The position numbers and the translations under genes were made by a program. The notes beneath the pieces are model-generated. The model was not told where the DNA came from and made no database searches. It was given only the letters and a program-made list of their open reading frames with translations. Positions 1-43,653 of a DNA stretch of 43,653 bases are shown here, one piece after another; position 1 is the first letter of the stretch, and the number at the start of each line of letters is the position of its first letter. Origin of the DNA: Alphaproteobacteria bacterium (GTDB lineage Bacteria > Pseudomonadota > Alphaproteobacteria > CACZRW01); contig JAFWAG010000041.1 in the NCBI GenBank assembly GCA_017507765.1, positions 1 to 43,653 of the forward strand, given 5' to 3'.

Positions 1-2655
1 GCTACCGAGGTTATATCCGAAGATACAACCATCGGCGAATATACGGTAAAGGCGGACGGTATATCCCAAACTGGCGGCACTTTAACGCTTAATAATGCTT
101 TAGTTGTAAATGCGGACAGTGAATTCACCGGCGGGAATATTGTTGCCGACGGAATCCAAGACGCTGAGCGCCGTAACGGTATTGATGACAATCCGGGCAT
201 TTCCAATTTAACTTTTGGTAAGGACTTTGGTACTGCCGATATTAGCAACGGTGGCGGTATTGTTTCCCGTGGAGTTGTTACAATAGACGGCGGAACTTTT
301 AATGTTCGTGGTAATAACGACAAGATTTCCGATAAATGGGGAACTTTCGGCCAAGGGTCAATTATTGACGGCGAAGGCGGTATTGTCATGAATGGCGGTG
401 AAGTTAATGTCAGCGAAGGAGCTCAGTTAGTAAGCGGTCATAGCGGTGCCGGTGATAAAGTTATGGATATCAAAGCCGGAGTAATTAACGTTAACAACGG
501 TCTTATCCGAGCTTCTTCCGATAACGAAGAAAGCGCAAGCAATTATGGCGCAATTAAGTTTGGCAATAATGGTTTAAGCGGAGAAGAGTTTAAAGCCGCT
601 ACCGTTAATATAAACGGCGGAACACTTGCTTCCCGTGCTACCACGATTGATAAAGGCGCCCGTCTTAATGTGAACGGCGGAACTTTGGACTTGGTCGGCG
701 ATATCCAATGGGACGGAGATGACAAACCCGAAGCTACTGACAAAGTTGGTACTTTGACTTTGAATGCCACTGATGATGATACTGCTTCCGGTACTTTGGC
801 AATTGCTTCCGGAGCGGTAGTAAATGCCAATAAAGTTGCTATCAGCAACCAAGGTGTTATTGAACTTTCCGGTACTTTAAACGGTAACATTTCTTCTTCC
901 GGAAGCGGTAAAGACACCGTTGGTGATATTGATGTTCTGGCTGGCAGTGCCAAAATTAAAGGCAATGTAGACAAGCAGAATGTTTATCTTAAAGCCAATA
1001 AGAACCTTGGCGACTTAGTCGAAGGAGAGGTAAGCAACATCTATGAGCTTATGCTTGAAAACGGCGCTCAGGTTAATGCCGATGCCATAGCTTATGAAGC
1101 AGACAAGGCAAAAGCCAACGGCTTTAATACCGTAGACAGCTTGGTTATCGGTAGCTCCGGAACGGTTGCTGGCGAAGTATTTAACCTCAGCCAAGATTTC
1201 ACCGCTACCACCAAAACTAAGGTAAACAAGGGAGCAACTCTTTCCTTGGGTAAGAGCAACCTTACTTCCGGTTTGGTAACCTTAAAAGACGGTTCTTCTT
1301 TACAGACGGTTGTCGGTGCTTCTTCTGACGGAAAGGCTGCCGGAGCGGTTGGTAAAATTACCGGAAATGTCGCTCTTGACGGTTCGGTAAACTTACTTCC
1401 GGTTGTTGAAAACGGCGCAATTGACAGCGATTATCAATTCATCACCGGTACGGTTAGTGCGGCAGATGCAGAAAAAGATAAGTTTGTTATCAGCGGCACA
1501 AACGCTTTGTATGACGTAACTCTTGCAGATACTAACGATACCTTGACGGTTGCCAAGAAATCTGCGGCTGAGACCCAGAAGGTTCTGGAAGCTGCCGGCG
1601 GTTCAGCAAATGATGTCGGCGTAATCAATGCGTGGACGCAGAGTAGTGAAGGTATTACCGGTCAAGGCGCAGAGATTCAGGACAAGTTAACGGTTCTGGC
1701 TCAGACCAATCCGGCAGAAATGGTAAAAGCTACCAAAGCTTTGGCTCCTGATGCCGCTCCTTCGGTAACCTCTTCTGCCGCCGGTATAGTTACCAACGCC
1801 ATGAACGTTATTGGCAATCGTATGAGTGCCGGCTTAGCTGCAAGCGGAATTGTAACCGGAAAAAGCTCTGGTGATGCTCGCTTGAAAAACGGGGCATGGG
1901 CTCAATATCTGTATAACAAAGGAAAATATGACGTAACCGACGGTTTCGATACCAAGACTAACGGTTTTGCCGGCGGTTTTGACCATAAGTTCCAAGACTT
2001 CACCGTTGGTATCGGTTATTCCTATTCTGCTACGGATATTGATAGCGTTGGCAGAACTACGGACGCAGATACGCATACCGTATTTACTTATGGCGAATAC
2101 AAGCCTTCTAAATGGTTCTTAAACGGTATCGCTTCTTACAGCTTCGCCGATTATGACGAACATAAGAATGTTGCCGGAACCGGAGTTGAAGGTAAGTATG
2201 ATGTAAACACCTTTGGCGCTCAGATTATGGGCGGATATGACATGGGCTGGTTTACACCTATGGCAGGAGTTCGTTACTTGTACATCGACCAAGACGGATA
2301 TACCGACAGTGCAGGCCAGAATATTGCCGGCTCTTCTTCGGATATCTTTACCGGTGTAGTTGGAGCAAAAGCTGCCAAATCCTTTGCTATGGGTAAAGGT
2401 ATGTCTTTGACTCCGGAAGTCAGAGTTGCTGCAACGTATGACTTCGCCCGTGCGGATTCCTCCTCTACGGTAAGCTTGGCTAACGGTTCTTCTTATACCG
2501 TTAACGGCGACAAGCTGGACAGATTTGGTGTTGAAGTCGGCGCCGGAGTTAGCATGGATATCGACAACTTCGTTCTTTCTGCCCGTTATGAAGGAAAGTT
2601 CAAGAAAGATTACCATGACAACACTGGGTTATTGGAAGCCAGATATAACTTCTAA
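1..2655 (+). CDS. Autotransporter (type Va secretion), 3' part
   Basis: The reading frame is open from base 1, so the gene starts upstream of the window; 884 codons are present. The first ~600 residues are a repetitive, glycine-, asparagine- and threonine-rich passenger with recurring short units such as INGGTL and VNGGTL, typical of a right-handed beta-helix. The last ~265 residues, from about the WAQYLYNKGKYD segment, read as an alternating aromatic/hydrophobic transmembrane beta-barrel and end in LEARYNF with a terminal Phe, the usual outer-membrane assembly signal. The family inserts its barrel in the outer membrane and exposes or releases the passenger. No passenger enzyme motif was recognised, so adhesin is only a guess. 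A strong terminator follows 30 bases after the stop. The signal peptide and true start lie outside the window. Confidence 0.9.
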   Translation, partial: ATEVISEDTTIGEYTVKADGISQTGGTLTLNNALVVNADSEFTGGNIVADGIQDAERRNGIDDNPGISNLTFGKDFGTADISNGGGIVSRGVVTIDGGTFNVRGNNDKISDKWGTFGQGSIIDGEGGIVMNGGEVNVSEGAQLVSGHSGAGDKVMDIKAGVINVNNGLIRASSDNEESASNYGAIKFGNNGLSGEEFKAATVNINGGTLASRATTIDKGARLNVNGGTLDLVGDIQWDGDDKPEATDKVGTLTLNATDDDTASGTLAIASGAVVNANKVAISNQGVIELSGTLNGNISSSGSGKDTVGDIDVLAGSAKIKGNVDKQNVYLKANKNLGDLVEGEVSNIYELMLENGAQVNADAIAYEADKAKANGFNTVDSLVIGSSGTVAGEVFNLSQDFTATTKTKVNKGATLSLGKSNLTSGLVTLKDGSSLQTVVGASSDGKAAGAVGKITGNVALDGSVNLLPVVENGAIDSDYQFITGTVSAADAEKDKFVISGTNALYDVTLADTNDTLTVAKKSAAETQKVLEAAGGSANDVGVINAWTQSSEGITGQGAEIQDKLTVLAQTNPAEMVKATKALAPDAAPSVTSSAAGIVTNAMNVIGNRMSAGLAASGIVTGKSSGDARLKNGAWAQYLYNKGKYDVTDGFDTKTNGFAGGFDHKFQDFTVGIGYSYSATDIDSVGRTTDADTHTVFTYGEYKPSKWFLNGIASYSFADYDEHKNVAGTGVEGKYDVNTFGAQIMGGYDMGWFTPMAGVRYLYIDQDGYTDSAGQNIAGSSSDIFTGVVGAKAAKSFAMGKGMSLTPEVRVAATYDFARADSSSTVSLANGSSYTVNGDKLDRFGVEVGAGVSMDIDNFVLSARYEGKFKKDYHDNTGLLEARYNF

Positions 2656-2684
2656 TTCTTAAACCCAAACTAAAGCGACATACT

Positions 2685-2720
2685 TATCCCCCTTAAGGCA
2701 ACTCTTAAGGGGGATATTTT
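2685..2720 (+). terminator. Rho-independent terminator after the autotransporter
   Basis: A perfect 13-bp stem (2685-2697 with 2704-2716) encloses a 6-base loop and is followed by TTTT at 2717-2720. It lies between the autotransporter and a convergent small gene. The other strand also has A/T-rich flanks, so it may work in both directions. Confidence 0.9.
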
Positions 2721-2724
2721 ATGC

Positions 2725-3084
2725 TTAGGAAATGCTGGTCGGCTCGTCTTGGGCTGCCATCTGTAACATAGCGTTATAGATTTTCATCACCGTTTTCTCG
2801 TCTACCTTTCCCGCGCGTACTCCTGCTTTTAACATAATCTCTGACGGCTCCAAAGGAACCGCAACTAAGTCCATACTGTTCAATATGGCCAAAGTTTCCA
2901 TTGCTGCATTATAATGAGTAGACATAGCTTTATTACCTTTATCGTCTTTTAATTCCAATAAAGCTAAAAAAGCAAAACAAGTGCCTGAAAAAAGTTTTCT
3001 AACATTATGATTTAATTGTCTTAATATTTTATTACCATTTTTGTTTCGCACTTTGCAAATCACTTGCCTTCCTAAAGTACTCAT
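2725..3084 (-). CDS. Small hypothetical protein (119 aa)
   Basis: No family is recognised. The protein is basic at the N-terminus (several Lys/Arg in residues 6-30). It has a short hydrophobic stretch near residues 34-43 (GTCFAFLALL), then a helical, acidic C-terminal half with EPSEIMLKAGVRAG and DEKTVMKIYNAML. No clear ribosome binding site precedes the ATG at 3084. A second in-frame ATG, starting MSTHYNAAM at about residue 54, has an AAAGG-like sequence upstream and could be the real start of a ~66-residue protein. It converges on the autotransporter terminator and diverges from rplM. Its coding status is moderately supported by its length in an otherwise compact region. Confidence 0.5.
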   Translation of the reverse strand: MSTLGRQVICKVRNKNGNKILRQLNHNVRKLFSGTCFAFLALLELKDDKGNKAMSTHYNAAMETLAILNSMDLVAVPLEPSEIMLKAGVRAGKVDEKTVMKIYNAMLQMAAQDEPTSIS

Positions 3085-3119
3085 TTTGCAAAAACGTTTT
3101 TTGGCTGTAAAAGCTTATT

Positions 3120-3152
3120 TTGCAAAGCTTATAAAGTGGGTATTATAATACC
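3120..3152 (+). promoter_or_regulatory. Possible upstream promoter with 14-bp palindrome
   Basis: TTGCAA at 3120-3125 is spaced 18 bases from TATAAT at 3144-3149. The -10 sits inside a perfect 14-bp palindrome (GGTATTATAATACC, 3139-3152), which could be an operator for the rplM or orphan-gene direction. Function is inferred from sequence only. Confidence 0.35.
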
Positions 3153-3190
3153 AATATTGTAAATCATTGTTTTTAAAGTGTTATTTTCTG

Positions 3191-3218
3191 TTGACGGAAT
3201 ATGTTTTTGTGGCATAAT
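3191..3218 (+). promoter_or_regulatory. Promoter of rplM-rpsI
   Basis: TTGACG at 3191-3196, a 16-base spacer and CATAAT at 3213-3218 form a good sigma-70-type promoter about 50 bases before the rplM start. It is the best match in the intergenic region. Confidence 0.65.
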
Positions 3219-3270
3219 CAGCGCTCCGATTTTAAGGAAGTTTATACAATTTATAAAAGGTGTTGTTTAG

Positions 3271-3729
3271 ATGAAAACAATTTCAACCAAACCGGCCGAG
3301 GTTGTAAGAAAGTGGTATCTGATTGATGCCGAAGGCTTAGTCCTTGGTCGTCTTGCCAGCCAGATTGCAAAGATTTTGCGCGGCAAGCACAAAGCCACAT
3401 ACACTCCGCACATTGACTGCGGCGATAACGTAATCGTCATCAATGCGGAAAAGGTTCACCTTACCGGCAACAAGCTTATGGATAAGGTATATTATCATCA
3501 CACAGGTTTCCCTGGCGGGATTAAAGGCATTACCGCCGGCAAGCAGTTGGAAGCTCACCCTGAACGTGTTTTAATCAAAGCGGTCGAAAGAATGATTTCC
3601 CGTAACAAGCTTGGCCGTGCCCAGATGACCAAGTTGCACGTTTATGCAGGACCTGAGCATCCTCATGCGGGTCAGGTTCCGGAAGTTTTGGATATTGCCT
3701 CTATGAATCCCAAGAATAAAAGGAGCTAA
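3271..3729 (+). CDS. rplM: 50S ribosomal protein L13
   Basis: The 152-residue product matches L13, an early-assembly protein of the large ribosomal subunit. Recognisable blocks are [19 protein letters not shown] near the N-terminus, [19 protein letters not shown], and the [13 protein letters not shown] and [21 protein letters not shown] regions. Length is normal for alphaproteobacteria. It is followed after 2 bases by rpsI, the usual pairing, and a promoter lies at 3191-3218. L13 is known in some bacteria to regulate its own operon, but no leader structure was identified here. Confidence 0.97.
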
Positions 3730-3731
3730 AA

Positions 3732-4244
3732 ATGAGCGAAGAAATTAAATCTCTTTCTGATCTCAAGAAAGCAGTTTCCGCCAAAGAAAAAGCTGTAAAA
3801 GCAGAAAAAGCGGAAGTTTCAGCGGCTCCGGTTAAAAGAGAGCCTAAAAAGGATAAGTTCGGTCGTTCTTATGCTACCGGCCGCCGTAAAGACGCTACTG
3901 CCAGAGTTTGGCTCAAGCAGGGTAAAGGCGACATTACGGTAAACGGTAAAGTTTTGGACGTTTACTTCCCTCGTCCGGTTTTAAGAATGATAATCAATCA
4001 GCCTTTTGTTGTTTCAAACCGTGTTGGTCAGTTTGACGTGGTTTGCACGGTAAAGGGCGGTGGATTGTCCGGTCAGGCAGGTGCTGTTCGTCATGGTATC
4101 AGCCGTTGCCTTGATTTATTTGAACCGGAATTGCATACAGCATTGAAAAAAGCCGGGTTCTTAACCCGTGACTCCCGTGTTGTTGAACGTAAGAAATACG
4201 GTAAAGCGAAAGCTCGCCGTAGCTTCCAGTTCTCCAAACGTTAA
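3732..4244 (+). CDS. rpsI: 30S ribosomal protein S9
   Basis: The C-terminal ~125 residues are canonical S9: [51 protein letters not shown], and the basic tail ending RRSFQFSKR whose last residues contact tRNA in the P site. The first ~45 residues are a Lys/Ala/Glu-rich extension, longer than in enterobacteria and common in alphaproteobacterial S9. AGGAG lies upstream of the ATG, within the end of rplM. A terminator hairpin follows at 4268-4294. Confidence 0.97.
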
Positions 4245-4267
4245 TTTTGGAATATTTCCAAATGGCG

Positions 4268-4294
4268 AAGGCTTCCCAATCGGGAAGCCTTTTT
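4268..4294 (+). terminator. Rho-independent terminator after rpsI
   Basis: A 10-bp stem (4268-4277 with 4282-4291) with the loop AATC is followed by a T run ending at 4294. It closes the rplM-rpsI operon. Confidence 0.9.
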
Positions 4295-4323
4295 GCTTCG
4301 TTGAGGAAACTTAAACCTCTCTT

Positions 4324-5241
4324 TTATCTGGTTAAAAGAATAGATGCCGATGTGGCATTAAACTTTTGCAAAGACTCGTGGATATCTGTCAAAACCGGAC
4401 TGTTTGCGGATATTACGAGCAAGGTTGTATTACTGGCCTTTATGATTAAAGCCATTTGTTCCAAGGGCTTAGTTTTATCCAAAACAATAATCGAGCCTTT
4501 AATGTTTAATTCGCTTAACTTTTGCATGACTTCGGCTCGCAAGCTTTCATCGGTAATCAGCACTTCAAAAGCGGTACGTTCATCATTTTTGGTACAGTAG
4601 GCAAATAAAAGGCGGAAAGCTTCCTCTGCCATATGCAGGTTTTTCTTTGCCTCTTCACTGCCGTCATAATAAACGGACATAGCGCAAGACTCGCTTATCG
4701 GGTTATGCAAAACCAAAGCGGGAACTTCAAGCTTGTTAAGAATAGAACATACCGAAGAGCCGATATTTACCGCTCGGTTAACCGGAAAATCAAAGCGTCC
4801 GTGTTTAGAACAAGACGTGCCGGCAAAGTAATAATCTGCGGCTTTCCAACCTGCCCAACCAAGAATAAGGATATCGGCGTTTTCCGATGCTTTTATTACT
4901 TCATCAACAATAATTCCCCGTCTAATCACCAGTTCGTATTTAATTTTATGGCTTTTGGTTGCGTATTCCAAAGCTTTTCGGACGGCTCCGGTTTGTACCT
5001 TCATCATGTCATCAATCATCTTATTAGTGTTGATTTTCATGCTTTTGGCAAACGGCGTTACGGTTAAGGAATAAGGCTGTTGGATAGCGTTTATCATATT
5101 GATATCTTCAATGCAGATAGCAATCAGATTTGCTTCCAACCTTTCTGCCAGCAATACAGCCTCGTCCAAAGCCGCTATACTGTAAGGTGAAGCGTCCAAG
5201 GCCAAAGCGATATTTTTTATGGCAAAAAGGGTTTTACTCAT
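4324..5241 (-). CDS. Tandem universal stress protein (UspA family)
   Basis: Two UspA-like domains lie in tandem over 305 residues. Domain 1 starts IKNIALALDASPYSIAALDEAVLLAERLEANLIAICIED, and its later part has DILILGWAG and the GSSVCSILNKLEVPALVLHN strand. Domain 2 (from about residue 195) is more diverged and lacks the usual glycine-rich nucleotide-binding motif, so it may not bind ATP. Family members are cytoplasmic and help cells survive stress; the substrate is unknown. The start ATG overlaps the stop of the upstream Lon-like gene by one base, which suggests translational coupling and a shared stress or proteostasis role. Confidence 0.8.
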   Translation of the reverse strand: MSKTLFAIKNIALALDASPYSIAALDEAVLLAERLEANLIAICIEDINMINAIQQPYSLTVTPFAKSMKINTNKMIDDMMKVQTGAVRKALEYATKSHKIKYELVIRRGIIVDEVIKASENADILILGWAGWKAADYYFAGTSCSKHGRFDFPVNRAVNIGSSVCSILNKLEVPALVLHNPISESCAMSVYYDGSEEAKKNLHMAEEAFRLLFAYCTKNDERTAFEVLITDESLRAEVMQKLSELNIKGSIIVLDKTKPLEQMALIIKASNTTLLVISANSPVLTDIHESLQKFNATSASILLTR

Positions 5242-6647
5242 TATTCTTTATCCCTTTCTCCTGCCACAGGGGCAGCATTAGAGTTTTTCAAATAAAAGTT
5301 TTTCAGGCGCAGCTGTACTTTCCGGTTTATCGAACCCAAAGGATACTCACCGTTTTCTTGGATTTCTCCGGCGGGAATGCCGGTCAAAAGCTCAATTCCC
5401 TCATCAATGGTAGTTATAGGATATATATGGAACATACCGTCTTTGGCGGCTTCCAAAACATCTTGGCGCAACATCAGATTAGGCACATTGCTTTTAGGGA
5501 TTAATACACCTTGGGTGCCGGTCAATCCCTGCATTTTACAAATATCAAAGAAGCCTTCGATTTTTTCATTCACGCCACCGATAGCCTGCACTTGTCCGAA
5601 TTGATTTACGGAACCGGTTACGGCTAAGTCCTGCCGTATAGGTACTTCGGCAATAGCGGATAAAAGGGCATAAAGCTCGGTAGAGGAGGCGGAATCTCCA
5701 TCCACTTCGCCATAAGACTGCTCAAACACCAAACTTGCCTCCAAAGACAAGGGAGTATCCTTGGCAAAGCGGGAAGCAAGGAAAGAGGATAGAATTAAAA
5801 CACCTTTGGTATGGGAAGGTCCGCCCAATTCGACTTCTCTTTCAATGTCGATAATTTCGCCTTTTCCTATACGGACTTGACATGTAACTCTGCTTGGCCG
5901 ACCAAAACTAAAGTGTGCAACTTCGTAAACAACCAGACTGTTAATCTGACCGATTACGGCACCTTGAGTTTGAATCATAATGATTCCACGGCGTATTTGC
6001 TCGTTCATAAGCTCTCTTAACTGGTCGGATCTTTTATCCCGAGCTTCCAAAGCTTGGTCTACATGATTTCTGCCGATAGTATTTGAATTGCTTACTCTGG
6101 CGCAATAGTCCGCTTCTTTGACCACATCGCTTATTTGGGAAATATGGGTGGAAAGCTTTCGGCTGTCGCTAACCAAGCGGGAGGAATATTCAATCACTCT
6201 GGCGACTGCCGAGCGGTTCATCGCCCGCAAAGATTTATCTTTGGTCAAATCCGCAATCAAGCGAGCGTATTTATTAACGTTTTCCGGCGTTCTGTCCATT
6301 GTGGAAGTAAAATGCGCTTCAATTTTGAAAAGCTCGGAAAACTCCGGATCATTTTCGGCAAGCAGATAATATAAATCCGGTTCACCGATAAGGATTACTT
6401 TCAAATCGGCATCAATAGGTTCCGGGTCAAGGATTACCGTACTGATAACGCTACTTTCTTCCCCGGGAGGGTCCATGGTTATTTTCTTGGAGCGTAAAGT
6501 GCGTTTTAAGGCTTCCCATGCCGCTGGGTGAGAAATAATGTTTCTTGCGTCCATGATTAAGAAACCGCCGTTTGCTTTATGCAAAGCCCCCGATTTTAAC
6601 AGATTAAAGTCCATGAACAAAGAACCGGATTGTTGAACTCTTTCCAT
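5241..6647 (-). CDS. Lon-like AAA protease, C-terminal portion (frameshifted from 6656-7681)
   Basis: This is the proteolytic half of a COG1067/LonB-like ATP-dependent protease. It has the family block SGALHKANGGFLIMDARN at residues 19-36, AAA lid helices, and a Lon-type peptidase domain with Ser319 in GEVDGDSASS and Lys362 in GGVNEKIEGF forming the Ser-Lys dyad. The upstream frame ends 8 bases before this ATG. In the family a continuous NPT-x-Q-NLVGRMERV stretch spans the junction; here the N-L-V-G-R codons are read one frame away, as if one A were missing in the AAA at about 6659-6661. The start shown has no good Shine-Dalgarno, so this is probably not an independent gene. It overlaps the stress-protein gene by one base. 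Confidence 0.85.
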   Translation of the reverse strand: MERVQQSGSLFMDFNLLKSGALHKANGGFLIMDARNIISHPAAWEALKRTLRSKKITMDPPGEESSVISTVILDPEPIDADLKVILIGEPDLYYLLAENDPEFSELFKIEAHFTSTMDRTPENVNKYARLIADLTKDKSLRAMNRSAVARVIEYSSRLVSDSRKLSTHISQISDVVKEADYCARVSNSNTIGRNHVDQALEARDKRSDQLRELMNEQIRRGIIMIQTQGAVIGQINSLVVYEVAHFSFGRPSRVTCQVRIGKGEIIDIEREVELGGPSHTKGVLILSSFLASRFAKDTPLSLEASLVFEQSYGEVDGDSASSTELYALLSAIAEVPIRQDLAVTGSVNQFGQVQAIGGVNEKIEGFFDICKMQGLTGTQGVLIPKSNVPNLMLRQDVLEAAKDGMFHIYPITTIDEGIELLTGIPAGEIQENGEYPLGSINRKVQLRLKNFYLKNSNAAPVAGERDKE

Positions 6648-6655
6648 GCGTCCGA

Positions 6656-7681
6656 CTAAGTTTGGCAGGTCGGATTGTCTAAGAATATAAGCGGTGCGCC
6701 GGAGTTTTTCTCATTTTTAACCATTACGTTCACGCAATAACGGCGCAAAGGTCCGTCCGAAAGTTTTTGCGGAAGATTCATCGGTTGAGAAGACGGTGTT
6801 AATTCTTCGTCTTCTTCATCTTCTGCTTCTTCGGGACGGAAGAATAAACCGACATTTTGAATAATATCTTTATTCAGTTCTTTTAAATATTCGGTTACGG
6901 ATTTTAACCCGCGGTATTTATTCTTTAAGTCGTTTATCAGATGACTTACGGCAAAATTAGCGACTTCTTCATTCAGTTTATTTATTTCTTCTTGCTGTTC
7001 TTTTTCCCATTTTGGAACGTCTCGGACGGCGACTTCCAATTCTTTTTGGGTCTGATTTAAATCTTCCAGTATTTCCGCCCGTTCTTCTTCGGGTAGGTTA
7101 TCAAAAGCTTCCGGTGTAATTACTTCGCCGTCTTTTGTCGGAGCAACTACCAACCCGACCGGCATACGAAGAACGGAAACATTTTTTCCTTTGGTTTTTA
7201 ATTGCAAGTCATTGAAGTAAGAGGTTTTTTGGTCGTTAAAATGTTCTTCGATAACTTTCAGGCGGTTTTTGTATTCTTCGCCTTCAAAGGCAGCCGGAAT
7301 AACCATTTGCAGACTTTCCAACAGGTTTTCAATGTCTTTGGCGAATACATCGCCTTTTCCCGAAGGAAGGCGCAAAGCCTTTGGTTTATGCGGAGCGTCA
7401 AAATTATTGATATAGCACCAGTCATCAGGGGTTTTTCTGCTTTTTGCCGCTTCGGTAAGCTGGCGTTTTATCAGGCTGGTTTTTCCGGTTCCTTCCGGAC
7501 CTACACAAAAGAGGTTATATCCGTCGGCATTAACATTTATGCAGAAATCAATTGCCACCAAAGCCCGTTCCTGCCCCAACGGAGAGTCCAAGTATTCAAG
7601 TTCGGAAGTTGTCCGAAATTGATTCAATTCGTCATCACAAGGGGTATAAAGTTCATTAACGGATAAAGGGGATACAGTCAT
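6656..7681 (-). CDS. Lon-like AAA protease, N-terminal ATPase portion (frameshifted)
   Basis: Walker A GPEGTGKT is at residues 61-68, after the family-typical LGQERALVAIDFCINVNADGYNLFCVG. A long charged insertion with predicted coiled coil (about 140-290) separates it from the rest, as usual in this family. The frame then ends in IFLDNPTCQT followed by TAG, exactly where relatives continue into the protease half. Joined with 5241-6647 by one inserted base, the protein would be about 813 residues, a normal family length. The start is supported by AGAGGA just before the ATG. All other domains look intact, so the lesion is recent, a sequencing or assembly error, or (less likely) recoding. Confidence 0.85.
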   Translation of the reverse strand: MTVSPLSVNELYTPCDDELNQFRTTSELEYLDSPLGQERALVAIDFCINVNADGYNLFCVGPEGTGKTSLIKRQLTEAAKSRKTPDDWCYINNFDAPHKPKALRLPSGKGDVFAKDIENLLESLQMVIPAAFEGEEYKNRLKVIEEHFNDQKTSYFNDLQLKTKGKNVSVLRMPVGLVVAPTKDGEVITPEAFDNLPEEERAEILEDLNQTQKELEVAVRDVPKWEKEQQEEINKLNEEVANFAVSHLINDLKNKYRGLKSVTEYLKELNKDIIQNVGLFFRPEEAEDEEDEELTPSSQPMNLPQKLSDGPLRRYCVNVMVKNEKNSGAPLIFLDNPTCQT

Positions 7682-7696
7682 TATTTCCTCTGATTA

Positions 7697-8665
7697 TTAT
7701 TGTTCTTTCAAAACTTTAACTTTCAACAGCATAGGCATTATCCGGCTTTCGGATTCCGAAAGTCGCTCTACGCTTTCCGCAACGATTCCGGGGTGAGTAT
7801 AAACGTGCTTAGGTGTAAATCGTAAAAATACCGGCAGAAAAGCAGGATATACCGGCTGAATACCTTCCAAAGCCCGCAGTTCCGCCAAAGATGACAAAGG
7901 ACGTAAAAGCTCGCTTCCTGCCGACGCCGCAAAGTTTCCTGCCAAAATAGTCGGTTCATCACGGCTTTTGGAAAACTCTGCCAAAGCCAGTACCGTGCGG
8001 CTGGCGTTTTTATAGTCTTTGGCTTTTTTCCATGGCGTAGCTATATTTGCCGCCGCAATGGAAATCGGTCTTCCGGCGGCCAAAACCGTTATCCACGGGG
8101 CAATTACTCCGTCGTTGTCGCTTAAATTGCCGCTGGCTTCAAACGGACGGGAAGATATAATTATGGTTTCTTTCTTTTTGCCGGTTAAAAGTTTTTTGCT
8201 GTACGGATAATTTTTGTTTATTTGCTCTGGCAATTTACCGCTTTTGCCTGCTTTGGCAAAAATCAGGGCGATGTCCGGATTATAAGTCGCTAAGATATTT
8301 TGCAATTCTTGATAATCTTTTGCTTTTTTATCCTGCGTATAAAGGAGCATAGCGAAGTTTTCCCCGTTTATTTCTTCGCTTTTTTGGTTAAACGGGCGAC
8401 CGGAATGAGCATAAATTATTGCCGCATTAGCAATAATAATCAGCAGTCCGAGCAGGGCAAAAGTCCATTTCCTTACCCCCAGACAATAAATAATAAGCAG
8501 GAGGGAAACGGTTATATAATAAAACCTAATCTCTCCGAAAAAGTCGAACTTCCAATCTAAGTGTGCCAAAAAAGGTATAAAAGTAAAAAGAGTTAAGAGA
8601 AATATAATCAAGGAAATAAGGGTATTTTCTCTTTTTTGATGTTTTCGTTTTTCCATATAACCCAT
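7697..8665 (-). CDS. Membrane protein with degenerate endonuclease/exonuclease/phosphatase (EEP) domain
   Basis: Three hydrophobic helices occupy roughly residues 15-35, 47-62 and 66-87. The soluble part (about 100-322) follows the layout of inner-membrane EEP-superfamily proteins: the DYQELQNILATYNPDIALIF segment stands where relatives have the metal-binding Asn and Glu, and TILAGNFAAS stands where the GDFN motif should be. Here the key acidic, Asn and His residues look replaced (AGNFAA for GDFNA, and RIMPMLL where an SDH motif would be). The fold call is moderate and catalytic activity is doubtful. AAGGA precedes the ATG. It is 15 bases upstream of the Lon-like gene and probably co-transcribed with it. 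Confidence 0.6.
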   Translation of the reverse strand: MGYMEKRKHQKRENTLISLIIFLLTLFTFIPFLAHLDWKFDFFGEIRFYYITVSLLLIIYCLGVRKWTFALLGLLIIIANAAIIYAHSGRPFNQKSEEINGENFAMLLYTQDKKAKDYQELQNILATYNPDIALIFAKAGKSGKLPEQINKNYPYSKKLLTGKKKETIIISSRPFEASGNLSDNDGVIAPWITVLAAGRPISIAAANIATPWKKAKDYKNASRTVLALAEFSKSRDEPTILAGNFAASAGSELLRPLSSLAELRALEGIQPVYPAFLPVFLRFTPKHVYTHPGIVAESVERLSESESRIMPMLLKVKVLKEQ

Positions 8666-8783
8666 GATTTTTTCCTTTTAAAAAGGTTTATCATAAAATT
8701 ATTGTACCTCAGCTTATCCTTCTAAATCGTTAACTTTTTGAGGCTACAACATAATATTAAAGCACAAACAGGTTTTCTAAATC

Positions 8784-8812
8784 TTAACATAAGCGTTTTT
8801 TTCGTTTATACT
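8784..8812 (+). promoter_or_regulatory. Promoter of the TPR membrane-protein gene
   Basis: TTAACA at 8784-8789, a 17-base spacer and TATACT at 8807-8812 place transcription start near 8819. This rules out the TTG at 8812 as the start codon and supports the ATG at 8851. Confidence 0.6.
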
Positions 8813-8850
8813 TGCAAAAATCCGACAGCCAAGGGGGAGAGAGGATACCT

Positions 8851-10140
8851 ATGTACAATCAGGAAGGTGCAGGCAGCACCGCTTCAAACCAAAGCTTTAC
8901 GTTAGCTCCTGAAAACGGAGCGGAAGAAAGTTTCTTTGCCCAAGCGGCAGATTATGTAACCTCCAATCTGATGGTTATCGGTGCGGTAGCGGTTTTTGTC
9001 GGTGCGGCTTTAATCAAAGGTATCATTAAGTTTGTAAAGCAAAGAATTATGCTGAAGAAAAGTCGGCAAAAGCAGACTCCGGATATTTCGCTTGCCGCCT
9101 CCGGTTCTAAGCAGGAAAAAGACGCCCGTGACGAAGCTTTAAAGCAAAAGAAAAAGCATCAGCAACAGCTTGCAGAGCAGCATAAGCGTTTTGTCATTGC
9201 CCAAGAACAGGCCGAAGCGGCAGACAGGGAAGAAATGGCCGCCAGAGAGAATGTGATTGAAAAAGTTTACTCTCTGGATTGGAACCGAGACGGCTTTTCC
9301 GAACCCATGGAGCAGTATTCAAGCAATATAGCGGGAACCAGAAGTGTTGCTTCGATGTTTTACGGCGACGATGCCCGCCAAGAAATTGCTGCTTTGCTTT
9401 CGTCCATTATCACCATGCACCGCCAAGGAATGAGCGATGTTCAAATATCTCGGATTTTGGCTTCGACCAAGCTTTTAAATCCTAATATTGACAGTCGGAC
9501 AATGCAGGAAGCCGCCGATTTTTATTTAAAGATTTTGGAAGAGTTTAACCTTTCTTCGGACGTTTCCCGTTACAGCGGTCAGATAAACACATATGAACTT
9601 CCGCACACGGATAAAGAAGTTATGCGCTCTTTGGCAAAAGGTGATTTAACCCCGTTTATGGACATTTTTGACAGCCTTGCCGAATATAAGCACCAGAAAG
9701 CCGAAAGCCTTCCTTCCGGTCATTTGTATTCTTCTTTGCAAAGCGAAGCGGCTGATTTAAAAGTTCTCCAGTCTCGGCTTTTATTTGCCGAAGATGCTTC
9801 ACTTTCTTTTGCCAAAGCTAACGAAGCCTTGGTTTTGTCTCCGTCTCATGCCGATGCGTTTGTGCAGTTGGCGGAAATAAGCATTGCCGAAGGTAAAAAT
9901 TGGGAAGCCGAAAACTATTATCAGGAAGTTATGGCGATAAAAGATATTAAAACCACTTCTTCTGCTTACCAAAGTGCAAAGGAAGGATTGCGCGAAATCG
10001 CCGCCATAAAAGCTCGTGAAGAAAACGATGCCCGTTTGTCGGCTTATCATGCGGCTTTGGCGGTAACAAGGGCGGAAGTCCGGCGGAATATCCACGCCTT
10101 TTTTGCCTTGAATGAAGAGCGGGAAATCTCTATCGCCTAA
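8851..10140 (+). CDS. Membrane-anchored coiled-coil/TPR-like protein of unknown function
   Basis: The start at 8851 is chosen because a strong AGGGGGAGAGAGGA lies just upstream and the promoter covers the earlier TTG. The 429-residue product has one transmembrane helix at about 40-58, then a basic stretch and a Lys/Gln/Glu-rich coiled coil (about 85-140). A long helical domain follows, with a tetratricopeptide-like repeat near 315-360 (ALVLSPSHADAFVQLAEISIAEGKNWEAENYYQEV). The hydrophilic part most likely faces the cytoplasm. No catalytic motif is visible. The gene stands alone between its own promoter and that of the epimerase gene. A scaffold role is a guess from the architecture only. Confidence 0.75.
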   Translation: MYNQEGAGSTASNQSFTLAPENGAEESFFAQAADYVTSNLMVIGAVAVFVGAALIKGIIKFVKQRIMLKKSRQKQTPDISLAASGSKQEKDARDEALKQKKKHQQQLAEQHKRFVIAQEQAEAADREEMAARENVIEKVYSLDWNRDGFSEPMEQYSSNIAGTRSVASMFYGDDARQEIAALLSSIITMHRQGMSDVQISRILASTKLLNPNIDSRTMQEAADFYLKILEEFNLSSDVSRYSGQINTYELPHTDKEVMRSLAKGDLTPFMDIFDSLAEYKHQKAESLPSGHLYSSLQSEAADLKVLQSRLLFAEDASLSFAKANEALVLSPSHADAFVQLAEISIAEGKNWEAENYYQEVMAIKDIKTTSSAYQSAKEGLREIAAIKAREENDARLSAYHAALAVTRAEVRRNIHAFFALNEEREISIA

Positions 10141-10182
10141 TTCGCTTTTTTTGCGTAAATTGTAACTATTGTGTTGCACAAC

Positions 10183-10212
10183 TTTACAACAATGTTTAGA
10201 TTTGCGTATAAC
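10183..10212 (+). promoter_or_regulatory. Promoter of the epimerase-pyk unit
   Basis: TTTACA at 10183-10188, an 18-base spacer and TATAAC at 10207-10212 lie about 70 bases before the epimerase start. Confidence 0.5.
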
Positions 10213-10283
10213 AGGTGAGGAAGTTTAACAAAGCTTCCGGACTTTTCTATCGTAACTTTAAATTGACGTGATGGGCAAAAGAT

Positions 10284-11189
10284 ATGGCGGAAAACAAGAT
10301 GATTGAGCTTGGTAATTCTAAGGTAAAGATTGCAGTTTCTCCGGAAGCAGGCGCTTCCCTTGCTTATTTCAAGGTCGTTAACGGCGATAAGACCGTTGAT
10401 GTTATGCGTCCGGCAACCGATAAAGCCATAAATGATAAAGAAGCTAACGGCTTCGCCATGTATCCCATTCTTCCGTATGTAAGTCGTATTCATGACGGAT
10501 TTTTTGTTTACTGGGGGATAAAGAGAGCGGTTCCGGCAAACGTTTCTTTTGATAAAGAACCTTTTGACGGAGACGGTTGGCGTAATGCTTGGACGGTTAA
10601 GTCTTCGGACGCAACCGGAGTTACCCTTGTCTATGCTCATGACGGGAAAAAAGGCTTCCCCTTTGCTTACGAAGCCGAAGTAACTTATAAAGTTTCTGAC
10701 AGCGGATTTTCTGTTCGCATAGTTTTAAAAAATACCGGAATGCTTCCTATGCCTTGCGCTATGGGTGTACACCCGTTCTTCCCGAAAGCCAAAGACGTTA
10801 TCGTGAAAATGCATAACAAGAATGTTTGGGAACATATGGGAACTCCGCTTCGTGATAAACCGTATAAGATTTCTCCAGACTGGTCTTTTGAAGAAGGCAG
10901 AGCCATTCACGGCATGGTTTTGGATACATCTTTCGGCGGTTTTGAAGGTAATGCCGAAATTACTTGGCCGACTCAGAAAGTTCGCTTGAATATCAAGGCG
11001 TATGAAGAGTTTAACCACGTCATAGTTGTTATACCGGAAAACAAAAACTTCTTCTCTGTCGAGCCGGTAACCAGTTCTACGGACGCATTTAACCTTGCTT
11101 CTCGGGGTATTACCGGCACCGGTATTAAGAGTATCGGACCGCAGGAAACCATCGAAGCTACCGTAGAGTTCACGGCGGAGACTTTATAA
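10284..11189 (+). CDS. Aldose 1-epimerase (mutarotase) family protein
   Basis: The 301-residue product follows the galactose-mutarotase beta-sandwich: PILPYVSRIHDGFF (residues 61-74), MGVHPFFP with His163, and FFSVEPVTSSTDAFN with Glu260, the likely catalytic acid/base pair partners. The usual first histidine (HG.GW in many relatives) is replaced: the matching place reads FDGDGW. Substrate range may therefore differ from GalM, and hexose-6-phosphate mutarotases are related alternatives. It ends 19 bases before pyruvate kinase, so a role in feeding sugars into lower glycolysis is plausible. No signal peptide; cytoplasmic. Confidence 0.8.
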   Translation: MAENKMIELGNSKVKIAVSPEAGASLAYFKVVNGDKTVDVMRPATDKAINDKEANGFAMYPILPYVSRIHDGFFVYWGIKRAVPANVSFDKEPFDGDGWRNAWTVKSSDATGVTLVYAHDGKKGFPFAYEAEVTYKVSDSGFSVRIVLKNTGMLPMPCAMGVHPFFPKAKDVIVKMHNKNVWEHMGTPLRDKPYKISPDWSFEEGRAIHGMVLDTSFGGFEGNAEITWPTQKVRLNIKAYEEFNHVIVVIPENKNFFSVEPVTSSTDAFNLASRGITGTGIKSIGPQETIEATVEFTAETL

Positions 11190-11208
11190 TCATAAACAGG
11201 AGGCAAAT

Positions 11209-12669
11209 ATGATATGCGGGAAAAAGCCCGGAGTTGATTGTTTTACCAAAATCGTCTCCACTCTTGGACCGGCAACCTCCGATAAAGAACAGATAAAAGC
11301 TTTGGCTTTGGCGGGAGTTGATGTTTTCCGCCTTAACTTCAGCCATGGCGATATTGCGACACATCAAAAGAATGTTGCTTTTATTCGGGAATTGTCCGAA
11401 GAACTTGGCGTTGAACTTGGTATTCTTGCCGATATGCAAGGACCCAAACTTCGGGTGGGGCAGTTTAAAAACGGTTCTGCCGTTTTAAATAAAGGCGCTC
11501 ATTTCCGTTTGGATATGGACAGCTCTCTTGGTGATGAAACAAGAGTAATGCTTCCACACAAAGAAATCTTTGCCGTTATGCATAAAGGCATGGATTTACT
11601 GGTAAATGACGGCTTAATCCGTTTGAAAGTACTGGATTTCGGCGAAGACTATGCGGACGTTGAAGTTGAAGTCGGCGGAGTTATTTCCGACCATAAAGGC
11701 GTTAATGTCCCCGGTGTAGTTCTTCCCATTTCCTCATTAACGGCAAAGGATTTGGAAAATCTGGAAGCGGCTTTGCAAATGGAAGTCGATTGGATAGGGC
11801 TTTCCTTTGTGCAGCGTCCGGAAGACGTAAGCAAAGCCAGAGAAATCATCAAAGACCGTGCATGGATAATCAGCAAGATTGAAAAGCCCGCAGCCATAGA
11901 ACACTTGACGGAAATTATCAATCTTTCGGACGGAATTATGGTTGCCAGAGGGGACTTAGGCGTAGAAATGCCCATAGAAATGGTTCCGGTTCTTCAGAAA
12001 AAAATTGTCTATGCGTGCCGCAGAGCGGGAAAGCCGGTTGTCGTTGCTACCCAGATGTTGGAATCCATGATAAAAAATCCCACTCCGACCAGAGCGGAAG
12101 CCTCAGATGTTGCCACTGCAGTTTTTGACGGAGCCGATGCCGTAATGCTTTCGGGAGAAACGGCGGTCGGAGCTTACCCTATTGCCGCGGTTCAAACCAT
12201 GAATCAAGTTATTAAAAATGTCGAAGGCATACAAATGTATGGCGAGATAATGGACTTGTTCAAAGGCCGTAAAGATATTTTCGGCACAGAAGATGATTTA
12301 AAAATTGATGAAGCAATTACGGCTTCTGCTCGGGAAGTTGCCCGTCATCTTCCGGGAGCGGCGGCTATAATCACCTATACGGAATCCGGCTCTACCAGTT
12401 TGCGGGCGGCGAAAGAGCGTCCTTGCCTGCCGATACTAAGTATTACGCCGTATATTTCTGTTGCTCGCCGTATGTCGCTGGTTTGGGGAGTAATTACCCG
12501 CCGAGTTGCCGAGCCGTTGAAATCTTTTGACGATGTCGGCAAAACCGCAGTTAAGCAGGCGAAAGAAGTTGGTATTGCCTCTTCCGGAGACAAACTGATT
12601 GTAACTGCCGGCATACCGTTCGCCCACCAAGGCAACACGAATACTCTGCATATTACCGTAGTTGATTAG
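11209..12669 (+). CDS. pyk: Pyruvate kinase
   Basis: The 486-residue enzyme converts phosphoenolpyruvate and ADP to pyruvate and ATP. Signature blocks are present: TKIVSTLGPAT, VFRLNFSHGD, ADMQGPKLRVG, the active-site IISKIEKPAAIEHL with the catalytic Lys, VARGDLGVEMP, and TQMLESMIKNPTPTRAEASDVA. The C-terminal regulatory domain is complete. AGGAGG at 11198-11203 fixes the ATG at 11209. It is probably expressed with the upstream epimerase gene. It converges with the DUF805 gene with one base between the stops and no visible hairpin. Confidence 0.96.
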   Translation: MICGKKPGVDCFTKIVSTLGPATSDKEQIKALALAGVDVFRLNFSHGDIATHQKNVAFIRELSEELGVELGILADMQGPKLRVGQFKNGSAVLNKGAHFRLDMDSSLGDETRVMLPHKEIFAVMHKGMDLLVNDGLIRLKVLDFGEDYADVEVEVGGVISDHKGVNVPGVVLPISSLTAKDLENLEAALQMEVDWIGLSFVQRPEDVSKAREIIKDRAWIISKIEKPAAIEHLTEIINLSDGIMVARGDLGVEMPIEMVPVLQKKIVYACRRAGKPVVVATQMLESMIKNPTPTRAEASDVATAVFDGADAVMLSGETAVGAYPIAAVQTMNQVIKNVEGIQMYGEIMDLFKGRKDIFGTEDDLKIDEAITASAREVARHLPGAAAIITYTESGSTSLRAAKERPCLPILSITPYISVARRMSLVWGVITRRVAEPLKSFDDVGKTAVKQAKEVGIASSGDKLIVTAGIPFAHQGNTNTLHITVVD

Positions 12670-12670
12670 G

Positions 12671-13048
12671 CTAGTATTTATAAACGTCCATATTCGTAGG
12701 AAACAGCCCGTATATCGGCATGGTTATCCCTGGAAATAAAAGATATAAGAGGGAAAACCAAGGACTTACACTAAAGTCTCGCAGACGCTTTACCATCAGG
12801 GCAAAAGAACCCCAAGTTAACGCAAACAAGCAATAAACCCCTAAAAATACGGTCATAAAATCAAACGAAGAAGGATTCTCCGGAATAACAATTACAATTC
12901 CACGGATACTCGGCTGATAAAAGCCGGACAAAATTGCCACTCCCCACAAAAAGAACAGCGGCACCCAAATCCACATAATCAGATATTTCCAATATAAAGG
13001 CCGGTTAATGTGTCCGGAGAAAGAAAACATAGCTTGAAAAAAGTTCAT
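12671..13048 (-). CDS. DUF805 family inner-membrane protein
   Basis: The 125-residue product starts FFQAMFSFSGHINRPLYWKYLIMW, the characteristic DUF805 opening (FSFxGRxxRxxYW). It later has LMVKRLRDFSVSPWFSLLYLLFPG, matching the RRLHDxxxSGWW-like second motif. About three membrane helices are visible (roughly 20-42, 65-87 and 97-112). The family is of unknown function and sits in the inner membrane. AGGAGGAAAT precedes the ATG. No partner gene; convergent with pyk. Confidence 0.85.
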   Translation of the reverse strand: MNFFQAMFSFSGHINRPLYWKYLIMWIWVPLFFLWGVAILSGFYQPSIRGIVIVIPENPSSFDFMTVFLGVYCLFALTWGSFALMVKRLRDFSVSPWFSLLYLLFPGITMPIYGLFPTNMDVYKY

Positions 13049-13138
13049 ATTTCCTCCTGATAAAGATAGTTTTTTTGTTGCTCCAAAGTATAAAGATAAA
13101 AACTTTTTAAGTACAGAAATAAAAAATGTACAAAAATA

Positions 13139-13167
13139 TTTACAAAAATCAAAAAGCGTGTTATTCT
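13139..13167 (+). promoter_or_regulatory. Promoter of the candidate small RNA
   Basis: TTTACA at 13139-13144, a 17-base spacer and TATTCT at 13162-13167 predict transcription start near 13174. No protein gene follows on this strand. Confidence 0.45.
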
Positions 13168-13173
13168 ATAGAA

Positions 13174-13294
13174 AATAAAGCAATTACCGACAACAAGCAT
13201 AAAAAGACTAAGGGGTAATGTCAGGGGGCGGGAATGTTAACCTATTTCCGCAATCAGAGGGAGACAAGGGTGTCGTTTTCGGCACCCTTTTTTT
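13174..13294 (+). ncRNA. Candidate small RNA, about 120 nt
   Basis: Between the DUF805 gene and cysQ, both on the minus strand, the plus strand carries a promoter-like pair, three hairpins and a strong terminator. Hairpin 1 pairs ATTACC (13183-13188) with GGTAAT (13214-13219). Hairpin 2 pairs 13228-13234 with 13245-13251 (7 bp, one G-U). Hairpin 3 is the terminator at 13268-13287. Short open frames inside have no ribosome binding site. It does not match the SRP RNA core motif, and no known family was recognised. The 3' end just touches the end of cysQ, so antisense contact is minimal. Confidence 0.5.
13268..13294 (+). terminator. Rho-independent terminator of the candidate small RNA
   Basis: An 8-bp GC-rich stem (13268-13275 with 13280-13287, one G-U pair) has loop TTTT and is followed by seven T. 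Only the plus strand has the T run, so it does not serve the leftward cysQ gene. Confidence 0.8.
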
Positions 13295-14084
13295 AAGAAA
13301 AAGCCGCAAAGCCGGTAATCAAAAGCAACGGATTCCGAAAGTCCTTTTTGGCATAGGAAAGTTCTTGTTTCTCCGTGAAGTCATATATATGCCCTCCGGC
13401 GGCGGTAAGTACGGAATGCGCTGCGGCGGTATCCCATTCGTAAGTTGATGCTCCCAAAGGATACATATCTGCTTTTCCGGCGGCAATCCGGCATATTTTT
13501 AAGGAACTTCCAAGAGGTATTTTCTTGCCGAAGCTTAAACCGTTTAAAAGGTTTAAGTACTCTTTTTCCTGATGATTCGAGCGACTGATAAATATTGTCC
13601 TCTCCTCCGGATTGTCAGGAAGTTTTCGGGTATGTAGCTCTTGTTCATCAGTGCCGATTTTTTCTGTATACACGGCAATGTCTTTGGCTTTGTTATAGTA
13701 ATATTCGGAAAACACCGGAGCATATACCATTCCGAATACCGGCTTGCGATTAACGATTAAACCGATATTAACCGTAAACTCTCCGTTATGTTTAATGAAC
13801 TCTTTGGTTCCGTCAATCGGGTCAAGCAACCAAAACACGCCGTTGGAAATATCGCCGTTTTTGTCTCCTTCCTCGCCGATTATGGGAATATCGGGAGTTA
13901 TGTCTTTCAAACCGGCACGGATTAACTTTTCTAAAGCCTTATCTGCTTCGGTAACCGGAGTGTCGTCCGGTTTGCTTTCCACTGCAAAGCCGTTATCGTA
14001 AAACTCCAAAGCTTTTATCCCCGCCTGTATCGCCAGCAGTCCGGTTTCTTTGACAAGATAAGGGTAATCCGGCTCATAAAGCAT
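13293..14084 (-). CDS. cysQ: 3'(2'),5'-bisphosphate nucleotidase
   Basis: The 263-residue enzyme belongs to the inositol monophosphatase-like Li+-sensitive phosphatases. Metal-binding motifs are GEEGD near residue 72, WLLDPIDGTKEFI near 84-96, and the C-terminal YEWDTAAAHSVL. The KPDDTPVTEADKALE opening is typical of CysQ, which hydrolyses PAP to AMP in sulfur assimilation; the DGTKEF wording favours CysQ over IMPase. Its ATG directly follows the glycosyltransferase stop, with GGAG located in the end of that gene, so the two are co-translated. Confidence 0.9.
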   Translation of the reverse strand: MLYEPDYPYLVKETGLLAIQAGIKALEFYDNGFAVESKPDDTPVTEADKALEKLIRAGLKDITPDIPIIGEEGDKNGDISNGVFWLLDPIDGTKEFIKHNGEFTVNIGLIVNRKPVFGMVYAPVFSEYYYNKAKDIAVYTEKIGTDEQELHTRKLPDNPEERTIFISRSNHQEKEYLNLLNGLSFGKKIPLGSSLKICRIAAGKADMYPLGASTYEWDTAAAHSVLTAAGGHIYDFTEKQELSYAKKDFRNPLLLITGFAAFS

Positions 14085-14846
14085 TTATTTCTCCGCTTTT
14101 TTTGCTTCCATATACTTGGCTATTCTTACAAAACGGAAAAAGGAATAAATAACCGCCACAATAAATCCGTAATATCCGTTAAATATATAGCGTTTATGAA
14201 AGTAATATTTACAAAATTGTACCGGAAACTCTGTAAATACACGAGCCTTAGAATATTTCTTTCCTTTGGCAAGCATGGTTTTAACTACTTCATCAGTAAA
14301 AAGATTAAGTTTATTTATTAACGGAGTGATTCCTTGGAATGAATAGTGATAAACCAAACCGTTAAATTGTTTTATTGTGGGATTTTCTTTATTTATTACT
14401 ATTCTATCTTTTGTGTAATCATCGGGCATAGATGCGGCATTGCGGTTATACATACGGATAATATTGTACATACGCCCCCATTTTCTTGGCTTTGTGTATC
14501 CCGGAAACATATCTCCGATTTTTAAAAGACAGACATCAGCATCGGGATTTTGTTTGAAATTATTGATTTCCTCAATCAGTTCCGGCGAAAGCACTTCATC
14601 GTCATCAAGGTTCAATAGCCATTGGTATCTGCATTTTGCTTCGGCGGCTTTTTTCTGTCCGGAAAAGCTTGTCCATTCGTTATACGCAAACAAAGCCTTG
14701 TATTTTTCTGCGATTTCTTTTGTGTTATCGGTACTTCCGCTATCCAAGATAACGATTTCGTCGGCGACCTTAGCGATAGCGTTCAAAGTCGGTTCCAAGC
14801 GTTTTGCGCTGTTTTTGGTTATCATATATACCGAAAGTTTTTCCAT
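14085..14846 (-). CDS. Family 2 glycosyltransferase, WaaE-like
   Basis: The 253-residue product starts LSVYMITKNSAKRLEPTLNAI, and its GT-A core has IVILDSGSTDNTKEIA (nucleotide-sugar binding) and the acidic LLNLDDDEVLSPEL motif that holds the metal. The SFSGQKKAAEAKC stretch is typical of the WaaE/KdtX-type group that adds sugars to the lipopolysaccharide inner core. A hydrophobic C-terminal segment (IFNGYYGFIVAVIYSFFRF) suggests membrane association. GGAG lies 7 bases before the ATG. A role in LPS or other surface glycan synthesis is likely; the exact sugar is unknown. Confidence 0.82.
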   Translation of the reverse strand: MEKLSVYMITKNSAKRLEPTLNAIAKVADEIVILDSGSTDNTKEIAEKYKALFAYNEWTSFSGQKKAAEAKCRYQWLLNLDDDEVLSPELIEEINNFKQNPDADVCLLKIGDMFPGYTKPRKWGRMYNIIRMYNRNAASMPDDYTKDRIVINKENPTIKQFNGLVYHYSFQGITPLINKLNLFTDEVVKTMLAKGKKYSKARVFTEFPVQFCKYYFHKRYIFNGYYGFIVAVIYSFFRFVRIAKYMEAKKAEK

Positions 14847-14983
14847 GATATTCTCCGGAAGAAAGGTGATACTTGCAAAGTATACTTAATGGCTTTTTTG
14901 TGCAAGATTAAACGTTTTATGATGACTTAAGCGGCAAATAATGCTAAGCAATAGCCGATAAAACAACAGTTAAGGTAAAGATT

Positions 14984-15973
14984 ATGTCCCAGCCGTCTTT
15001 CGTATCGGAAAAAGCATTGCTTGATGTTACGAAGGTTCCCTTTGTCTTTAATAAAAGCCAGAGTGTCCAGAGCCAAGGTAATACTATGGGCTTTATTCTT
15101 CAGCTTTTGGCACGCAAAGACAATCCGGATAAAACGTGGCAAATAATCCATACCTGCCTAAGCCACACGGGTATTGCCAAAGATTCTTACTTTTTTCCTT
15201 TGGCAAGGCGGCTAAGCGATAAAATAGATTCCCACGCCGAAGTCGAGTATGAAGGAAGAAAACTTTCATTTTCCGGCAAGATGAATTATTACCATAACTA
15301 CCGCCACATGCAGGAAGTTATTCTTAACTCCATGTTGCTTATTTCCATAAACGACGCTTACGGAGACGTTACCTTGTCGCCGGAAGAAAAGGCTTTTTTG
15401 CTTTTTGCTTCGTTGATTCATGACCTTGGCCATGACGGCACCGCCAATATGAAAGACGGAGAAAACATACCCTATCGTTTGGAAAAGATATCGGTTGAGC
15501 TTGCCTCTCCGGATATCCAAGAAGTCTTAGGCGATAAAGCCGCCGCTTTTATTACGGATTTGCGGGCGGTTATTTATGCGACGGATATAGCTCCGGCCTC
15601 GCCGATTTTAAAGGATATCTTGGCTTATCATCGGGGCAGGACTTCTAAAAAGCCGCAGTTTACTCCCAATGATGAAGTATTCCGTCCGTTAAAAGAAAAT
15701 CCGAACCTTGCCGAAGTTGCGGCAATGCTTTGTGATGCGGACATAGCATTTTCCATAGCGTATAATTTTGCCTGCACATGGGAAGCCAGCATTAACCTAT
15801 CCAAAGAACTGACCGGCAGCGATGCTTTGGCTTTAAACAATTTGAATGCTTTTTACGACCAAATGGCGGAAATAAAAAGTTTAGCCGGAGAAAAACTCCG
15901 GCCGAACTTCGATGTTGTCAAAGACAGTTCTAAAAAGATGCTGAATATCCAGAACCTAGGCAGTAGCCTCTGA
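14984..15973 (+). CDS. HD-domain protein resembling class I cyclic-nucleotide phosphodiesterases
   Basis: The 329-residue protein has the metal-binding order of class I PDEs: YYHNYRHMQEV (His104, Asn105, His108), LIHDLGHDG (His146, Asp147, His150), and a later LCDADIAFS (Asp251/Asp253). In the eukaryotic-type family these hold two metals and hydrolyse cAMP or cGMP. No GAF, PAS or membrane domain precedes it; the first ~95 residues are unassigned. It stands alone on this strand and overlaps the end of gltX tail-to-tail by 18 bases. The fold call is good; the substrate is not established. Confidence 0.7.
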   Translation: MSQPSFVSEKALLDVTKVPFVFNKSQSVQSQGNTMGFILQLLARKDNPDKTWQIIHTCLSHTGIAKDSYFFPLARRLSDKIDSHAEVEYEGRKLSFSGKMNYYHNYRHMQEVILNSMLLISINDAYGDVTLSPEEKAFLLFASLIHDLGHDGTANMKDGENIPYRLEKISVELASPDIQEVLGDKAAAFITDLRAVIYATDIAPASPILKDILAYHRGRTSKKPQFTPNDEVFRPLKENPNLAEVAAMLCDADIAFSIAYNFACTWEASINLSKELTGSDALALNNLNAFYDQMAEIKSLAGEKLRPNFDVVKDSSKKMLNIQNLGSSL

Positions 15974-17467
15974 TTCAACCGGCAACGGCGGCAGAGTTTT
16001 AATAAACGCCCGAGCATTTTCGAGCCGTTTAACGGTTTCATCTTTTCCCAGAACTTCAATAATTTCTGCCAATCCGGGAGTCTTTGTTCTTCCGGTAATT
16101 GCCAATCTGATAATCGGCCCGACAATACCGTACTTAATTCCCAAGTCCATAACCATAGCAGCCAGTTTGGAATCCAAAGTTGCTCTGTTCATTTCTTCAT
16201 CAGTCAAAGCAGAAATCATCTTTACCGTTGTTTCCAAGATAAAGTCGGCTTCCGGCACATAAAAAGACTTACGGATACCTTTTTCTTCATAACTTTCCGG
16301 AGTGATAAAGAAGAACTTCAAAGCCTCAGGGAACTGGGATAAAAGGTGGCAGCGTTCTTTTTCCATAGCCATCATTTTTTCCAAATCGGACTTTGAGTAT
16401 GCAGACAGGTCATAACCGGCTTTTTCCAAATGCGGAGTAACGGTTTCCACCAATTCATAATCGTGGCGGTTTTTAACGTGCCAACCGTTGATGAACATAT
16501 ATTTCTGTTCATCGAAGTTAGGATTAGCTTTATTTAAGCGGTCGACCGAGAAGTTTTCTAAAATCTCAAACGGAGTTAACAGTTCCTGAGATTCCGGATG
16601 CGACCACCCAAGCAAAGCAATAAAGTTAAGGGTTGCGTCCGGCAGGTAACCTAAATCCCTTCTTTCCAATATGCTTACGGGGAAGTTCGGGTCGTAATCT
16701 TTATCCCGCTTACTCATCTTTTTATTATTTTTCATAATAATGGGCAGATGTATAAACTGCGGCACTTTATATCCCAAAGCCTTATACATTAAAACCTGCT
16801 TCGGAGTATTCGGCAAATGCTCCATACCTCGGATTACATGGGTTATATCCATCAAAGCATCATCAATCACGCAAGCAAAGTTATACAAAGGCATACCGGG
16901 GTTATCATTGGTTCCCGGACGGGTAATAATGAAGTCGCCTATGGTAGAGTTACGGATTTTGTGTTCGTCTGGCTCACCCATTAACAATTCGGGTATTTCC
17001 GTGTATTCGGTATCCGGCACTTTAAACCGCCATACAAAAGGTTCTCCAGCGTCCATTTTCTGTTTGATTTCGGCTTCGGTCAGCTTTAAGGCTCTGCGGT
17101 CATAAATCGGATTGCGCTTTTCTTTTTTAGCGATTGCACGCATTTCATCAAGCTCTTCCTGCGTATCAAAAGCAGGATAAATATGACCGGCTTTACGTAA
17201 TTTTTCCAAATGGTCGAAATAAATGCCTAAGCGTTCGGACTGAAAGAAAGGACCTTCGTCCCAATTCAAGCCAAGCCACTGCATAGATTCAATAATACCT
17301 TTTGCAGATTCTTCGGTGCTGCGTTCGGCATCGGTATCTTCGATGCGCAGAACGAAAGTCCCCTTGTTCTGGCGGGCAAACAGCCAGTTATAAAAAGCGG
17401 TACGAACGCCGCCAAGATGCAAAGACCCCGTAGGAGAAGGGGCAAATCTGGTTCTTACTTTAGTCAT
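15956..17467 (-). CDS. gltX: Glutamate--tRNA ligase
   Basis: The 503-residue class I synthetase charges tRNA with glutamate. The HIGH-type motif is FAPSPTGSLHLGG (residues 8-20) and the KMSKR loop is NNKKMSKRDKDYD (248-258). Between them are the IEDTDAERS block and the stem-contact-fold region; the C-terminal anticodon-binding helical domain is complete. The KMSKRDKD form differs from the KLSKRHGA of many proteobacterial enzymes. The start is the ATG matching the family opening TKVRTRFAPSP. Upstream on the same strand are the two structured repeats A and B, which transcribe toward gltX. Confidence 0.95.
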   Translation of the reverse strand: MTKVRTRFAPSPTGSLHLGGVRTAFYNWLFARQNKGTFVLRIEDTDAERSTEESAKGIIESMQWLGLNWDEGPFFQSERLGIYFDHLEKLRKAGHIYPAFDTQEELDEMRAIAKKEKRNPIYDRRALKLTEAEIKQKMDAGEPFVWRFKVPDTEYTEIPELLMGEPDEHKIRNSTIGDFIITRPGTNDNPGMPLYNFACVIDDALMDITHVIRGMEHLPNTPKQVLMYKALGYKVPQFIHLPIIMKNNKKMSKRDKDYDPNFPVSILERRDLGYLPDATLNFIALLGWSHPESQELLTPFEILENFSVDRLNKANPNFDEQKYMFINGWHVKNRHDYELVETVTPHLEKAGYDLSAYSKSDLEKMMAMEKERCHLLSQFPEALKFFFITPESYEEKGIRKSFYVPEADFILETTVKMISALTDEEMNRATLDSKLAAMVMDLGIKYGIVGPIIRLAITGRTKTPGLAEIIEVLGKDETVKRLENARAFIKTLPPLPVESEATA

Positions 17468-17619
17468 GATTAAGCCTTACTTTATATTTTTATTTACAAT
17501 TTTAATCCGGCGAGATTAGTACATTTGTAAAAGAGTTTCAAGCCTTGAAGAAAAATCTTACCCCATATATTGCGACGAAAAATCCCCCTAAAGACAGAGT
17601 TACGGAAAGCAAAGCAAAA
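17468..17619. other. Gene-free A/T-rich stretch upstream of gltX
   Basis: This part of the 17468-18256 gap has no credible coding frame. On the minus strand a TTTACA at about 17528-17533 could be a -35 for gltX, but no good -10 at the right spacing was found. Confidence 0.4.
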
Positions 17620-17884
17620 GCGGGGTGCGGCAATGCCAACTTCTGGGCGATTTATTTTACATTATGCTTATTTGGTACTTCACATAAAAACCGCTTTGGT
17701 TTTATCCAAAAGCGGCCAGAAGTTAGAAACCACACAAGAATGGTGCAACATATTTGCCATAGGCTTATTTTGTTACCTTCTGGCCAAAGCACAGAAGAAC
17801 AGTCTTGTGAGAGTTTCTACACCCCCGGCTAACCTTTACTTGATTAACCAAAGAGCATTATAAATAGAAGGAAGGCAAAAGCAA
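17620..17884 (-). repeat. Structured repeat, copy A
   Basis: About 230 bp are nearly identical to copy B (17904-18175) and related to copy C. In plus-strand coordinates the outer stem is GGGGTG 17622-17627 with CACCCC 17820-17825. A 9-bp stem joins 17638-17646 and 17716-17724. A hairpin joins 17691-17699 and 17706-17715. The segment 17714-17722 can instead pair perfectly with 17777-17785. The variable stem pairs 17725-17730 with 17813-17818 and 17733-17739 with 17803-17809. The minus strand has TTGCTT (17879-17884), 16 bases, TATAAT (17857-17862), so it is probably transcribed leftward from about 17850. Confidence 0.8.
17857..17884 (-). promoter_or_regulatory. Promoter of repeat copy A
   Basis: On the minus strand, TTGCTT (plus-strand 17879-17884) with a 16-base spacer and TATAAT (17857-17862) reads into the repeat. 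The same pair is conserved in copy B. Confidence 0.55.
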
Positions 17885-17903
17885 TATAAATTAAAATGAT
17901 TAA

Positions 17904-18175
17904 GCGGGGTGCGGCAATGCCAACTTCTGGGCGATTTATTTTACATTATGCTTATTTGGTTCGTTCACATAAAAACCGCTTTGGTTTTATCCAAAAGCGG
18001 CCAGAAGTTCATAACCATACATCTAAATGGTGCAACATATTCACCATAGGCTTATTTTGTTGCCTTCTGGCCGTACAGCACAGAAGTTTTTTAGATGTAA
18101 GGGTTATGACACCCCCGGCTAACCTTTACTTGATTAACCAAGAAACATTATAGAGCGAAAAAAAGGCAAAAGCAA
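17904..18175 (-). repeat. Structured repeat, copy B
   Basis: A direct repeat of copy A, offset by 284 bp. The conserved parts are the outer stem (17906-17911 with 18110-18115), the 9-bp stem (17922-17930 with 18001-18009) and the alternative pair (17999-18007 with 18064-18072). The variable arms are unrelated in sequence to those of copy A but still complementary: 18010-18016 with 18102-18108 (7 bp) and 18018-18027 with 18090-18099 (10 bp). A short frame through it (starting MIKRGAAMPTSG) is not kept in copy A, where an indel shifts it, so protein coding is not supported. Confidence 0.8.
18147..18175 (-). promoter_or_regulatory. Promoter of repeat copy B
   Basis: On the minus strand, TTGCTT (plus-strand 18170-18175), a 17-base spacer and TATAAT (18147-18152) read leftward into copy B. 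They match the position and sequence of the copy A promoter. Confidence 0.55.
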
Positions 18176-18256
18176 AGCTATTTTGACAATGACAGAAAGC
18201 AATAAGAAGGATATTATTCTTTTCATTTGAACGACAATTTCTTTAAAGGACCGGAT

Positions 18257-19387
18257 ATGGAAATAGCAATACCCAAGGAAAGGCGAGAGTTTGAAACTCG
18301 TGTTGCGGCTTCTCCCGCTATGGTTAAAAAGTATGTTGATATGGGCTTTTCTGTTCAGGTGGAAAAGGACGCAGGCCTTGCCAGTGGCTTTACCGATGAT
18401 GATTACAAAGCTGCTGGAGCCAAAATTGCCAAAGATTATGTATCGGCTTGTAAGGTTGCCGATGTGGTAATGAAGGTGCAGCGTCCCATGACGGCGAAGG
18501 AAGGAAAGGACGAGATTTCCCCCATTCCTCAAGGTACGATTTTAATGGCTAATTTGCAGGCTTTGACCCACAAAGATTTGCTGGAGGATTTAGCCAAGGC
18601 CAACATAACCGGCTTTGCTTTGGAAATGATACCCAGAATATCCCGAGCGCAAAGCATGGATATATTATCTTCACAAAGCAATCTTTCCGGTTACAAAGCG
18701 GTGATTGACGCCGTTTCGGTTTATGGCAGAGCAATGCCTATGATGATGACGGCGGCAGGAACCATAGCTCCGGCAAAGGTTTTGGTTTTAGGCGCCGGTG
18801 TTGCCGGTTTGCAAGCCATTGCTACCGCCAAGCGTCTTGGCGCAATCGTTTATGCTTTTGATGTGCGGGCGGCGGTAAAGGAACAGGTTGAATCTTTGGG
18901 CGCTCGCTTTGTTGATGTTGATACCGGCTCTGCCGAAACCGAAGGCGGCTATGCCAAAGAACTTACCGAAGATGCGAAAAAACGGCAGGCAGAAGCAATC
19001 CATAAACAATTAAAGCAAACGGATATTGTCATCTGTACGGCTTTAATCCCCGGTAAAAAAGCTCCGGTTTTGGTAACGGACGCCATGTTAAAAGATATGC
19101 GCCTTGGCTCAGTCGTTGCGGATATGGCGGTGGAAGCCGGCGGTAATTGCGAAGGTTCCGTATATGGCAAAACTACGGTAAAGCACGGAGTTACGATTTT
19201 GGGTAATCCGAATATTCCGGCAAGCTTAGCTTCTGATGCCAGTGCGCTTTTAGCCAGAAATTATTATAATTTCTTTGGGCTTTTGGCGGATAAGGAAACT
19301 AAGTCCGTAAAGTTAAACCTTGATGATGAAATTATCAAAGCAACCTGCGTAACTTTGGCAGGTAAAATTATGAACCCCAACCTGTAA
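18257..19387 (+). CDS. pntAA: NAD(P) transhydrogenase subunit alpha part 1 (NAD(H)-binding dI)
   Basis: The start at 18257 fits the family opening MEIAIPKERREFETRVAASP and has AAAGGA 6 bases upstream; the frame also extends to a TTG at 18227, which is less likely. The 376-residue dI component binds NAD(H) and is related to alanine dehydrogenase. It carries VLVLGAGVAGLQAIATAKRLGA (Rossmann fold, about residues 175-196) and the mobile-loop region. With PntAB and PntB it transfers hydride between NADH and NADP+, driven by proton flow across the inner membrane. The split into three genes matches Rhodospirillum-type organisation. Confidence 0.93.
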   Translation: MEIAIPKERREFETRVAASPAMVKKYVDMGFSVQVEKDAGLASGFTDDDYKAAGAKIAKDYVSACKVADVVMKVQRPMTAKEGKDEISPIPQGTILMANLQALTHKDLLEDLAKANITGFALEMIPRISRAQSMDILSSQSNLSGYKAVIDAVSVYGRAMPMMMTAAGTIAPAKVLVLGAGVAGLQAIATAKRLGAIVYAFDVRAAVKEQVESLGARFVDVDTGSAETEGGYAKELTEDAKKRQAEAIHKQLKQTDIVICTALIPGKKAPVLVTDAMLKDMRLGSVVADMAVEAGGNCEGSVYGKTTVKHGVTILGNPNIPASLASDASALLARNYYNFFGLLADKETKSVKLNLDDEIIKATCVTLAGKIMNPNL

Positions 19388-19403
19388 AGACATAGAGGAT
19401 AAA

Positions 19404-19700
19404 ATGGCGGAAAGTGTATTTATTTTATTGCTGACGATTTTTGTTTTGGCGTGTTTTGTCGGTTATTATGTGGTTTGGCGGGTTACACCGGCTTTGCATT
19501 CTCCGTTAATGGCGGTTACGAATGCGGTATCATCGGTAATTATTGTCGGGGCTTTGCTTGCGGTTGGTTCTTCGGAAAACATATCGGCGCAAGTGTTGGG
19601 CTTTTTTGCGGTTTTACTGGCGTCCATAAATATTTTCGGTGGTTTTGTGATAACCCGCCGTATGCTTGCCATGTTCAAAAAGAAAAATAATTCTAAATAG
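19404..19700 (+). CDS. pntAB: NAD(P) transhydrogenase subunit alpha part 2 (membrane dII)
   Basis: The 98-residue membrane subunit has about three to four helices. It includes the conserved [24 protein letters not shown] stretch of dII and the ending [12 protein letters not shown]-like basic tail. It lies between pntAA (16 bases) and pntB (11 bases), with GAGGATAA before the ATG. It supplies the first helices of the proton channel. Confidence 0.92.
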
Positions 19701-19711
19701 GAGCCGGAAAT

Positions 19712-21115
19712 ATGTCTTTATCTTTAATGCTTATATCCTATTTGGTTTCTGCAGTTTGCTTTATTCTGGCTTTAAGGGGGCTTTCTTCTCCGGAAACGGC
19801 ACAGAAAGGTAACAAGTTCGCCATTGCCGGAATGACCTTGGCGATTTTAACCACTTTATGCGCCCAAGGAATGCAATTCACCGGTTATATATGGATAGCG
19901 TTGGCGGTAGTTATCGGCGGCTTTATCGGTACGAACATAGCCAAGAAAATCCCGATGACGGCTTTGCCGCAACTGGTTGCCGCTTTCCACAGTTTAGTCG
20001 GTATGGCAGCGGTTTTAGTCGCTCTTACCTCGCTTTTATCGCCGGAAACTTACGGCATAGGAGTTGTCGGAGCAATAAATCTTTCCAGTTTGTTTGAAAT
20101 GTCGCTTGGTGCGGCAATCGGCGCAATTACCTTTTCCGGTTCAGTCGTCGCCTTTGCCAAATTACAAGGTCTTATTTCCGGTAAGCCGTTAATCTTTCCG
20201 CTTCAACATAAGCTTAATGCTACTATCGGTGCGCTTATTGTGATGTTGATAGCATTATTTATGGCGACCGAGTTTCATACGGCCTTTTTCCTTATGCTGA
20301 TTCTTGCTTTTGCCATTGGCTTTTTGCTTATTCTGCCGATTGGCGGAGCAGATATGCCGGTGGTTATTTCCATGCTTAACTCTTATTCCGGTTGGGCTGC
20401 GGCAGGTATAGGCTTTACCCTTGGCAACACGCTTTTGATTATTACCGGAGCTTTGGTCGGAGCTTCCGGCGCAATTCTTTCTTACATTATGTGCAAAGCC
20501 ATGAACCGCTCTATTATCAGCGTTGTTTTAGGCGGCTTTGGCGGAGACGGTGCTTCATCAGCCCAAAGCGGCAGTTCAAGCGATAAAGCCGTAAAGGCAG
20601 GAAGCCCCGAAGATGCTGCCTTCATTATGGAGAATGCTTCCAAAGTTATCATTGTCCCCGGTTATGGTATGGCGGTTGCGCAGGCTCAGCATTCTTTACG
20701 GGAACTTGCCGATATTTTGAAAAGCAAAGGAGTGGAAGTTAAATACGCCATTCATCCGGTTGCCGGCCGTATGCCCGGTCATATGAACGTTTTGCTTGCC
20801 GAAGCTAACGTTCCGTATGATGAAGTTTTTGAATTGGAAGAAATCAATCATGAGTTTGCGACCGCAGACGTTGCTTATGTTATCGGTGCAAATGACGTAA
20901 CCAATCCTTTGGCAAAAACGGATTCTTCCAGTCCGATTTACGGTATGCCTATTTTAGACGTTAACAAAGCAAAAACCGTATTTTTTGTTAAGCGTTCCAT
21001 GGCTTCCGGTTATGCCGGCGTAGAAAATCCGTTATTCTTTGCGGATAACACCATCATGCTTTTCGGAGATGCGAAGAAAGTAACCGAAGAAATAGTCCAA
21101 GACATTACGGAATAA
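19712..21115 (+). CDS. pntB: NAD(P) transhydrogenase subunit beta
   Basis: The 467-residue subunit has an N-terminal membrane domain of about nine helices (dII, to around residue 265) and a C-terminal NADP(H)-binding dIII. Conserved dIII motifs are [48 protein letters not shown], and [30 protein letters not shown] precedes the ATG. It completes the pnt operon; lepB starts 31 bases later and may be read through. Confidence 0.96.
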
Positions 21116-21146
21116 ACTAAATACTTATTAACAGGTCGAAAGAGAA

Positions 21147-21893
21147 ATGAAAGAAAATACAGCCCAATCCGGCAAAGGATTTAAAGAAAACGCCAAAACG
21201 GTTATTTATGCAATTTTAATCGCTTTGTTTATTCGCAGTTTTTTCTTTGAACCGTTCAGTATACCTTCGGGTTCTATGATACCGACACTGTTAGTCGGCG
21301 ATTATTTATTTGTTTCCAAATACACTTACGGTTACAGCCGTTATTCTTTACCCATGGGAGTTCCTTTGTTTGAAGGACGTGTTTGGTATGATGCTCCGGA
21401 AAGAGGGGACGTTTTGGTTTTCAAGCTTCCTACGGACAATGAAACGGACTACATCAAAAGGGTTATCGGTCTTCCCGGCGATACGGTGCAAGTAAGAAAC
21501 GGTCGTTTGTATATCAACGGTAACATTGTTCCCCGTGCCAAGAAAGGTGAGTTTGTTTTACGCCTTCCGGACGGCAGCGCCCAACGTTTTACCGAATATA
21601 CCGAAACGCTACCCGGTGGTTATAAACACCCCATTCTTGAAATATCGGATAAAGAACGTTATGACGACACAGAGATTTTTGTCGTTCCCGAAGATTATTT
21701 CTTCATGATGGGAGATAATCGAGACAATTCCGTAGACAGCCGTTCAATCAGCGTAGGCATGGTTCCAAAGGAAAATCTGGTCGGTAAGGCTCGCAAGATA
21801 TTTTACTCTAACGACGGGTCATCTTCTTGGTGGGAGATATGGAAGTGGCCGGCTTCAGTTCGTTGGGGACGTTTGTTTGGCTCTATATCATAA
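21147..21893 (+). CDS. lepB: Signal peptidase I
   Basis: The 248-residue inner-membrane peptidase removes signal peptides from exported proteins. One N-terminal membrane helix (about 17-33) is followed by FSIPSGSMIPTLLVGD with nucleophile Ser43, and DYIKRVIGLPGD with general base Lys104. The boxes MMGDNRDNSVDSR and VGKA complete the catalytic fold. The lepB-rnc-era-recO order is typical of alphaproteobacteria. Spacing to rnc is 15 bases. Confidence 0.96.
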   Translation: MKENTAQSGKGFKENAKTVIYAILIALFIRSFFFEPFSIPSGSMIPTLLVGDYLFVSKYTYGYSRYSLPMGVPLFEGRVWYDAPERGDVLVFKLPTDNETDYIKRVIGLPGDTVQVRNGRLYINGNIVPRAKKGEFVLRLPDGSAQRFTEYTETLPGGYKHPILEISDKERYDDTEIFVVPEDYFFMMGDNRDNSVDSRSISVGMVPKENLVGKARKIFYSNDGSSSWWEIWKWPASVRWGRLFGSIS

Positions 21894-21908
21894 AGGTGCA
21901 AATACATT

Positions 21909-22586
21909 ATGAAACCGGAATTACAGCTTTTGTGTCAGGAATTAGGCCACGATTTTACGGATATATCCTTGCTTAATGACGCATTGACTCTTGCCTCTGG
22001 CTCGCACCGTGCCGCCTATGAGCGTTTAGAGTTTTTGGGTGATAGGGTTTTGGGACTCGCCGTAGCGGATATGCTTTATCGCACATATAAAAAGGAAGAA
22101 GAGGGTTCTTTGGCTCGCCGTCATACGTCGTTAGTCCGCACGGAAACGGTTGCAAAGGTAGCAGAGATTACGGGCATAGCTAAGTGCATAGACGTGCCAA
22201 AAAGCGAAAAAGCCAATATGGCAAGAAGCCCGCAGTCCTTCTTGTGCGATGTTTGCGAAGCAGTCTTGGGTGCTTTATACCTTGACGCTGGTTATGAAAA
22301 AGCCTTCCGTTTTATCAAAAAGCATTGGGAACCGCTTATGGCAGAGGAAGTAACTCCGCCCATAGACGCCAAAACCGTTCTTCAGGAATGGGTACAAAAG
22401 CAAAAGCTTGCTTTGCCGGTTTATGAAGTTTTACAGGTAACCGGACCGGATCATCAGCCTACCTTTGTTATTGAAGTTGCCGTTGACGGCTATGCGAAGA
22501 TAACCGGCAAAGGCTCCTCAAAACGCCACGCCGAACAAGATGCGGCAAAGAAGTTTTTAAATGCTGCCGGAGTAAACAAGAAATGA
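21909..22586 (+). CDS. rnc: Ribonuclease III
   Basis: The 225-residue double-strand-specific RNase processes rRNA precursors and structured RNAs. The catalytic signature is YERLEFLGDRVLGLAVAD (residues 37-54), and the second acidic cluster is CDVCEAVLGALYLDAGYEK. A C-terminal dsRNA-binding domain runs from about DAKTVLQEWVQ (155) to the SSKRHAEQDAAKKFL helix. Its end overlaps era by 4 bases (ATGA). Confidence 0.96.
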   Translation: MKPELQLLCQELGHDFTDISLLNDALTLASGSHRAAYERLEFLGDRVLGLAVADMLYRTYKKEEEGSLARRHTSLVRTETVAKVAEITGIAKCIDVPKSEKANMARSPQSFLCDVCEAVLGALYLDAGYEKAFRFIKKHWEPLMAEEVTPPIDAKTVLQEWVQKQKLALPVYEVLQVTGPDHQPTFVIEVAVDGYAKITGKGSSKRHAEQDAAKKFLNAAGVNKK

Positions 22587-23500
22587 CCCCAAACGATAAT
22601 TCATCTGCCGAAAGATGCGGCTTTGTAGCAGTCTTAGGTATTCCTAATTCCGGCAAATCAACCTTGGTAAATGCTATGGTCGGCACGAAAGTCAGCATTG
22701 TTTCTCCGAAGGTTCAAACCACTCGAATGCGTATCCGTGGCATTGCCATTTCCGACGATACCCAGATTATTCTTGCGGACACTCCGGGTATTTTTAAGCC
22801 GAAGCGGCGTTTGGACAGAGCTATGGTTGCTGCTGCTTGGGGCGAAACCGAAGAAGCCGATGCCGTCATGTTGGTCGTTGATGCAGCCAGAGGCTTTAGC
22901 GATGAAACCAAAGCGATAATTGCCGGCCTTGAAGCCAAAAAGCAAAAAACGATTTTAGTACTAAACAAAATTGATTTGGTCAGCAATCGGAACAATTTAT
23001 TGCAGCTTGCGGCCGAAGCAAAAGATAACCCTATCTTCAGCGATATATTCATGATTTCCGCAGCGACGGGAGAATGCGTGGAAGATTTAAAGAAGTTCTT
23101 GGCATCTAAAATGCCTTACGGCCCTTGGATGTTCCCCAAAGATGACGTTTCTGATTTACCGCTTCGTATGTTGGCGGCAGAGATTACAAGGGAAAAAGTC
23201 TTCCTGTTTTTGCATGAGGAGCTTCCTTACAACATAACGGTAGAGACGACTTCATGGCAGGAAAAGCCGGACGGTAGCACCCGTATAGAGCAAACAATTT
23301 TTGTGGAACGGGAAAGCCAAAGGAAAATAGTTCTGGGGTCCAAAGGTTCAAAGATAAAGACTATCGGCATGGCGGCAAGAAAAGAAATCGAAGCCGCAAT
23401 TGACGGTTCTGTTCATCTGTTTTTGCACGTTAAGGTCGCCGAAAATTGGGAAGATGATCCTCGCCGTTACCGCAATCTCGGACTTGATTTTAACGCCTGA
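22583..23500 (+). CDS. era: GTPase Era
   Basis: The 305-residue GTPase binds 16S rRNA and helps 30S maturation. G1 is GIPNSGKST (19-27), followed by VSPKVQTTRMRIRGI (G2), DTPGIF (G3), LNKIDL (G4) and SAATG (G5). A C-terminal KH domain carries IVLGSKGSKIKTIGMAARKEIE. It is translationally coupled to rnc through ATGA. Confidence 0.97.
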   Translation: MTPNDNSSAERCGFVAVLGIPNSGKSTLVNAMVGTKVSIVSPKVQTTRMRIRGIAISDDTQIILADTPGIFKPKRRLDRAMVAAAWGETEEADAVMLVVDAARGFSDETKAIIAGLEAKKQKTILVLNKIDLVSNRNNLLQLAAEAKDNPIFSDIFMISAATGECVEDLKKFLASKMPYGPWMFPKDDVSDLPLRMLAAEITREKVFLFLHEELPYNITVETTSWQEKPDGSTRIEQTIFVERESQRKIVLGSKGSKIKTIGMAARKEIEAAIDGSVHLFLHVKVAENWEDDPRRYRNLGLDFNA

Positions 23501-23505
23501 GCAAT

Positions 23506-24222
23506 ATGAAAGAATGGCAAGATATAGGAATAGTTCTCTCCGCCCGTAAATACGGAGAACAAAAGCTTATTTTGGAAGTTTTTACCCCCGAACATGGCCG
23601 CCATAAAGGACTTTTGAACCAAGGAAAGTCTTCTCGTTCTTCTTCGGTATGGCAGACGGGTAATCTGGTGGAAGTAAGTTGGCGAGCCCGTTTGGAAGAG
23701 CATTTAGGCAATTACACTTGTGAAATTATCAAGCCTTATTGCGTTGCGGTTTTTGATAATCCGCTGCTTTTGGCAAGCATATCTTCTTTGTGCGCAGAAC
23801 TGTCCGCTTTCTTGCCGGAACGGGATTTATTTCCGAACTTATTTTTACATACCAAAAGCTTGCTTGATAATTTGGAAAGTCCGACATGGTTGTCAGAATA
23901 TTGCCATTGGGAATTAGAGCTTTTGGCGGAACTTGGCTTTTCCTTGGATTTTACGAAATGTGCTTTGACCGGAGAAACGGAAAACCTTGCCTTTGTATCG
24001 CCCAAAACCGGACGAGCCGTAACCGCCGCCGCAGCCGCCCCATGGAAAGAAAAGCTTTTGCCGTTGCCTTACTTCCTTGCCACAGGGGAAGAAACAGCTT
24101 CTGTTGACGATATTTTATCAGCCTTAAAATTAACGGGATATTTCCTTTCCCGCCAAACATCTTGCGGAGAACTTCCTGCCGCCAGATTCCGTTTGCAGGA
24201 AAAGTTAAGCAGTCTCTTTTAA
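23506..24222 (+). CDS. recO: DNA repair protein RecO
   Basis: The 238-residue protein has the RecO N-terminal OB fold (DIGIVLSARKYGEQKLILEVFTPEHGRHKGL) and a helical C-terminal part with LELLAELGFSLDFTKCALTGETENLAFVSPKTGRAV. RecO anneals ssDNA and loads RecA in the RecFOR pathway. It is last in the lepB-rnc-era-recO operon and converges with the next gene, overlapping its end by 18 bases. Confidence 0.93.
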   Translation: MKEWQDIGIVLSARKYGEQKLILEVFTPEHGRHKGLLNQGKSSRSSSVWQTGNLVEVSWRARLEEHLGNYTCEIIKPYCVAVFDNPLLLASISSLCAELSAFLPERDLFPNLFLHTKSLLDNLESPTWLSEYCHWELELLAELGFSLDFTKCALTGETENLAFVSPKTGRAVTAAAAAPWKEKLLPLPYFLATGEETASVDDILSALKLTGYFLSRQTSCGELPAARFRLQEKLSSLF

Positions 24223-24705
24223 ATCGTTTAAGCGTTTTTGGACGATTTCTTTTAAGCCGTCCAATATTTGATTACTTTCCGGCGTATCGGTTTCTTCGTT
24301 TATTTTATCTGCCGCAATGACGGAAAGAACGTCAATATGAACCCGAATAATTTCTATATCTTCATCGGTTACTTGGGTTAAGGAATCAAGTAAGTTACAG
24401 ATATTGTCCGCTACATAGCTGAGCAGCGGGTGGCCGTAAGTTCCGCCTTGTCCTTTTATTTCCAAGGATTTTTTAAATATATCTTTCAATAAAGGTTTTC
24501 TTTCCGTTTCCGGAGATTTTGCAATTTCATTTACGGCATCTTTTAAAGCTTTTAAGTCTTCCGCCAACCAAGAAGGATATTGAGCTTCCTGTTCTTCGAT
24601 TAAATGTTCGGCTTTTTTCAAAGCTTCCGCATTTACTGCATCATCAACAAAGGTAACCTTTGAAGCCAAATCAGAGGAAGGGGCAAACATTTTAACTTGG
24701 GTCAT
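24205..24705 (-). CDS. Conserved all-helical protein paired with a response regulator
   Basis: No named family is assigned. The 166 residues look wholly helical and acidic, with GTYGHPLLSYVADNICNLLDSL (about 94-115) and IIRVHIDVLSVIAADKI as the most patterned stretches. Similar proteins sit beside CheY-like regulators in alphaproteobacteria (recalled, not searched). Its ATG overlaps the stop of the response-regulator gene by 4 bases, so the two are translated together and may interact. A conserved His that would make it a phosphotransfer protein is not proven. Confidence 0.7.
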   Translation of the reverse strand: MTQVKMFAPSSDLASKVTFVDDAVNAEALKKAEHLIEEQEAQYPSWLAEDLKALKDAVNEIAKSPETERKPLLKDIFKKSLEIKGQGGTYGHPLLSYVADNICNLLDSLTQVTDEDIEIIRVHIDVLSVIAADKINEETDTPESNQILDGLKEIVQKRLNDLKETA

Positions 24706-25283
24706 TTACTTTCTCCTTCTCCCTCTTCGGTTTGCAGTAAAGCCATTATATCACTTTCACTTAAGTCTTTTTTTCTTCTTGGGGCATCTTCAACGTCCGG
24801 AGTATTTTTCCGCCTGTCTTCACCGTTAAAAGGTATTTGCCTGCGTCTGCGGTCAGGGCCGAAATAGGTTGGTGAGCGGACATAAGACCGAGGGTGTTCA
24901 ATAACGCTTTTCAAGTGTTCATAAAGGATTTTTGCAGAAATAGGTTTCGCCACGAATTCATCGACACCGGCATCTCTTGCCTCGATAACTCTTTTATGTT
25001 GAGAATATCCCGTCAGCATGATAATCGGCATAAAAGGATTTGGCGAAGATTCTGTATTCCTTACGGCTTTAACCAGTTCTATTCCGTTTACCGGTTCCAT
25101 ATTCCAATCACATATCAGAATATCTGCAGAGGAAGAATTGATAATTTGCATGGCTTCTTGCCCGTTTGAAGCCTCTTTAATTGATTTACAGCCGAAAGCC
25201 TGCAAGATTCCTTTAATCAGATACCGCATATGAGGATTATCTTCTGCTATAACTGCCGTTATTTTATCAAAGTTATAAGCCAT
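24702..25283 (-). CDS. CheY-like response regulator with basic C-terminal tail
   Basis: The receiver domain spans residues 8-127 with the acidic pocket AEDNPHMR, phospho-acceptor Asp59 in LICDWNMEP, Thr91 in MLTGYS and Lys113 in FVAKPIS. No DNA-binding or enzymatic output domain follows; the tail (128-193) is rich in Arg/Asp and contains YFGPDRRRRQIPFNGEDRR, a motif found after receivers in many alphaproteobacterial single-domain regulators. AGGAG lies before the ATG. It is first of a two-gene unit with the helical protein. No histidine kinase is encoded nearby. Confidence 0.88.
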   Translation of the reverse strand: MAYNFDKITAVIAEDNPHMRYLIKGILQAFGCKSIKEASNGQEAMQIINSSSADILICDWNMEPVNGIELVKAVRNTESSPNPFMPIIMLTGYSQHKRVIEARDAGVDEFVAKPISAKILYEHLKSVIEHPRSYVRSPTYFGPDRRRRQIPFNGEDRRKNTPDVEDAPRRKKDLSESDIMALLQTEEGEGESK

Positions 25284-25366
25284 AAAAATAACTCCTAGCG
25301 CTTTTTACCGCCCAAAGGATAAAGGGATTAGTGTAAAAATCAAGAGTATAATGAAGGATAAAAAAA

Positions 25367-25451
25367 TGGTGCGGTCGAGAAGAATCGAACTTCCACGGGT
25401 CTCCCCACAGCGACCTCAACGCTGCGCGTCTACCAGTTCCGCCACGACCGC
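25367..25451 (-). tRNA. tRNA-Leu (anticodon GAG)
   Basis: The minus strand folds as a class II tRNA. The acceptor GCGGTCG pairs with CGACCGC, the anticodon arm CAGCG-TTGAGGT-CGCTG gives anticodon GAG, there is a long variable arm (TGGGGAGACCCGT), and the T arm has GTTCGATTC. The terminal CCA is encoded at 25367-25369. It reads CUC and CUU codons. Confidence 0.95.
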
Positions 25452-25493
25452 ACATAGTTGCTAAAACAAAAAGTGCTTGCTTAAAGCATGATG

Positions 25494-25522
25494 TTGACAT
25501 AGCAAATCAGAAAGAATAATTC
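25494..25522 (+). promoter_or_regulatory. Possible lipB promoter
   Basis: TTGACA at 25494-25499 has a 17-base spacer to TAATTC (25517-25522), or 15 bases to AATAAT. The -35 is consensus and the -10 is weak. It lies just before lipB. Confidence 0.4.
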
Positions 25523-25539
25523 AACAAGAGATTTTAAAA

Positions 25540-26139
25540 ATGTTTACTTTAAAAACTTTTTCTACTCCGCAAGACTATCTCTCCACCCTTTCTTTAATGG
25601 AAGAGAAAGCAGAAAATATTCGCAAAAACAATGCATTGGAAGAAATATGGTTCTTGGAGCACCCATCTTTATACACCAAAGGAACCAGTGGACGGGAAAG
25701 TGAACTTTTAGCGGCAAACTTGCTTCCGGTATACGAAATCGGCAGAGGCGGACGCTATACCTACCATGGGCCGGGGCAGAGAATCGGGTATTTAATGTTG
25801 GATTTACGGGCAAGGAGACTCGGCGTAAAAGAGTTTATCCGTATGGTTGAAGATTGGCTTATCACTGCGTTAAAAGAAATAGGGATAAACGCTTCGGTAA
25901 AGGAAGATAAAATCGGAGTGTGGGTAGGCGATGCCAAAATCGCCGCCATGGGCTTTCGGATTATTCATGGAGTAAGCAGCCATGGCTTTGCTTTAAACGT
26001 CAATCCGGATTTAAGTTATTTTAAAGGCATTATTCCCTGCGGCATCAAAGATTTCGGCGTTACCGGTATAAAAGCTTTGGGTAAAGATATATCTTTGGCA
26101 GAGGTAGATAAAATCTTGGAAAGAACCTGCCCTTTTTAA
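25540..26139 (+). CDS. lipB: Octanoyltransferase
   Basis: The 199-residue enzyme moves octanoyl groups from acyl carrier protein to lipoyl domains, the first step of lipoate synthesis. Conserved parts are GRGGRYTYHGPGQRIGYLMLDLR (68-90), DAKIAAMGFRI with catalytic Lys133, HGFALNVNPDL, and IIPCGI with catalytic Cys167. Single gene with its own likely promoter; lipA is not in the window. Repeat copy C follows. Confidence 0.95.
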   Translation: MFTLKTFSTPQDYLSTLSLMEEKAENIRKNNALEEIWFLEHPSLYTKGTSGRESELLAANLLPVYEIGRGGRYTYHGPGQRIGYLMLDLRARRLGVKEFIRMVEDWLITALKEIGINASVKEDKIGVWVGDAKIAAMGFRIIHGVSSHGFALNVNPDLSYFKGIIPCGIKDFGVTGIKALGKDISLAEVDKILERTCPF

Positions 26140-26202
26140 GAGCGTGTCCTTTTTATCCCGTTATAGCTGTACTTGACTGGCATACCTCTTAGCCGTAAAA
26201 TC

Positions 26203-26383
26203 TTTCTGTGCTGTAAGGCCAGAAGGCGACAAAATAAGCCTATGGCGAATATGTTGCACCATTACTTCTATGGTTACGAACTTCTGGTCGCTTTCGGATA
26301 AAACCGAAGCGGTTTTTATGTGAAAGAACCAAATAAGCATAATGTAAAATAAAACGCCCGGAAGTCGGCACTGCCCACCCCTT
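26203..26383 (+). repeat. Structured repeat, degenerate copy C
   Basis: The reverse complement matches the core of copies A and B, from the GGGGTG-like end to the CAGCACAGAAA block. The internal hairpin has a compensated change: TTTGG with CCAAA in A/B becomes TTCGG with CCGAA. Other stems are damaged, the variable arm no longer finds its partner, the distal end diverges and the TTGCTT/TATAAT promoter is not kept. It looks like a decayed copy. The 26140-26202 stretch before it holds nothing recognisable. Confidence 0.7.
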
Positions 26384-26399
26384 TATTAAGGCATACCGC

Positions 26400-26462
26400 C
26401 TTGCATAAGACGGTACATCTTGCATAAAGCTGTGCGCCTCGCATAAGGCTGTGCGCCTCGCA
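26400..26462. repeat. 19-bp tandem repeat, about 3.3 units
   Basis: Units run 26400-26418, 26419-26437 and 26438-26456, plus six more bases, with core CTYGCATAARRCKGTRCRY. The second and third differ at two positions. The array abuts the tyrS stop codon at 26463 and follows repeat copy C. Confidence 0.75.
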
Positions 26463-27677
26463 CTATTTGGTTATGGCAAAATATCCCCGTTTACCGACTT
26501 TCAGCTTAAAGCTTTCCGGCAAGTCGTTAATTTTACGTTCAACGTCGGTTATTTTCTCTCCGTCCAAGGATACGCCACCGCCTTCAGCTAAGCGTCGCAG
26601 AGCGGATTTGCTCTGTTCCGGTTGCAGTATCTGAAGCAGGGCGAGAATATTGCTTTCCGCCGTAATTCCGTTTTCCGAAAGGGCTACGGGCTTATATTCC
26701 TTTGCTTCCATATCTTTTGCTTGGACTTGGTTGTAAAAGAACTCTTCGGCGGCTTTGGCGGCTTCTTCGCCATGATAGATTTTTACGATATTTGCCGCGA
26801 CTTTCTTTTTGATTTCCATGGGATTTACCGAGCCGATAGAAGCAATCATTTCTTTCTTTTCTGCCAAAGAAAAATCAGTAGTAAGCTCTATCCATTCGGT
26901 TAACAGCTCGTCCGGTATAGACATGGTTTTGCCGTACATATCGTTGGGAAGGTCGGTCAATGCGACATAGTTTCCTTTGGATTTGCTCATCTTTTCCACA
27001 CCGTCCGTTCCCCGCAACAAAGGCATGGAAACAACGATTTGACTGGTGTCGCTTCCGTAAGAAGCTTGCATATCTTTACCCACCATACAGTTAAACAGTT
27101 GGTCAGTTCCGCCAAGTTCGATATCGGAATCCAAAACCACGGAATCATATCCCTGCATAATCGGGTATACGAGTTCATGCAAAGCAACCGGAACACTTTT
27201 TTCGTACCGTTCACGGAAGTCATTACGTTGGAGCATCTGAGCCAGTGTAGCTTTTGCCAACAGCTTTATGACGTCCATAAAGTTCATTTTTTCCAGCCAA
27301 GAGGAGTTGAAATGCAGCTTTACTTTGCTGACGTCCATGACTTTTGCCAATTGATTGACATAGGTTTCTGCGTTTATTTTTACCTGTTCCGGAGTCAAAG
27401 GCGGGCGAGCCGTATTTCTTCCGGTTGGGTCGCCGATACGAGCGGTAAAATCACCGATAATAATGTTTATTTCGTGTCCTGCATCTTGGAATTGGCGCAG
27501 TTTGCGCAGAACCACGGCGTGTCCAAGATGTAAGTCCGGAGCCGTTGGGTCAAAGCCGAGTTTTACTTTTAATGGGCGGTTTTCTTTTTCTGCCTGAGCA
27601 ATTTTGCGAGCCAACCCGTCCGCAGGAACTATCGTTGCAATTCCTGCGTTTAATTCTGCAAAGTCTTTATCATTCAT
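26463..27677 (-). CDS. tyrS: Tyrosine--tRNA ligase
   Basis: The 404-residue class I synthetase attaches tyrosine to tRNA-Tyr. The HIGH-type motif is LGFDPTAPDLHLGH (residues 40-53) and KMSKS is at 229-233, followed by a C-terminal S4 RNA-binding domain (ALRRLAEGGGVSLDGEKI). The opening PADGLARKIAQAEKENRPLKVKLGF fits the TyrRS subgroup common in proteobacteria. It lies 39 bases downstream of ftsZ on the same strand. Confidence 0.95.
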   Translation of the reverse strand: MNDKDFAELNAGIATIVPADGLARKIAQAEKENRPLKVKLGFDPTAPDLHLGHAVVLRKLRQFQDAGHEINIIIGDFTARIGDPTGRNTARPPLTPEQVKINAETYVNQLAKVMDVSKVKLHFNSSWLEKMNFMDVIKLLAKATLAQMLQRNDFRERYEKSVPVALHELVYPIMQGYDSVVLDSDIELGGTDQLFNCMVGKDMQASYGSDTSQIVVSMPLLRGTDGVEKMSKSKGNYVALTDLPNDMYGKTMSIPDELLTEWIELTTDFSLAEKKEMIASIGSVNPMEIKKKVAANIVKIYHGEEAAKAAEEFFYNQVQAKDMEAKEYKPVALSENGITAESNILALLQILQPEQSKSALRRLAEGGGVSLDGEKITDVERKINDLPESFKLKVGKRGYFAITK

Positions 27678-27716
27678 TGTTAAATATTCTCCTGCTTAAT
27701 TTTTTATCGCTTTATT

Positions 27717-29405
27717 TTAGCTGGAATGACGGCGAAGGAAAGAGGGAATCTCTAAATCATCTTCACTGTATGATTTTTCCTTTTCTGTCGTTTGGGCAGT
27801 TGCGTCCGAAAGCGGAGATATTTCCGGTCTTGCATGGCGTCCAAGGCTTAAACTGGCTACTTTTTCCAACAAGCTGGCTTTAGGCTTGATTTCTTCTTGA
27901 TATTTCGGAGCTTCCGGTTCAATTTCCACCGTGTCTTCCGGAGCCAATCCGTCTTCATAAATTGTCAAAACCGGTTCCTGAGGAATAAAGAAAGAAGCTT
28001 GTTCTTTGATTTCCTCTGTTTCGGGAGCAATTTCTTGCGTCATTATTGGCTCATTGGGAAGTTCTGGCTCTGGAATATCAATATCTTTGATAACCGGAGA
28101 AACTATCTGGGAAAAGAACTTATCCGCCGGAGGCATGGAAGAAATTACGGAGCTTTCCTCTTGTTCTTCTTCAATTACTTCCTCTTTGGGTTCTTCTATG
28201 TTTTCCAAAGTAGGAATAGCGATTTTTTCTATAATCGGCGCCGGCATTTCCCGCCGATTTTCGGCAGGCGTATAAGCATCACGGTTTACTCCGGAACGAT
28301 TGCCGGATATACCGGTTGCCACTACGGATACCCGCATTTTTCCTTCCAAACTAGAATCAAGGCAGGCACCAACGATAATATTTGCTTCGGGGTCGACTTC
28401 GCTTCGGATTCTTTCTGCGGCAGCATCGACTTCAAGCAAGGTTAAATCATCACCGCCGGTTATGTTAATTAAAACTCCTTTGGCGCCTTTCATTGAATTA
28501 TCGTCTAACAGCTGATTGGTAATTGCCTGTTCTGCCGCTTCAATAGCACGGTTTTCACCGGTTGCTTCACTGCTTCCCATCATGGCACGTCCCATTTCGG
28601 CAATAACGGTACGGACGTCGGCAAAGTCAAGGTTAATCAACCCCGGCACCATAATTAAATCTGTAATATTACGCACACCGGAATGCAGTACATCATCAGC
28701 CATTTTGAAGGCATCGGCAAAAGAAGTTTTTTCCGTAGCCAATCTAAACAAGTTCTGATTTGGGATAACGATTAAGGTATCGACATATTTGCTTAATTCT
28801 TCAATTCCGCGTTCGGCAAGCTCCATTCTTCGCTTACCTTCAAAATTAAAAGGCTTTGTAACTACGCCGACGGTCAAGATACCCAATTCTTGAGCGGCTT
28901 TAGCGATTACCGGAGCCGCACCTGTTCCGGTTCCGCCGCCCATTCCGGCGGTTATAAAAAGCATATTAGAGTTTTTGATTTCATCGGTAATTTTATCAAT
29001 AGCTTCTTCGGCGGCAGCTTTGCCGACTTCCGGTTTCATACCCGAACCAAGCCCTTGGGTTGTTTTCAAACCCAGCTGAATACGGCAGTCTGACAATGAT
29101 AAAGATAAAGACTGCGCATCAGTATTTGCAACCAAGAAACGAGCACCTTTTAAGGCAGAACTTATCATATTATTGATAGCGTTTCCGCCGGCTCCGCCCA
29201 CACCGATTACGGATATACGAGGAGTAAGAGAGGCAACAGGTTCATCTTTTGGTAAGCTTATATTAAGGCTCATTGGTATCTCCGTTTCATTTGTGTTTTT
29301 ATCTTCCGGCTCTGTTTTTGGCACGGCTTTGGTCTTTTTAACTTTTTCGGCATCAGGTTTTTTGCCGGCGTTTTCTTCTTCATCTAAAAGCTCTGTAAAA
29401 ACCAT
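27717..29405 (-). CDS. ftsZ: Cell division protein FtsZ, with possible N-terminal extension
   Basis: FtsZ is the tubulin-like GTPase that forms the division ring. The GTP-binding domain starts [18 protein letters not shown] and has the tubulin signature [13 protein letters not shown] long acidic linker leads to the C-terminal peptide [10 protein letters not shown] that binds FtsA. Two starts are possible. The ATG at 29405 gives 562 residues, has GGGAGG upstream and overlaps ftsA by 22 bases. The internal ATG at 29273 (residue 45, MSLNISLP) has GGAG 6 bases upstream and matches the normal FtsZ N-terminus (518 residues). The 44-residue extension is Lys/Glu/Pro-rich. Confidence 0.95.
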
Positions 29406-30625
29406 TTTCCTATCCTCCCGAACTTTTCGGTTTTCTTTTCTGTCGCAATATTTCTTTCTTTAGGTTGTGAGTTCATAGCATACCTTAAAATCCCCGCAGC
29501 AGTAGAGAAAGCAGGTCCGTCCATTCCTTCGGGCAGATTAGTGATATTATACGGCCTGCCGATACGGACTTGCCTATCCAAGACAAAAGCGGCGGCTTCA
29601 CGTATTCCCTGTAACTGGCTACTTCCTCCGGTTAAAACGACTCGGCGGCTTGGAATATTGTAAAGCCCCTCACTATCAAGGCGTTTTTTTACCAACTCGA
29701 AGATTTCTTCAACTCTTGGAACAATTATGCCGATTAAGTCGGATTTTTTAATTTGGAAACTTCCGGTATCTTCGTTTTCGCCGACTAAAGGCACGTTAAG
29801 GATTTCCTTTTCATCATGCGGAGAAGGAAAAGCGCACCCATAAAGGTTTTTAAGTTTTTCTGCGTGCGTAACGGTTGTGGTAAGAGCGAATGCTATATCA
29901 TTGGTTATATGGTTTCCGCCGACTGGAAGTACATCTGCATATTCAAGCTGACCGTTCATAAATACGGCAATTCCGGTAGTTCCTGCCCCGATATCAATCA
30001 AGGTGCAGCCAAGTTCTTTCTCATCGTCAACCAAGCATGAAAGTCCGGAAGCATAAGGCGAAGCAACCATTCCGGATACTTCCAATAAGCTTCTTTCCAC
30101 CACAGAGTTTATATTACGAACGGAAGTACTGTTGGTGGTAATAATGTTCAAGCGAACACCCAAAGTTTCTCCGGTCATTCCTCTGGGGTCAACTTTGTTG
30201 TCGTCTCCATCAATACTGTAATTTATGGGAATACGGTGGATAACCGCTTCATCTTCCGTACTGAATTGCCCAAGCGCACGGGTTAACAGCTTATTTACGT
30301 CCGAATTGCCGATAGGATAAGGTGAAAGCTGGATTTCCGCTTCAATTGTTTGGGATTGTATACTGGGAGACGTTATGCTTACCAAAACGGATTTAAGCTT
30401 TTCACCCACACTTTGTTCTGCCAAATCTACGGCACTGCGAATGGAGTTTTCAACTTCGGAAAGATTGGTAATTCCGCCGTTTTTCATGCCTTTGGCGCGA
30501 TGGAAACCTCTGCCGACAATGCGCATTCCTCCGCGGGAGTCCACTCTGGCTATCAGACAGCATACTTTACTGGTGCCTATATCCAAAGCTGCGATTAACC
30601 CGTCTCGGACCATACTGCGCTGCAA
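29384..30625 (-). CDS. ftsA: Cell division protein FtsA (TTG start)
   Basis: The 413-residue actin-like protein tethers FtsZ to the membrane. Nucleotide-binding parts are [34 protein letters not shown] and [17 protein letters not shown]. The C-terminal [11 protein letters not shown] is the amphipathic membrane-targeting helix. The start is read as TTG at 30625 because AGGAGG stands 5 bases before it; the next ATG at 30613 is too far from any ribosome binding site. It lies 15 bases after ftsQ and overlaps the long ftsZ frame. Confidence 0.94.
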
Positions 30626-30640
30626 CGTTTCCTCCTAATA

Positions 30641-31525
30641 CTAAGCGTCTCTTCCGTTAACTTCGATTCCCGGCCGTATTTTAATGTTTCTGCGTGGGTC
30701 ATAAATGCTCTTCCCACGTTTATCATCAAGGCGTACCGTTAATTTGTCCGGCAATCTTAAATCAACCATGGTTAATTTGCGCTTAAGAAGACCATGATTT
30801 TTTTCTAATTGCGCCAAACGAGCCCAAGCGCCTAAGGGATTATTCTCCGGCAAGCTGATAGATATGCCCTTATCAACGTCATCTAAGATTACGTCCCAAC
30901 GGCGGTTTCCTACTCTTACCGCTGCTTTGGTGCGTTTTAACAGATTCGGCTGAGAACTTAAAATACTGATAAGCTCAGGCGTAAACTCCGGAGCATCTTT
31001 TCCCACGACCAAGGGCAAGTTTTCCAATCCTTTAATTAAAGTTTTAACTGCTTTCCCGTTTGTATCGAGCGGAAAATATTTTCCTCTTTGCTGCCAAATG
31101 GCAATCGGCTGTTTTTCAATAATGTTTACATGAACCAGATTAGGCATACGGCGTTCTATGGAAACCGACTCTATCCACGGCAAAGCTTCCAGATTTTTTC
31201 TGGCGTTTTCTAAGTCGATAGCAATCATCGGCATTCCCTTTTTAACTGCCATTGCCTTTAATATATCGTTTTTGCTGGTTCGGTTTCGTCCTTTTACAAA
31301 TACTTCGGCTAAGGTTAATCCGGCATCGCTGGTTATTTTTTGGGTATCGGCTTTTACTTGACTTATGAAACGTTCACCGGCTCCGGTTAACAGATAAGTT
31401 ACACCGTATGTCGACAAAGCCGCCAAACTAAAGACTAATACGCACAGACTGCGAAAGCGGAACTTTTTGATTTTTTCCTGATTCGCTTCGATTTTGGCAA
31501 CTATTTTTTCTTTTAGATTCAGCAT
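30641..31525 (-). CDS. ftsQ: Cell division protein FtsQ
   Basis: The 294-residue bitopic inner-membrane protein has a short cytoplasmic head, one helix (about 26-48), and a periplasmic POTRA domain with LAEVFVKGRNRTSKNDILKA and LEALPWIESVSIERRMPNLVHVNIIEKQPIAIWQ. The beta domain follows. It links FtsBL to the divisome. It starts one base after murB ends, in the standard place before ftsA; ddl, which normally precedes it, is absent. Confidence 0.92.
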   Translation of the reverse strand: MLNLKEKIVAKIEANQEKIKKFRFRSLCVLVFSLAALSTYGVTYLLTGAGERFISQVKADTQKITSDAGLTLAEVFVKGRNRTSKNDILKAMAVKKGMPMIAIDLENARKNLEALPWIESVSIERRMPNLVHVNIIEKQPIAIWQQRGKYFPLDTNGKAVKTLIKGLENLPLVVGKDAPEFTPELISILSSQPNLLKRTKAAVRVGNRRWDVILDDVDKGISISLPENNPLGAWARLAQLEKNHGLLKRKLTMVDLRLPDKLTVRLDDKRGKSIYDPRRNIKIRPGIEVNGRDA

Positions 31526-31526
31526 A

Positions 31527-32492
31527 TTACCGTCCTCCGAAAGTACTTTGAGCAGGGGACTTTACCCCCATTCTGCGGATTTCCCATTTCAGGTCTATTC
31601 CGCTGTTTTCCATAACTCTAAGGCGGATTTCTTCGCCCAGTTGTTCAATATCGTTTGCGGTTGCATTACCGGTATTGATAATGAAATTGCAGTGTTTTTC
31701 TGACACCATAGCTCCACCGACTCGCATTCCCCTGCAACCGGCTTTATCTATCAGCTTCCAAGCGGACAATCCTTCCGGATTGCGGAAAGTAGAACCGGCG
31801 GTTTTAACGTTTGTCGGTTGTGTTTCCAACCTTTGCGTCCGCAGGTTATTCATCGTTTCGGCGATTTTGCTTTTATCTTCGGGAGTTCCCCTCAAGGTTA
31901 TTTCCGTAAAAATCCAACCGGCAGGAATGGTGGTGTCTCGATAATTAAAGATAAAATCTTCCCGTCCCAAGTGATGAGTAAAGCCGAAGTTATCAATCAT
32001 AACTGCGCTTTTCAGGATTTTAGAAATATCCGAACCGGCAGCCCCTGCGTTCATTTTTGCCGAACCGCCGATATTTCCCGGAATGCCGGTTAAAAACTCC
32101 AGTCCGCTTAATCCGGCTTCCATTGCGGCTTTGGCGATTTCTCCGTTTCTGGTACCTGCGCCGCAGATTATGTCGTTTCCTTCAACCTTGACGTAAGAAA
32201 AAGCTTTTCCGAGTTTTATAACAATTCCGGGTATTCCCCCGTCTCTGATAAGTACATTGGAGCCACAGCCTAAAATCGTTAAGGGCAGATTTTGCGTTCC
32301 GCTTAAAAAGTGGGCTAAGTCTTCGGCATCTTGCGGAATAAAGAATACTTCCGCCGACCCTCCGACTCCGAACCAAGTTTGTTTGGCAAGGGAAAAGTCT
32401 TTTTTCAGCTCTCCACGTACTTCGGGCATAAAGTCAATCAAATGCTGTTCGGGTTCTTTGCGGATAAAGCGGGATAAGAAATTAAAGAACAT
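31527..32492 (-). CDS. murB: UDP-N-acetylenolpyruvoylglucosamine reductase
   Basis: The 321-residue flavoenzyme makes UDP-MurNAc using NADPH. Conserved blocks are TWFGVGGSAEVF, LGCGSNVLIRDGGI, GLEFLTGIPGNIGGSAKMNAGA, the catalytic GSTFRNPEG region and a C-terminal VSEKHCNFIINTGNAT. AGGAGG lies 6 bases before the ATG. Its start overlaps the end of murC by 11 bases. Confidence 0.96.
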   Translation of the reverse strand: MFFNFLSRFIRKEPEQHLIDFMPEVRGELKKDFSLAKQTWFGVGGSAEVFFIPQDAEDLAHFLSGTQNLPLTILGCGSNVLIRDGGIPGIVIKLGKAFSYVKVEGNDIICGAGTRNGEIAKAAMEAGLSGLEFLTGIPGNIGGSAKMNAGAAGSDISKILKSAVMIDNFGFTHHLGREDFIFNYRDTTIPAGWIFTEITLRGTPEDKSKIAETMNNLRTQRLETQPTNVKTAGSTFRNPEGLSAWKLIDKAGCRGMRVGGAMVSEKHCNFIINTGNATANDIEQLGEEIRLRVMENSGIDLKWEIRRMGVKSPAQSTFGGR

Positions 32493-33921
32493 TTTTATCC
32501 TCCTGTTTAGCTTTCAACAAAGGTTCAAGCTTTTCGGGAATGCTATAGGCAATAGAGGATATATTTCCCGCCCCCAAAAAGATTACAAAGTCTCCGGGTT
32601 CTGCTTCTGCCGCAATCAGTTCGGCAAGATTTTCGGTATCTTCAAGGCAGATTACATGGCGATGTCCGCATTTCGTAATTCCGATGGCAAGGCTTTCTTT
32701 GTTTACACCTTCCAAGGGTTCTTCTCCGGCGGTGTATATGTCGGTAACTATCACGGTTTCCGCATCATTAAAGCAGGTACAAAAGCCAGTAAACAGACTT
32801 TGTACTCTGGAATAGCGGTGCGGTTGGAAGACGGCGATTATTTTGCCTTTGACCACATCTTGCGCCCCTTTTAATACGGCGGCGATTTCGACCGGGTGGT
32901 GAGCATAGTCATCAATTATGGTTACTCCGGCAACTTTGGCGACGGTAGTAAAGCGGCGTTTAACACCGGAAAATCCTGCCAGAGCTTGTTTAATATCCGC
33001 AATGTCTACGTTCAGCTGTAAAGCAACTCCGATAGCCGCCAAAGCATTTTTAACATTATGTTCTCCATACAAAGGAATATGGAAGTCTTTGATAATTTCT
33101 ATATCGCCGCTTTTCCGGTCTTTTACGGCGACATCAAAAGCAATGTCTCCTTTTTTGGCTTTGATGTTCAAAGCAGAGATATCTGCTTGGCGGTTTAAGC
33201 CATAAGTTAAAATCGGCCGAGATATTTTCGGAATTATTTCCTGTACATTAGGACTGTCGATACATACACAAGCCAAGCCGTAAAAAGGAACTTTGTTGGC
33301 AAAATGACAGAAAGTATCTTTTAATTCGCCGATATCTTTATAATGGTTCATATGGTCGGGATCGATATTGGTAATGATAGCGACGGTGGAAGGAAATACG
33401 GTAAAGCTTCCATCGGATTCATCAGCTTCAACCACCATCCAATCGCCTTCTCCGAAGCGGGCATTTGTGCCGTATGAATTGATAATTCCTCCGTTTACGA
33501 CGGTAGGGTCTTTCCCCGCAAAAGAAAGGATTGCAGACAGCATGGAAGTCGTAGTGGTTTTGCCATGTGTTCCGCCAACCGCTATAGACCAACGCATTTT
33601 CATCAATTCTGCCAACATATCCGAGCGGTGGATTATTGGAATCATTTTGGCTTCGGCTTCTTTGACTTCGGGATTATCGGCTTTAATTGCCGAAGAAACG
33701 ACGACAATAGCCGCATCGGTAACGTTTTCGGCTTGCTGACCGATAAATATTTTTATGCCCATGCTTTTCAAGCGGGTAACATTTTGATTTTCCAAAACAT
33801 CAGAGCCTTGAACTTTATATCCCATGGTATGCATAATTTCGGCGATACCGCTCATTCCCACGCCGCCGATACCGATGAAGTGGACTGTTCCGAACGGGAA
33901 AGGAAAGCGAGGTTTTTTCAT
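32482..33921 (-). CDS. murC: UDP-N-acetylmuramate--L-alanine ligase
   Basis: The 479-residue Mur ligase adds L-Ala to UDP-MurNAc. It starts with the HFIGIGGVGMSGIAEIMH dinucleotide-fold motif, has the ATP P-loop GGTHGKTTTTSM (116-127), the EADESDGSF block and DDYAHHPVEI in the C-terminal domain. AAGGAG precedes the ATG. It overlaps murG by 4 bases upstream and murB by 11 bases downstream. Confidence 0.96.
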   Translation of the reverse strand: MKKPRFPFPFGTVHFIGIGGVGMSGIAEIMHTMGYKVQGSDVLENQNVTRLKSMGIKIFIGQQAENVTDAAIVVVSSAIKADNPEVKEAEAKMIPIIHRSDMLAELMKMRWSIAVGGTHGKTTTTSMLSAILSFAGKDPTVVNGGIINSYGTNARFGEGDWMVVEADESDGSFTVFPSTVAIITNIDPDHMNHYKDIGELKDTFCHFANKVPFYGLACVCIDSPNVQEIIPKISRPILTYGLNRQADISALNIKAKKGDIAFDVAVKDRKSGDIEIIKDFHIPLYGEHNVKNALAAIGVALQLNVDIADIKQALAGFSGVKRRFTTVAKVAGVTIIDDYAHHPVEIAAVLKGAQDVVKGKIIAVFQPHRYSRVQSLFTGFCTCFNDAETVIVTDIYTAGEEPLEGVNKESLAIGITKCGHRHVICLEDTENLAELIAAEAEPGDFVIFLGAGNISSIAYSIPEKLEPLLKAKQEDKNVL

Positions 33922-35036
33922 TTTTTATTCTCCTTAGCTTTTATTTCGTCTTCAATCATGCGGCAAAGTTTTTGGGGTACTTCCAGCATATCGGGAACCA
34001 AAGCGCAAGCGGCGGCTTTTTGGAGTATTTCCGGATTTTTAAAGATTGTTTGCAAACGTTCGTTAACGTTTTCGACGGTGAAGCCGGCTTCCGGAATCAA
34101 GAAACCTCCGCCGCATTCCGTCAAAGCCATAGCATTTGCGGTTTGGTGATTATCCGCCGCTCTGGCAAAAGGAATTAAAATCGCCGGTCTGCCGATAGTA
34201 AACAGTTCTGCCATAGACGAAGAACCGGAGCGAGAAAGTATCAAATGAGCTTTTGCCATTCGTTCGGGGATATCGTTAAAAAAGGTTGCCAGTTCATGGT
34301 CAATCCCGCTGCCGATAAAAGCGGCTCTGACATCGTCTATATCTTCCGGCCTGCATTGCTGAGCAAGCTTAATTCGTTTTTTAAGGCTATCGGGAAGCAG
34401 TTTAAAAGCATCGGGAAGGACTCGGCTTAAAATGGAAGCTCCCTGACTTCCGCCGATGACAAGAATATTGATAGGGGAGGCGGCGTCTAATTTCGGATAT
34501 GGCGCACCTGCCTGAGCAGCCACTTCCGGTCGGATAGGCATTCCGCCGTGTTTCACTCTTACGCCTTGGGGAAGCATACTTGTTTCGGCAAAAGAAGTAA
34601 TGATTAAAGAAGCTTTCTTTGCCATAAGGCGGTTAGCTCTGCCCAAAACGGCATTTTGTTCATGAATTACCAAGGGTATACGGGAAAGGACAGCGGCAGC
34701 GGATCCGGGAATGGAAGCAAAACCGCCAAAACCGATAACAATTACCGGCTTTACCTTTTTAAAGAAAATATAAGCTTGCAAAGTTCCCAGCCCAAGTTTG
34801 GCCAAGGCGATTATTTTCCGAATAAATCCCCGTCCGGTTACGGCTTCTCCGCTTACCCGATGAACGGAGAAATCTTTGCCTTTAAAAGCCTGTCCTCTTT
34901 TGTCGGTTAACAAAATAATGTTAAAGCCTTTTTTTTGCAGCTCCGTACCCAAAGACTCGGCAGGGAAGATATGCCCGCCGCTTCCGCCGGCGCAAAGGAC
35001 TATAGTTGAGATTTTATTTTTATTGTCCTTGGTCAT
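33918..35036 (-). CDS. murG: Undecaprenyldiphospho-muramoylpentapeptide beta-N-acetylglucosaminyltransferase
   Basis: The 372-residue GT28 enzyme adds GlcNAc to lipid I to make lipid II at the cytoplasmic face of the membrane. It has AGGSGGHIFPAESLG near the N-terminus, the HEQNAVLGRANR block, VIGGSQGASILSRVLP and the donor-binding LILSRSGSSSMAELFTIGRPAILIPF. It overlaps ftsW (ATGA) and murC by 4 bases each. Confidence 0.96.
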   Translation of the reverse strand: MTKDNKNKISTIVLCAGGSGGHIFPAESLGTELQKKGFNIILLTDKRGQAFKGKDFSVHRVSGEAVTGRGFIRKIIALAKLGLGTLQAYIFFKKVKPVIVIGFGGFASIPGSAAAVLSRIPLVIHEQNAVLGRANRLMAKKASLIITSFAETSMLPQGVRVKHGGMPIRPEVAAQAGAPYPKLDAASPINILVIGGSQGASILSRVLPDAFKLLPDSLKKRIKLAQQCRPEDIDDVRAAFIGSGIDHELATFFNDIPERMAKAHLILSRSGSSSMAELFTIGRPAILIPFARAADNHQTANAMALTECGGGFLIPEAGFTVENVNERLQTIFKNPEILQKAAACALVPDMLEVPQKLCRMIEDEIKAKENKK

Positions 35037-36160
35037 TCTATTTCTCCGCTGTTGCTGTGTTTCCTCGCCAACGCCAGAACCATACCGACTCCCAACGCAA
35101 TGGAAACCAAAGAAGACCCGCCATGAGAAATAAAAGGCAAGGTCATACCCTTTGTCGGCATCAAATTCAAAGTGGAGGAAATATTGATTATTGCTTGCAG
35201 ACCGAACTGTACTAACAATCCGGCGATTGCCAACAAAGCAAACAGGCTATTTTCTTTAATTGCCAGACTGAAGCCGCGGAAAATTACAAAAGCAAACAAG
35301 GTAACAATAATCATGCATAAAAAGAAGCCGAACTCTTCTCCGGCAACCGCCATGATAAAATCGGTATGGGCATCAGGTATAATGCTTTTTACTTCGCCTT
35401 CTCCCGGACCTTTACCGAACATTCCACCAGAGCGGAAAGCTTCCAAAGCTTTGTTTATCTGGTATGAATCTCCGGTTTCCGGAGATAAGAAAGTATCTAT
35501 ACGATTTTGGAAATGCGGCATGGTGAAATAAAACATTATTCCCAGCAAAACTGCGGCAAAGAAAAGAGCTGCAACTAAAATCCAACTTACCCCTGACATA
35601 AAGAACTGTACGCTCCAAATCGTGGCTACGGTAAAAGTCATACCTACGTCAGGCTGTTTTAAAAGGATAAGGGCAATAACCATCATCAAAATCAAAGAAG
35701 CAATCATTCCGTTTTTCGTGCCGGCTTTTTTGCCCGAAGCTATTACCCAAGCGGACAAAACTGCGAAGGTAGGCTTTAAGAACTCGGACGGTTGAATAGA
35801 AAAACCAAACAAGCTTATCCAACGTTTTGCTCCTTTGGTTTCATCGCCGATAAACAAAGTCATAAAGCTTAAAATCAGCATTAAAAGGAACAAAGCCAAA
35901 GCTATTCTTCTTATCATTCGAGGGGATTGAAAGGATAAAAACAGCATGGTTGCCACGGCAATCGGTAAGAAGAACAACTGACGTTTAATAAAGAAATAGC
36001 TATCCGAAGCACCAATTCTTTCGGCAATGGCGGGACTTGCCGAGAAGTTTAAGATAATACCTATGCCGATAATGGCAAAAATTGCGCCCAACATCCATTT
36101 ATCAACGGTCCACCACCATTGCGCCAGAATGCTGTTATCGGTTCGGGAAAAAGTGCTCAT
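35033..36160 (-). CDS. ftsW: Lipid II polymerase FtsW
   Basis: FtsW is the SEDS-family septal peptidoglycan glycosyltransferase. About ten membrane helices are visible, with QPSEFLKPTFAV, AHTDFIMAVAGEE and the conserved PTKGMTLPFISHGGSSLV near the C-terminus. The start is taken as the ATG at 36160 (375 residues) because GAGG lies 5 bases upstream and it comes 2 bases after the mraY stop. The longer frame to 36220 would run into mraY. murD, normally found between mraY and ftsW, is missing. Confidence 0.95.
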   Translation of the reverse strand: MSTFSRTDNSILAQWWWTVDKWMLGAIFAIIGIGIILNFSASPAIAERIGASDSYFFIKRQLFFLPIAVATMLFLSFQSPRMIRRIALALFLLMLILSFMTLFIGDETKGAKRWISLFGFSIQPSEFLKPTFAVLSAWVIASGKKAGTKNGMIASLILMMVIALILLKQPDVGMTFTVATIWSVQFFMSGVSWILVAALFFAAVLLGIMFYFTMPHFQNRIDTFLSPETGDSYQINKALEAFRSGGMFGKGPGEGEVKSIIPDAHTDFIMAVAGEEFGFFLCMIIVTLFAFVIFRGFSLAIKENSLFALLAIAGLLVQFGLQAIINISSTLNLMPTKGMTLPFISHGGSSLVSIALGVGMVLALARKHSNSGEIE

Positions 36161-36162
36161 GG

Positions 36163-37251
36163 TTACCTCAGCTTCAACGTAGCCAGAGCCAAAAGACCTA
36201 ATACCATGGAAATAATCCAAAAGCGGAATACTACGGTAGTTTCCGACCAGCCTTTTTTCTCAAAGTGATGATGTATCGGCGCCATTTTAAAAATCCGTTT
36301 TCCGGTCAGGCGGAAGGATAAAACTTGTAAAATTACGGATACCGCTTCCAAAACGAATATTCCTCCGGCAATTGCCAGAACTAATTCGTGTTTTGTGGCA
36401 ACGGAAATAGTTCCCAATACGCCGCCCAAAGCAAGTGAGCCGGTATCACCCATAAAGATTTTTGCCGGCGGAGCATTAAACCATAAAAATCCCATGCAAG
36501 AACCGACCAAAGCTCCGCAGAATATTGCCATTTCTCCGACTCCGGGAACGTAATGGAGCTGTAAATAATTCGCAAAAACGGTGTTTCCGACTAAATAAGC
36601 AATCAGCATGAATACGACGGCGCATATCATTACCGGCCCTGTAGCCAACCCGTCCAACCCGTCGGTAAGGTTTACGGCATTGCTGGCTCCGACGATGACG
36701 AAAATCGCAAAGGGGATATAGAAAATACCTAAGTTCAAGAGCCATGTTTTAAAGAAAGGGAAGGTCAGGGCATGGGCTAAATCAGGACGGCTTACGGCGG
36801 TTATGGCATAGGCAGAGACTCCGGCAACAACTATTTGCAAGCTCAGTTTTAAAGCGGCGGAAATCCCGTTTGGATTGTTTTTGGCGAGCTTTCTCCAGTC
36901 GTCAACAAAGCCGATAGCGGCAAAAGCCAAGGTCGTAAACAATAATATCCAAATATAGTAATTATTGATTTTTCCCCATAAAAGCGTGGATAAAGCCAAC
37001 GTAATAATGATAATGATACCGCCCATTGTGGGAGTACCTTTTTTCTCTTCCATATGGGATACGTCTCCCAAATCTCGGATAGGCTGTCCTTTGGTTTGTT
37101 TTTGTTTCAGCCATTTAATAATCGACGGCGCAAAGATAAAAGACAGGAAAAAGGCGGTAAGAAGGGCGCCTCCCGTTCTGAAGGTAATATATTTAAAAAC
37201 ATCAAGAAGAGGTAAATCTTCTGTGAATTGAGAAACTAACGCATAAAGCAT
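36163..37251 (-). CDS. mraY: Phospho-N-acetylmuramoyl-pentapeptide-transferase
   Basis: The 362-residue integral membrane enzyme makes lipid I from UDP-MurNAc-pentapeptide and undecaprenyl phosphate. It has the [11 protein letters not shown] loop, FVDDWRK (catalytic Asp pair), [27 protein letters not shown] and [11 protein letters not shown]. The ATG at 37251 is chosen because GGAGG lies 6 bases upstream; a TTG at 37272 is the only longer choice. It is the first gene of the cluster here; murE and murF are not upstream, where a pilin-like gene is found. Confidence 0.95.
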
Positions 37252-37353
37252 AAAAATCCTCCGCCGACACAATGGAGGTATTTTTACGCAAAATTAGCTA
37301 AAGAAATCTTAACACCCGCCAAAAAAATAGGTGAAAATAAGGAAAATATCCTC

Positions 37354-39353
37354 CTACTTCGGCCCACACAGAGCGTAGAAGTGGAAACTGTTACTGACAT
37401 AATTAGTGTTGCGTTTGTACTCTTCCGTATCACTGGTGCCGAGCTTCACAAGCCAACCGTAATCTGTGTTATTATTATAAACGTCCGTACTCCATACCCA
37501 AGAACTATTAAACGGATTGCTGGAGCCTGGATTCCACAATCCAGCTGCTTGTATTGCGGTTCTAGACTGTAATTTCATTCCTATATTATTACAGAATGTT
37601 TCTGATTCCCAATATGTCTTCATTCCGCTTGACTGTATCCAAGCCTTACCATTTATTTCTTGGCATTCACCACCGCTGATTGCGCCAAGTGCGTCGCTTG
37701 GATTTGCCTGAGCATTTGGTGCACATAACGCATAGATGTAGTAAGTACCGCTGGTATCGCCCATTAATTTGTCATAGTTGCTATTGCGGTAGTCCGCATT
37801 CTGTTTACTTGTACCGAACCAAACGCTCCACCCGTAATCAGAGTTATTTTCCCATAAATCCGTTGTCCAATGCCAGTAAGCTACACTGAACGGATTTGAA
37901 CCAGAGTTCCATAACCCTGCCGCCTGTATTGCGGCTCTAGATTGTAATTTCATTCCTATATTACTACAGAACGTTTCGGTTTCCCAATATGTCTTTGGTT
38001 CCGTTGACCGCACCCAAGTTTCGCCGTTGTTGAGAAGTGCACTTTCACCACCTTTTATGCATAACTGTATACGGCCGGAAGTATTAGTAGTTACAAAGTT
38101 TGAAGTTTTATCTCTTGAAGCATCTATTTCGATAATAGAATTACAGCTTCGGTTGATATCGTTAATCCAGCCGTAACGACAAGAGGCAAAAGTTCCATCA
38201 CTTGAGGCATTACACTGGCTGATTACCTCTGCATAAGTAGCAACTCGGCTTCCGGTAAAGACGCAAGGCTGATTGGCGTTATAGGAGCTTTCACCCGTAA
38301 CAAAGCTATAAAAAGCCGTTGGAGCGGAACTCCAGCTGGAGATTATCTTGGAACAATTCGCTGTAATCTTACTGTTTTCCCAATCATAGCGGCGAGCTAT
38401 AGCATCAGTTTTGGCGGCTTCAATTAACTGACTGTTAGTCGGTAATACCCCGTTTACAAAATAACAAGCCCTTTCAACTTGGGTAGTTGCGCTGGTTGTT
38501 ATCGCAAATATTCCCGAAGAGGCGTTAAATCCCGCTCCTTTATATTTCATAGCAATATCCGAACACGAACGGTTCAGATTCTTTTCCCAAGCCTTTGCAC
38601 AAGCTGTCGAATTCGTTACTCCGGCTGCTTTGTCCGCAGTACATTGCGATATTAGTTCTATGGGGTTAAAACTGGCGATATTCCATTCCGATATACATCT
38701 TTCTTCTTCGGGTATATCCGGATTATCAATACAGAGCGTTTTCGCCGTTAAGCGTTCAAATGAAGTGTTTTCAACAATCTCTTTTAACTGCTCTTCATTG
38801 ATGCCAGCAGAAGTATCTTTATCATAAGTAGTAGTTACCACCGGAACGCCGGTGGGCAGAGAGGTAAAGCCGTAATTGGAAACGTCTTCCGCCCAGATGC
38901 CGTTAATTCCCCAAGCTTTAGCGGTATCTTGTGCCGAATATATTCCTGCTGACACGCCAAGCAAAGATGCAACCTTTGCCGCTTTTATATCATTGCCTCC
39001 GCCGCTGGCGGCTATCATGGCATTTATGGTGCCATCATCTTCTTTGCGGATACCTATTTTGTACCCGTCTATATCCACACCGACATCAGTAGGTTCAAGA
39101 AGTGTAGTACCAACGGTAATACTTTCCTTGTTCTCTTCAATATATTCGGTCGTAGCGTTCTTTAACAAAAGCAAAGTGTTTGCTTCGTTAATGTTATCAA
39201 TATCCTGCCTTCGGTCGGCAACGTGTTTATAGAGTACGGGAGTTAAGGAGGCGATAAGGCCTAAAACTATAATGGCTTCGACGGTAATACTGCCGATTTG
39301 AGTGCTATTTTCTAGCGGGGGGGGGTAAACACTTTCAATTTTTTAGAAAACAT
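37354..39353 (-). CDS. Large pilin-like surface protein; start out of frame at a C9 tract
   Basis: From the ATG at 39353, which has GGAG upstream and a strong promoter, the frame reads MFSKKLKVFTPP and then stops after a run of nine C. Adding one C restores one continuous frame of 666 codons. It encodes a leader with G followed by SITVEAIIVLGLIASLTPVL, a type IV prepilin-like cleavage site with Glu at +5 and a hydrophobic helix. The mature part has Cys-rich segments (NRSCSDI, NRSCNSI) and two similar ~100-residue C-terminal modules with TYWE-ETFC-NIGMKLQSR and YALC. These resemble C-type-lectin/DUF1566-like surface modules, by appearance only. As sequenced, no good start exists in the main frame (a TTG at 39174 lacks a ribosome binding site). 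Confidence 0.75.
39317..39325 (-). repeat. Homopolymer C9 tract, likely contingency locus
   Basis: Nine G on the plus strand (C9 in the coding sense) lie 28 bases into the pilin-like gene. Ten C (or seven) would keep the frame open; nine close it within a few codons. Confidence 0.75.
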
Positions 39354-39391
39354 CGGAGATTACTCCACTTCATAGATGTAAAAAACGCTAA

Positions 39392-39421
39392 ATTATATTA
39401 TCAATCCGCCAAAAATGTAAA
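39392..39421 (-). promoter_or_regulatory. Promoter of the pilin-like gene
   Basis: On the minus strand, TTTACA (plus-strand 39416-39421), an 18-base spacer and a consensus TATAAT (39392-39397) give a start about 30 bases before the ATG at 39353. Confidence 0.65.
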
Positions 39422-39437
39422 GACATTAAAATTACTT

Positions 39438-40373
39438 TTAACTACGGCAAAAAGTATTGTCTTTAAGCAGATTAAATAAAGCCGGATAATCAGAGGCGGA
39501 GTTTTCTTTGCCGCTGACCAAGGGAATAATATAATTGGCTTTCTTGCCAGACAACCCCGTGGAAGTCAAAACATGGGTATAGCCAATCCCAAGATTGCGG
39601 GCAAAAATTAAGTCCGTTTCCGGATTATCCCCAACCATCATAACGCTTTCTTTATGGTATTTAACTTCCGGATATTTGCGGGATAAAACCGTGAAAATAT
39701 CCGTATCCGGCTTACCAAAAGTCTTGATAGAAGCGGCAGGGTTAAGCTTTGCAATCTCTTTTAAAATATCGCCTTGCAAGGTTATATAACGCCCGTTTTC
39801 AAAAAAGTTTGTATCTTTAAAACCGGACAGCAAAGGCTTTCCTGCCGAAGATAAAAGCTCTATATGCTCACCAAAGTTTTGGCATATTTCGGACAGCGGA
39901 AGCGGTGAAGCTCTATCCGGATACGGCGTGCCAATATAAATATAATCCGGATTGAACTCATTTAACCGACGGCGGAGAAGATTGGCATCAAAGCCTATGT
40001 TTAAAACCTCTATATTTCCTTTTGTGGGGAAAATCCGCTTATCCAAAACATTAAATACGGTAAGGACTTTTTTATTTTGCAGGGCGGAAGAAGCAAAGAA
40101 ATCCCGCAATACTTCACCAACGCTGAAAGTATCGGTAAAATGCTTTTGATGCTCTAAGTTCCGTTCTGCCAGATTTTTAAGCAATCCTTCGGACGTAAAA
40201 GTTGAATTGCTGACAACAAAGACCTGTACTCCGGAATTGATAATCCGCTCCATAATTTCCGGAACTCCGGGATAGGCTCGGCCATTTTCGGTCAGCGTTT
40301 TATCCATATCAACCAAAAGCGTAGTTACGGAAGAGTCTTGCACTACCTCAAATAAATTATTCCGATATCCCAT
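39438..40373 (-). CDS. HAD-superfamily (class IIA, NagD-like) phosphatase
   Basis: The 311-residue protein has HAD motif I LLVDMDKTLTE with Asp22 and Asp24, motif II VVSNST, motif III Lys in FGKPDTDIF and motif IV MVGDNPETDLIFA. The cap insertion between motifs II and III is of the IIA type, and the YPGVPEIMERI start resembles the TIGR01459-like group seen in alphaproteobacteria. It hydrolyses a small phosphorylated metabolite; the substrate is unknown. AGGAT precedes the ATG. It is transcribed away from recG, and its 3' end overlaps the promoter of the pilin-like gene. Confidence 0.8.
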   Translation of the reverse strand: MGYRNNLFEVVQDSSVTTLLVDMDKTLTENGRAYPGVPEIMERIINSGVQVFVVSNSTFTSEGLLKNLAERNLEHQKHFTDTFSVGEVLRDFFASSALQNKKVLTVFNVLDKRIFPTKGNIEVLNIGFDANLLRRRLNEFNPDYIYIGTPYPDRASPLPLSEICQNFGEHIELLSSAGKPLLSGFKDTNFFENGRYITLQGDILKEIAKLNPAASIKTFGKPDTDIFTVLSRKYPEVKYHKESVMMVGDNPETDLIFARNLGIGYTHVLTSTGLSGKKANYIIPLVSGKENSASDYPALFNLLKDNTFCRS

Positions 40374-40472
40374 AAATATATCCTGTTTGTGAAAATCGCA
40401 CTGTTTGTAAATCTTTCGGCTTTATCTGTCAATTAAATAGCTTTTTTATCCGGATTGAGATATAAAAGCGTT

Positions 40473-42554
40473 ATGAGACCGGAATGTTTATATGGCCTGT
40501 TTGCCCCTTTAACTTCTCTGACCGGAGTAGGAAGCCGTTTTGCTAAGCTTTATGCCGGATTGTGCGGAGATAAAGTGGTTGACCTTTTATATCATCTGCC
40601 TGTGGGAATTATTGACCGCAAGCGGAAAGCTTCCTTACGGCAGGTTATTTCCGGTCAAGTAATTACCGTAAAGGTGGAAGTGTGCGAACATCAAGTTCCG
40701 CCTTCCCGCAAGGTGCCTTATCGGGTGTTATGCAAAGATAATACCGGAGAAATTACTTTGGTATTTTTCCATGCTTATCAAGATTATCTGCAAAAAGCTC
40801 TGCCGGTAGGAGAAACCAGAATAATCAGCGGAAAAGCAGAGTTCTTTTCCGGTAAGTTGCAAATGACGCATCCGGATTATATCGTGCCGGAAAGCCAGTT
40901 GGCAGAGATTCCGGAAATAGAGCCTATTTACCCCTTAACCGCAGGAATATCCGGAAAAATGTTGGTTAAAAGTATGCGCTCTGCTTTGACGAAGGTAATT
41001 ACTTTGCCGGAATGGCTTGATGAAGCTTTGCAAAAGCGGGAAAAATGGCCGGCTTGGGATAAAGCCATACAAGCCGTTCATGCCCCCAAAACCATAGCAG
41101 ATGTTGAGCCAAACAATCCGTGCCGGAGGCGGCTTGCCTATGATGAATTACTTGCCAATCAGCTTGCTCTTGCCTTGACCAGAAATGCCCAGAAACGCTT
41201 AGCCGGACGAGAAATCAAAGGAACAGGAAAGCTGCGGGAAAAGGTTATTGCCTGCCTTCCCTTTGCCTTGACCAATGCCCAAAAAAGAGTGGGCGAAGAA
41301 ATCCGTGCCGATATGGCTTCAAAATGGCGAATGCTCCGCCTTGTACAAGGCGATGTCGGAAGCGGGAAAACTATCGTAGCTTTGCTAGCGATGCTGACAG
41401 CGGTCGAAAGCGGAAAGCAAGCGGCTTTGATGGCTCCGACAGATATTCTGGCTCGACAGCATTATGCCGGATTAAAGCCGTTGGCAGAAGCGGTCGGAGT
41501 TACAATCTCTCTTTTGACTGGAAAGGATAAACCCAAAGAAAAAGCCGAAACCATAGCGGATTTACTTTCCGGAAAAACGGATATTGTTATCGGCACTCAT
41601 GCCCTTTTTCAAAATAAAGTAGAGTTTAAAGACTTATCCTTAATTATCATTGACGAACAGCATCGCTTCGGTGTTCATCAACGCTTAAACCTTACCCAAA
41701 AAGGCTATCTTCCCGACGTTTTGGTGATGACGGCAACGCCTATTCCCAGAACGCTGGCTTTGACTATGTACGGCGATATGGATATTTCCAAAATTGATGA
41801 AATGCCTCCTTCCCGTAAGCCCGTAAAAACCACGGTAATTGCTAACAACAAAATTGAAGACGTTATATCGGCTGTTAAAAGAGCCTTGGATACCGGAGCA
41901 AAAGTATATTGGGTTTGCCCGTTGATTGAAGAAAGCGAAGCAAGCGATATGGCCGCCGCCGAAGAACGATATGCTTTATTAAATGCTTTGTTCCCGGGGC
42001 GGGTAGGATTGGTGCATGGCAAGCTGCCTCCGACAGAGAAAGATGCCGTGATGAACAACTTTGCCCATGGGAATCTCGCCGTTTTGGTGGCTACTACCGT
42101 TATTGAAGTTGGCGTAAACGTACCGGAGGCAACGGTTATGATTGTTGAACACGCAGAACGCTTTGGACTTGCGCAGCTTCATCAGCTGAGAGGAAGGGTG
42201 GGACGAGGAAGCAAGGAATCTCATTGCTTATTGCTGTATTCGGCTCCTTTGTCGGAAACCGCTAAGGCAAGGCTGAACATAATGCGCCAAACCGAAGACG
42301 GCTTTAAAATCGCCGAAGAAGATTTACGCTTGCGGGGAGCCGGAGAAATCCTTGGCACTCGCCAAAGCGGAATGCCGGAGTTTAAAATTGCCGACTTAGC
42401 TATTCATGGTGATTTATTGGCGATTGCCCGCAAAGATGCTTCCGTAATCATAGAAACAAATCCCAATCTTGAAGGGGAAAGAGGAGATGCCTTGCGGACT
42501 TTACTGTATCTTTTTTCGGAAGATGAAGTATTCCGGACAATCCGTTCCGGATAG
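40473..42554 (+). CDS. recG: ATP-dependent DNA helicase RecG
   Basis: The 693-residue superfamily 2 helicase remodels stalled forks and Holliday junctions. The N-terminal wedge (TSLTGVGSRFAKLYAGL and the OB fold VITVKVEVCEHQ) is followed by Walker A QGDVGSGKTIVALLAM, the IIDEQHRFGVHQ box, TATPIPRTLALTMYGDMD, and HAERFGLAQLHQLRGRVGRG. The ATG at 40473 matches the family start; an in-frame TTG at 40455 is less likely. No operon partner. Confidence 0.96.
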   Translation: MRPECLYGLFAPLTSLTGVGSRFAKLYAGLCGDKVVDLLYHLPVGIIDRKRKASLRQVISGQVITVKVEVCEHQVPPSRKVPYRVLCKDNTGEITLVFFHAYQDYLQKALPVGETRIISGKAEFFSGKLQMTHPDYIVPESQLAEIPEIEPIYPLTAGISGKMLVKSMRSALTKVITLPEWLDEALQKREKWPAWDKAIQAVHAPKTIADVEPNNPCRRRLAYDELLANQLALALTRNAQKRLAGREIKGTGKLREKVIACLPFALTNAQKRVGEEIRADMASKWRMLRLVQGDVGSGKTIVALLAMLTAVESGKQAALMAPTDILARQHYAGLKPLAEAVGVTISLLTGKDKPKEKAETIADLLSGKTDIVIGTHALFQNKVEFKDLSLIIIDEQHRFGVHQRLNLTQKGYLPDVLVMTATPIPRTLALTMYGDMDISKIDEMPPSRKPVKTTVIANNKIEDVISAVKRALDTGAKVYWVCPLIEESEASDMAAAEERYALLNALFPGRVGLVHGKLPPTEKDAVMNNFAHGNLAVLVATTVIEVGVNVPEATVMIVEHAERFGLAQLHQLRGRVGRGSKESHCLLLYSAPLSETAKARLNIMRQTEDGFKIAEEDLRLRGAGEILGTRQSGMPEFKIADLAIHGDLLAIARKDASVIIETNPNLEGERGDALRTLLYLFSEDEVFRTIRSG

Positions 42555-42581
42555 AATAAATACCTTTACCAATGCTGTTTT

Positions 42582-43241
42582 TTAGGATTTCTTCGGCTTA
42601 CAAGTAGGATTGACTATGCCGACGGAAATGACCATTTTCAAGCCCTCTTCCACCGAAATTGCCAACGGCGTAACATCTTTGCGGGGAATGAACAGCAAAA
42701 ATCCCGAAGTCGGGTTCGGAGTGGTCGGCACAAAAATGCTAACCAAATCTTCGCCGGAAGCTTTTTTCATCTCGGCAGTCGGCGAGCCGGTAATAAAAGC
42801 AAGCGTCCAAATGCCGGGGCGAGGATATTGTATCATAACAACTTCCCGAAAAGAGCTTTTCGCCGACGAGGAAAAGAAAGTTTCAAAAATCTGCTTTAAC
42901 GCATTGTAAACACTGGAAACTACCGGAGTAGATTCCAAAAGCCGCTCCCAAACCCTGACTAAAAAGCGGCCGATAAAACCGGCGGCAAACATACCGACCA
43001 AAACAAAAAAGACAAGCAAGATGACTAAGCCAATGCCGGGAAGGCTAAAGGGAAGATAAGTTTCGGGATTATATTCCGCCGGAATCAAGTTGGTTACATG
43101 GGTATCAACATAGTTGATAAAAATAACCGCAAGATAAATAGTAATCGCCGCCGGAGCCGTAACTAAAATCCCCGTAAAGAAATAGCTGCGGATTTTGGAG
43201 CCTACGCTTTTTTTGACTTGTTTATTTTTCTTTTCAGTCAT
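42582..43241 (-). CDS. DUF502 family membrane protein
   Basis: The start at 43241 (219 residues) has GGGAAAGG upstream and gives a basic N-terminus followed by YFFTGILVTAPAAITIYLAVIFINYVD, the standard DUF502 opening. The second helix pair is LPGIGLVILLVFFVLVGMFAAGFIGR. Later blocks ESTPVVSSVYNALKQIFETFF, VVMIQYPRPGIWTLAFIT and VFVPTTPNPTSGFLLFIP-like sequence are family hallmarks. Function is unknown; it is an inner-membrane protein with two helices. It diverges from mazG. Confidence 0.9.
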   Translation of the reverse strand: MTEKKNKQVKKSVGSKIRSYFFTGILVTAPAAITIYLAVIFINYVDTHVTNLIPAEYNPETYLPFSLPGIGLVILLVFFVLVGMFAAGFIGRFLVRVWERLLESTPVVSSVYNALKQIFETFFSSSAKSSFREVVMIQYPRPGIWTLAFITGSPTAEMKKASGEDLVSIFVPTTPNPTSGFLLFIPRKDVTPLAISVEEGLKMVISVGIVNPTCKPKKS

Positions 43242-43292
43242 AACCTTTCCCTTAAGCTTAACTTTATTAAAATATACGGAAAATAAAGCGAG

Positions 43293-43653
43293 ATGCAAGA
43301 ACTTAAAGATATTTTAAAAAAACTCAGACATCCGGAAACCGGCTGTCCTTGGGACAGAGTACAAACCTTTAAATCAATTGCTCCGAACACGGTCGAAGAA
43401 GCCTATGAAGTATTAGAAGCCATTGAAAAAGATGATGACGATGCTATCAAAGAAGAAGTTGGCGACTTGCTTTTGCACGTTTTGTTTTACGCAGATATGG
43501 CAGAAGAAGCCGGAAAGTTTACTTTTGATGATATCGTAAGGTCTTTGTGTGCAAAGCTTGTCAGCCGCCACCCTCATGTTTTCGGCGGAGCGGAAAGAGC
43601 AAAAGATGCCGCCGGAGCTTTGGCGCAATGGGAAACGGTTAAGGCCTCGGAAC
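43293..43653 (+). CDS. mazG: Nucleoside triphosphate pyrophosphohydrolase, 5' part
   Basis: The gene runs off the end of the window after 120 codons. The visible part has the MazG opening LKKLRHPETGCPWDRVQTFKSIAPNTVEEAYEVLEAI, the metal-binding KEEVGDLLLHVLFYADMAEE (EExxD-type), and KLVSRHPHVFGG. MazG hydrolyses NTPs to NMP and pyrophosphate, cleaning the nucleotide pool. It starts 51 bases from the divergent DUF502 gene. Confidence 0.93.
   Translation, partial: MQELKDILKKLRHPETGCPWDRVQTFKSIAPNTVEEAYEVLEAIEKDDDDAIKEEVGDLLLHVLFYADMAEEAGKFTFDDIVRSLCAKLVSRHPHVFGGAERAKDAAGALAQWETVKASE

Follow-up and report, generated by a model that had tools for sequence, protein, structure and literature searches.

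Elements A and B, which lie in tandem on the minus strand of a 43,653-nucleotide alphaproteobacterial contig (the whole of this stretch is called the window), are very probably stand-alone C4-type antisense RNA genes, each of them specific for itself; we give this reading as a whole a probability of about 0.86. C4-type RNAs have been known since the work on phages P1 and P7, and their a1b1 motif is already in Rfam. A and B are not a new RNA category. They are an expanded variant of C4-type antisense control without a2b2 sites, implying that sRNA-Xcc1 is C4-like, and the new non-coding RNA family considered in the original prediction gives way to a layout of the C4/sRNA-Xcc1 type. The structure of the elements, the pairing of guide and target, its specificity, the distribution of the copies and their gene context are all shown by the sequences.

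The two elements form a direct repeat, recovered at 17618-17880 and 17902-18170, with repeated blocks that are 79-100% identical, and no gene lies directly behind either of them. Element A (17618..17884, minus strand) reads as a C4-type antisense RNA gene complete from promoter to 3' end, and element B (17902..18175, minus strand) as another complete gene of this type in tandem to it. R1, a covariance model built from 26 loci, matches A at 17785-17714 (E=4.8e-17) and B at 18072-17999 (E=5.4e-16). The only Rfam family with a low-E-value match to the element is sRNA-Xcc1 (RF02221), with 35.0 bits for A and 31.6 bits for B, both below the family cut-off of 53 bits. The original prediction had placed here two tandem copies whose differing segments are complementary over 6+7 and 7+10 bp, and its coordinates were exact: in A, AGAAAC-CA-CACAAGA (17725-17739) pairs with TCTTGTG-AGA-GTTTCT (17803-17818), and in B, CATAACC-A-TACATCTAAA pairs with TTTAGATGTA-AG-GGTTATG.

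Read along the minus strand, B begins with a promoter-like TTGCTT...TATAAT (18142..18175), followed by a hairpin, GGGG[TGTCATAA]CCC (18102..18116), that would present target site a1 (TCATAACC, 18102-18109); the layout is that of the pilin-linked and phage loci, which carry GGG[..]CCC and GAGG[cGTCGAAA]CCTC, respectively. Target site b1, TACATCTAAA (18090..18099), is complementary to guide b' at 18018-18027, and the 5' arm of the closing stem, c (GGCCAGAAGG, 18063..18072), is placed by the covariation of c with c' over 26 loci. Guide b' (TTTAGATGTA, 18018..18027) is read as the loop of a hairpin ACCA..TGGT (18014-18031), guide a' (GGTTATGA, 18009..18016) is complementary to a1 at 18102-18109, and stem covariation defines the 3' arm c' (CTTCTGGCC, 17999..18007). 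The proposed terminator, a hairpin CCGCTTTTGG-ATAAAA-CCAAAGCGG followed by TTTTT, occupies 17971..18000. The parts of A on the same strand are a promoter-like sequence (17853-17884), a1 TAGAAAC (17813..17819), b1 CACAAGA (17803..17809), arm c (17776..17785), b' TCTTGTG (17733..17739), a' GTTTCTA (17724..17730), arm c' (17714..17722) and a terminator-like hairpin with TTTTT (17686..17715), arms c and c' being assigned from both stem covariation and sequence and the other parts from sequence. The promoters and terminators are by-eye readings, and an automatic promoter/terminator scan listed neither for A or B.

The RNA domain shows the substitutions of a conserved fold. Across 26 loci 96.1% of cells are paired and 12 of the 18 pairs have changed on both sides, with a covariation score of 0.436 against 0.200 in shuffles and no more than 0.12 for slid structures. 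By family alignment and covariation, c:c' closes off two hairpins, and the loop of the second one varies, as in sRNA-Xcc1. One-sided changes in the stems read as G-U pairs on the window's minus strand but would be A-C mismatches on the opposite one, and so speak for a minus-strand RNA; together with the covariation, this argues for the real structured RNA that had been proposed on that strand.

Complementarity between leader and guide is specific to the locus. When each guide was matched to the regions upstream of 54 other loci, one of these reached the own score of A and none that of B or of D, a further close copy in the genome, so that the arm complementarity noted earlier goes beyond chance. 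In the window's family (28 loci) the mean upstream fit is 13.0 for self and 7.6 for non-self, the largest of 20,000 permutation means being 9.2, and this agrees with the suggestion that the variable stem carries specificity. A further 28 loci from other alphaproteobacteria give 13.9 and 8.3 (permutation maximum 10.1). Downstream, self equals non-self in the window's family (7.61 vs 7.56; P=0.13 in a further test), from which we take a2b2 to be absent there; no downstream guide fit was found in the 28 other alphaproteobacterial loci. Altogether, locus-specific complementarity of a1b1 to a'b' is present in the 51 phage loci described below and is kept by about 53 of the 56 loci from alphaproteobacteria, the exceptions being C, L225 and L287; the arms of other copies, for which the original prediction had asked, are thus complementary as well. 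A two-part pattern search with A, B and D gave no convincing trans target, the 3-5 other matches of each being about as many as expected by chance. The A guide has a 13-bp two-part match within the 5' UTR of an rpe-like gene (L240, G000:C57:30355-30370), which could be fortuitous.

A search of annotated phages and plasmids for the sRNA-Xcc1 consensus returned loci in Aaphi23, Acinetobacter phage 4316, Rac-SA53, Pasteurella Pmp3 and Moraxella Mcat15, among others. In the annotated records inspected, a gene starts about 40-70 nt behind the RNA, in most cases one for Ant, KilA-N or BRO; it is annotated as hypothetical in Mcat15 and in a Nitratidesulfovibrio plasmid. Three sites are related to one another in each phage locus: a1b1, which lies in the leader, a'b', which is part of the RNA, and a2b2 at the ribosome-binding site. 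In Aaphi23 they are TCGAAACCTTACAAACAG, CTGTTTGCGGCTTTCGA and TCGAAAATAACAAACAGGAG, respectively. The record of phage P1 annotates its C4 antisense RNA with the same arrangement. Guides of 51 non-redundant phage loci match their own upstream regions better than those of other loci (12.3 vs 8.3; maximum of 20,000 permutation means 9.26), and the same holds downstream (10.4 vs 7.0; permutation maximum 7.87). The leaders of phage loci L031-L064 have a likely intrinsic terminator (e.g. CCAACCCCGTCAGCGTTGGCTTTTTT) between b1 and the RNA, so guide binding there could also cause premature termination; a GCGG before this likely terminator is paired by the guide as well, suggesting antisense-induced attenuation. 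Phage contig L065 bears tandem sRNA-Xcc1 loci (7043-7066 and 7286-7309, 243 bp apart), with a2b2 and a gene start only behind the second.

The variable arms might instead be only an internal stem of one RNA, forming a pseudoknot with c:c', whose sequence drifts freely and guides nothing. Pairing in cis is always possible, as a1b1 lies upstream on the same transcript, and a2/b2 are absent in this lineage, both of which suit this explanation. However, it leaves unexplained the second, independent target at the phage ribosome-binding site, which tracks the same guide; moreover, the same parts of P1 are annotated as antisense and target sites, b' sits in the loop of its own ACCG..CGG hairpin, and all 28 parsed b1 sequences differ from one another. 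We consider a purely internal stem unlikely. The pairing reported for the variable stem stands, but its two sides are better described as guide and target than as an internal stem only.

Three copies, A, B and C, had originally been recognized, and copies beyond the contig were to be sought with a covariance model. An R1 search finds 26 in this genome; 23 of the 26 loci from which R1 was built come from there and match by construction. Of 289 alphaproteobacterial genomes searched, 31 have matches, and several of these carry 4-9 copies; R1 also recovers the phage sRNA-Xcc1 loci. By blastn, the genome holds four close copies (A, B, C and D), and 58 other genomes hold none; the sequence diverges too fast for blastn, whereas the covariance model did find relatives. 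In A, B and D arm complementarity is kept with different sequences, so that A and B covary as predicted, but C (26178..26384, plus strand; R1 E=4.2e-16) is a decayed copy with an intact RNA domain (26217-26289) and no upstream a1/b1 arm, its self-complementarity of 6.0 being not above non-self.

The RF02221 model marks 12 places in the whole genome (best E=6e-6; best copy 40.5 bits, again below the cut-off). All 12 carry a1b1:a'b' complementarity, a feature outside the RF02221 model, and all have the same order of parts: a GGG-hairpin showing a1, b1, a linker, arm c, an inner helix, a hairpin ACCG-b'-CGG, a' and arm c'. Even the weak matches L024, L025, L027 and L029 are real loci. Could the RNA have evolved independently and merely resemble C4 and sRNA-Xcc1? 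The scores under the cut-off point that way, as does the lack of the core AATACAAtACCCGnAAGGGGAATA in the window copies. We nevertheless judge an independent origin improbable, given six parts in the same order with the same a1 hairpin, the best RF02221 E value genome-wide, reciprocal R1 matches and intermediates in other alphaproteobacteria. One of the weak matches belongs to a second tandem pair of C4-type RNAs (L029/L266, G000:C42:3226-3293 and 3505-3572, 279 bp apart), with a gene behind it that is not pilin-like.

The distribution of the copies also bears on the palindromic mobile DNA element that had been offered as an alternative, in which a folded single strand would be recognized by a transposase or recombinase. 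A-D are similar and dispersed, they have short GGGG..CCCC ends, and tandem copies exist, as such an element might. Yet the pilin-linked and phage copies have no shared ends, copies hold fixed positions before genes, the G-U pairs indicate RNA, and the genome search showed no recombinase of the IS110/Piv type. None of our observations demonstrates a mobile palindrome, and we regard this origin as highly improbable. An IS110/Piv bridge RNA was ruled out by the lack of any PF01548 match in the genome.

Most RNA copies in this genome directly precede genes of a pilin-like family; A, B, C and D precede none. The family has 42 matches in the 1.4-Mb genome, with variable C-terminal parts and a common start, MNRTQxKGSITVEAIVMLG, which we read as type IV prepilin-like (G, then E at +5). 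Regions upstream of these genes fall into two classes, with either the RNA or 7-9 consecutive C immediately behind the start codon. The window itself has a paralogue of the second class (37354..39353, minus strand), assigned in the upstream-class survey, in which a C9 tract (39317-39325) stands where others have the RNA, and the gene is out of frame. Among 12 other poly-C paralogues of the genome (C7-C9), only L205 (C7) has a plausible in-frame start; L203 was not counted because its in-frame ATG meets a stop. The poly-C members are probably subject to slipped-strand phase variation. At pilin-linked loci, arm c' can pair with the TGGGAG of the Shine-Dalgarno sequence over 6.3 bp, against 4.0 bp in shuffles, and this offers a possible route to translation control. 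For a four-part switch c0'-c-c'-SD, the c0':c pairing exceeds that of shuffles less clearly (6.2 vs 4.9) than c':SD does; we rejected the switch, as folding with a1b1 free or blocked had no consistent effect on exposure of the ribosome-binding site or Shine-Dalgarno sequence. Among the genes behind distant alphaproteobacterial copies are those for nucleases of the PD-(D/E)XK, Mrr-like and HNH kinds, one with a weak match to GIY-YIG, and others whose products look, by eye, like lipoproteins or barrel proteins. C4-type RNAs stand directly before the nuclease-like genes at L270, L272, L278, L279 and L285, which are possibly defence or toxic genes.

From these parts we infer transcription of the elements, processing as in the C4 RNA of P1/P7, binding in trans and an effect on expression. 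The promoter would drive a leader showing a1, in a hairpin loop, and b1, and transcription would run on into a domain of roughly 75 nt closed by c:c', where b' would occupy a hairpin loop and a' would adjoin c'. Once released, this domain would bind a1b1 of new transcripts of the same specificity through a' and b', so that each copy would recognize little else but itself. The phage guides also cover a2/b2, at the ribosome-binding site of an antirepressor gene. In this lineage, which lacks a2/b2, no target other than a1b1 of the leader was found, so that most likely the leader itself is what is controlled, through a competition of trans and cis pairing that would decide folding, processing or read-through. 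A, B, C and D may act in trans or be spares. We further suggest, as a speculation with the odds well against it, that each C4-type RNA and its own leader act as a self-specific switch and that about twenty pilin-like genes are turned on and off independently; if true, this would be an RNA counterpart of poly-C phase variation in the same gene family.

Since guide and target are readable from sequence, the model is directly testable. It identifies the widely annotated, unexplained sRNA-Xcc1 as C4-like, with predictable targets, and shows that a device of phage immunity has multiplied in a bacterial genome, with specificities that differ from copy to copy, and is tied to a surface-protein repertoire whose remaining members look phase-variable, with the same device before nuclease genes in other alphaproteobacteria. 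In the open-licence literature we found no description of sRNA-Xcc1 as a C4-type RNA, nor of a chromosomal C4 form without a2b2 and its use before paralogous, partly poly-C-controlled surface proteins; a prior description elsewhere is possible. Among open-licence papers, sRNA-Xcc1 and 'C4 antisense' occur together only in one on Xylella, as separate annotations (PMC12189769).

In phage P1, which matches both RF01695 (C4) and RF03163 (c4-a1b1), the record places a1 at 48255-48261, b1 at 48269-48276, C4 at 48343-48419, a2 at 48423-48429 and b2 at 48452-48459, and the guide pairs with its own leader as in the window's elements. RF01695 has no match in the window or related loci, with the P1 control scoring 68.8. 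The P1 a1b1 leader (L160 531-612) also matches isrK (RF01394) with 35 bits, below the cut-off, and isrK may be related to C4 leaders. The window's elements resemble C4 of P1/P7 in strand and in the order promoter, a1, b1, RNA; in both, b' occupies a hairpin loop and a' precedes the closing arm, in the order b', a', c'. The complementarity of a' and b' to leader a1 and b1 that characterizes C4 is present in A, B and D and lost in C. They differ in that P1 has a2/b2 before icd-ant, whereas the window copies have neither a2/b2 nor a downstream gene; a2 and b2 at a ribosome-binding site are found in the phages and not in the window's lineage. RNase P processing of the C4 precursor has been reported for P1/P7 (Hartmann et al. 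1995, cited in PMC5320573). With sRNA-Xcc1 of Xanthomonas, Xylella and phages, a transcribed RNA of about 88 nt mapped in Xanthomonas (PMC2996969) and present in Xylella as five copies about 380 bp apart (PMC12189769), they share the a1b1/a'b' arrangement seen in 51 phage loci; unlike the phage copies, they have no a2/b2 and no terminator between b1 and c. Finally, the Group 1 sRNAs of Acinetobacter baumannii, an expanded C4-like set reported as processed from longer transcripts (PMC5320573), likewise comprise numerous C4-like RNAs, differing in a', on a single bacterial chromosome.
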